DNA from: a virus
Strand: one strand, 5' to 3'
Length of the DNA stretch: 34,671 nucleotides
Virus record (IMG/VR): IMGVR_UViG_3300009163_000011
Span: 1-34,671 of that record
In this document: piece after piece, positions 1-34,671 of the stretch
Numbering within the stretch: position 1 is the stretch's first letter
How the letters are laid out: the number at the start of each line of letters is the position of its first letter
The notes under the pieces: model-generated
What the model saw: only the letters and a program-made list of their open reading frames with translations
Databases searched by the model: none
Told to the model about the DNA's origin: nothing
Program-made: the position numbers and the translations under genes

Positions 1-123
1 GCCCGCACTATGTCATCAATAGACCGACCAGCTGCAGCCAGGGTTTTATTCTCCGCATCGTGTGGCAGCCATACCTTGTCGTACACATAACCAAACGTTT
101 GCATGGTCGCCAGGTAGTGGCTA
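1..123. repeat. Terminal overlap, copy 1 (circular genome join)
   Basis: Bases 1-123 are identical to 34549-34671. The large terminase reading frame continues in register across this join, so the repeat reflects a circular assembly (or a circularly permuted, terminally redundant virion genome). It lies inside a coding sequence. Confidence 0.95.
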
Positions 124-980
124 ATGGTCTTCTGGCTGTCTTCGATGTAGCGGATTAGCCTGGTTTCCATGCCCACGAACTGCAAAAACCAAATGGCGGT
201 GCTGTCGGCCCATCCCAAATCGAACACGGCATGAACTGGTTTAGTTGCGTCATACGGGACTTTAGTCAACCGTCCGTCCAGCTCCGCTTGCTGCAGCTCC
301 TTGGCGAAGATCGCCCCATCGACTGATTGGCGGCATAGCCCTTCCCAAACCTGGTTATAAGCTTCCAGATCGCGGGCCTTCAATGCGTCCTTCTCCAGCA
401 TTAGTGTTTCGGGAAACCAGGGGTTATCGCTCCAATTGATTTTGATCTGGATGCAGTCCGCTGGCGGCTTCAGCACAAAGCGCTGATATGTCTCATCTGT
501 CTCCAGCTCTGGGTTGAAGCTAATCCATATCTCGCTGCCCTGTTTGCGGATAGTCGGGATTAGGATGTTCCAGGATAAGCGGCTGGTTGTCTGAGCTTCT
601 TCCACCCACACAACGTCCACGCCTTCGTAACTCTTAATGTTTGCCACGTTGTTGCGTAGGCCTACAAAGGAAAACTCTGTTCCGTTCTTGCCGCGGATGC
701 TATTTTGGGTTATCTCATAGAACCCCAGAAGTCCAAGCGCTTCGATCTGGTCGCATAGCAGCTTGTGTACGCTGTCTTTAATAGATGTTTGGAATTCCCT
801 AGCGCAAAGGATTCGCATCGGGTCTTTAGCGCCTTTGATCAGTAGCGCCCTGGCTATGCCCCAGCTCTTAGCTCCACCCCGTCCACCGTATGCGACTTTG
901 TATCGGCTTTTCTCAAACAAGCCCTTGAGCTTAATTGGGAATTCCGCTTTAGCTATCGCCTGGTTGACTATGTCATTCAT
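1..980 (-). CDS. terL: Large terminase subunit, N-terminal part (continues at 34548)
   Basis: ATPase/nuclease motor that packages DNA into the procapsid through the portal. The start is the ATG at 980, overlapping the small terminase stop by 8 bp (ATGAATGA). The frame is open to base 1 and resumes at 34548, giving about 425 residues in the circular genome. Walker A is GGRGGAKS at residues 32-39, and Walker B with the catalytic Glu is VVWVEEA near 123-129. The nuclease begins with FDLGWAD near 253-259. The layout fits the PBSX/phage terminase_3-like large subunits. It is cut only by the window edge, with no sign of damage. Confidence 0.95.
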   Translation of the reverse strand, partial: MNDIVNQAIAKAEFPIKLKGLFEKSRYKVAYGGRGGAKSWGIARALLIKGAKDPMRILCAREFQTSIKDSVHKLLCDQIEALGLLGFYEITQNSIRGKNGTEFSFVGLRNNVANIKSYEGVDVVWVEEAQTTSRLSWNILIPTIRKQGSEIWISFNPELETDETYQRFVLKPPADCIQIKINWSDNPWFPETLMLEKDALKARDLEAYNQVWEGLCRQSVDGAIFAKELQQAELDGRLTKVPYDATKPVHAVFDLGWADSTAIWFLQFVGMETRLIRYIEDSQKTISHYLATMQTFGYVYDKVWLPHDAENKTLAAAGRSIDDIVR

Positions 981-1380
981 TCGGCTTTACAAATGTGACC
1001 TGGATGCCTTGCAGCAGCGGTGCGCCGTTCTCACCCGTGATCTCTGTCTTGGTGCTTTCCCGATACTTCTTGGGGAATCGTGCAGCCATCGACCTGGACC
1101 AGATCGCGCTGTTTAGTTTGGCAGCGTCTTTGTTTTCCACCATCATTCCCTGGGCTATAGATTCCCACCAATCCAGCTCTAATTCTTTGGCAATGTCCAA
1201 GGCGTGTAAAAATTCTGGAAATTCATCCCGCCAGTTATACATTGTCTTAGTGCCTACCCCGATTTGTGCAGCAATTTGTTCTACAGATTTGCCTAGTCTG
1301 CCCAGCTCAATAACCCTATCGCAGTACGCGGGATCATATTGGCTTGGGCGACCTACGGGGCGCTTAACTTCTTCTGTCAT
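973..1380 (-). CDS. terS: Small terminase subunit
   Basis: A 135-residue DNA-recognition subunit of the packaging motor. The N-terminal half starts with GRPSQYDP and holds a helix-turn-helix (residues about 18-55, with VEQIAAQIGVGTKTMYNW as the core), as in Nu1/terminase_2-type small subunits. The rest is helical and should oligomerise. The start overlaps the preceding 54-residue gene by 4 bp (ATGA) and the stop overlaps terL by 8 bp, so translation of all three is probably coupled. The pac site it recognises cannot be identified from sequence alone. Confidence 0.9.
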   Translation of the reverse strand: MTEEVKRPVGRPSQYDPAYCDRVIELGRLGKSVEQIAAQIGVGTKTMYNWRDEFPEFLHALDIAKELELDWWESIAQGMMVENKDAAKLNSAIWSRSMAARFPKKYRESTKTEITGENGAPLLQGIQVTFVKPNE

Positions 1381-1541
1381 TTCTTAGCTGTCTTAGCGGA
1401 TTGTTTGAATGCTGCAGCTGTGGGTGCGCCTTTGCTACCAGGCGAACGCATACGTTCTACGGGCTTGCCTTCGGCCTTTTGCTTGGCTATCCGTTCTTGC
1501 TTTTTGTGGATGTTGGCATAGAGTCCAGGTTTAGTAGCCAT
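1377..1541 (-). CDS. Small basic phage protein, 54 aa
   Basis: Reads M-A-T-K-P-G-L-Y-A-N-I-H-K-K... and ends PTAAAFKQSAKTAKK. It is strongly basic, with a PGSKGAPTAAAF segment that I recognise from small proteins lying next to terminases in other environmental podoviruses; the function is unknown. Its ATG directly follows the stop of the 90-aa gene (TAA-ATG), and its stop overlaps the small terminase start by 4 bp. The tight packing and frame continuity support a real gene. A DNA-binding or virion-packaged role would suit its charge but is inference. Confidence 0.75.
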   Translation of the reverse strand: MATKPGLYANIHKKQERIAKQKAEGKPVERMRSPGSKGAPTAAAFKQSAKTAKK

Positions 1542-1814
1542 TTAGCAGTTCCAGTTCTTTAGTGATGCCTTGGCCCGTTCTGCTGGGCCTTTGGCGTTTT
1601 TGACTACACCTTCCATCCTGGCACAAAAGCTGGCCTTACGGCCTTCGTCTTTTTTGGTCTTCGGATTAGGTGCTGGGGGCTTTAGATTGCTATTATTCTT
1701 GGCGTTGTATTCAGCGCGGCCTTTGGCGGTCATGCCCGCGCCCTTGTCCGTTGGGTTGTAGGTCTTACCCTTCCCCGTTGTCTTGTGCGCTATGGGCTTG
1801 TCGTGCTTGGTCAT
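1542..1814 (-). CDS. Small basic phage protein, 90 aa (DUF6321-like)
   Basis: Lysine-, glycine- and asparagine-rich, with an N-terminal KHDKPIAHKTTGKGKTYNP segment, then GAGMTAKGRAEYN, and a C-terminal RKASFCARMEGVVKNAKGPA block. This arrangement matches small proteins of aquatic phages grouped as DUF6321 (assigned from memory). No catalytic motif is visible. The start overlaps the 49-aa gene stop by 4 bp (ATGA) and the stop abuts the 54-aa gene. It belongs to a run of four small genes just before the terminase genes. Function unknown. Confidence 0.75.
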   Translation of the reverse strand: MTKHDKPIAHKTTGKGKTYNPTDKGAGMTAKGRAEYNAKNNSNLKPPAPNPKTKKDEGRKASFCARMEGVVKNAKGPAERAKASLKNWNC

Positions 1815-1960
1815 TTCTTTTTAGCTGGCTTTTTCTTTTCAGCTTCCCGTTTAACAGAATAGGCAATTGCCACCGCTTGTTTGGGCGGCTTGCCAGCTTC
1901 TATCTCTTTTTTAATATTAGCCTTCAGCGCTTTGGGTGTCATTGATTTGATCAGGGGCAT
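1811..1960 (-). CDS. Small lysine-rich protein, 49 aa
   Basis: Reads MPLIKSMTPKALKANIKKEI... with EAGKPPKQAVAIAYSVKREA in the middle and a poly-lysine tail (KKKPAKKK). The 'GKPPKQAVAIAYS' phrase is typical of small phage proteins that often accompany packaging genes; no function is established that I know. A GGAAG ribosome site lies 7 bases before the ATG. The stop overlaps the next gene by 4 bp. The first 44 bp overlap the end of the 58-aa gene upstream, in another frame. Confidence 0.7.
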   Translation of the reverse strand: MPLIKSMTPKALKANIKKEIEAGKPPKQAVAIAYSVKREAEKKKPAKKK

Positions 1961-2093
1961 CTTTGGCTTCCAGTTGGGTTAACCAATATTGGCAGTCCTG
2001 GATCGCCCCGCCGATCGCCTGGAGGTTTTGCTCCATTTGACGGCCTTGGGCGGTTAGGATTTCAATCCTGGCTTTTAAGGCTGCTTCGTTCAA
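1917..2093 (-). CDS. Small coiled-coil protein, 58 aa, TTG start
   Basis: From a TTG at 2093 that overlaps the stop of the preceding gene (TTGA), the frame reads L-N-E-A-A-L-K-A-R-I-E-I-L-T-A-Q-G-R-Q-M and ends DTQSAEG. It is one amphipathic helix, rich in E/Q/L. An alternative start is the ATG at residue 19. The coupling and helical pattern favour a real gene, but no strong ribosome site precedes the TTG and there is no family I recognise. Function unknown. Confidence 0.5.
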   Translation of the reverse strand: MNEAALKARIEILTAQGRQMEQNLQAIGGAIQDCQYWLTQLEAKDAPDQINDTQSAEG

Positions 2094-2566
2094 GATGCAC
2101 CATGAATAATTGCGTAGTTAATGACAACGGCTTCAGAATATGAAGTGGCTGCAGTCAAATTACGCAATGTAATCAAAGCTGAACCAGCAGCCAGGTATGA
2201 AACGTAAGTGGTGTACGCGCCAGCCAAACTGCCAGTTGTGTTGCTAGCAACGTTCACAATGATTGTGTCATTGGCGGAAATTGTGCTGTTTGTCAAAACA
2301 AACGAAACCGCAGCAGCTCCAGCCAAGGCTGCGTTGTTCATTGTGATTTGACCAGCTGACTTGTTTAGAGTCACGCCTGTGGACTTGCTGGTAGCCTGGG
2401 TAACAGTACCTTGTGCAGCTGATGAATAACCGATTTCAGCTGTGGCATATACGGTTGTGCCAACAATGGTCGATGGGGTTGTTGCACCAATGGTTGAGTT
2501 ATCAATAGTGCCACCGCTAATTGCCTGGTCTTGATAAGCTACGCCGATTGCGACTGAATTTGTCAT
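2090..2566 (-). CDS. Beta-rich virion protein, fibre- or decoration-like, 158 aa
   Basis: Rich in T, S, A, G, V and I with almost no charged residues, as in phage fibres and capsid decoration proteins. Residues 21-42 hold a STIGATTPST motif that recurs as TTIGATSPST near the start of the large tail fibre at 26641-28845; 'IGATxP' phrases are common in phage fibre shafts. The C-terminal half (ISANDTIIVNVAS ... ALITLRNLTAATSYSEAVV) predicts a jelly-roll or sandwich. It lies between groES and the packaging genes, away from the other virion genes. A head fibre or decoration protein is my best guess. Confidence 0.6.
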   Translation of the reverse strand: MTNSVAIGVAYQDQAISGGTIDNSTIGATTPSTIVGTTVYATAEIGYSSAAQGTVTQATSKSTGVTLNKSAGQITMNNAALAGAAAVSFVLTNSTISANDTIIVNVASNTTGSLAGAYTTYVSYLAAGSALITLRNLTAATSYSEAVVINYAIIHGAS

Positions 2567-2598
2567 GATTTGATCCTTAAAAGGGTTGGGTTTCGGGA

Positions 2599-2856
2599 TT
2601 ATGCTTCAACTACGGCACAAATGTCCGCTTCTTGAATTACCTGGTAGTCTTGGCCCGCCACGTTATGCGTGGGCCAATTTAAATAGTCACCGTTTCCGTA
2701 CTTGACGAAATCGCCGACTTTTACTTCTGAAACCATAGGACCGATCGCCATGATCGTGCCTTCGTTAAATGGTTCTTTATTGTTTACCACGATTATTTCG
2801 GATAGCGTCCGCACCTGGGGACGTACCACTACGCGGTCACGCAACGGCTGCAACAT
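2599..2856 (-). CDS. groES: GroES-like co-chaperonin
   Basis: Eighty-five residues, close to the length of bacterial GroES (about 97). It starts LQPLRDRVVVRP, the family's N-terminal strand, and then has GTIMAIGP, VKVGDFVKYGNGDY and a C-terminal ICAVVEA, each aligning with GroES (RPLHDRVIVKR, GEVLAVG, VKVGDIVIFNDGYG, DILAIVEA). The mobile-loop segment (residues about 18-30, LSEIIVVNNKEPF) keeps the hydrophobic IIV that docks GroEL, as in IVL of GroES. AAGGA precedes the ATG by 7 bases; the start overlaps the upstream gene by 20 bp. Phage co-chaperonins such as T4 gp31 let host GroEL fold the coat protein; P22 coat itself uses GroEL/ES. Confidence 0.9.
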   Translation of the reverse strand: MLQPLRDRVVVRPQVRTLSEIIVVNNKEPFNEGTIMAIGPMVSEVKVGDFVKYGNGDYLNWPTHNVAGQDYQVIQEADICAVVEA

Positions 2857-3076
2857 CTTTTTTCCTTGTGTATTTGCGTTTGGGGGCTTCTGTAACCGTG
2901 TCGGTCATTATGTCGTACACGGGCACATTGACCAGGGCCATAGGCGCTAGAACGTGTTCACCACACCAATCGTTTTCATGTTTGTTAAGCATTTGCGGAT
3001 AGCGGCGGCAGCTGCCCATGATTTGGGCGTTCTTAAAGAACAAACAAGTAGCGCAGCTAGACACCGCGAGTCCCAT
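2837..3076 (-). CDS. Small Cys-rich (possible zinc) protein, 79 aa
   Basis: Residues C8, C11, C23 and C38 plus H41 (CATC, SCRRYP, DWCGEH) can make one metal site. After it comes VYDIMTDTVTEA and a basic tail, KRKYTRKK, that could touch nucleic acid. No named family is certain. The start overlaps the preceding gene by 20 bp and the stop overlaps groES by 20 bp. A GTG a few codons downstream is an alternative start; neither has a strong ribosome site. Confidence 0.65.
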   Translation of the reverse strand: MGLAVSSCATCLFFKNAQIMGSCRRYPQMLNKHENDWCGEHVLAPMALVNVPVYDIMTDTVTEAPKRKYTRKKDVAAVA

Positions 3077-3269
3077 CCATGTCTTCGCGCATAACGGCTT
3101 TGTTCAAACCAGCAGCCAGGCGTTCAGCCAGACCTTTGTTTTCTGCTTCAAAACGCCGCATTTCCCGATGTTCAGCGGGAGTTAGTGCCTTTAGTTCCGT
3201 GGTAGATGGCATCGCTGATTCGCTCAGTTCCGCCGATACCGTGGGAACGTACTCTTTCGAGAGTCTCAT
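3057..3269 (-). CDS. Small charged protein, 70 aa, overlapping the kinase gene
   Basis: The ATG at 3269 follows a perfect Shine-Dalgarno AAGGAGGT (3273-3280) with 3-5 bases of spacing, which decides this start over a possible one seven codons upstream. The protein starts MRLSKEYVPTVSAELSES and is mostly charged helix (EHREMRRFEAENKGLAERLA). Its first 98 bp overlap the 3' end of the zeta-like kinase in another frame. Function is unknown. The position invites the idea of an antitoxin, but nothing in the sequence shows that; a scaffold-like or structural role is equally possible. Confidence 0.65.
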   Translation of the reverse strand: MRLSKEYVPTVSAELSESAMPSTTELKALTPAEHREMRRFEAENKGLAERLAAGLNKAVMREDMDGTRGV

Positions 3270-4089
3270 ACAACCTCCTTTTAACTTCATTTTCTTCTAA
3301 TTTAGGTAACTTGTCAAGCTGGCTTGCCTTGGCGTTGCCCTTACCCAACGAATTGTCAACAATTTGAATATTCACCCGTGGGTTTTTGGCGTACTTCTTC
3401 TGCAGTTGTTCGATTACCTGGCGCGAACCCATATGGGTTTTTAGATGTTCACCAATTGGGACGGTTCGACCTGATCCCTTTTCCTTTTCCATCCTGTGCG
3501 CCCGTGACAATGCGCCATGTTCCAGGGCATCCGATGGTTCGCGGTAGGTGTAAACGATTCGGACCTTGCGTTTGGCATCCAGAGCTTGCTGTATCTTTTT
3601 GTCCGCTGATGAAAACTTGTTCATGTTGGTGTCGTAGATCATTTCGGCTTTTGCAAGCGCGGGATCGACTTTTTCCAATATGTCCAGGGCCGTGGTCTTA
3701 CCCGCACCAGTTCCGCCCGCGCTAAATACGACCGTGTTATCCATGCCCTTGGGGGTTGGCTGCGCGAGTCTGTCGGCATATATCGTCTTCATAAAGTGAC
3801 TAGCACCTTCGTGAATGTCCGCCGACCTGGTCCTATCTTCCCGATAGTGTGGCGACATTTCCCGCGCTACATCGGTGTTAATAACTCGCCCAGCTTTTGA
3901 TTCTGGGTGTGCGGTGTATTCCTGGACCAGCTGCGGGTAATCGTTTTGTATCCGATTAAAGTATTCCTGGTCCGCTGGATGCATCTGCGGCTGCTGCGGG
4001 GTTGGCGGCATAAACGCCGAAACCCTGTTCATGCCAGGGTCGGCTTGTTGTTGCCCCGCCGCCATCATTGCGGTTAGGGGATTAGCCAT
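3172..4089 (-). CDS. Zeta-toxin-like P-loop kinase, 305 aa
   Basis: A P/Q/M-rich N-terminal stretch (residues 1-40) is followed by helices and SADIHEGASHFMKTIYADRL (89-108). A P-loop GGTGAGKTT sits at 125-133, then MIYDTNMNKF (150-159), a strand VRIVYTYREP with helix DALEHGALSRAHRM, and GRTVPIGEHLKTH (208-220). This order matches zeta toxin/UDP-GlcNAc kinase-type folds, in which D and R residues after the P-loop bind substrate. The start overlaps the 70-aa gene stop by 1 bp (TAATG). No epsilon antitoxin is visible. Phosphorylation of a cell-wall precursor or another small molecule is inference from the family. Confidence 0.75.
   Translation of the reverse strand: MANPLTAMMAAGQQQADPGMNRVSAFMPPTPQQPQMHPADQEYFNRIQNDYPQLVQEYTAHPESKAGRVINTDVAREMSPHYREDRTRSADIHEGASHFMKTIYADRLAQPTPKGMDNTVVFSAGGTGAGKTTALDILEKVDPALAKAEMIYDTNMNKFSSADKKIQQALDAKRKVRIVYTYREPSDALEHGALSRAHRMEKEKGSGRTVPIGEHLKTHMGSRQVIEQLQKKYAKNPRVNIQIVDNSLGKGNAKASQLDKLPKLEENEVKRRLYETLERVRSHGIGGTERISDAIYHGTKGTNSR
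3289..3317 (-). promoter_or_regulatory. Candidate internal leftward promoter with operator-like core
   Basis: On the minus strand TTGACA (3317-3312), 17 bases, then GAAAAT (3294-3289, 4 of 6 to consensus). Just upstream lies AAGCCAGCTT (3325-3316), equal to the core of the dyad found in the early promoters. It lies within the kinase coding sequence and would serve the 70-aa gene and groES. The -10 is weak and the site may be chance. Confidence 0.3.
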
Positions 4090-4301
4090 TACTGGCAGCT
4101 TTTACGGTCGTGCGAGTAGCAAACACCGCTGGATTTACCGCCATCGAAATTCTTGTTCGCGCCCATTTTATTGGTCATTGCGTTAGGAATGTTCTTCATT
4201 GCGCTGCCTTTTTCGCCAGTTCCATCGCTAGCTTTAGCGTTGCCTGACATTGATACGCTAGCGCCGTAGCCTTTGGGTTCGTTCTTCATCAAATTTGCCA
4301 T
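4089..4301 (-). CDS. Small Gly/Ser/Asn/Lys-rich protein, 70 aa
   Basis: Low-complexity and basic, rich in G, S, K and N (GNAKASDGTGEKGSAMKNIP), ending GVCYSHDRKSCQ with two cysteines. It probably has little fold. The ATG at 4301 has AAGGA about 8 bases upstream, and its stop forms TAATG with the kinase start, so the two are translationally coupled. Function unknown; a small partner of the kinase or a packaged virion peptide are both possible. Confidence 0.65.
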   Translation of the reverse strand: MANLMKNEPKGYGASVSMSGNAKASDGTGEKGSAMKNIPNAMTNKMGANKNFDGGKSSGVCYSHDRKSCQ

Positions 4302-4310
4302 GATTTTTCC

Positions 4311-4670
4311 TTAGTCTAAGTAGCGGAGTTTATACAAAGTAGTGTTAATCAAATCTGCGATCTCATCAACAATATTTTGTAATTCGGTATCCTGGGGTAG
4401 CTCCTTGCGGGCTTCCAGAACAAATTGCTTCATGCTGGTCAAATACTTTACTGGGTCTTTTTCCGTATGAAATTCGTCAGGAAATTTTTTAAGCTGTTCA
4501 TAGCTGCCCATATACGCTTCTGCGTATCGGTCAACCAAATCAATAATTTGAGCATAGTATTTCCTTAAAGCTTTGTGCTTGGAAAATGATTCAGTAGCCC
4601 AATGCATAAAATGCGTTACCGTGCTGGAATGCAGCAAAGTGGCGACAAATTCGGCTACTTCATGGTTCAT
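4311..4670 (-). CDS. Dps/ferritin-like helical protein (DUF5856-like), 119 aa
   Basis: Nearly all helix. It starts NHEVAEFVATLLHSSTVTHFMHW, with histidines at 3, 14, 20 and 23, then KHKALRKYYAQIIDLVDRYAEAY, and two later helices (LTSMKQFVLEARKEL, LQNIVDEIADLINTTLYKLRYL). The pattern of a four-helix bundle with 'THFMHWATESFSKHKAL' resembles the DUF5856/Dps-like proteins common in marine and freshwater phages (assigned from memory). Iron binding or DNA protection is inference. The start overlaps the HNH-like gene by 4 bp. Confidence 0.65.
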   Translation of the reverse strand: MNHEVAEFVATLLHSSTVTHFMHWATESFSKHKALRKYYAQIIDLVDRYAEAYMGSYEQLKKFPDEFHTEKDPVKYLTSMKQFVLEARKELPQDTELQNIVDEIADLINTTLYKLRYLD

Positions 4671-5002
4671 GTTTGCACTATATCACTAAACGATGGAATT
4701 GGCACATTTTCGGGCCATGCGCCTTGGTCACATAATTTTGCCACGGTTGCAACGTGTGCGTGTTGCCATTTTTCCTGGCGTTGGGCTTTGGTTAGATTTG
4801 CACCCTGGTCGATTTCGTAATGGCAGCTCTGGCATAGCGCAGCCACCAGGTTGTCATCTGCTTTGATCCCGCGGCCCTTACCACCGCCCCAGTTGGTATG
4901 TGCGGCCTGGACCATTTGACCGCTTCCGCAACATTGGCAGTCAAGCCCCGCTACCAGCTGCAGAAGCTTCTTACTGCGGACGTAATTGTGTTTAGGGATC
5001 AT
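4667..5002 (-). CDS. HNH-like nuclease, DUF1364 type, 111 aa
   Basis: Metal-site residues C22, C24 and C25 (DCQCCGSG) are followed by QAAHTNWGGGKGRGIKADD (H35) and by AALCQSCHYEIDQG (C57, C60, H61, D65). This spacing matches the DUF1364 family found in the nin regions of lambdoid phages, which looks like a small HNH nuclease with a treble-clef site. A role in recombination or DNA processing is inferred from its neighbours NinB and RusA. It is linked at both ends by 4-bp ATGA overlaps, so it belongs to a coupled run with 4999-5460 and 4311-4670. Confidence 0.75.
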   Translation of the reverse strand: MIPKHNYVRSKKLLQLVAGLDCQCCGSGQMVQAAHTNWGGGKGRGIKADDNLVAALCQSCHYEIDQGANLTKAQRQEKWQHAHVATVAKLCDQGAWPENVPIPSFSDIVQT

Positions 5003-5460
5003 TTGATTTCAACCACATCTTTCCCTTTGCTGCGTAAATAGTTAGCTGTCTTGGTGATCATAGTTTCATAAACCGACCTGGATACGCTGGTCCGTTGTAG
5101 GTCATGGTAGGCGCAAATCTCCCGCAAAGCATTGATCCCTATGCCTGACAAACCCATCTTCATGGACTTCTGGTAGCGCAGCGCTGCTTCGGTCATAGCC
5201 TGGCAGCCCACTTCGCAATATGGCAGCACTTCTGGACCTATGCCGCTTTTGCCCATCATTTCGGCAATGTTCATCATATCCACCAGCACCCGCCAATCTT
5301 CAACCGTGCCCCAGCCCTTGACCATTGAATCAAACGCGCTCAGCTCCCGCATACGCAGCTTATCTAGCAAACGATCTTCTGTCACCCTAGCGCCAGAAAT
5401 TGCGTGGGTGATAGGGTTAATCGTGGTTGACCAAATTTTCCGCTTGCACTTCTTTTTCAT
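4999..5460 (-). CDS. Conserved phage protein, 153 aa, unknown
   Basis: A basic N-terminus (KKKCKRKIWSTT) and then mostly helix, with RELSAFDSMVKGWGTVEDWR, LVDMMNIAEMM and ALREICAYHDLQRTSVSRSV. The start is placed at the ATG at 5460, because AAAGGG lies 8 bases before it; a TTG two codons upstream is too close to that site. Such proteins occur near ninB and rusA in betaproteobacterial phages, by memory, with no known role. It overlaps the end of ninB by 44 bp. Confidence 0.65.
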   Translation of the reverse strand: MKKKCKRKIWSTTINPITHAISGARVTEDRLLDKLRMRELSAFDSMVKGWGTVEDWRVLVDMMNIAEMMGKSGIGPEVLPYCEVGCQAMTEAALRYQKSMKMGLSGIGINALREICAYHDLQRTSVSRSVYETMITKTANYLRSKGKDVVEIK

Positions 5461-5857
5461 CTTCAATTCCCTTTTGTGCCATCCAAGCTAGCAGCCATTC
5501 AATAAATTCTGATCCCTCTTCCACCGTAAATTTGTGGCTTTGCATTCCCAGCTGCACCACCCGTTCACCGTCCAGGCTGGGGGCGACCTTGCCCAGCTTG
5601 CGGTTTGTTTCATGCGCCCATTGGTCGATTAGCAGCCTTTTCCAATCGTCCGCGGTCCAGGTCGATCCAACCTTTTTCATCTCAGCTGCAACTTTGTGGA
5701 TTAGCGCGTGAAACATATCGTTTTGGTCGCTGCTGCGCCTGGCTTGTTTGATTTCCAGGCGCATCCGCCGCCCAGCTTGCAACCCTTCTTTGACCTTGGG
5801 CCAGATTTCCTTCATAACCACCGCGGCTTGCTGGGGGTTGTGCAGCTGGATAATCAT
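5417..5857 (-). CDS. ninB: NinB-like recombination protein
   Basis: From the ATG at 5857 (ATGA overlap with the rusA stop) the 146 residues read MIIQLHNPQQAAVVMKEIWP, then RRMRLEIKQARRSSDQNDMFHALIHKVAAEM, TWTADDWKRLLIDQW and a C-terminal EFIEWLLAWMAQKGI. RSxxQNdxFHALI and DDWKRLL are typical of the NinB/Orf family (lambda Orf), which loads single-strand annealing protein on SSB-coated DNA and bypasses RecFOR. Upstream in-frame codons exist but would overlap rusA by 52 bp, so the coupled start is preferred. It likely works with ERF and YqaJ of the rightward operon. Confidence 0.88.
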   Translation of the reverse strand: MIIQLHNPQQAAVVMKEIWPKVKEGLQAGRRMRLEIKQARRSSDQNDMFHALIHKVAAEMKKVGSTWTADDWKRLLIDQWAHETNRKLGKVAPSLDGERVVQLGMQSHKFTVEEGSEFIEWLLAWMAQKGIEDEKEVQAENLVNHD

Positions 5858-6273
5858 GTTTTTTCCTGGATCATTACGTTTGCGCCTGGTTCTAGCGAAT
5901 AGCACTTCAGAATGTGAGCTTCCACGATTTGGCTATCGTCCGCATAAACAATTCCGTTCATTGCATCGGTAATGCTTTTGTAGCAATTATCCAAATCTAC
6001 GCGTTTAGGATATTCCAAACCGTTTAAACAAGCTTCCGTGCGTTTTTTAGAGTAGGAAGCTGGTACACCATACCGAAGGTATAAATACACGGTTAAATGG
6101 CCTTTTAGCGGTTCTGAGCTGCCAATTGCCATCCGTGCTTTGGTCGCCACAATGGTTTCGTATTCGATTGTTTTGGAATCGGTGTAGGTTTGGACGAACG
6201 TTCCGCGCCTAGCAAACCTGGGGCGGCCCTTGGGGATCGGGTCGCCAGGTACTTCAAAGTTTACGATTAGCAT
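5854..6273 (-). CDS. rusA: RusA-type Holliday junction resolvase
   Basis: At 139 residues this is close to E. coli RusA (120). The N-terminus FEVPGDPIPKGRPRFARRG is typical, and the acidic core is RVDLDNCYKSITDAMNGIVYADDSQI (D93, D95, D103, D112, D113, with K99), matching the metal-binding Asp residues and Lys of RusA. It cuts four-way junctions in replicating or recombining phage DNA before packaging. The start overlaps the upstream gene by 20 bp and the stop overlaps ninB by 4 bp. Confidence 0.92.
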   Translation of the reverse strand: MLIVNFEVPGDPIPKGRPRFARRGTFVQTYTDSKTIEYETIVATKARMAIGSSEPLKGHLTVYLYLRYGVPASYSKKRTEACLNGLEYPKRVDLDNCYKSITDAMNGIVYADDSQIVEAHILKCYSLEPGANVMIQEKT

Positions 6274-6451
6274 TTTTTAGCCTGTTCATGTTGTCGCGCA
6301 GCTGGTCGGCTGCAGCTTGTCCGCGTTTTTTGGCAATGTCCAACAAGGTTTTAGCCCACCAATCCATTGCTTCGCCCTTGCCCGTTTCCCGCGTCTTTTT
6401 GCGGTATCGCGTAATGCATTCCCTGGCTTCGCAGTCCCTCATGTAATCCAT
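6254..6451 (-). CDS. Small DUF7696-like protein, 65 aa
   Basis: Reads MDYMRDCEARECITRYRKKT ... KTLLDIAKKRGQAAADQLRD and ends NRLKNANRKL. The CEAR...KKRGQAAADQLR pattern resembles small phage proteins grouped as DUF7696 (by memory). An in-frame TGA lies only four codons before the ATG. The first 101 bp overlap the upstream 67-aa gene in another frame. That large overlap could mean that the two are halves of one protein separated by a frameshift (see findings). Confidence 0.6.
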   Translation of the reverse strand: MDYMRDCEARECITRYRKKTRETGKGEAMDWWAKTLLDIAKKRGQAAADQLRDNMNRLKNANRKL

Positions 6452-6554
6452 CCAAATCCCCAGTCATTTCTAAAGCTTTGTTAACAATGTTAAGCGGATA
6501 GCTTTCGCCATCAATCACGCGGTCCAGGATTAAGTTTGCGGTTTGGTAGTTCAT
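6351..6554 (-). CDS. Small phage protein, 67 aa
   Basis: The N-terminal half, MNYQTANLILDRVIDGESYP then LNIVNKALEMTGDLD, is ordered and looks conserved in phage replication regions. The C-terminal part (GLHEGLRSQGMHYAIPQKDAGNGQGRSNG) looks like the wrong frame of the next gene. The ATG follows directly on the stop of the zinc-protein gene. The conserved part would end close to residue 36, where the next frame picks up with YMRDCEAR. Function unknown. Confidence 0.55.
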   Translation of the reverse strand: MNYQTANLILDRVIDGESYPLNIVNKALEMTGDLDGLHEGLRSQGMHYAIPQKDAGNGQGRSNGLVG

Positions 6555-6788
6555 TTAAAAATCTTCTTTATCGTCATACCATTGCGCCACGGTCTTGGGT
6601 TCTTTTGGCAATAGGGCTGCTGGGTTGCGGCTGGGCTTTTCCCCCGACCATTGGTGATGTGAGCATTTGGGGCGGTCGCCGCTTATATGGACCGTCCAAC
6701 GTTTATTGCAACCTGGCACGGAACACATAAGGCGCTGCATTTCATCCATGCTGGATTCTTGTTTTTTCTCAGGTTTAGCAAATGTCAT
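6555..6788 (-). CDS. Small zinc-ribbon-like protein, 77 aa
   Basis: Residues C22, C27, C42 and H44/H45 (CSVPGCNKRW ... PKCSHHQW) can form one zinc site. The rest is polar, and it ends WYDDKEDF. It is coupled to the DUF1376 gene by a 4-bp overlap, like accessory replication proteins in lambdoid phages. It is not a DnaC/P-type loader: it has no P-loop and is too short. A DNA- or protein-binding adaptor role is a guess. Confidence 0.65.
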   Translation of the reverse strand: MTFAKPEKKQESSMDEMQRLMCSVPGCNKRWTVHISGDRPKCSHHQWSGEKPSRNPAALLPKEPKTVAQWYDDKEDF

Positions 6789-7549
6789 TTGGCGTACTTT
6801 CCATCGATGATTTTTTGAAAATTAGTGGCATTGACAATCCATTCCAGGTCGGGCCGCCACGTTCGCCCTTTTGTTTCAAACCCGTTAGCCAGGCTGGTGT
6901 CGTTGGCTATGTAACCAAAAAACGAATCCCACCACTTCAATCCCGTTTCCGTGGTTTTGTAGCCTTCGGGGGAATAGGCCGATGGTTTACCAGCTTGAAC
7001 CCAGCGCTGCCGCATATTGGCCTGGCGGTTGCCCTCCCAAGTTCTTGGCTGGGTTAAGTGTGGCAAATTCTTTTCCCAAAGTTTTAATAATTCGGAATGT
7101 GGACAAGGCGGGAACGTAGTTCCAGACAAAGAAGGTTTACCTTCTTTAATATTGGGTATTGGGTTATTGGTTATGTGTAATGTGTCTTGTGTAGCATTGC
7201 CTTCGGATTGCGCTTGTAATGCGTTCGCATCTTTAGCCTTATTCCATCGGGCTTTGGCGCTTTCGCTTGCCTTACTAGATTTCTCCCCAGCCCTGGCAAT
7301 TTCCTTATCGGCCCTGTGATGTATCCATCCATCTTCGGTGCATTCGAAATACTCTTGCAAAACCAACGCAATTGAATCGCTATGCGATCGCATACGGATT
7401 TGCCTAGATGTTTCTGTCAAATCTAAGGGTATCGGGATTTCGTGAAGATAGTACCAATCAAGCAAACGCCGATAAGTTAAATCTTCAATGTCGGATAAAT
7501 GTGCGGTGTGACTTTGATAGTCACCAATGTTAAATTGGTAGTAATGCAT
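6785..7549 (-). CDS. DUF1376 (YdaU-like) replication protein, 254 aa
   Basis: The N-terminal domain reads MHYYQFNIGDYQSHTAHLSD, then LTYRRLLDWYYLHEIPIPLD and VLQEYFECTEDGWIHHRADKEI: the DUF1376/YdaU signature, a winged-helix domain seen at the front of phage O-like initiators. A polar linker follows, then a C-terminal region with WEGNRQANMRQRW and GLKWWDSFFGYI. The ATG at 7549, with AAGG 7 bases before it, is preferred to a TTG two codons upstream. It is the first gene after cro, where lambda-type phages put their replication initiator. No helicase loader or helicase gene follows. Confidence 0.8.
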   Translation of the reverse strand: MHYYQFNIGDYQSHTAHLSDIEDLTYRRLLDWYYLHEIPIPLDLTETSRQIRMRSHSDSIALVLQEYFECTEDGWIHHRADKEIARAGEKSSKASESAKARWNKAKDANALQAQSEGNATQDTLHITNNPIPNIKEGKPSLSGTTFPPCPHSELLKLWEKNLPHLTQPRTWEGNRQANMRQRWVQAGKPSAYSPEGYKTTETGLKWWDSFFGYIANDTSLANGFETKGRTWRPDLEWIVNATNFQKIIDGKYAK

Positions 7550-7656
7550 TGACAAACCTTTTTCCCACCTTTGAAAAGAGAACTAAGGCGGAGGGAAGGT
7601 GTAACCCTTTTCGGTCCAGGGAGCTACCCCAAACCTAGCCTTGTTCCAAAATTATT

Positions 7657-7809
7657 CTACTTGAACCATTTCGGATGCAGCACCCGCAGCTGCCAAACCC
7701 TAGCCTGGGGAACGTTCTTCCATTGGCTAATGGCTGCAGTTGTTATGCCCAGCAGCTCCGCCAGCTTCCTGGCAGAACCCGCTTTTTCGATTGCCTGTTC
7801 TTTTGTCAT
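7657..7809 (-). CDS. cro: Cro-like repressor, 50 aa
   Basis: Reads MTKEQAIEKAGSARKLAELL, then GITTAAISQWKNVPQARVWQ and LRVLHPKWFK. This is the YdaS/Cro-type helix-turn-helix, with Q/A-x-SQW in the recognition helix and the typical VPxARVWQLRVL end. It is the first gene of the leftward unit. The -10 of its promoter ends 6 bases before the ATG, so the mRNA probably begins at the start codon and no ribosome site is present. It lies next to, and probably controls, the divergent promoters through the dyads at 7824, 7858 and 7894. No CI partner is visible. Confidence 0.88.
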   Translation of the reverse strand: MTKEQAIEKAGSARKLAELLGITTAAISQWKNVPQARVWQLRVLHPKWFK

Positions 7810-7815
7810 ATTCGC

Positions 7816-7844
7816 ATATTAAGTTAGTTGGCTTATTTTGTCAA
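7816..7844 (-). promoter_or_regulatory. Leftward promoter (cro and downstream)
   Basis: On the minus strand TTGACA (7844-7839), a 17-base spacer and TAATAT (7821-7816): full -35 and 5 of 6 at -10. The expected start site, 7 bases further on, is base 7809, the A of the cro ATG. A dyad (7824-7835) lies in the spacer. Confidence 0.85.
7824..7835. promoter_or_regulatory. Candidate operator, left copy
   Basis: TTAGT-TG-GCTTA, 10 of 12 to the dyad TAAGC-N2-GCTTA, within the -35/-10 spacer of the leftward promoter. Probable Cro binding site, which would make cro autoregulated. Confidence 0.6.
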
Positions 7845-7857
7845 TACCCTACAAAGT

Positions 7858-7869
7858 TAAGGGGGCTTT
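7858..7869. promoter_or_regulatory. Candidate operator, middle copy
   Basis: TAAGG-GG-GCTTT, 10 of 12 to the dyad, halfway between the two promoters. The three centres are 34 and 36 bp apart. Confidence 0.45.
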
Positions 7870-7880
7870 ATAAATAACGT

Positions 7881-7909
7881 TTGACAATGTTGTTTAGCTG
7901 GCTTAATAT
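7881..7909 (+). promoter_or_regulatory. Rightward promoter 1 (accessory/recombination operon)
   Basis: TTGACA (7881-7886), a 17-base spacer and TAATAT (7904-7909): a consensus sigma70 promoter. A dyad, TTAGC-TG-GCTTA (7894-7905), overlaps the spacer and the start of the -10, where a bound repressor would block RNA polymerase. Confidence 0.88.
7894..7905. promoter_or_regulatory. Candidate operator, right copy
   Basis: TTAGC-TG-GCTTA, 11 of 12 to TAAGC-N2-GCTTA. The same position relative to the -10 is used in the two later rightward promoters. Confidence 0.6.
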
Positions 7910-7911
7910 TC

Positions 7912-7958
7912 ACCCATGCCCTAGCAAATTGCACGGGGTCTTTTAAAAGGGAATCAAA
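7912..7958 (+). promoter_or_regulatory. Conserved 5' leader, copy 1
   Basis: CATGCCC, then GGGG (7935-7938), then CTTTTAAAAGG (7940-7950) and the ATG. The pattern GCCC...GGG-CTTTTAAAAGG-AA-TCAA recurs in copies 2 and 3. The Shine-Dalgarno AAAAGGG is half of the CTTTTAAAAG palindrome. Confidence 0.65.
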
Positions 7959-8510
7959 ATGTCAAATCGTCAATATCTCACTTGTGCCGAAACTGCAAAG
8001 TTAGTTCGCGCAGCTTTAAAAGAGTCTTTTCCAGGTGTGAAGTTCAGCGTTAAGTCCAGCGTTTACAGCGGCGGCGCTTCCATCAATATCCGCTACACCG
8101 ATGGCCCAACATACGACCAGGTCAAATTGGTTGCTGGTATGTTCGAAGGTTCTTATTTTGATGGCATGACCGATTACAAAGGCAGCAATTACGGCAGCCT
8201 GGACGGTCAAGAAGTGCGCTTCGGTGCTGACTTCATCTTCATCAACCGCGAATTTTCCGCCGAATTCTTAACCACCCAAGTCGCTGCAGCTTGCGCCTAC
8301 TACGGTTACGCAATGCCGCAGATCACCGCACCAGCTGGCTACAGCGCTTACATCGCCGACCGCCTGGATTACGAAGTTAACCGCCGCATCATGAATCAGG
8401 TGTCAGAAGTTAGCCTTTGCGCCAGCAGCCCCAGCGCCACGCTAGCCCGCGTGGGCTTCCTGGGTGACGATGGTTATGGTTACGGTGCAGTTGGCAGATT
8501 AGCAGCTTAA
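7959..8510 (+). CDS. LPD29-domain protein, 183 aa
   Basis: The N-terminal 90 residues (YLTCAETAKLVRAALKESFP, then VKFSVKSSVYSGGASINIRY, DGPTYDQVKLVAGMFEGSYF and DGMTDYKG) match LPD29, 'large polyvalent protein associated domain 29'. That domain is found in multi-domain proteins of phages and conjugative elements delivered early into the host; its biochemical role is not known to me. The second half, up to YGYGAVGRLAA, carries no motif. It is the first gene behind rightward promoter 1, with AAAAGGG as ribosome site, so it should be the first early protein made. A host-takeover or anti-defence role is plausible but only inferred. Confidence 0.78.
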   Translation: MSNRQYLTCAETAKLVRAALKESFPGVKFSVKSSVYSGGASINIRYTDGPTYDQVKLVAGMFEGSYFDGMTDYKGSNYGSLDGQEVRFGADFIFINREFSAEFLTTQVAAACAYYGYAMPQITAPAGYSAYIADRLDYEVNRRIMNQVSEVSLCASSPSATLARVGFLGDDGYGYGAVGRLAA

Positions 8511-8520
8511 GGGGTACAAC

Positions 8521-8745
8521 ATGACAGTCGCAATTTCTCAAATTCCCGCAACCAACCAGGTCGCAACATATTTCAACGAAGAATATGGCATCGCGGCCCT
8601 GGTGACAAAAGTAAGCCGCGGCTATGCCGTGACCTTGCTCGATACCGATGCGGAACAAATCGTGCCTACGGTCCGCATTTTCCCGCTGGATATGTTGGCC
8701 CAGGCCATCGTGTACGCAAAACAACTCGCAAACTTAAAGGATTAA
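8521..8745 (+). CDS. Small protein, 74 aa, unknown
   Basis: Starts 10 bp after the LPD29 gene with AAGGGG about 7 bases before the ATG. It reads as alternating strands (YGIAALVTKVSRGYAVTLLD) then a helix (FPLDMLAQAIVYAKQLANLK). No family recognised. Cotranscribed with its neighbours and likely early. Confidence 0.7.
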   Translation: MTVAISQIPATNQVATYFNEEYGIAALVTKVSRGYAVTLLDTDAEQIVPTVRIFPLDMLAQAIVYAKQLANLKD

Positions 8746-8747
8746 TC

Positions 8748-9068
8748 ATGGAAATCAAAGCAGTAAAAAGTGCTTTCGGTTGGAGAGCTGAAAACTACTT
8801 CCCAATTGATAGCACCACGCGAATCACCATAACCACCATGAAACGCTACAGCGGGCAATTGACCACCACCGTGGTCGGCAGCCGAAAAGAAGGCGGTATG
8901 TGGTACTACACGGTGTGCCAGGACTATGGCATGACCTGGGCAGCCAACAGCTGCAGCCGCGTTACCAAACCAGCTGTGGAAGCCCAGCAAGCGGAAGTGA
9001 TCGCCAAGCTGTGGCAGATCGAAAACGAAGTCGTAGCTTTTTATGACCAGATTAGGGAAACCACCTAG
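8748..9068 (+). CDS. Small protein, 106 aa, unknown
   Basis: Starts 2 bp after the preceding stop. The N-terminal part is a beta segment (RITITTMKRYSGQLTTTVVG, MWYYTVCQDYGMTWAANSCS), followed by a C-terminal helix (VEAQQAEVIAKLWQIENEVV). It has two cysteines and no recognised motif. The next promoter cassette begins within a few bases of its stop, so it ends the first sub-operon. Confidence 0.7.
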   Translation: MEIKAVKSAFGWRAENYFPIDSTTRITITTMKRYSGQLTTTVVGSRKEGGMWYYTVCQDYGMTWAANSCSRVTKPAVEAQQAEVIAKLWQIENEVVAFYDQIRETT

Positions 9069-9079
9069 TAAATAATTGA

Positions 9080-9146
9080 TAAGCTGGCTTTACAATTCAT
9101 TCATGCCCCAGCAATTTCGCATAGGGACTTTTAAAAGGAAATTCAA
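9080..9146 (+). promoter_or_regulatory. Rightward promoter 2 with operator and leader copy 2
   Basis: The dyad TAAGC-TG-GCTTT (9080-9091) overlaps a -10, TACAAT (9091-9096). There is no good -35 at 16-18 bases, so it would be weaker than promoters 1 and 3. The leader repeats copy 1: CATGCCC (9102-9108), GGG (9124-9126), CTTTTAAAAGG (9128-9138), AAATTCAA, ATG. Confidence 0.65.
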
Positions 9147-9365
9147 ATGATCACTTTCACATATAACCGCCGCGCACCAATCAACGTGCAAACCGTTGCA
9201 GTTGGTTTTAATTTAGTAGAAGTCGGCGGCAAACGCCTTGACACATTACGCGAAGATTTCTTCGACCAGGGCGCTGGCGCTTTTTGTCGCACAACACCCC
9301 CAGCCATTGTTTCCGCTTACGACATTGCATTGTCTGGCGGCGAACCTTACTCAGTTTGGAAATAA
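9147..9365 (+). CDS. Small protein, 72 aa, unknown
   Basis: Reads MITFTYNRRAPINVQTVAVG, then FNLVEVGGKRLDTLREDFF, and ends ALSGGEPYSVWK. Probably a small alpha/beta fold; no family recognised. It is a single gene enclosed by its own promoter-leader cassette and the next one, so its dose can be set independently of its neighbours. The Shine-Dalgarno is AAAAGGAAA, 8 bases before the ATG. Confidence 0.7.
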   Translation: MITFTYNRRAPINVQTVAVGFNLVEVGGKRLDTLREDFFDQGAGAFCRTTPPAIVSAYDIALSGGEPYSVWK

Positions 9366-9368
9366 TTG

Positions 9369-9398
9369 TTGACAGCCCGTGTTAAGCGGGCTTATAAT
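9369..9398 (+). promoter_or_regulatory. Rightward promoter 3 with perfect operator
   Basis: TTGACA (9369-9374), an 18-base spacer and TATAAT (9393-9398), both hexamers perfect. The dyad TAAGC-GG-GCTTA (9383-9394) is perfect and covers the spacer and the start of the -10. It probably drives 9439 through the ERF/YqaJ genes. Confidence 0.85.
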
Positions 9399-9400
9399 TC

Positions 9401-9438
9401 AATCACGCCCTAACGGGTCTTTTAAAAGGAAATTCAAA
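9401..9438 (+). promoter_or_regulatory. Conserved 5' leader, copy 3
   Basis: CACGCCC-TAAC-GGGT forms a small hairpin (CCC 9408-9410 with GGG 9415-9417). Then CTTTTAAAAGG (9419-9429), AAATTCAAA and the ATG, as in copies 1 and 2. Confidence 0.65.
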
Positions 9439-9681
9439 ATGTCAGATATTCAAATGTACGGTGTAGCAGATATTGATGCCTACATCAATTCCGTTGTAAA
9501 TTCTTTTACATACAAAGTTACTGGCGGCAATATGGTCGTTGCTGGACTTATGTCCGATGCCCAGGAACAAATGGCTTTTGGTGACACCGAAGGCGCTCGT
9601 AAAACCCTCAATATCGCCAAAGCTATTCTGTTCCAAATCATGGATGGGCAGCTGGTCGGCACACAACCAGAACGTGTTTAA
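9439..9681 (+). CDS. Small helical protein, 80 aa, unknown
   Basis: The ATG at 9439 lies directly behind leader copy 3 (AAAAGGA 9 bases upstream); an in-frame ATG 20 codons earlier would fall inside the promoter and is rejected. The protein reads MSDIQMYGVADIDAYINSVV, then a helical QMAFGDTEGARKTLNIAKAI and a short tail. No family recognised. It is the first gene of the third sub-operon, which goes on to the recombination genes. Confidence 0.7.
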   Translation: MSDIQMYGVADIDAYINSVVNSFTYKVTGGNMVVAGLMSDAQEQMAFGDTEGARKTLNIAKAILFQIMDGQLVGTQPERV

Positions 9682-9691
9682 GGAAATCACC

Positions 9692-9964
9692 ATGACCTAT
9701 CCCATGCAACACACCGACTTGGACCAGATGATCTGCGAACACCACGATGTTCCTGGTCAAGACCTGGAATGCTACTTTGAAGCATACACGGGCAGCCTTT
9801 GGTTTGTGTATGTCAACGGCGGAGAAATACACGAACTGCTGCGTGATTCTGTAATTCAAACCCTGGAAGCAGCATACGCCAAAGCTTGCAAAGAAGAAGC
9901 TGAAGAACAAAAACTCAGCGCCGCCCTTGATCGTTACTACCAAAAAACTGGAGTCATTTTATGA
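9692..9964 (+). CDS. Small acidic protein, 90 aa, unknown
   Basis: The start is the ATG at 9692, with AAGGAAA 6 bases upstream; earlier in-frame codons would overlap the preceding gene by 140 bp. The protein is acidic with conserved-looking aromatic segments (DLECYFEAYTGSLWFVYVNG) and a C-terminal charged helix (AYAKACKEEAEEQKLSAALD). No family recognised. The stop overlaps the next start by 4 bp. Confidence 0.68.
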   Translation: MTYPMQHTDLDQMICEHHDVPGQDLECYFEAYTGSLWFVYVNGGEIHELLRDSVIQTLEAAYAKACKEEAEEQKLSAALDRYYQKTGVIL

Positions 9965-10101
9965 AGCTTGATAACTACACCCAAAACGCTATTGAAGGCC
10001 CTTACACGCCAACACGCCCGACCAGGGCAGACCTGGTAATTTTTTGGTTAAGCGGCTTTGTCGCTGGCCTGATCTTCGCCCTTTTTATAACTGGAAATTG
10101 A
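9961..10101 (+). CDS. Small membrane protein, 46 aa
   Basis: Residues 24-44 form one transmembrane segment (LVIFWLSGFVAGLIFALFI) after a polar N-terminus with TPTRPTRAD, so the positive charge lies on the N-terminal, cytoplasmic side. The start overlaps the preceding gene by 4 bp and the lipoprotein gene begins 1 bp after its stop. The pairing with a lipoprotein suggests both act at the envelope. Confidence 0.68.
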   Translation: MKLDNYTQNAIEGPYTPTRPTRADLVIFWLSGFVAGLIFALFITGN

Positions 10102-10102
10102 A

Positions 10103-10384
10103 ATGAAAATGATCACATACACATTACTTTGCATGGCTTCGATTATTTCGTTTGGCTGCTCCAATGCACCCAAAGCCCCCGTCACGGAGTTTGCTGCACC
10201 CAACCAGGAATTAATTGTTGACGCAAAAATTCAATCGATGGGACGCAACGAAGTGATCGATGCTGTTAAGCAATGCGAAACCAATGGCTTGCGGGCCATC
10301 CCTTTGTACGCAAAACGCAAGGTTAGCGGCTACACGGTCGAAACCATTGTCGAAGTTACTTGCGGCCCTAAATATCCATACTGA
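10103..10384 (+). CDS. Small lipoprotein, 93 aa
   Basis: The signal peptide MKMITYTLLCMASIISFGC has a lysine, a hydrophobic core and a lipobox ISFGC, predicting lipidation at C19. The mature part (SNAPKAPVTEFAAPNQELIV ... KQCETNGLRAIPLYAKRKVS ... EVTCGPKYPY) has two cysteines that could pair in the periplasm. It is an early gene, not part of the lysis cassette. Known phage lipoproteins of this kind block superinfection or act as outer spanins; either is inference here. GAAATG coupling follows the membrane protein. Confidence 0.75.
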   Translation: MKMITYTLLCMASIISFGCSNAPKAPVTEFAAPNQELIVDAKIQSMGRNEVIDAVKQCETNGLRAIPLYAKRKVSGYTVETIVEVTCGPKYPY

Positions 10385-10395
10385 AAGAAATACAC

Positions 10396-11025
10396 ATGAA
10401 AAACATAGCCACCGCCCTGGTCAAAGCACAAAAGGCTTTTGGGCCAGCTTTAAAGACCGCTACGAACCCGCATTTCCGCAGCCGCTACGCTGACCTATCC
10501 GCTTGCGTTGAAGCGGTTGTGGACGCGTTAAACGATAACGGCATTTACTTGCTGCAGAAGAATTACGATTGCACCGATGGCGTAATGGTCGAAACCGTAT
10601 TTGTCCACGAATCTGGCGAAATGCTGGAGTGCGGGATTGTCCACTTTCCCGCGGTCAAACACGATCCCCAGGGCTACGCTAGTGCCTTGACTTACGCTCG
10701 GAGATATAGCCTTATGAGCGCCTGTGGCATCGCGCCCGAAGATGACGATGGTAATGCGGCAACAAAATCTGCGGTTAAAGCAACCATAGGAAAACGACAA
10801 TCCAATACCTATGGAGACCTTGAGCAAATACCTTCCGATAGCGATGGTGTTGTAGACCGTTCTTACGCTCGGATGCAAGACCACATCACCGCTATTAGCG
10901 AGTCCACCAATGTTGAGGAATTGCAGATGCGCTTTAAGGAAGCCTACAAAGCCGCAAACACAGACAAAGAATGGCTAGAGGCAGTCACAGCCGCAAAAGA
11001 TTTAATGAAAAGGAAATTGAAATGA
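10396..11025 (+). CDS. erf: ERF-family single-strand annealing protein
   Basis: The N-terminal domain (MKNIATALVKAQKAFGPALK, then NPHFRSRYADLSACVEAV) leads to the ERF signature PQGYASALTYARRYSLMSAC and GIAPEDDDG at residues 91-119. The C-terminal half is a polar linker and helices (LQMRFKEAYKAANTDKEWLE). ERF of P22 anneals complementary single strands and circularises the terminally redundant genome. It is paired with a YqaJ exonuclease through a 4-bp overlap, the usual SSAP-exonuclease arrangement. Confidence 0.93.
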   Translation: MKNIATALVKAQKAFGPALKTATNPHFRSRYADLSACVEAVVDALNDNGIYLLQKNYDCTDGVMVETVFVHESGEMLECGIVHFPAVKHDPQGYASALTYARRYSLMSACGIAPEDDDGNAATKSAVKATIGKRQSNTYGDLEQIPSDSDGVVDRSYARMQDHITAISESTNVEELQMRFKEAYKAANTDKEWLEAVTAAKDLMKRKLK

Positions 11026-11654
11026 CCGAAGAAATAGAACAACGCTCAGAGGAATGGTTTGCTGCCCGCCTGGGCAAAGTTACTGCATCCCGCGTGGCGG
11101 ATGTAATTGCCAAAACTAAAACTGGTTATGCAGCCACCCGCGAAAACTACATCGCGCAGCTGGTGCTGGAACGTATCACCAAGACCAAGGCCGAAGGGTT
11201 CACCAGCTCCGCCATGCAATGGGGTATCGACCAAGAACCCTACGCCCGCGGATTTTTTGAAGCCACCACGGGCCAAATGGTTCAAGAAGTGGGGTTCATA
11301 CCTCACCCATTAATTGACATGGCTGGCGCGTCCCCTGATGGCCTTCTGGACGATGGCGAAGGCATGATCGAAATCAAATGCCCAGAATCTAAGGGAATGA
11401 TCGAAGCCCTATTAACCCAAAAAATCCCGCAGCGCTACCTGGCACAAATGCAGTTCCAAATGGCCTGTGCGGACCGTAAGTATTGCCAATATGTGGTTTT
11501 CGATCCCCGAATGCCACCGAAGGCGCAATTGTTTGTCAAACGGGTAGACCGTGACGATAAATACATCGCAGAGATCGAAGCGGAGATTGTGAAATTTCTA
11601 GCCGAAGTCGATGCCCAGGTCCAACAACTAAACGCAATTATTGATTCAAAATGA
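11022..11654 (+). CDS. YqaJ-family viral exonuclease
   Basis: The start is the ATG at 11022, overlapping the erf stop (ATGA), which gives 210 residues. The motifs are QRSEEWFAARLGKVTASR (7-24), WGIDQEPYARGFFEATTG (67-84, with E72), GASPDGLLDD (102-111, with D106) and IEIKCPESKG (116-125, E117-x-K119), which together are the lambda-exonuclease/YqaJ PD-(D/E)xK active site. It resects double-strand ends 5' to 3' to make the single strands used by ERF. The stop overlaps the next gene by 4 bp. Confidence 0.93.
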   Translation: MTEEIEQRSEEWFAARLGKVTASRVADVIAKTKTGYAATRENYIAQLVLERITKTKAEGFTSSAMQWGIDQEPYARGFFEATTGQMVQEVGFIPHPLIDMAGASPDGLLDDGEGMIEIKCPESKGMIEALLTQKIPQRYLAQMQFQMACADRKYCQYVVFDPRMPPKAQLFVKRVDRDDKYIAEIEAEIVKFLAEVDAQVQQLNAIIDSK

Positions 11655-11917
11655 AAAAATCCTACGAAATTAAATTCCCCGCCCGTACCTACACAACCGC
11701 AGCTGGTGAAGATAAAACCTTCTGGGCCGAACACGGAACGCTGTTTGTGGAATGTCCAGAAGGGACTGATCTGCAGAAGTTCACATTCAAAGTCAAAATG
11801 GATTCGATGCCTATTTCTAAAGAATATGACGGTTGGTTTCGCTGCTATGAAAAGAAATCCCGCGAAGAACGTCAGGGCGAACCCAGGCCTGGCGAATATG
11901 AAGAAATTAAATTCTAG
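11651..11917 (+). CDS. Small protein, 88 aa, unknown
   Basis: Reads MKKSYEIKFPARTYTTAAGE, then KTFWAEHGTLFVECPEG and DLQKFTFKVKMDSMPISKEY, ending PGEYEEIKF: a compact beta-strand-rich fold with aromatic and basic residues. Its position behind an exonuclease, with a 4-bp overlap, and the strand pattern could suit a single-strand DNA-binding protein, but no OB-fold signature is visible. Function unknown. Confidence 0.68.
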   Translation: MKKSYEIKFPARTYTTAAGEDKTFWAEHGTLFVECPEGTDLQKFTFKVKMDSMPISKEYDGWFRCYEKKSREERQGEPRPGEYEEIKF

Positions 11918-11925
11918 GAGCTGCC

Positions 11926-12228
11926 ATGCTTGATCATCCAAGGGTTAGAAATAGCGATCCGATGACAAGCTGGGCCGCGGCTGGTTCTGCAAAGGACCTA
12001 GCCAAAGCCCATGCAGCCAAGATCGTGCAATGCCTTATAGAACACGGCAGCCTGGGAAAAGATGGTATTGCCCACCATACTGGCCTGGAGTCCATGCAAG
12101 TCGCCAGGCGGCTGCATGAGCTGGAAAGGGAAGGGGAAATCTGCTTGACGGGCAACGTGGTTAAGTCAAAATCTAACCGCCTAGAACGTGAATGGCAGAT
12201 CGCACCAATCCAAAGGAATTTAATATGA
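11926..12228 (+). CDS. Winged-helix DNA-binding protein, 100 aa
   Basis: Opens RNSDPMTSWAAAGSAKDLAK, an opening seen in phage MarR-like helix-turn-helix proteins. Then KIVQCLIEHGSLGKDGIAHH, TGLESMQVARRLHELEREGE and ICLTG give helix-helix-recognition helix-wing. It has a ribosome site TAGGAG 6 bases before the ATG. It could be a late-acting regulator or a recombination accessory; its binding sites are unknown. The stop overlaps the last rightward gene (ATGATG). Confidence 0.75.
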   Translation: MLDHPRVRNSDPMTSWAAAGSAKDLAKAHAAKIVQCLIEHGSLGKDGIAHHTGLESMQVARRLHELEREGEICLTGNVVKSKSNRLEREWQIAPIQRNLI

Positions 12229-12329
12229 TGGAAAGCATACTGACTATTATTGTGCTGCTAATGGTCGGCGCTTGTGCTGGAGTCGGCGTTTTAATCGCCG
12301 TACTCTGGTTTAGTATGGACAAGGATTAA
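12225..12329 (+). CDS. Small membrane peptide, 34 aa
   Basis: MMESILTIIVLLMVGACAGV, then GVLIAVLWFSMDKD: one transmembrane helix over residues 4-30, with acidic ends. The ATGATG overlap with the winged-helix gene supports translation. It is the last rightward gene, and its stop region overlaps the endolysin stop on the other strand by 4 bp. Small single-helix phage peptides often act as pinholins, antiholins or membrane-targeted inhibitors; none can be chosen here. Confidence 0.55.
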   Translation: MMESILTIIVLLMVGACAGVGVLIAVLWFSMDKD

Positions 12330-12784
12330 TGCTTTTCGTATTCTTCTTTTGACAGTAGGCCAATCTTATATTTGCCTTCTGGTTTGAAGATTGTCAGCTT
12401 TTGCCCGCGCATCTCAGGCGCAAAACTTAAATGCGTCCAGGCAGCGTATTCGTGTATGAGCTGGTCAAACTGGATGCCAGCTGCTTCGATGGCCTGGCAC
12501 ACCGCCAAAGGGTTGCCAAAGTCTTTACAAACAAAATCGACCGCCCACCCGTCCATGTGGCTGGAAATCTTGCTGCCACCGACCGCGACATTGACTTCTT
12601 GCAGCCGCAACCAGGAATTAACGTGGATGGACTTACCCAATAAGGCGCGGACCTTTTCCATGCCTTCTGCAGCCTTTATCATGTTTTCCAGCTGCTGATC
12701 GTTTGGCTGGTTATTGATCCCCAGGCGCGTAGCGGTTTCGGATGCCGTGGCTTCTTCCAGGGTAAAGTGTTCGGATAGGTTCAT
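12326..12784 (-). CDS. Endolysin, M15 peptidase (D-Ala-D-Ala type)
   Basis: At 152 residues this is a single-domain peptidase_M15_3. The metal site is SSHMDGWAVDF (H76, D83) with H118 in EYAAWTHLSF, and a nearby acid at E112 acts as general base. VNSWLRLQEVN (55-65) is the usual SxxR substrate segment. No signal peptide is present, so it needs the holin encoded just upstream (4-bp overlap) to reach the cell wall, where it should cleave peptide cross-links. It is the last gene of the long leftward unit. Confidence 0.92.
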   Translation of the reverse strand: MNLSEHFTLEEATASETATRLGINNQPNDQQLENMIKAAEGMEKVRALLGKSIHVNSWLRLQEVNVAVGGSKISSHMDGWAVDFVCKDFGNPLAVCQAIEAAGIQFDQLIHEYAAWTHLSFAPEMRGQKLTIFKPEGKYKIGLLSKEEYEKH

Positions 12785-13254
12785 TTCTTTTTCATCTCCG
12801 CTAGTTTTTCAACGGTACGTCCGCCAAAGTATGCGCCCATGATCAACATTCCCCATTGGCCTAGCAAAGTGACATAAGCTTCATTTGCGTTTAGTCCAAA
12901 GGCGCTCATCATGGCAAAAAGGAAATAGCCAATAAAGATCGCAACCAAGCTCATAGGGCGGATGTTTTTAGACAACCAGGAATCGCTGGACATATCAGCG
13001 TCCCAGCGCTTGGATACGTTGTTGTCTTCGTTGATCATCGCACCAGCTGCGACCTTTGCCATTTCCAGCTCTAGCTCTGCAATTTTTTGAGCTGCAGCTG
13101 GATCACCCGCAATAGCTTTTGCGACAGCATCCACGGAATCAGAAACGCCAAGCTTAGCAGCCAGGGCGGTAACAGCAGCACCACCCAAAGGGCCAGCCAC
13201 AGCAGTTGCCAACGTGGGTGCGATACCCTTGAGAATATTGAATAGTTCATTCAT
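12781..13254 (-). CDS. Holin, 3TM (GTA-type), 157 aa
   Basis: A hydrophobic glycine/alanine-rich N-terminus (LATAVAGPLGGAAVTALAAK) is followed by an amphipathic helical region and the signature DSWLSKNIRPM (91-101). Transmembrane segments lie at 101-120 and 127-145, and a lysine-rich tail follows. This is the 'holin of 3TMs' type described for gene-transfer agents and many proteobacterial phages. It permeabilises the inner membrane and releases the endolysin. The start overlaps the preceding gene by 8 bp (ATGAATGA). Confidence 0.88.
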   Translation of the reverse strand: MNELFNILKGIAPTLATAVAGPLGGAAVTALAAKLGVSDSVDAVAKAIAGDPAAAQKIAELELEMAKVAAGAMINEDNNVSKRWDADMSSDSWLSKNIRPMSLVAIFIGYFLFAMMSAFGLNANEAYVTLLGQWGMLIMGAYFGGRTVEKLAEMKKK

Positions 13255-13432
13255 TACGTTGCCTTTCGAGTAATAATAATTGTCGGTTTATCTGCTTTTC
13301 TTTTTTCTCAATCCTAATTTCCGCCTTCTGTATCTTGATCCACATCATTATCAACACGGGCGAAATGATTAGCACAATGGTTAGCATGATGCAAACCAGG
13401 ATTAGAACCCCTCTGTAAATGAATTTATCCAT
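13247..13432 (-). CDS. Small membrane protein with coiled coil, 61 aa
   Basis: From the ATG at 13432: MDKFIYRGVLILVCIMLTIV, then LIISPVLIMMWIKIQ, one long hydrophobic segment, followed by a charged coiled coil (EIRIEKKEKQINRQLLLLER). The shape resembles a short inner-membrane spanin, but no outer-membrane partner is encoded beside it and it is short for one. A TTG five codons upstream is a less likely start. It overlaps the end of the 235-aa gene by 31 bp. Part of the lysis cassette by position. Confidence 0.68.
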   Translation of the reverse strand: MDKFIYRGVLILVCIMLTIVLIISPVLIMMWIKIQKAEIRIEKKEKQINRQLLLLERQRNE

Positions 13433-14109
13433 AGGGCATAAAGCCAAGAAACAATGATTAGCACCACGGACACGCCAATAACTAATTCCACTTTTTCTTG
13501 CCTAAACCTTTCGCGTTGATAAGCTTCTTTTTGCCTTCGGATTCTAATTTGTTCCTTACGTTTCTGCTGCTCCGCCTGGACCTTGGAATAGATGTTGTTA
13601 TAGTTTTCCCAAAGTGGTCCTAGCTGGTACGGCACACTAGCCCCGCGCATCATGCCTGACAGTCTGACATAAGCCTGGTCCAGCTCGTTTTTATATACGC
13701 TTAGCTCCAATATGTCTTCTGGATCGGGATCAGCGCTGCGGAAAACCTGTTCGTATTTGATTTCCACATATTCGGTCAATTCCTTATGATGCCGAAAGAA
13801 TGCCCCTAAGTGTCCAATAAACTGCTGAACAATTTCGGTTTCGTTGGGGATGTGGGTTTTGTAGGTTTCCTTTTTTGCCACAAGCTTGGTTTCAGCGGCG
13901 GGTGTGGCGGCTTTAGTCCCAAATAGTCCGACAAAGAAACCCCAGATTCCTCTGGCTTCGTTGGTAATTGTTTTAATGTCATCGGTTGCCTGTTTTACCT
14001 TTTTTACCGCTACCTTACCCTGGTTCAACGCATCGCAACAATACATGATCCCGTCATAGGCCAGCTGCATGGCCTTAAACGCCGCCCCAATGGTTAGCGG
14101 ATCGAACAC
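13402..14109 (-). CDS. Phage protein with C-terminal membrane anchor, 235 aa, GTG start
   Basis: The GTG at 14109 gives (V/M)FDPLTIGAAFKAMQLAYDG, then YCCDALNQGKVAVKKVKQ and a hydrophobic ARGIWGFFVGLFG. A long helical middle (QQFIGHLGAFFRHHKELTEY) and a strongly basic coiled coil (QKRKEQIRIRRQKEAYQRER) lead to one transmembrane helix (VIGVSVVLIIVSWLYALWI, about 209-228). I know similar proteins from aquatic podoviruses but no function. The lysis-cassette position suggests a membrane role. No good Shine-Dalgarno precedes the GTG. Confidence 0.68.
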   Translation of the reverse strand: MFDPLTIGAAFKAMQLAYDGIMYCCDALNQGKVAVKKVKQATDDIKTITNEARGIWGFFVGLFGTKAATPAAETKLVAKKETYKTHIPNETEIVQQFIGHLGAFFRHHKELTEYVEIKYEQVFRSADPDPEDILELSVYKNELDQAYVRLSGMMRGASVPYQLGPLWENYNNIYSKVQAEQQKRKEQIRIRRQKEAYQRERFRQEKVELVIGVSVVLIIVSWLYALWINSFTEGF

Positions 14110-14112
14110 ATC

Positions 14113-14307
14113 CTATAGGCCAAAAAACTTCTGGATAAACGTGGCAGCCACGCCTGGGCCTAGTAAAACGCAAACCATTACCCCATAAAGAAGATATTCA
14201 ATTTTTGTCATGCGCTTTTCGCCTGTAGACAAAGATTCTTCTATGTTCTTATACCGTTCGGCGCAAATGGCTTCATGCACCGCAATGCGTGTTGCTATGT
14301 CATCCAT
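14113..14307 (-). CDS. Small membrane protein, 64 aa (XhlA-like layout)
   Basis: A polar, helical N-terminus (ATRIAVHEAICAERYKNIEE), then KRMTKIEYLLYGVMVCVLLG and PGVAATFIQKFFGL, with one transmembrane helix at about 38-58. An N-terminal helix followed by one C-terminal membrane segment is also the layout of XhlA/holin-accessory proteins, but the similarity is of shape only. It starts 1 bp after the fibre gene stop and opens the lysis cassette. Confidence 0.65.
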   Translation of the reverse strand: MDDIATRIAVHEAICAERYKNIEESLSTGEKRMTKIEYLLYGVMVCVLLGPGVAATFIQKFFGL

Positions 14308-14308
14308 G

Positions 14309-15058
14309 TTAGGACTTCATTATGTAAGCCAGGGCATAGTAAGGCGGCAAGTTAGCGTTTGTGCCGCTTGTACCAGCATTTGCGTTTGTGGTTGCGGTTG
14401 CCACGGTGATACCAGTTGTTGCGGTTTGCGTTGTCACATTACTACTATTTGTAGAGAAATACTGACTTGCATTTCCTCCGCCGCTCAAAATTCCGTTTGT
14501 GCTTCCCCAATTATGCAAGTGACCAGGGTCTGTAACGGTAGAAGTTGAAGTTGCCGTGTGGGTGTGAGTTACCACAATTGCGTCAGCTGATCCGCCAGTT
14601 GCAGCCACCGAATAAGTCGATCCAGCGCCCACAACAAATCGATTACGCAAATCAGGCGTACCGTTTGAACCATCGCACAAATACCAGCCAGTTGGGACGC
14701 TGCCGATCGATCCATACCAAAGGGTAATTACGCCAGTTGGAATAGTAGTGCCAACCGCGGTTTGTACGCCAACAATGCCGTAAATGTTGTCGTATGTTCC
14801 CAGGGTTACAGCTGCAGCAGTCTTTAAAACAAACTTGTAAAAGTAACCATAGGTCAACCAAACTTCATTGTCTAGGCGACCGCTAGAGTTCAGAACAATA
14901 GGGTTAGCGTTGGCAGTTGTGGCATTAATGTCGGTGTAAGTCGCCAAAGGGGTGCTTGATCCAGCCTGGTAGGTATACAACAAACCGCCACTTAGTGGAA
15001 TGCCGTTGTTATCAAAGAATTGTTCGCTATTGCCGATCGGCGAAAGATTGACTGCCAT
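14309..15058 (-). CDS. Tail fibre with collar domain, 249 aa
   Basis: The N-terminal segment NLSPIGNSEQFFDNNGIPLS, then GGLLYTYQAGSSTPLATYTD, is the 'virion-anchor' start seen in many podovirus fibres. Residues about 105-145 (GVITLWYGSIGSVPTGWYLC, DGSNGTPDLRNRFVVGAG) are a phage tail collar domain with its DLRNRF motif. A histidine-rich HTHTATSTSTVTDPGHLH follows, and the end LPPYYALAYIMKS is typical of such fibres. It is a receptor-binding or fibre-tip protein at the tail; the HxH pairs may hold metal ions along the trimer axis. Confidence 0.85.
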   Translation of the reverse strand: MAVNLSPIGNSEQFFDNNGIPLSGGLLYTYQAGSSTPLATYTDINATTANANPIVLNSSGRLDNEVWLTYGYFYKFVLKTAAAVTLGTYDNIYGIVGVQTAVGTTIPTGVITLWYGSIGSVPTGWYLCDGSNGTPDLRNRFVVGAGSTYSVAATGGSADAIVVTHTHTATSTSTVTDPGHLHNWGSTNGILSGGGNASQYFSTNSSNVTTQTATTGITVATATTNANAGTSGTNANLPPYYALAYIMKS

Positions 15059-15067
15059 GTTTAATCC

Positions 15068-17749
15068 TTATTTCTTGTTCAGCATATCGCTGGCTTTGTT
15101 TTGGCCTGTTTGTCTGCCAAGTTTAGCGGCTTCTTGCATTTCTTTTTCGGCTTTTGCTGCAGCTTTTTCTGCGGCTTTAACTTCTTGTTTAGCTTGTTGT
15201 TTTATCCCTAGCTCACGACCTAGAAAAGCGCCAGCTAACCCGCCTGGAGCTTCCCCGACAAATGTACCGATAGCGCCACCAGCTGTAGCACCAATTCCTG
15301 GCAGATTGCGTTCAATTATGTTAACTCTTCTGCCTTGTAATGCAGCGCCTTCATAACCGTGGATGCCAGGCATTAAGTGTCCAGCATAATTTAATGTGTG
15401 AAATTTTTGTATTTCATTAGGGGGAAATGTTTCCAGAATTTTTTGTCCTACAACGGAATTCATAACATTGTTTGCTGAATTCTGATTCCATTCGCCCATT
15501 TTTGATCCGCCAGCTTTTTGGACTTCGCGGGCCAACGCGCCATCAATTTCGGCAACCGCGGCCTTTGCTGATTGCATCAGCTCTGGCGGTATAGGCGGCA
15601 TTCCTTCTGGCGCGTTTCTAATTCTTCCATTTGCTAGCTCGTTCAACGTGTCCCGAATATGCCGCCATTGATCTTTGGGCATATTGTTTAGCTTGGATGG
15701 TATTTTTTCTAAGGCCGTAGCTGACGTAACCACACCATTTTTGTCAACTTCGCCAAAAACTTTGTCTATGCCCCTAGATTCAAATAATTCTTTTTCTAGC
15801 CTGTGAATTTTGTCGCCAAGTTTGTAAAGGGATGGATCGGCGACTGCGGCAATATCCTTGTCAATGGCTGCATTTATTTTTCTAATTGTGTTGGCTTTTT
15901 CTGGAGTCCATGCGGCGTTGTTGCTTTTTCTTACCGCGTCAAGTGCAGCCACCGAACCAGCTGGCGCTATTTTTCCATCGGGCAATTCGTATCCTATAGT
16001 TTTTGCCAGTTCAATTTCTTTTTTTGCACCATTTAAAAAATTAAGTGTGCCTTCTTTTTCAGCAGTTGCTAGCTGCTGTGGATTGTTAAAAAACGAATCT
16101 GAATTTGTAGTTTTAATTTGGTTGTTGCCAACACGTTGAAAAGCAGAATCGTAAATTTGTTTTTTGGAATCTTTAAAATAACCCATTAAACTTGATGGGG
16201 CTGCGCCTTCTGGCGATACGCCGTGTATTACGTCATTAATACTTTGTCCACGTTGTTCGTCATTAATTAGGCTACGGGACGCGCCAGTAGCATTTACTCG
16301 CTCTTCGGCATATCTTGACAACGCTGTTTGCTCATTGGCAATTTGTTGTTTAAACAATTGGCCTTCTGGTGTGTCTAATTTTGCTTTTGTGTATTCGTTT
16401 CGCAATAGGTTTTCGTTGCCAGTAACAACGCCTGGTCGAACACCACCGCCAGGCATGATTTCTTGGGCTATTTGCGAACGAACCATTTGCTCGTTCATTG
16501 GCACATCGGTTGGGGTTTTGGAAAGCTTAACCTGGGGGAATTGACCGCGGACGGTTTCTTCGCCTGTGATCTTTCCAAAGTACGGATTGTTTTGTGCTGC
16601 AGCCGCGCCCACGCTGCCCGCTGGGGCTTTGCCTTGTGCAGCTTCAAACTGAGCTTGCATTTGTTCTTTTGTCAGCTGCCCAGGTTTAACGATTTCCAAT
16701 TCCGCAGCAGCTTCGCCTATTTTTTTTCCAAGCGGTGAAGCTTTAGCTATTTGTCCAGCTTCTTTTAATCCCTGGGGAATGGCTGCAGAACCAATTACCA
16801 CCATGTTTCTAATGTCTTGGGGCGGTATGCCTGTTTTTTCAGATATTTGTTCTGGAGTCATTCCCAGGACGTTAAACATTTTGTTGACTTGCTGGGCAAT
16901 AGGTTCGGTTATGCCACCCAATGGTTTTTGGTAGGCTTCGCTGCCCGTGATACCCATCGCTTTGCCCAAAGGCTTATCAATAGAAGCGGCTGCAGCTTGT
17001 CCTATTGCTTCCGCTTCTTGCGGTGTTTTATATGGTCTAACCCCAGCTTGCACAAACGCGCCGTAAGCTGCGGGAACTATGCCGCCGTAAGCTGTATCGA
17101 TAGCCCCAGCAACACGCTCACCCAGGTTTCTTTTTACGTCTTGATACCTGTTAAATGTTTGGGATGCTATGTTGGCAATTCTGGATGGCGGAGCTTGACC
17201 AGGAACTGCTGGCGCTGCAGCTGGCGCTGCTACTGTTTGACCTGGTTGGGCTGGGGGCTTGGCTGGCGGTTGGGCTGGTGCAGCCACGGGTGCTTTGCCT
17301 GAGAAATAGTTTTCCAGCGGATCGCTGGATACTGGCTGCGCGGCTAATTGCGTTGTTTGAGTTGCAGCTGGTTGGGCCGCTCCTTGTTTTACCTTACCAA
17401 CGTATTCAGCTGGGTTTTTGGTTATAAACCCGCCATATTGCGCTAGGGCCTTGTCTACATCTCCGCCATTACGATCGACCAATTGGCCCAGGTAAGTACG
17501 CGCCGCTTCCCTGGCTTGCTTTTCATTAAATGGGTTAAATTCAATGCCTTGTTTGTGCAACATTTGCACGGTTTCTGGCATGAATTGGTAAGCGCCCATT
17601 GCTTTAGATTGTTTGTTTAAAGCATACGGGTCTTTATCGCTTTCAACTTTTCTCAAGCTATCCAGCAATTGATCTGTGACAACGGACCGACCAGGTGTGG
17701 ACGGAGCAGCTGTTTTGCCGCCGCCTAGATATTGTTCTAAAACATCCAT
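15068..17749 (-). CDS. Ejection protein with N-terminal lytic transglycosylase (gp16 position), 893 aa
   Basis: Residues 25-115 form an SLT domain: LLDSLRKVESDKDPYALN (catalytic Glu36), KAMGAYQFMPETVQ (50-63) and DVDKALAQYGGF. A P/A/Q-rich linker (about 120-190) leads to a long, mostly helical body ending in a lysine/alanine-rich tail (KAAEKAAAKAEKEMQEAAKL). This is the architecture of internal virion proteins that open peptidoglycan and form the channel for DNA entry. It is third of three ejection genes, in the place of P22 gene 16 (609 aa) but longer. Start at 17749 shares one base with the previous stop (TAATG). Confidence 0.85.
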   Translation of the reverse strand: MDVLEQYLGGGKTAAPSTPGRSVVTDQLLDSLRKVESDKDPYALNKQSKAMGAYQFMPETVQMLHKQGIEFNPFNEKQAREAARTYLGQLVDRNGGDVDKALAQYGGFITKNPAEYVGKVKQGAAQPAATQTTQLAAQPVSSDPLENYFSGKAPVAAPAQPPAKPPAQPGQTVAAPAAAPAVPGQAPPSRIANIASQTFNRYQDVKRNLGERVAGAIDTAYGGIVPAAYGAFVQAGVRPYKTPQEAEAIGQAAAASIDKPLGKAMGITGSEAYQKPLGGITEPIAQQVNKMFNVLGMTPEQISEKTGIPPQDIRNMVVIGSAAIPQGLKEAGQIAKASPLGKKIGEAAAELEIVKPGQLTKEQMQAQFEAAQGKAPAGSVGAAAAQNNPYFGKITGEETVRGQFPQVKLSKTPTDVPMNEQMVRSQIAQEIMPGGGVRPGVVTGNENLLRNEYTKAKLDTPEGQLFKQQIANEQTALSRYAEERVNATGASRSLINDEQRGQSINDVIHGVSPEGAAPSSLMGYFKDSKKQIYDSAFQRVGNNQIKTTNSDSFFNNPQQLATAEKEGTLNFLNGAKKEIELAKTIGYELPDGKIAPAGSVAALDAVRKSNNAAWTPEKANTIRKINAAIDKDIAAVADPSLYKLGDKIHRLEKELFESRGIDKVFGEVDKNGVVTSATALEKIPSKLNNMPKDQWRHIRDTLNELANGRIRNAPEGMPPIPPELMQSAKAAVAEIDGALAREVQKAGGSKMGEWNQNSANNVMNSVVGQKILETFPPNEIQKFHTLNYAGHLMPGIHGYEGAALQGRRVNIIERNLPGIGATAGGAIGTFVGEAPGGLAGAFLGRELGIKQQAKQEVKAAEKAAAKAEKEMQEAAKLGRQTGQNKASDMLNKK

Positions 17750-19227
17750 TATTGCGTCCCTGTTTCAGATAGTCTTTTAAGATTTCTATACTTCTTTAAA
17801 AATTCATCATGTTTGGCTTTTGACGGAAACAATTTGTCCAACTCTGTTTTTAATTGCGCTGGGTCGGTTATGTCTCTAGTTAAATTCATTGCTTCGAAAA
17901 TTTTGCTTTCAGCGTTGGCATTCCAGGCTTGTTGATAGGCCTTCATGTTGTTGTCGCCAAACCGTTGTTTGAACTGCTGTGCGCCTTGGGCTTGCATATC
18001 AAGATTTGTTATGTCTGATTGCGCTCTGCGGGCAATTTTGATCAATACATCTGGCGGTACGGTTATATCTCCGCTGGCGACTTTTGTTAAATCTATGCCA
18101 GCAACCGTGCCCCCGCCCTGGCCCATAGCTTGCAAATTGGAAAGCTGCATTTGGGCCAAATCTTTAGCCAATTGTTTATATTGATCGCTGGCAATAGCTG
18201 TTTTAATTTTTCTTTCAATATCACCACGAAATCCGCCCTCTGGAAAATATAACTCGTTGTATATTTTTTGAGCTTGTCCGATTGTTTCTTCCACATTTCT
18301 GCGGTTGGTAGATAACGCTGTTTGACGATTAACTAAACTATCGCGGTAAGCTGCGCCAGATTCGGCATCTTTGTTTTCAAGTGGTTCTGGAATAAAAGGT
18401 TGTGCAGCAGAACGAACGGGATAAGGAATTCGCATTCCTGGTGCAATTTGACTTCCCGCGGTTGGCAGTTCTTTAGGACCGCCTTGCTGCAAACCGCCAG
18501 CTGTGCCGACTTCTGCGGTTGGCTGTTTAGCTCCAACGCTAGGCGTTGTGATAACGGTTCTTCCGTCTTGCGTAGTGATGGTTGGTCCAAATGTTGTCTG
18601 CTGCTGCGCTGGGGTTAGCAATGTTTGTGCGCCACGAATAGCCATACCTGGTAGGTCTGGCCCTGATTTCATTTCGGTTTGCCAAATGGTTTTATAGGAA
18701 TCCAGCAACCTAGCAAAATCAGGATTGTCTGGATTTTCCTTCTTCATTAGCTCCATTTCGTTTAAATAGGGTTCTACCTTATCTACACCCAGGCGACCAA
18801 GAATAGAAAATCTTTGGGCGATCATGGCCCGCTGGTCTTGCGTTAGGTTTTGTTTTGCGCCAATAGCTTCGGTTTGAGCTTTGCCCAAAGTTGTATATTT
18901 AGAAACGTATTCCGACCCCGTGTAAGGCGCTATAGTTGGAACAACCTTATTAATTTTGTCAATGTCAATTCTTCCGTTAGTTTGGAAGTTATCAGGGTTA
19001 GCAAAAAATTCTTGCAGATTTCTACGTTCTCTATCAGCTTGTTGTTGTTGGCCTAATTCAATTCCACCCTTGGCTACTATTTGCTGCTGCTGCTGAACCG
19101 CCAAAGGGTTCATTTGTTGTGATTGTTGGTAAGCTTGCCCAGCGCGGGCGGTGTTTATCATGTCTCCAATAGACATAGTTTGCGGTCCTTCAACCGCTGG
19201 CATAGGGGTATATTGATATGTTGCCAT
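17749..19227 (-). CDS. Ejection protein (gp20 position), 492 aa
   Basis: Q-rich N-terminus (AYQQSQQMNPLAVQQQQQIV), then long helices (RRNLQEFFANPDNFQTNGRI, YKTIWQTEMKSGPDL), a Q/T/G-rich linker (about 205-270), and a helical C-terminus (FEAMNLTRDITDPAQLKTEL). There are no catalytic motifs. Its length (P22 gp20 is 471), Q-rich helical character and place between the gp7-like and gp16-like genes make it the second ejection protein. It is coupled to the next gene by TAATG and should be packaged in the head and delivered with the DNA. Confidence 0.75.
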   Translation of the reverse strand: MATYQYTPMPAVEGPQTMSIGDMINTARAGQAYQQSQQMNPLAVQQQQQIVAKGGIELGQQQQADRERRNLQEFFANPDNFQTNGRIDIDKINKVVPTIAPYTGSEYVSKYTTLGKAQTEAIGAKQNLTQDQRAMIAQRFSILGRLGVDKVEPYLNEMELMKKENPDNPDFARLLDSYKTIWQTEMKSGPDLPGMAIRGAQTLLTPAQQQTTFGPTITTQDGRTVITTPSVGAKQPTAEVGTAGGLQQGGPKELPTAGSQIAPGMRIPYPVRSAAQPFIPEPLENKDAESGAAYRDSLVNRQTALSTNRRNVEETIGQAQKIYNELYFPEGGFRGDIERKIKTAIASDQYKQLAKDLAQMQLSNLQAMGQGGGTVAGIDLTKVASGDITVPPDVLIKIARRAQSDITNLDMQAQGAQQFKQRFGDNNMKAYQQAWNANAESKIFEAMNLTRDITDPAQLKTELDKLFPSKAKHDEFLKKYRNLKRLSETGTQ

Positions 19228-19236
19228 GCCTAATCC

Positions 19237-19983
19237 TTAATTTGCATTAAATTTTAATGCTACTGGCGGACCATAATTTGCGCCAGATGTGTAATCAGTT
19301 GCCGCAGCTGGTGCGCCACCAGTTTGCCCTGGCTGCATATAGTATGGCATTGTGGCGTAATTAGCCATTCCTGTTAGCGTGTTGCCATAAGCTTTTGCTT
19401 GGCCTATTTGACCAGCGCCCTGGGCTTGTGATCCAGCAATAGCAGCTGAACCCATAGATTCGCCCGCGCTGGTTGCAGCGTTAGCCGTTGTGCCAGCAGC
19501 CCCTAAACCCATGTCGGCAATGCTTTTTAACCTATTAAAAATGTTTGTTTGCGTTGTCGCATTTCGACCAAAAGCATTAGCAAATTCTTGGGAAGCTTGA
19601 CCTTGGATGTAATCTTGAGTTCCTTGTAAAACATTGCCGCTTACCAGGCCACCAGAACGATTAGCCTGGTTTTCAAATGCTTTTTGGCCTTGCGCTAGGC
19701 GGAATTGATAACCTGGATCAATACCCTGGTTAAAGTCTTCTGCCGTATACGCCTTAGTCAGCTCTGGGGTTCTTGCCAAAAGGTCTTTTAATGTCGTTGT
19801 GCCAGCTTCACGGTACGGACGAAGGTTTTCGTTCGTAATGTCAAACATTTGCTTGTTAATGTCCGCAGCATATCTAGTCCCGCCCGCAACCGTGCTAGCT
19901 GCATCTTTAGCCGCTTGGCCTTGCATATATCCAGATGCCAGCGTAGCGCCGCCACCAACAACCGCAACAGTTACCCAAGTCAT
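19237..19983 (-). CDS. DNA ejection/transfer protein (gp7-like), 248 aa
   Basis: A glycine/alanine-rich N-terminus (TWVTVAVVGGGATLASGYMQ) can insert in membranes, as in P22 gp7. The central motif DPGYQFRLAQGQKAFENQAN and RSGGLVSGNVLQ, then QASQEFANAFGRNATTQTNI and FNRLKSIADMGLGAA, matches the 'DNA transfer protein p32' family of phages. A low-complexity A/G/S/Q tail follows. Its size is near that of gp7 (229 aa). It begins directly after the cupin-like gene. Confidence 0.82.
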   Translation of the reverse strand: MTWVTVAVVGGGATLASGYMQGQAAKDAASTVAGGTRYAADINKQMFDITNENLRPYREAGTTTLKDLLARTPELTKAYTAEDFNQGIDPGYQFRLAQGQKAFENQANRSGGLVSGNVLQGTQDYIQGQASQEFANAFGRNATTQTNIFNRLKSIADMGLGAAGTTANAATSAGESMGSAAIAGSQAQGAGQIGQAKAYGNTLTGMANYATMPYYMQPGQTGGAPAAATDYTSGANYGPPVALKFNAN

Positions 19984-20430
19984 TTATTTACCCTCCAAGG
20001 CTTTAACCTTGATGTTATTAGAAGAATCGTACAAAGCCAATTCATCTGGTTCTATTAATTCTTTTTCGATCTTGTCCAAATCCGTTTTGTTCGTCTTGTG
20101 TACCGTAATACCGATCGCATCCGTGACCGCCATAGTCACCCGTTTTGTTCCCGACTTGCTGCACAACACATCGCCAGCGTTCAAAGTGACCATGCCTTTT
20201 TCGGACCAGGCAATAATTTGTCCCTGGGCACACATGAAAAAGTGATCTTTTTTGTGGACCTTGCCAACAATGATTGTCCCAGCTTTTCTAAATACTTTCC
20301 GACAATACATCCCTTGCGAAAAGTAGTGTTCGGTTTGCAATTCCGCTTGTGGCATTTTAGCCATTTCATCTTGCAGCCGCAGAATTTCTTCGCGGGTTGG
20401 AACGTGTTTTGTCAGCAGTTCCAGGTTCAT
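19984..20430 (-). CDS. Cupin-like protein (gp14 position), 148 aa
   Basis: Residues 34-110 read as a small beta-barrel: HYFSQGMYCRKVFRKAGTII, VGKVHKKDHFFMCAQGQIIA and VTLNAGDVLCSKSGTKRVTM, with the cupin-style 'G-x-x-H-K ... G ... L-x-x-G-D' pattern; one H-x-x-x-D is left of the usual metal site. Such proteins lie among podovirus tail genes. P22 gp14, which is needed for head-tail morphogenesis and is 149 aa, has the same place in the order; homology to it is not shown. Start overlaps the 76-aa gene by 4 bp. Confidence 0.7.
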   Translation of the reverse strand: MNLELLTKHVPTREEILRLQDEMAKMPQAELQTEHYFSQGMYCRKVFRKAGTIIVGKVHKKDHFFMCAQGQIIAWSEKGMVTLNAGDVLCSKSGTKRVTMAVTDAIGITVHKTNKTDLDKIEKELIEPDELALYDSSNNIKVKALEGK

Positions 20431-20657
20431 TGGTTGTAATAAGGCACTTTGTAGGCCACCCCATTTACAGTCACGTTGATAAAGCCAACGGGATTAGCTG
20501 GCAAAGTACCTGATCCAGCAGTTGCCGTAGTCGCGCTGCTAAAGTTCAATAAGTTAATAAAGAACTGCTGCCAGGCGCGGGTTGGGCGTTTGGTCTGTCC
20601 GTCTAGGAATTCGGACTGCGGATAGGGCTGCGTTTGCGGATTGGGTAAAAGTGCCAT
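20427..20657 (-). CDS. Small virion protein, 76 aa (gp26 position)
   Basis: [20 protein letters not shown], then QTKRPTRAWQQFFINLLNFS and a G/T/A-rich end (PANPVGFINVTVNGVAYKVP). The helix RAWQQFFINLL followed by a strand pair is a common phage 'tail-hub attached' motif. It lies at the position of the P22 tail needle gene 26 but is far too short (233 aa in P22), so a reduced plug or a fibre-base protein is likely. The ATG shares its first base with the gp10-like stop (TGATG). Confidence 0.65.
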   Translation of the reverse strand: MALLPNPQTQPYPQSEFLDGQTKRPTRAWQQFFINLLNFSSATTATAGSGTLPANPVGFINVTVNGVAYKVPYYNQ

Positions 20658-22519
20658 CAATTTTCCCCAGCTGCCATTTTTAGGTTAGCCGACACGATCA
20701 CCGCTTTCACGGGATCGGACACGGTCACTTCAAAGATTCGATCCCTTGCAGTTCCCAGCCGCCGCCAAATTGCGCGGTTGGTGTATTTTCCAATTTTGCC
20801 TATGGTTGTCCAATGTTCGCTTGACCAGGTAGAACCGCCATCGCTGGACCAGCGAAGCATAGCCTGGGGATCGTCACCTTGGCCTGTGCTTAGTCCCACG
20901 CCAGGCTGGAACTGCAGCTGCAGCTCTTCAAAGTATTGTCTTTGTAAGTCCGTGGTCAAGTGCGGCGCACGGCGCAACCGTTTGACGTTTTGCCCGTCAT
21001 CGGTGTAAACGTTGCGGTCTAAGTGGTAAATCTTGCCGTTCGAGTAATCCCCAATTAAGTTATACCCCTGGAACACCGCAGCACAATTACCGCGGCAGCG
21101 CTCATATTGGCCTGAGTTATTTGTATATAGCCATTTGTGCCACATACCCGTGGCAATGTCATAGCACCAGGTTAGCTGAAGGGTTGGGAAGCTAATTACA
21201 TAAACTTCGTGGCCTTCAAGCTGGTAGGTCCAGGCTACCGCATCGCTAATTGTTTTGCCTGTTAAAGTGTTTTCTACCGCGTGGGTTGAAATCCTTTGTG
21301 GGACGTACCCGTTCATTTGAACGATCTGGGCTGTTCCGCGGTTATTTCTAGCAAGATAAGCAAATGAATTACCCAGGCGCGAAACGCTGAAGGCTGCAGC
21401 AATACCGTGCTGGGTTGATGTACCTGGAATCCTGGTAAACGGAAATGGGCTTGTTCCCTGGTCCACCCATACTTCGCTAGATGTTTCGCCTAGCAAATAT
21501 ATTTCGCGGTGATCCACGATTAGCGTCACCAAGTCATCGGGTGCGCCATCTTTGCTTGAAAAATTAGTGTTGCCAGAAATAGGGGATAGGACGTTCGAAC
21601 ACCCAAATTGTTGGGTATCTGGTCGGTTGTAAACAAAGTAGTTGTCCACAATGTCCACGTTTGTGCCACCCGAAAATGCCCCGTCCGTTGTTGGCAGCTG
21701 CGAAAAATTCAAACCATATAGGGTTGTGGAGCTTACGGTTTGGCTTGTGCTAACCGTATAAGTGCCCGCACCGCCCGATCCAGTTCCTAGAGCTGTAATG
21801 ATGGTTAGCGCCGTGACACCAGTTCCCTGGATGGTTTGACCGACATACAGCGTTCCGCTTGTGACCGTTGCAACCGTTAAGGTTGTGCCAGAAATTGATC
21901 CCGTAACTTGTGCGCCTACCGTGGTGCTGTTCATTTGGACGCTAGCAACCGTTTGGGATAAGTTAATTGTGTAAGTTCCAAGTCCACCAGAACCTGATCC
22001 CAGGGCTGTAATGACGGTTTCGGAAGTAATGCCCACCCCGAAAAGGGATTGCCCCGCTGCGATTGTGCCGTTAGTAATTCCCGTGACTGTTAGGGTTGTA
22101 CCCGATATAGACCCCGTAAACACCGCGGAAGACGGGCTAGAGATAAACCAGGTATATCGGTTAGTACCGTCCACAATATATGTGTTAATGCCGTTGTCCG
22201 TGATACCTACGCGGCCCGTAGATGTGTTGAGCTGCCCGACCAACGTTCCAATAAAGTTGGACGTTAGCGCGTAAACATAAGGACCGCACACCGCCACCAT
22301 GATGCTGCCACCAGATAGCGTGACCATGCCGCGGACTTCTTGCTGGTTTTGGAATAGAACCAAAGCAGACAAACCAGGAGTTGGGTATAAAGCTATTACG
22401 CCACGATCGCCCTGGGGTTTAGTTGGATCAACTTCGGGAAAGAAATTGATACATTCCTGGGCATCTTGGTAGATCGATGGCGCTTCGTAAGAAGACCCGA
22501 CAAAGCCAAAGTCAGGCAT
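20657..22519 (-). CDS. P22 gp10-like tail hub / packaged-DNA stabilisation protein with two repeat insertions
   Basis: Reads [33 protein letters not shown] and [10 protein letters not shown] at the N-terminus, then [51 protein letters not shown] and a C-terminal [15 protein letters not shown]. These are hallmarks of the gp10/'packaged DNA stabilization' family that closes the portal after packaging. Residues about 134-268 are two copies of a beta repeat; without them about 485 residues remain, near P22 gp10 (472). The start shares one base with the gp4-like stop (TAATG). Confidence 0.9.
21716..22120 (-). repeat. Two beta-repeat modules in the gp10-like protein
   Basis: Each copy is about 64-70 residues: [18 protein letters not shown] ... 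[20 protein letters not shown] (about 134-197) and [17 protein letters not shown] ... [20 protein letters not shown] (about 206-268). A third copy lies in the gp4-like protein (23032-23250). Confidence 0.9.
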
Positions 22520-23478
22520 TATCTAAATCCCCCGTCCATGATGAAGCCAGCATCTTTAGCTTTGCCCACCATTAATGCGTCAGGATAACGGGACACTTGT
22601 GGCGGCCTCATGTTAGTACGTTTGATTGTGGCTTTAGATTGCGAAGCAAACGCATTAATCATTGTTATTTGCGTGGCGCTGGCTTTGCCATACATCGGCA
22701 TTAGACGTTCCGCCAAACACCACCGCATCGCCATGTTGTAGCCCTGTGGCAGCGTGATGGTTTCGTAATAGTTTTGGAATGTGCGAAAAATTGTGCTGGC
22801 AAACAAGTGCAGCTCACCGCTAGAAGGGTTCGGAAAAACATACAACGTTCCCAGGGTTTCGCTGGGTTGGTAGTAGACCATCTTGGCCCACGGTCCATTT
22901 AGCTGCTTGATGCCTAACGATTCGTATTCTTCCAGGCTAAGAATAGCCACGGGGTAATCCAGATAGCCGCCCGATCCGCTAGCCGATACACGCACGAAGG
23001 CCGATTCAATTGTCAATGGGCGTTCGTAATAGGCCGTAATCGTGGTGCTGGACGCAGTTTGGGAGCTGCTGACGGTATATGTGCCGCCTTCGTTTACGTT
23101 GCCACCAGCGCCCGTATTAAAGCCCACAATGGTCGTTCCAGCAGTAATCCCTGTGCCGCTTAGAGTCATACCCATAGTGATCGCGCCAGCTGTTACGCCG
23201 TTAGCTGGGACGGTTAGCGTTGTGCCTGAGATCGACCCCGTGAATGTCGCCCCGACCGATCCGCCTGGTCCAAGGGTATATTGCACGGTATTTTGGACGG
23301 TTTGGAAAATGATTTCAGTCTTATAAAAGACCATCATGTTTTCGTTGGACCATTGGGCGCACAAATCGTTCAGCATATCGAATGCGTCTTGAGCAGCGTC
23401 CGCCGATGGACTTTCCCCCGCTTCCAATGCGCCAATGTCTTTTAACGATCTGGTAATTATGTCGTAGGGTGTAGTCAT
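22519..23478 (-). CDS. P22 gp4-like neck protein with one repeat insertion
   Basis: The N-terminus ([20 protein letters not shown], then [20 protein letters not shown]) and the C-terminal PLASQSK-like helices ([20 protein letters not shown]) match the gp4 head-completion family, which binds the portal ring and joins gp10. The loop between QYTLGPGGS (67-74) and [13 protein letters not shown] (150-162), normally short, holds one 70-residue beta repeat (about 77-149). It overlaps the gp10-like start by 1 bp. P22 gp4 also has a peptidoglycan hydrolase activity; no such site is visible here. Confidence 0.85.
23032..23250 (-). repeat. Beta-repeat module in the gp4-like protein
   Basis: [18 protein letters not shown] ... 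[18 protein letters not shown] ... [18 protein letters not shown]; same module as in the gp10-like protein (21716-22120). It sits in a surface loop of the neck protein. Confidence 0.9.
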
Positions 23479-23486
23479 GGCTTTTT

Positions 23487-23801
23487 TTAGAGTTTGACGC
23501 TAAAAATCTGGTTTTTCCAGGGCAAATCGTTGTGTGCTTCGCTTTTTAGATAGTCTAGTTGTTCTTGTAGTCTTGATTTTAGGGACTTTGGTTCGTCTTG
23601 CAAATACATTTCGCGCAAACAATCCACTATGTGCGTTTCTCTGATTTCAGCATAAGGCACGGAAATCTTGCCTTCTACATCCGCATGGCCTTGGCTTTGC
23701 ACCTGGTTGTCGCCTTCTATAGCAGTCACCAGGTAGTTAACACTTACCAGGTTGTCACCCAGGGAAGTGGTTTGCAGCACTTTCCATTCAAACGTTGTCA
23801 T
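23487..23801 (-). CDS. Small virion-region protein, 104 aa (DUF7936-like)
   Basis: Starts [20 protein letters not shown], then [20 protein letters not shown] and a C-terminal helix ([17 protein letters not shown]). The opening 'FEWKV ... V.Y' sheet pattern fits a small beta protein seen next to fibre genes in aquatic phages, which I recall as DUF7936. No function is established. It overlaps the next gene by 14 bp. A structural or fibre-chaperone role is inferred only from position. Confidence 0.65.
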
Positions 23802-24228
23802 TTCTAGGCCAGTTCTGAGTAGTTACAACCGTAATGAATGCTGCAACGTCCGCGCTGGCTTCGATTGCTGCAGCCAAACGGGTGCATTCGGTTATTACTG
23901 CAGCGCGAAATGTCTCTGCAGCTGCTGGAATGTCAATGCTGCGTTCCACCTTGCGGATCACCATCCAATCAGTTTGGGCCAGCAGCTTGTTTGCGGTGTC
24001 TTTAACCTGGGCGGTCCAGTTAGTTTTTAAACCAGCCAGGTCTTTTGGATTGTCCACGCCCCAGTAAAAGCGGTCATCGTATGTTGCGGTTTCTTCTGCC
24101 ACTTCCACAATCCCGATTGCGTTCTTTTCCTCAATAGAAGTCAAACGCAACCAATTAGCGGGATATGAAGTGCCATTGATTTCAAATGGTAAATCTAAAG
24201 GAATGATTGTGTCGTTGTGTTTAAACAT
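23788..24228 (-). CDS. Tail fibre assembly/attachment-like protein, 146 aa
   Basis: FEINGTSYPANWLRLTSIEE is a small beta domain; DDRFYWGVDNPKDLAGLKTN and WTAQVKDTANKLLAQTDWMV, then RSIDIPAAAETFRAAVITEC, form the helical part, with the 'LLAxTDWxxxR' phrase common to tail fibre assembly and DUF4376-type chaperones. It directly follows the large fibre gene (1 bp apart), where such chaperones usually lie, so help in folding or attaching that fibre is likely. Confidence 0.75.
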   Translation of the reverse strand: MFKHNDTIIPLDLPFEINGTSYPANWLRLTSIEEKNAIGIVEVAEETATYDDRFYWGVDNPKDLAGLKTNWTAQVKDTANKLLAQTDWMVIRKVERSIDIPAAAETFRAAVITECTRLAAAIEASADVAAFITVVTTQNWPRNDNV

Positions 24229-24229
24229 A

Positions 24230-26641
24230 TTACCTCGCTAAAGCGTTCTTAAAGGGATTCTCGGCAAAACAAGCGTATATGTATGTTCCACCGCTTGCGT
24301 TGTAAGAAGCATCAGTATTGCGTATTTTGAATCCATTGCTTAATCCGTCAAGTGCGGCAAAAGTTCCTTCTGCATTAGACAAACTTGGATAAAGTTCTAA
24401 ACTTTCAACATTAGATGTATCTCTAGATGTATCCAATATGCGCCAATTTGCCGTGGAGTCAGTCCGCTTAATTAATATAAATCTTGGCCTAAATCCTAAA
24501 AACAAAAAAGGCCCATCAGCAGACCCGTTACCCGTGTATGACCCAAAGGCTGAATACCCCGCTACTGCGGAAAAGCAGTAGGCTACATAGGTCGTGCCAT
24601 TAGCATTAGTATCAGCGCCACCACCTGTGCTAAATACAGTAGATGTTGGTGCGGTATTGTTCCAAAATCCAGCCGCAGAAGCAAACGCATCCGTAGCATT
24701 TAAATACAATCCGCCATTTTGAGGTGTTGCATTTGCATTTTGATGATATGTAGGCCAATTACCAACAGCACTTCTGCTTTTTAGAATAATCATTGCTGGC
24801 GTAACACCAAGCCCGTGTCCTCTAGTTGCCCCCGCTGTTCCATTTCCTGTAAATGTCACCACGCTAAATCCTTGCGTAGCACCAGCACTTACAGTTGATG
24901 TGATAGTGCCGTTAGTGTTGGATGAGGATGTGCCACCCGCTTTCCAATTCCAAGCAACCTGAGTGTCACCGCTTGCGTTTACACCAGCATCTGAACCTAC
25001 AGTAAATCCGCTAGAGTTAAAGGCTGTTACACCGCCTGTTTGCGTTAATTCTTGGCTAGTTAAATCACTATATAGCGCTTTTTGAACACCACGAATTGAA
25101 TCATAGAGTTGATGGTTAGATGCAGTATTTCTACGCTTAATCCAAATATAGTCAGGTTGGAATGAAATTCCATTAACAGCATTGCTTACAGATTGTGTGC
25201 TTCCATTACCCGTATACAGCGTAGCCGCCATATAAGCCGCACCATTTGTAATAGTTGAATCTGGTAAGTTATATGCGTTTAATGAAATAAATCCAGTTGG
25301 CGGTGTGTTTGTAAATGCCCGTTGTCCAAAATTAGCCGCCCATACGCATCCAGCAACCTCTAGCATATAGAAGATTTGCGTTCCAGCAGTAAAAGTAAAT
25401 GTTGGGTTTGCGCCCGTAGATGGATTGCCAGTTGAACCGCCAGCAGAATCAACCCAACTATTTCCAGTTCCAATAAAGCATTTGCCATTAGTAATATCTA
25501 ATGCTACTTGCCACACTTGATTGGTTGTAAATCTTGATGCGCCAGAATAAGTTACTGAGGTTTCACTTGCTATATTAAAAGAACCCGTGTTATCGTAAAT
25601 CCACCACAAACCAGCGATTGCGCCAGGATATGCGTTCTGTGCCGCTTGATTGCTTGTAATACCAAAACCGCCAGCACTTGAAGTGGTTAGAGTAAATTCC
25701 GCATACCACTTGCCAGATGACGCACCCATTGTTGCAAGACAAGTTGCGTGTCCACCAGCACCCCAAGACAAATTTCCGTCTGCTGGGCCTGTGCCGTTTG
25801 AACCTCTATTAAGAGGGTTCATTACTGGGTAATTACTAACAGTCGCACTTGTCAGCGTAGGCACATCCAGCATTGAATCATAGGTAGCGCCAGCAGTCAC
25901 GCTAATGTTGTTTACTGTCCATGTATTGCTGTTACCAGAGAAATCAGTACCCAATGCGGCAGATGTGCCGTTGCTACTGAAGTTTAGATAGAAGCCGTTA
26001 TTGCCATAAGTACCCGTGTATTTGGCTGGTTGCCATACGCCTGTTATTGCGTTGGTTGAACCGAATGAAGATGGGGTTAGGGCTTGTCCGTCAATGAAAT
26101 TGATTTCTGTTAAATAACCATCATAAAAATCACCAGCACCCATAAATGCGTCAGTTGCTATTCTGTGAACTGTTCCGCTTTTATTTACATTGGAACTTGA
26201 TGAAGTGAGTGTAGAACGAAGGTCAGTTGCCCATGCTGTTATTTCAACGCCATTTAAATATACGCGCAATCTATTTGAGGCAGTTGCATTTCCACCATCA
26301 AATACAAATATCATGTTGTACCAAGCGGCTGTGTCTCGAAATACTTGGGTAGAAGCCAAAATCGTGACTGAATTACATACAACCCATAATGCTTCAGTTC
26401 CAGCACGAAAATATCCAAAATCTTCTGCCGCAACAATTCCAGCAGAATAAAGAATTGGATAATCAGAACCCGCTAATTTACCTCGTTTAAGCCAAAAACT
26501 CCAAGTCCATTTAGCGGAATTGGTTGGCGTTCCCATTGTCCTATTAAAGTATGCGGTAGCACTACTGCGTGTTCGCACACTACGGGCTACTGTGTAGCCA
26601 CCGCTAGGGCGTGTAAATAGTTCGTCTTTAGCCGCAAGCAT
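24230..26641 (-). CDS. Large tail fibre/receptor-binding protein with LamG-like and DUF7483-like domains, 803 aa
   Basis: The N-terminal part is a concanavalin-like domain (NSAKWTWSFWLKRGKLAGSD, RVYLNGVEITAWATDLRSTL, GYLTEINFIDGQALTPSSFG; about 35-205). A SPRY-like sandwich follows (SGKWYAEFTLTTSSAGGFGI, about 305-425). Then two copies of a repeated unit ('GNGSTQSVSNAVNGISFQPD-YIWIKRR' and 'GNGTAGATRGHGLGVTPAMI-ILKSR', then 'FLGFRPRFILIKRTD') are found, each ending in a strand pair, as in DUF7483 fibres. It probably contacts surface sugars. It shares one base with the previous gene (TAATG). Confidence 0.85.
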   Translation of the reverse strand: MLAAKDELFTRPSGGYTVARSVRTRSSATAYFNRTMGTPTNSAKWTWSFWLKRGKLAGSDYPILYSAGIVAAEDFGYFRAGTEALWVVCNSVTILASTQVFRDTAAWYNMIFVFDGGNATASNRLRVYLNGVEITAWATDLRSTLTSSSSNVNKSGTVHRIATDAFMGAGDFYDGYLTEINFIDGQALTPSSFGSTNAITGVWQPAKYTGTYGNNGFYLNFSSNGTSAALGTDFSGNSNTWTVNNISVTAGATYDSMLDVPTLTSATVSNYPVMNPLNRGSNGTGPADGNLSWGAGGHATCLATMGASSGKWYAEFTLTTSSAGGFGITSNQAAQNAYPGAIAGLWWIYDNTGSFNIASETSVTYSGASRFTTNQVWQVALDITNGKCFIGTGNSWVDSAGGSTGNPSTGANPTFTFTAGTQIFYMLEVAGCVWAANFGQRAFTNTPPTGFISLNAYNLPDSTITNGAAYMAATLYTGNGSTQSVSNAVNGISFQPDYIWIKRRNTASNHQLYDSIRGVQKALYSDLTSQELTQTGGVTAFNSSGFTVGSDAGVNASGDTQVAWNWKAGGTSSSNTNGTITSTVSAGATQGFSVVTFTGNGTAGATRGHGLGVTPAMIILKSRSAVGNWPTYHQNANATPQNGGLYLNATDAFASAAGFWNNTAPTSTVFSTGGGADTNANGTTYVAYCFSAVAGYSAFGSYTGNGSADGPFLFLGFRPRFILIKRTDSTANWRILDTSRDTSNVESLELYPSLSNAEGTFAALDGLSNGFKIRNTDASYNASGGTYIYACFAENPFKNALAR

Positions 26642-28845
26642 TATGCGAACGCCTGTGCGTAAGTGCCATACCAGTTAGTGCCGTCAGCAACGAAGGTCAA
26701 TATGTCTCGCCCTGTGCTTGCGGTAGTTGTTAGTGTTGGGGCAGTCCCGCCAGGCCATTTAACCGATGTAAACACACCAGTTCTAGAACCCGTTGCATCT
26801 TGCGTTGCTATCAGAATAAACGATTTGCCAGCCGTGTTGGTCGGCATGGTGAAGGTGCAGTTACCCGTCATGGTGACTGTTTGAACTGTGCCGTTAGTAA
26901 GCGCTAGGGTTTGTGATGTGCCAGAGTTACCAATCGCCACTACGCTTTCGGTGTAATTAGTAATGGTTGGGTTATTGATGATTGGGCTAGTCAGTCCAGT
27001 AACAGTCAGATAACCCGTTGAAGGAATAAACGATAACTTAGTGGATGCGGTTTTTACTGGCAGATTACCCGTGGTCGTTGTTACCCAGGTTGGATAAACA
27101 GCGCTTGCGGTTGTTGTGTCGTCCGTAATACCTACGTTTGTTGCATTTGTTGCGTTTGTTGCGTTTGTTACCGCGGTTGTGCTGATAACGGCGACCACTT
27201 GCGCTGCAGTCGCAGCTGTGAATGCGCTAGTACCGTTTCCATACGCCAGGCCGCTTAGAGTAGCCACGCCCGTACCGCCATTGCCAGCCACTAAAGTGCC
27301 AGCAACCGTCACCGCGCCTTGTGTAGCTGTAGCTGGAGTTAAACCAGTAGTTCCAAAATTAATGCTGCTAACCGCGGTGCTTGTCAAAGCCGCCCAGGAT
27401 GGGGCTGCGCCAGTATTACCAATTAAGACCTGGCCCGTTGTTCCCGCTGCAGTCGCTACTGGTGCGCCCGCTGCGCCGCCGCCGTAGACAACACCGTATT
27501 GGGTTAAGGCTGCCGAAGATGCCCAAGTCGATGCGCTAGAGAAATATGGAATACCGCCAGATGTGCCCGCGACCGTCAAGGCCAACGTGCCAGAAGTCGT
27601 GATGGGTGAACCAGTTACAGAAATCAACCCGCCTGTAAAGCTTTGGGCCACCGAAGTAACCGTTCCAACGTAATCCGTCCCCCAGGATGGCAAACCAGCA
27701 GCAACGCGCAGCACTTGGCCCGTTGAACCAATACCAAGCATTGCAGTAGCGCCAGCTGCGCTTTGATATGGCAGCGAACCAGCCACACCGCCAGCCAGGT
27801 TGGTTGCGGTTGTTGCTAGCGTTGCTGTGGCTGCATTGCCAGATGTGTTTTGATTAAATGTAGGCCAAGTAAATGTGCCAGTTGAAAAATTGCCCGATTG
27901 CGGCGTTCCAAGAATTGGAGTAACTAGGGTTGGGCTGGTTGCAAATACCAAAGAACCGCTGCCAGTTTCGTCCGTCATTGCAGCCAGCAAATTGGCGCTA
28001 GAAGGCGTTGCAAGCCAGGTTGCTACACCAGTACCCAAACCAGTAATTGAACCGACTGCTGGGGTGATTGTGGTGTTTCCAGCCAGGGTAAGCTGGCCCT
28101 GGGCGTTTACTGTGAATGTGCCAACCTGGGTTGCTGAACCGTAGGCTGCAGCTGTCACCGCGGTATTGGTGATGCTAAATTGTGTTGCCGTTAAAGTTAA
28201 ACCCGTGCCAGCTGTGTAAGTCGATGCAACCGAAAAGTTATACCAATTGATTGCAGTTGTGCCTAATGTGCCGCCTGGCTGCGCGGAAGAATACCAGGCT
28301 GAATCAGCTTGTGAACCCGATATAACAAACACAATTGCGCCAACGTATTCGTCCCAGGTATCACCGCCAACGCTGCGCGTCCATGCGCCAGAAGAAACCA
28401 AATAAATACCGTTATCAGCTGCAGCAGTTTGGTTTTTAACCAGGACCGTATTGCCAGCAACCAGCGAAACGGTGTCAATTGTTTGCAGCCCTGACAAACT
28501 GGTAATGTTTGCCATCGATGCAGCATTAACTGGCTGCTTCCAGCTCAGTCCAGCAGCAAAATAATCCACATATTGCTTATTTACAAGGTCGGTTGCGCCC
28601 GATGGGGTTGCAGCCACCGTGCCCGATGTAAACGCAGCAGTGGAAGGGCTTGTTGCCCCGATTGTTGTGCTGTTTATCGTGCTGTTTGTAATATTCAAAC
28701 CCGATTGATTGGGCGAAATATTAGGATAAAACGGCGTTCCCGCTGGTCCGATCAACGAAACAAGGGTGAAAGCTGGACCAGGATCAAATATGCCCTGGAC
28801 GGGCACAATATTGATCGTGGATGTGACGGACGTTTGGTTGGACAT
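26641..28845 (-). CDS. Large tail fibre shaft protein, 734 aa
   Basis: The start is the ATG at 28845 (AAGGGG 7 bases upstream). After TTIGATSPSTAAFTSG and VNKQYVDYFAAGLSWKQPVN (about 60-105), an adhesin-like unit with ISSGAWTRS and DEYVGAIVFV, the shaft is T/A/G/S-rich with repeats of the 'TLVTPILGTPQSGNFSTG' and 'LTVAGTSGGIPYFSSAST' kind. The C-terminus (TFTMPTNTAGKSFILIATQD ... DILTFVADGTNWYG) is the beta tip found in many phage fibres. It is a trimeric fibre, probably carrying or assisting the 803-residue fibre encoded next. Confidence 0.85.
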   Translation of the reverse strand: MSNQTSVTSTINIVPVQGIFDPGPAFTLVSLIGPAGTPFYPNISPNQSGLNITNSTINSTTIGATSPSTAAFTSGTVAATPSGATDLVNKQYVDYFAAGLSWKQPVNAASMANITSLSGLQTIDTVSLVAGNTVLVKNQTAAADNGIYLVSSGAWTRSVGGDTWDEYVGAIVFVISGSQADSAWYSSAQPGGTLGTTAINWYNFSVASTYTAGTGLTLTATQFSITNTAVTAAAYGSATQVGTFTVNAQGQLTLAGNTTITPAVGSITGLGTGVATWLATPSSANLLAAMTDETGSGSLVFATSPTLVTPILGTPQSGNFSTGTFTWPTFNQNTSGNAATATLATTATNLAGGVAGSLPYQSAAGATAMLGIGSTGQVLRVAAGLPSWGTDYVGTVTSVAQSFTGGLISVTGSPITTSGTLALTVAGTSGGIPYFSSASTWASSAALTQYGVVYGGGAAGAPVATAAGTTGQVLIGNTGAAPSWAALTSTAVSSINFGTTGLTPATATQGAVTVAGTLVAGNGGTGVATLSGLAYGNGTSAFTAATAAQVVAVISTTAVTNATNATNATNVGITDDTTTASAVYPTWVTTTTGNLPVKTASTKLSFIPSTGYLTVTGLTSPIINNPTITNYTESVVAIGNSGTSQTLALTNGTVQTVTMTGNCTFTMPTNTAGKSFILIATQDATGSRTGVFTSVKWPGGTAPTLTTTASTGRDILTFVADGTNWYGTYAQAFA
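27137..27172 (-). repeat. Nine-bp tandem repeat in the fibre gene
   Basis: Four units of TTTGTTGCG/A (last one TTTGTTACC) on the plus strand encode T-N-A-T-N-A-T-N-A-T-N-V. The unit is a multiple of three, so changes in copy number keep the frame. Confidence 0.85.
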
Positions 28846-28857
28846 AGCCACCCCTTA

Positions 28858-29196
28858 TTAATCGGCCTGGCAAGCAGTTATGTAGAGTGTGTTTGTGCCT
28901 GAGCTAATGGCTTTGATGTAGAACGGTGCTTTTGGTGCAGCGACTAAAAGTGGAAAGTTCATAGAAGCTGGCAGCACAAATGAACCACTTATTCCAGTTG
29001 TAGCAATAGTGGGGGTTGTAACGGTGCTGGAATTAGAAAATTCAACGGCAGCCTTACCAGTTCCCGTATTGATCAACGAAACGTAATTGGTTTGGTCATT
29101 TGTAGTGGCTTCGATTAGAAGCGCGGTGCTAGCAGATGTTGTGAGGTCTAGCGCATAAGTGCGACCGCTGTATCGCATCACGGAAGTGTTGACCAT
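28858..29196 (-). CDS. Small beta-rich virion protein, 112 aa
   Basis: The ATG at 29196 (AAGGA 7 bases upstream) is preferred to a TTG two codons earlier. The protein reads MVNTSVMRYSGRTYALDLTT, then SASTALLIEATTNDQTNYVS and GSFVLPASMNFPLLVAAP, ending TNTLYITACQAD: all beta, low charge, like capsid decoration proteins. It lies between the coat-side genes and the fibres, beyond the terminator at 29244-29270. A decoration or fibre-base protein; uncertain which. Confidence 0.65.
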   Translation of the reverse strand: MVNTSVMRYSGRTYALDLTTSASTALLIEATTNDQTNYVSLINTGTGKAAVEFSNSSTVTTPTIATTGISGSFVLPASMNFPLLVAAPKAPFYIKAISSGTNTLYITACQAD

Positions 29197-29243
29197 GTTC
29201 AATCCTTCAAAATTGTGTCTGAATTATAGGCTTCAAAAAGGAA

Positions 29244-29270
29244 AAAGCCACCCCTTTTGAGAGTGGCTTT
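29244..29270 (-). terminator. Rho-independent terminator after the 143-aa gene
   Basis: AAAGCCAC (29244-29251) pairs perfectly with GTGGCTTT (29263-29270) around an 11-base loop. In the leftward direction the stem runs into TTTTTCC-TTTTT, a good U tract. It lies 18 bases beyond the stop of the 143-aa virion gene and would reduce read-through into the fibre genes. Confidence 0.85.
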
Positions 29271-29287
29271 CCCTTATTTATCAACGA

Positions 29288-29719
29288 TTAAAACTCGCTG
29301 AAGTCGTACCCGTAAACGAATATGTCTACAGTACCGCCAGCAACGGCAGTTCCGACTTTGACATACAAGGTTTGAGCTGTCAAACGTGTAGCCTTTGTTC
29401 CAGCTACTACGGTTGAGTTGGTGACATAGGTTGAGCTGGTGTTGCTAGTCAACGAAGCGTTGGTAACAATCTCAGTTCCTGTTCCAGCTGGTGCGGTCCA
29501 AATAGCCAATGCACCACCACTAACGTCAACGTTAGCGTTTGTGATCGCTACATATTGAACGTTGTATGAAGATGTGTTGTTTACTGGAAGAGTTACAGCT
29601 GCGTCACCTGTTTGACTAATTGGCACGGCGCTAGCGTAGGCCAAAAGGCGAATCGCTTGGTTCGTTGCCAGGTTAGATGGGTGAATCGTTTGGGTACTTG
29701 CTGGTCCTGGATTAGCCAT
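29288..29719 (-). CDS. Beta-rich virion protein, probable capsid decoration, 143 aa
   Basis: Starts MANPGPASTQTIHPSNLATN, then AVPISQTGDAAVTLPVNNTS and SYNVQYVAITNANVDVSGGA, and ends GTVDIFVYGYDFSEF; high T/A/V/S and few charges. These are the features of trimeric jelly-roll decoration proteins, and it lies directly after the coat gene. It is framed by hairpins (29752-29768 before, 29244-29270 after), which suits separate, high-level expression. Confidence 0.72.
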   Translation of the reverse strand: MANPGPASTQTIHPSNLATNQAIRLLAYASAVPISQTGDAAVTLPVNNTSSYNVQYVAITNANVDVSGGALAIWTAPAGTGTEIVTNASLTSNTSSTYVTNSTVVAGTKATRLTAQTLYVKVGTAVAGGTVDIFVYGYDFSEF

Positions 29720-29751
29720 GATAGAAATTCCTTAAAAATGTTTAATGAAAC

Positions 29752-29768
29752 GGGGGTGTTTAGCCCCC
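29752..29768 (-). terminator. Hairpin after the coat gene
   Basis: GGGGG (29752-29756) and CCCCC (29764-29768) around a 7-base loop, 8 bases after the coat stop. The following GTTTCATTAAAC in the leftward direction is only partly U-rich, so it is probably a partial terminator or an mRNA-end stabiliser. Confidence 0.55.
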
Positions 29769-29775
29769 ATTAGGT

Positions 29776-31023
29776 TTAGGCTGCAACGCGGCAAGCCAAC
29801 TCAGGATATAGAGGGGCCCAGCCATACAAAACGTCAACGCGAGTAGGAATACTATCGTTGTTAATTGTATACTGGCGTACTACTCTTAAGGACAAGCCTA
29901 GTTCTTTATCGCTAGCGCGACCAGCGAAATGCACTCCATCTGGCAATTCCAAATCGGCGGTAGCCAAGCAGAATGCGTTTTTGTGCATAACGATGTTTTG
30001 TGGAGAAACCGTACCAGTTTTGTTAAACGGTGTTACTGCTGCGGTTGCAGAAGTAGTCGGGATCGACACGTTTTGGAACTGACCAGCTGTGATCACGGCG
30101 GGGCTAACGGTAACTGAAGTAGTACCAGAAGTTGCCACGGTCACGTTGGAAGTCACCACAAAGTTACGAAGCTTGTTGCTGCCGTAGGCCTGGCGGTTCT
30201 GTGGGTTAACAGCGTACACGCCATCGATCTGGATTACGTCACCTTGTTTCAGACCAGCAGTAGCGGTCGTTGCAGTTAACGCAATAGTCGAAGTAGAAGC
30301 CCAGCCAGAGGTCAAGAAACCAGTAGCGGTAGTGGTTGCACAAGCCAGGGTCGCAGTTGAGTACGAACCGAATGTTTGTGCCACAACGTTTTGGTCCATG
30401 AACCAATTAACGCCAGCGGAATCGCGGCCCATCATGCCCTTTTGGTATTGTTTGCCGATTACGTCAGATGGAACGAACAAACCTTTCAAGCTGTCAACGA
30501 TGGTTGCAGATGTGAAGGGTTCGATCACACATGAACGGCGACCATCGCGTGGTGCGCCTTCGGAATCAAGATACGCACCAGCGGTTAGATAAGTAATCAA
30601 ACCAGTTGGGGGTGTACCAGCTGTGCCAACAATGTTAGCGGTGTTGTTCTTAGCCATTGTCAAACCGTCAAAGTCCACCTTGTTTGCAATTGCTGCAACG
30701 GCGGGCTTCAGGATTCGATCGCTGAACATATCCAAAGACAAAGCCAGGTCTTGGCTAGTAAATTGGGTGTCAACGTGGAACTGGGTAGACAAAGTAACGG
30801 GTACTGAAGTCTCGTTAAAGTCCTCAACGTTCAATGCTGGTCCAGTAGTTCCGACAAAGCGACCAGGGCGGCGAACGTTCAAAGTCGCGCCAATTTTCGC
30901 GCCTGTGACCGCAAACTGATCATCATAGTTGCGATCGACTTGGCCTGAGAAGGTCAACTCGTTTTCCAAAACCATTAAGGCTTCGTTTGTGATCATACTG
31001 ATCGTTAGTAAATTATTTGCCAT
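29776..31023 (-). CDS. Major capsid protein, P22 coat (gp5)-like, 415 aa
   Basis: MANNLLTISMITNEALMVLE, NELTFSGQVDRNYDDQFAVT, GAKIGATLNVRRPGRFVG and QFHVDTQFTSQDLALSLDMF are the P22 coat N-arm and E-loop; the insertion region and the P-domain follow, and it ends DSIPTRVDVLYGWAPLYPEL-ACRVAA, the family's usual C-terminus. Its length matches P22 gp5 (430). P22 coat folds with GroEL/GroES, which ties in with the groES gene at 2599. It is separated by 39 bp from scaffold and followed by a hairpin. Confidence 0.92.
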   Translation of the reverse strand: MANNLLTISMITNEALMVLENELTFSGQVDRNYDDQFAVTGAKIGATLNVRRPGRFVGTTGPALNVEDFNETSVPVTLSTQFHVDTQFTSQDLALSLDMFSDRILKPAVAAIANKVDFDGLTMAKNNTANIVGTAGTPPTGLITYLTAGAYLDSEGAPRDGRRSCVIEPFTSATIVDSLKGLFVPSDVIGKQYQKGMMGRDSAGVNWFMDQNVVAQTFGSYSTATLACATTTATGFLTSGWASTSTIALTATTATAGLKQGDVIQIDGVYAVNPQNRQAYGSNKLRNFVVTSNVTVATSGTTSVTVSPAVITAGQFQNVSIPTTSATAAVTPFNKTGTVSPQNIVMHKNAFCLATADLELPDGVHFAGRASDKELGLSLRVVRQYTINNDSIPTRVDVLYGWAPLYPELACRVAA

Positions 31024-31062
31024 TTAAGTTTCTCCAAATGTTGGATTGTTGCGTTTGTTTCG

Positions 31063-31983
31063 CTAGCGGATTCGCCCAGCAAGTCGTGCTGCCTTCCAAG
31101 CTTGATATGAACCGTGGAATTGACCATCGCTAGTCAGGTTCACATCTCGCCCGTTGGCTGCCGATCTGATAGGGTTAATCGGTGCTGGCGCTTTACTTTT
31201 GTTAACAACGGTCTTCTGCAATTGCTCTTCGGGTTTTTTCTCGAATTGCGTTTCCAATTTACCAATCATTCTCAAAGCGGCTGTCATGGTCATGCCGTTA
31301 AGCTTTTCTGCGAGGTCGGGATTTTCTGCCAGGTGATATAAAACGCGAGGTCCAACCTCTGATTCGAAGATCGCATCGCGCACTTCATTGCTTACAGCAA
31401 CGTCCGCCGATCCGACCATGTCTTCAAAGTCTGGAATCTCTGCCTTCGCTGTTTCCACCCGTTTCGCCCAGGTGTTTACCACCTTCATGCGTTCGGCTTC
31501 AGCTCTAGCGTTTTCTACCTTCTGTCTTTCAGCCTCTAACCTCTGGTCCACACGATAATCTATGGCAGCTTGTTGATACTCATACATATCTGTGAACTGC
31601 TCTGGCTTGGGTTCACTATCAAACTTCGGTTCAGCGGTTGGCTGCGACCTGGCTTGTAGCTCCCTGACCTGGACTTCCAAAGATTCCCTTAGTTCGCGTT
31701 CCCTACGGGCTTCTTCCCGTGCTGATTCGCGCTCTTTAGTTATCTGAGAAAACCGCCTTTCCAATTTTGGATTTGGCTTGCGTTCTTCCGTTGCTTTCGC
31801 TTCATCTTCACCACTTGGTTCACTCTGGCTTACCTCTTCGGTCGGTTCTGCTGGAGTTTCCTCTACGGCAGCCGCGGCTTCTGAAGGTAATGGATCAGCT
31901 AAACCCATTCGTTTGGCGTTAAATTCCGCTAAATTTTCACTTGTAACCACATTGGCTGCAAGTCGTTCTGCTACTTCTGACAT
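31063..31983 (-). CDS. Scaffold protein, 306 aa
   Basis: Acidic and highly helical. An acidic, P/E-rich N-terminal half (ETPAEPTEEVSQSEPSGEDE) and long charged helices (REEARRERELRESLEVQVRE, VDQRLEAERQKVENARAEAE), then AALRMIGKLETQFEKKPE, and a basic C-terminus (SYQAWKAARLAGRIR) like the coat-binding basic end of P22 gp8 (303 aa). It lies between portal and coat, its classic place. It guides procapsid assembly and leaves before or during packaging. A promoter (32038-32065) and a hairpin (32006-32022) lie just upstream. Confidence 0.88.
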   Translation of the reverse strand: MSEVAERLAANVVTSENLAEFNAKRMGLADPLPSEAAAAVEETPAEPTEEVSQSEPSGEDEAKATEERKPNPKLERRFSQITKERESAREEARRERELRESLEVQVRELQARSQPTAEPKFDSEPKPEQFTDMYEYQQAAIDYRVDQRLEAERQKVENARAEAERMKVVNTWAKRVETAKAEIPDFEDMVGSADVAVSNEVRDAIFESEVGPRVLYHLAENPDLAEKLNGMTMTAALRMIGKLETQFEKKPEEQLQKTVVNKSKAPAPINPIRSAANGRDVNLTSDGQFHGSYQAWKAARLAGRIR

Positions 31984-32005
31984 TGAGTTTCCTCAAAGAA
32001 TTTGC

Positions 32006-32022
32006 CCCGTGAACCCCACGGG
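32006..32022 (-). promoter_or_regulatory. Hairpin in the scaffold leader
   Basis: CCCGTG (32006-32011) pairs with CACGGG (32017-32022) around 5 bases. No U tract follows leftward, so it is a leader hairpin 23 bases before the scaffold ATG rather than a terminator. It may stabilise the mRNA made from the promoter just upstream. Confidence 0.55.
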
Positions 32023-32037
32023 TAAGGGTTTTGGGCG

Positions 32038-32065
32038 ATATTACCCGAAATTACTCACTTGTCAA
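32038..32065 (-). promoter_or_regulatory. Leftward promoter for scaffold and coat genes
   Basis: On the minus strand TTGACA (32065-32060), a 16-base spacer and TAATAT (32043-32038), at the end of the portal gene and before the scaffold gene. It has no TAAGC-N2-GCTTA dyad in the spacer, so it would not be under the same control as the early promoters. Confidence 0.7.
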
Positions 32066-32067
32066 GC

Positions 32068-34230
32068 TTATTGCATAGGTTGTTGTTCCATTGGTGCTTG
32101 TTGTGGTTGCATTTGTTCTTGCTGCGTAAACGGGCTTGCGCCGTGTCCAATGTCTGCTGCTGCAATGGCTGCAAATTGGTTTTGCTCCATGTTGCGTTTT
32201 TCGATTTCTTGCATTAGGCGGCCTGTGTCCATGTGGTGCAGCAACAATTCCACGATCGCATCGATTTCGGTTTTGTTCTGGCTTGTGATCGCACGGGTGT
32301 TTTGGTCGTTGACTTTGACTTCCGCCATTGTTTCGGTGTTGTGCGCCTTGGCGGTGACTTCCATAAGCTTGCGCTTGGTTGCGCCTTCTTCGCGTATCTG
32401 TGCCACTTGACCGCGGTTGTTGATCTCCAGCTGCGCGGCCTGGAGCTGCTGCTGCATATCTTGCATTTGCTTTTTGTTGTTTGCCAATTCCATTTGGACC
32501 TGGGGCGGCACATCTGACTTTTCGTCCACCTGGGCCATTGGGTTCATGGATGCCAGGCGGTCGGCTATTACGTCCGCACCAGGGAAGTCCATATTTCTAA
32601 ACACCAGGTCGCCAGCAATATTGAATAACTGCTCATTGCCAGTAAGCAGCGGCATCATGGCTTCGACCGCTTGCTGGCGCTTGGTCTGGAATCCTGGTCC
32701 AGTATCCATCACGACATCGTATTCGCCGACCGTCACATCGTTTAGCACTTTACCCACTTCGGTCTTTTCGTTGATCGTGGTCATATCAGGCTGCCCATCC
32801 GATCCAATGATCCGCATCACGCGGTTTGTGTCGTAGATGTGCGGGATCAAGTCCAGAATGATTTTGCCCGTGTGACGGATCGACCTAGTCATGTTGTCGT
32901 AGAAGTGGAAATTGGATAGGTCCACCTGGTTCTGCTGCCCAGCCAATGCCTTGCCCGATATGTTGCCCGTTGGCAGCTGGTTGGGATCAAGTATGCCCAG
33001 GACCATTTGCAGATCGGCAGATATAGCGCCAGCTGCTTCCATAATTCCCGCGGGCGGCGGTTCTGGCTGCAGCCTTTGCGGAACGGGTGCTGCCACGCCT
33101 TCAATGTCTTTTTGTTTGTAGCGTAGAACGGGGCTGGATTTGATGTTAGCCAAAGCCCATTCGTTTTCGTGGCCTTCGTCCTGGCCTTCTGCCAGCAGCC
33201 ATTTGGCTTTTGGAGCTAGCGCGATCGATTCGGTCATGCTAGTGCGCCAGAAGTTATACATCCGCTGCGGGTCTTTAGCAAACCGAACCAGGCCGTAGCG
33301 CTTGCGGCGGTCATCCACGATTACTTGTGCGCCGTAGCACGGTACAACGGGAATATATTTGCCAGCCCAGGTTTTTTCTTCCAGGATTTCCAGGGCAGTC
33401 ATCTTGCACCACTTCACGGCCTTGCGGAATGTGTCGCGTTCGTCTTCAACGGTCAAGCCCATTGCTTCGACCTTTTCGAAGAAGTTAGCAGAATCGGCAA
33501 AGTGGACCGTGTTATCGCTTAATTGGTAAAGCTTGGCGCGTTCGCGTTCAATGTAGAAGTATTCGGCTATGCGAATGTCTTCTTTTGTGATCCAGCTGGC
33601 GGTATCGTCACCCGTAGATCGCTGGGTGAAGTTAGCGCCATCGTCTGCGTCTGGGTAATATTCGCGGAATATCTTCTTATCCATCACGGTCGTTATCAGG
33701 CACTTTTCAGCGTCCGATCCGTCTGGCAGTATTGAATTGGGGTCGAAGTAAACGGTAAACGGGTTGTCGATCGTGTCGATGTAGATTTCCTGGTCGAACG
33801 AATCTTCACTAACGTAGCGGGTGTTAATGCGCCAGTAGCCCCAGCCCATCCGCACCGCATAGTCAAAGGCCGTGTCGTAGGCCGTATCAGCGTTTGAATT
33901 GACTTCGATGTGCCTGGTCATGCCTTCGATCACCTGGGCGATCTTGTAATCTGCCAGGTTGTTTACTGGCTGCACTTTGATTCTGGGGCGCTGCATACGC
34001 TGCTGGTTTGTCACTTGGCGGATGTAGGCATCGATCTTGTTAATCGTCAGGCACGGGCGGGCTTCCAGGTTGCGCGAGTTTTGTATCTCCACGGGCCATT
34101 GGTCGCCAGCTGCAAACTTAATATCTTGCAAAGCTTCGGCGCGGTTCATAGAGTCCGCATCATTGCTCAAATGCCAAAAGTCTATTGCCTTCTGGATGCG
34201 TTCGTCTTTAGCTTCGTTTGTTCGTGCCAT
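32068..34230 (-). CDS. Portal protein, P22 gp1-like, 720 aa
   Basis: MARTNEAKDERIQKAIDFWH, then FAAGDQWPVEIQNSRNLEAR, PCLTINKIDAYIRQVTNQQR and DYAVRMGWGYWRINTRYVSE; these phrases (GDQWP, RPxLTiNki, GxgyWRi) are typical of the P22 portal family. Helical Q/M-rich residues follow at the end (KKQMQDMQQQLQAAQLEINN ... QQEQMQPQQAPMEQQPMQ), like the C-terminal barrel and tail of P22 gp1 (725 aa). It makes the dodecameric ring through which terminase packs DNA. Ribosome site AAAGAGG; starts 20 bp after terL. Confidence 0.92.
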   Translation of the reverse strand: MARTNEAKDERIQKAIDFWHLSNDADSMNRAEALQDIKFAAGDQWPVEIQNSRNLEARPCLTINKIDAYIRQVTNQQRMQRPRIKVQPVNNLADYKIAQVIEGMTRHIEVNSNADTAYDTAFDYAVRMGWGYWRINTRYVSEDSFDQEIYIDTIDNPFTVYFDPNSILPDGSDAEKCLITTVMDKKIFREYYPDADDGANFTQRSTGDDTASWITKEDIRIAEYFYIERERAKLYQLSDNTVHFADSANFFEKVEAMGLTVEDERDTFRKAVKWCKMTALEILEEKTWAGKYIPVVPCYGAQVIVDDRRKRYGLVRFAKDPQRMYNFWRTSMTESIALAPKAKWLLAEGQDEGHENEWALANIKSSPVLRYKQKDIEGVAAPVPQRLQPEPPPAGIMEAAGAISADLQMVLGILDPNQLPTGNISGKALAGQQNQVDLSNFHFYDNMTRSIRHTGKIILDLIPHIYDTNRVMRIIGSDGQPDMTTINEKTEVGKVLNDVTVGEYDVVMDTGPGFQTKRQQAVEAMMPLLTGNEQLFNIAGDLVFRNMDFPGADVIADRLASMNPMAQVDEKSDVPPQVQMELANNKKQMQDMQQQLQAAQLEINNRGQVAQIREEGATKRKLMEVTAKAHNTETMAEVKVNDQNTRAITSQNKTEIDAIVELLLHHMDTGRLMQEIEKRNMEQNQFAAIAAADIGHGASPFTQQEQMQPQQAPMEQQPMQ

Positions 34231-34250
34231 TGGTGTACCTCTTTAATTTA

Positions 34251-34671
34251 TTATCCCATCCAACCAGCAACCATTGCAACTTGGGCCTTGGCCTTTTTAG
34301 GTCCTGGTTCTTTGATCATTAGCGCAATGTATCTGAATGCGTCCGCCCCGTGCGAGTAGTGATCATGCAGCGGGGTTCTGCTGAACTGGCCCGTTACTGG
34401 ATCGACTTCATATCGGTAGTGGCGTAAGCAATTAATCCCTTCGGCAGCATTATCGCGGTCAAAGTAGCAGCTGGGAAATATGGTCCTGGCAGCGTTAATT
34501 GAATCCAGGATTGGCACACGGGGCAATATCTGCGTCTTAAACCCAGCTGCCCGCACTATGTCATCAATAGACCGACCAGCTGCAGCCAGGGTTTTATTCT
34601 CCGCATCGTGTGGCAGCCATACCTTGTCGTACACATAACCAAACGTTTGCATGGTCGCCAGGTAGTGGCTA
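34251..34671 (-). CDS. terL: Large terminase subunit, C-terminal part (continues from base 1)
   Basis: C-terminal part of the same gene as 1-980. The last 133 residues (after MQTFGYVYDKVWLPHDAENK) include the nuclease segment SIDDIVRAAGFKTQILPRVP, the DSINAARTIFP helix and HDHYSHGADAFRYIALMIK, whose acidic and His residues complete the RNase H-like site with FDLGWAD in the other part. It stops at TAA 34251-34253, 20 bp before the portal start. Bases 34549-34671 repeat 1-123. Confidence 0.93.
   Translation of the reverse strand, partial: SHYLATMQTFGYVYDKVWLPHDAENKTLAAAGRSIDDIVRAAGFKTQILPRVPILDSINAARTIFPSCYFDRDNAAEGINCLRHYRYEVDPVTGQFSRTPLHDHYSHGADAFRYIALMIKEPGPKKAKAQVAMVAGWMG
34549..34671. repeat. 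Terminal overlap, copy 2 (circular genome join)
   Basis: Identical to 1-123. It lies within the terL reading frame, which stays open over the join. Confidence 0.95.

Follow-up and report, generated by a model that had tools for sequence, protein, structure and literature searches.

In this study, we have examined short inverted repeats in the early promoters of a freshwater phage, and the combined evidence makes it very probable that these dyads are operators of a 50-residue Cro-like protein, which would exert an autoregulated lytic shut-off of the divergent early operons in a phage without known lysogeny genes. The window, by which we mean the whole stretch of 34,671 nucleotides that was analysed (IMG/VR record IMGVR_UViG_3300009163_000011), is the virus record of a P22-like podovirus, with matches to portal, scaffold, coat, DNA-ejection and head-closure families; at the DNA level, named phages gave two weak matches only. 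Nearly all genes lie on the leftward strand. The rightward block extends from 7959 to about 12228 and encodes an LPD29-domain protein, small proteins of no recognised family, an Erf-like annealing protein and a YqaJ recombinase. The genes that matter here are the following.

6785..7555, minus strand: DUF1376/primosomal-type replication protein, encoded after cro in the same leftward operon
7657..7809, minus strand: cro-like gene (50 aa, P22_Cro family), the proposed repressor, between the leftward and rightward blocks
7959..8510, plus strand: LPD29-domain protein (Pfam LPD29, E 3e-24), first gene of the rightward operon
10396-11025, plus strand: Erf-like annealing protein, downstream in the rightward operon
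11013-11654, plus strand: YqaJ recombinase, downstream in the rightward operon

The 50-residue protein belongs to the P22_Cro family (PF14549, 48.9 bits against a cut-off of 30.2, E 5.6e-13) and its PHROG match is a transcriptional regulator; Pfam YdaS also matches, more weakly (9.3e-9). Its recognition segment reads AAISQWK, as compared to AAVSQWK in P22 Cro (PDB 1rzs). The AF2 model (pLDDT 88.8, five helices) has the all-helical helix-turn-helix fold of the P22 and N15 Cro proteins, and it matches the N15 Cro-DNA complex (6on0, the top structural match) and P22 Cro (1rzs) with TM-scores of 0.76-0.77 (Foldseek E 0.025-0.027, probability 1.00). In nearly all relatives the best -10-like hexamer is found at a distance of 6 +/- 1 nt from the ATG of cro, and a Shine-Dalgarno-like tetramer precedes cro in 1 of 43 class A loci, 0 of 13 class C loci and 0 of 57 class B loci (the classes are defined below). 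Because the -10 adjoins the ATG and a Shine-Dalgarno sequence is missing, the cro mRNA is probably leaderless, as is the cro mRNA of PY54 (PMC4488713).

The promoters and repeats of the region are arranged as follows; the operator candidates are palindromic and carry no strand.

7844 to 7816, minus strand: leftward cro promoter, TTGACA-17-TAATAT, with transcription predicted to start on the A of the cro start codon ATG
7824-7835: operator candidate TTAGTTGGCTTA in the spacer of the cro promoter, a class-specific dyad conserved in relatives
7858-7869: extra, weaker candidate operator TAAGGGGGCTTT with one mismatch, between the two divergent promoters
7881-7909, plus strand: main rightward early promoter, TTGACA-17-TAATAT (sigma-70 hexamers)
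7894-7905: operator candidate TTAGCTGGCTTA, covering the first 2 bases of the -10
7916-7948, plus strand: predicted 5'-terminal leader hairpin (AUGCCC...GGGG UCUUUU), then the ribosome-binding site; 51 distinct leaders of relatives were folded
9051..9067: TTAGGGAAACCACCTAG dyad (TTAGGG..CCTAG) at the -35 position of the 9080 promoter, conserved, a candidate site for a second factor
9080-9091: operator candidate TAAGCTGGCTTT of the second rightward promoter, conserved in relatives' internal promoters
9091-9096, plus strand: -10 of the second rightward promoter, TACAAT, a good -10 without a clear -35
9369-9398, plus strand: third rightward promoter, TTGACA-18-TATAAT (12/12 hexamer matches)
9383-9394: operator candidate TAAGCGGGCTTA, a perfect dyad, with the same site found in relatives

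A first-pass annotation of this DNA had described four of these dyads, each between the -35 and the -10 of a promoter, with the rightward copies extending into the -10. Re-reading the sequence reproduces the four positions, the perfect symmetry of the copy at 9383-9394 (the dyad is imperfect in the other three of the four promoters) and the overlap with the start of the -10. The placement between two hexamers is correct for the three promoters with good sigma-70 hexamers; in the 9080 promoter no -35 can be made out. The same annotation took the leftward promoter to be that of cro, which it is, and this promoter apparently also drives the replication operon behind cro. Its list of sites lacked the fifth candidate at 7858-7869. 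Of 12 distinct class A sequences, 8 retain this site, and because it is broken in several relatives we have downgraded it from an operator equal to the other four. A perfect AGCCCG-N7-CGGGCT inverted repeat (9374-9392) also lies in the spacer of the 9383 promoter, where it overlaps the operator, and several relatives keep it.

Across the window the dyad is not enriched, whether counted with the pattern of the first-pass annotation (15 matches against 17.6 expected, at up to 2 mismatches) or as TAAG-N4-CTTA (10 against 10.6, at up to 1 mismatch), so that counts alone prove nothing. The earlier statement that the placement is unlikely by chance does hold for the three early intergenic regions, which contain 5 sites where 0.216 would be expected; four or more sites did not arise there in any of 5,000 local dinucleotide shuffles. 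The three rightward cassettes share a leader and look like duplicates of one another; their sites are therefore not three independent events, and it is the comparative evidence that carries the weight.

Some 200 related IMG/VR loci entered this comparison. The first sets were 69 loci that encode a relative of Cro and 80 that encode a relative of the LPD29 protein; later scans yielded about 80 class B and 19 class C loci. The first-pass annotation had staked its reading on conservation of the dyad in the promoters of related phages, and the dyad is indeed present at both divergent promoters in most class A members and at the internal promoters of relatives. More tellingly, its identity changes with the Cro subfamily. 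Class A Cro proteins go with TAAG-N4-CTTA, class B proteins (segment QNVVSNWRQRG) with TCACA-N2-TGTGA and class C proteins (segment R[MVC]AV[CNS][QR]W) with GTTAA-N6-TTAAC. We derived the class B motif from two loci, L094 and L101, which have VKQSVVSNWRRRG in the Cro recognition region and TCACA-N2-TGTGA at both promoters, before the 80 further loci were scanned, and most of the class B test is thus out of sample. Within 400 bp of cro, motif A has 30 sites among the 37 class A loci and none among 59 class B and 15 class C loci; motif B has 86 sites in class B and none in class A; motif C occurs 24 times in class C, never in clear class A loci, and once outside class C, in a locus whose class is uncertain under the pattern used. 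An inverted-repeat tally that assumed no motif put the same three arms on top.

The same pattern was obtained when promoters were located blind to the dyad, by anchoring the search on the downstream leader. Class A promoters found in this way carry a strict A dyad in 61 of 110 cases and a loose one in 77 of 110, with no B or C dyad, and many of the remaining matches have a degenerate A dyad or fall outside promoters altogether. In class B the B dyad is present in 17 of 24 and the A dyad in none, and in class C the C dyad is present in 6 of 6; none of the promoters anchored on the leader had the dyad of a class other than its own. Internal promoters 0.7-2.2 kb from cro also follow the Cro class, and the kind of leader is unchanged. 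L094 has an LPD29 gene 79% identical to that of the window, yet the operator of this gene is of class B, which argues that the operator follows Cro and not the downstream gene. On trees of neighbouring genes, we count at least 12 changes of Cro class for DUF1376 and 5 for HNH, and the operator matches the Cro class at all loci tested. The well-supported independent pairs on one tree, 3 for A/B and 2 for A/C, are all concordant and too few for a significant sign test. The cro-proximal operators could have been carried along with cro as a cassette, an objection from which only the distant promoters are exempt. The simplest cause of the co-variation would be that the Cro protein reads the dyad, and the change of dyad with Cro subfamily points to this protein as the binder instead of a host factor or a quirk of the promoters. 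The earlier proposal of the Cro-like protein as a good candidate binder is thereby strengthened, and we regard the Cro interpretation as well supported at the level of sequence. The LPD29 promoters of L127, L128 and L148 have a fourth dyad, TTAAC-N4-GTTAA, and the Cro-like protein encoded 1.8 kb away contains PPAVCVWRK; these loci possibly represent a fourth Cro class.

The rightward transcripts have further features of their own. A predicted hairpin (GCCC...GGGUC) stands at the 5' end of every rightward mRNA, followed by UCUUUU and a ribosome-binding site (7916-7948, 9102-9146 and 9405-9438 in the window); it is common to classes A, B and C and possibly serves as an mRNA-stabilising 5'-terminal hairpin. 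In most relatives the predicted transcripts begin with AUG-CCC, and 100 of 132 such leader matches read AUG-CCC-stop, with UAG, UGA and UAA all in use, perhaps as a leaderless minigene of two codons, as a safeguard or simply as a consequence of the hairpin. A TAGGG-N3-7-CCCTA dyad is found at or just upstream of the -35 in the window (9051-9067) and in L155, L159, L026, L066 and L262. It is notable in promoters without a good -35, is independent of the Cro class, and is a candidate activator site.

We have weighed three other readings. According to the one that survives best, which we nonetheless consider unlikely, the protein is a CI-like maintenance repressor, for lysogeny or plasmid-like carriage, acting on the same operators. 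Such a protein would repress every early promoter found, and a leaderless cro-like mRNA recalls those of lambda cI and of PY54 cI and cro (PMC4488713). Against this, the protein has 50 residues, consisting of a Cro fold only with no induction domain, and the domains of a temperate phage were not detected in the window and 22-25 related records, which may be incomplete: tyrosine integrase (PF00589) in 0 of 26 records, serine recombinase (PF00239) in 0 of 23 and S24 repressor in 0 of 23, with the window counted in each case. HTH_3 gave sub-threshold matches only, and those compared with cro coordinates coincide with cro. The temperate markers of a lambdoid switch are thus missing among the records searched, and since no CI-type repressor or integrase was found, a lytic shut-off is favoured over a lysis-lysogeny switch. 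It is less probable still, and in our view very unlikely, that the dyad belongs to a different regulator, of host or phage origin, while the Cro-like protein acts elsewhere. The TAGGG..CCCTA dyad does suggest another factor at some of these promoters, but that dyad and the leader stay the same when the identity of the operator dyad shifts with the class of the Cro recognition helix, and the records have neither an S24 repressor nor an HTH_3 match above the cut-off. Finally, we give hardly any credence to the dyad being mere promoter sequence copied along when a promoter-leader cassette was duplicated: the rightward cassettes share a leader and look duplicated, and the right half-site overlaps the -10, but the left half-site lies in the spacer, without a promoter role, and its conservation in class A (0.9-1.1 bits at -20 to -18) equals that of parts of the -10, the leftward cro promoter has the dyad outside the duplicated cassette, and class B and C phages have the same kind of leader after a different dyad.

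Returning to Cro as the reader of the dyad, the sites, the promoters, the protein family, their conservation and the co-variation of Cro and dyad classes are read directly from the sequence, and from there we infer dimerisation, binding, repression and timing. Early in infection, both divergent promoters would fire. The leftward transcript would be a leaderless mRNA for cro and then the replication gene and more, and the rightward transcripts would be one to three hairpin-led mRNAs for accessory and recombination genes. A Cro dimer would read TAAG-N4-CTTA with one recognition helix per half-site and, seated in the spacer and, at the rightward promoters, on one or more bases at the start of the -10, would occlude RNA polymerase. 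As Cro builds up, it would repress its own promoter and the rightward promoters, and the early burst would limit itself. Autoregulation cannot simply be assumed, given that PY54 Cro, which has one site beside the repressor gene, is thought not to repress itself (PMC4488713).

On a broader scale, we tentatively suggest, at somewhat less than even confidence, that a large group of freshwater podoviruses lacking CI and integrase is run by a single leaderless Cro as a global early shut-off, and that Cro and its dispersed operators have switched together between at least three specificity classes, giving Cro "immunity groups" without lysogeny. Textbooks present Cro as one half of a two-repressor switch, whereas here it appears to act alone, over a regulon of several promoters. 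Cro classes have been exchanged in nature together with matching operators at several promoters, and these exchanges make up a sizeable data set on the Cro recognition code proposed by Hall, Lefevre and Cordes (2005), as cited in PMC4997575. The Cro classes also lead to predictions of which pairs of these phages would be able to repress one another in a co-infection.

Among known systems, P22 is the closest. Cro and C2 share operators, and our comparison rests on the annotated P22 record together with this general knowledge. The annotated P22 operator regions (OL/OR) contain TAAG-N4-CTTA or sequences one mismatch from it, including TAAG-N4-CTT[AT], so that the TAAG half-site with a 4-base centre is common to P22 and the window, as are the protein family and a near-identical recognition segment. 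There are clear differences, however. P22 Cro has 61 residues, 11 more than the window protein, and P22 cro diverges from the c2 repressor gene, whereas the gene divergent from the window cro is the LPD29 gene of the accessory and recombination operon and not one for a CI/C2-type repressor. The window sites, unlike those of P22, occur one per promoter and are spread over 1.6 kb, and no C2-type repressor was found. The all-alpha Cro fold is shared with the Cro proteins of N15, PY54 and phiKO2; PY54 Cro binds a single site near the repressor gene, whereas the candidate sites of the window lie in cro's own promoter and several others. With the YdaS/Cro regulators of cryptic prophages the window protein has the Pfam YdaS match in common, although no toxin or YdaT partner is seen at the window cro. 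The Manatee Spring phage records MW202674 and MW202520 have a P22-like portal about 65% identical to that of the window, an Erf gene, an SQW-type regulator and TTAAG-type dyads, but their regulator is longer (71-76 aa) and their gene order differs; in Rhodoferax phage P26218, a pattern search gave no Cro-like gene. The protein and its site are of known kinds, a P22_Cro family member and a P22-type operator. What differs from lambdoid switches is the circuit, with no detectable second repressor and with operators dispersed one to each promoter.
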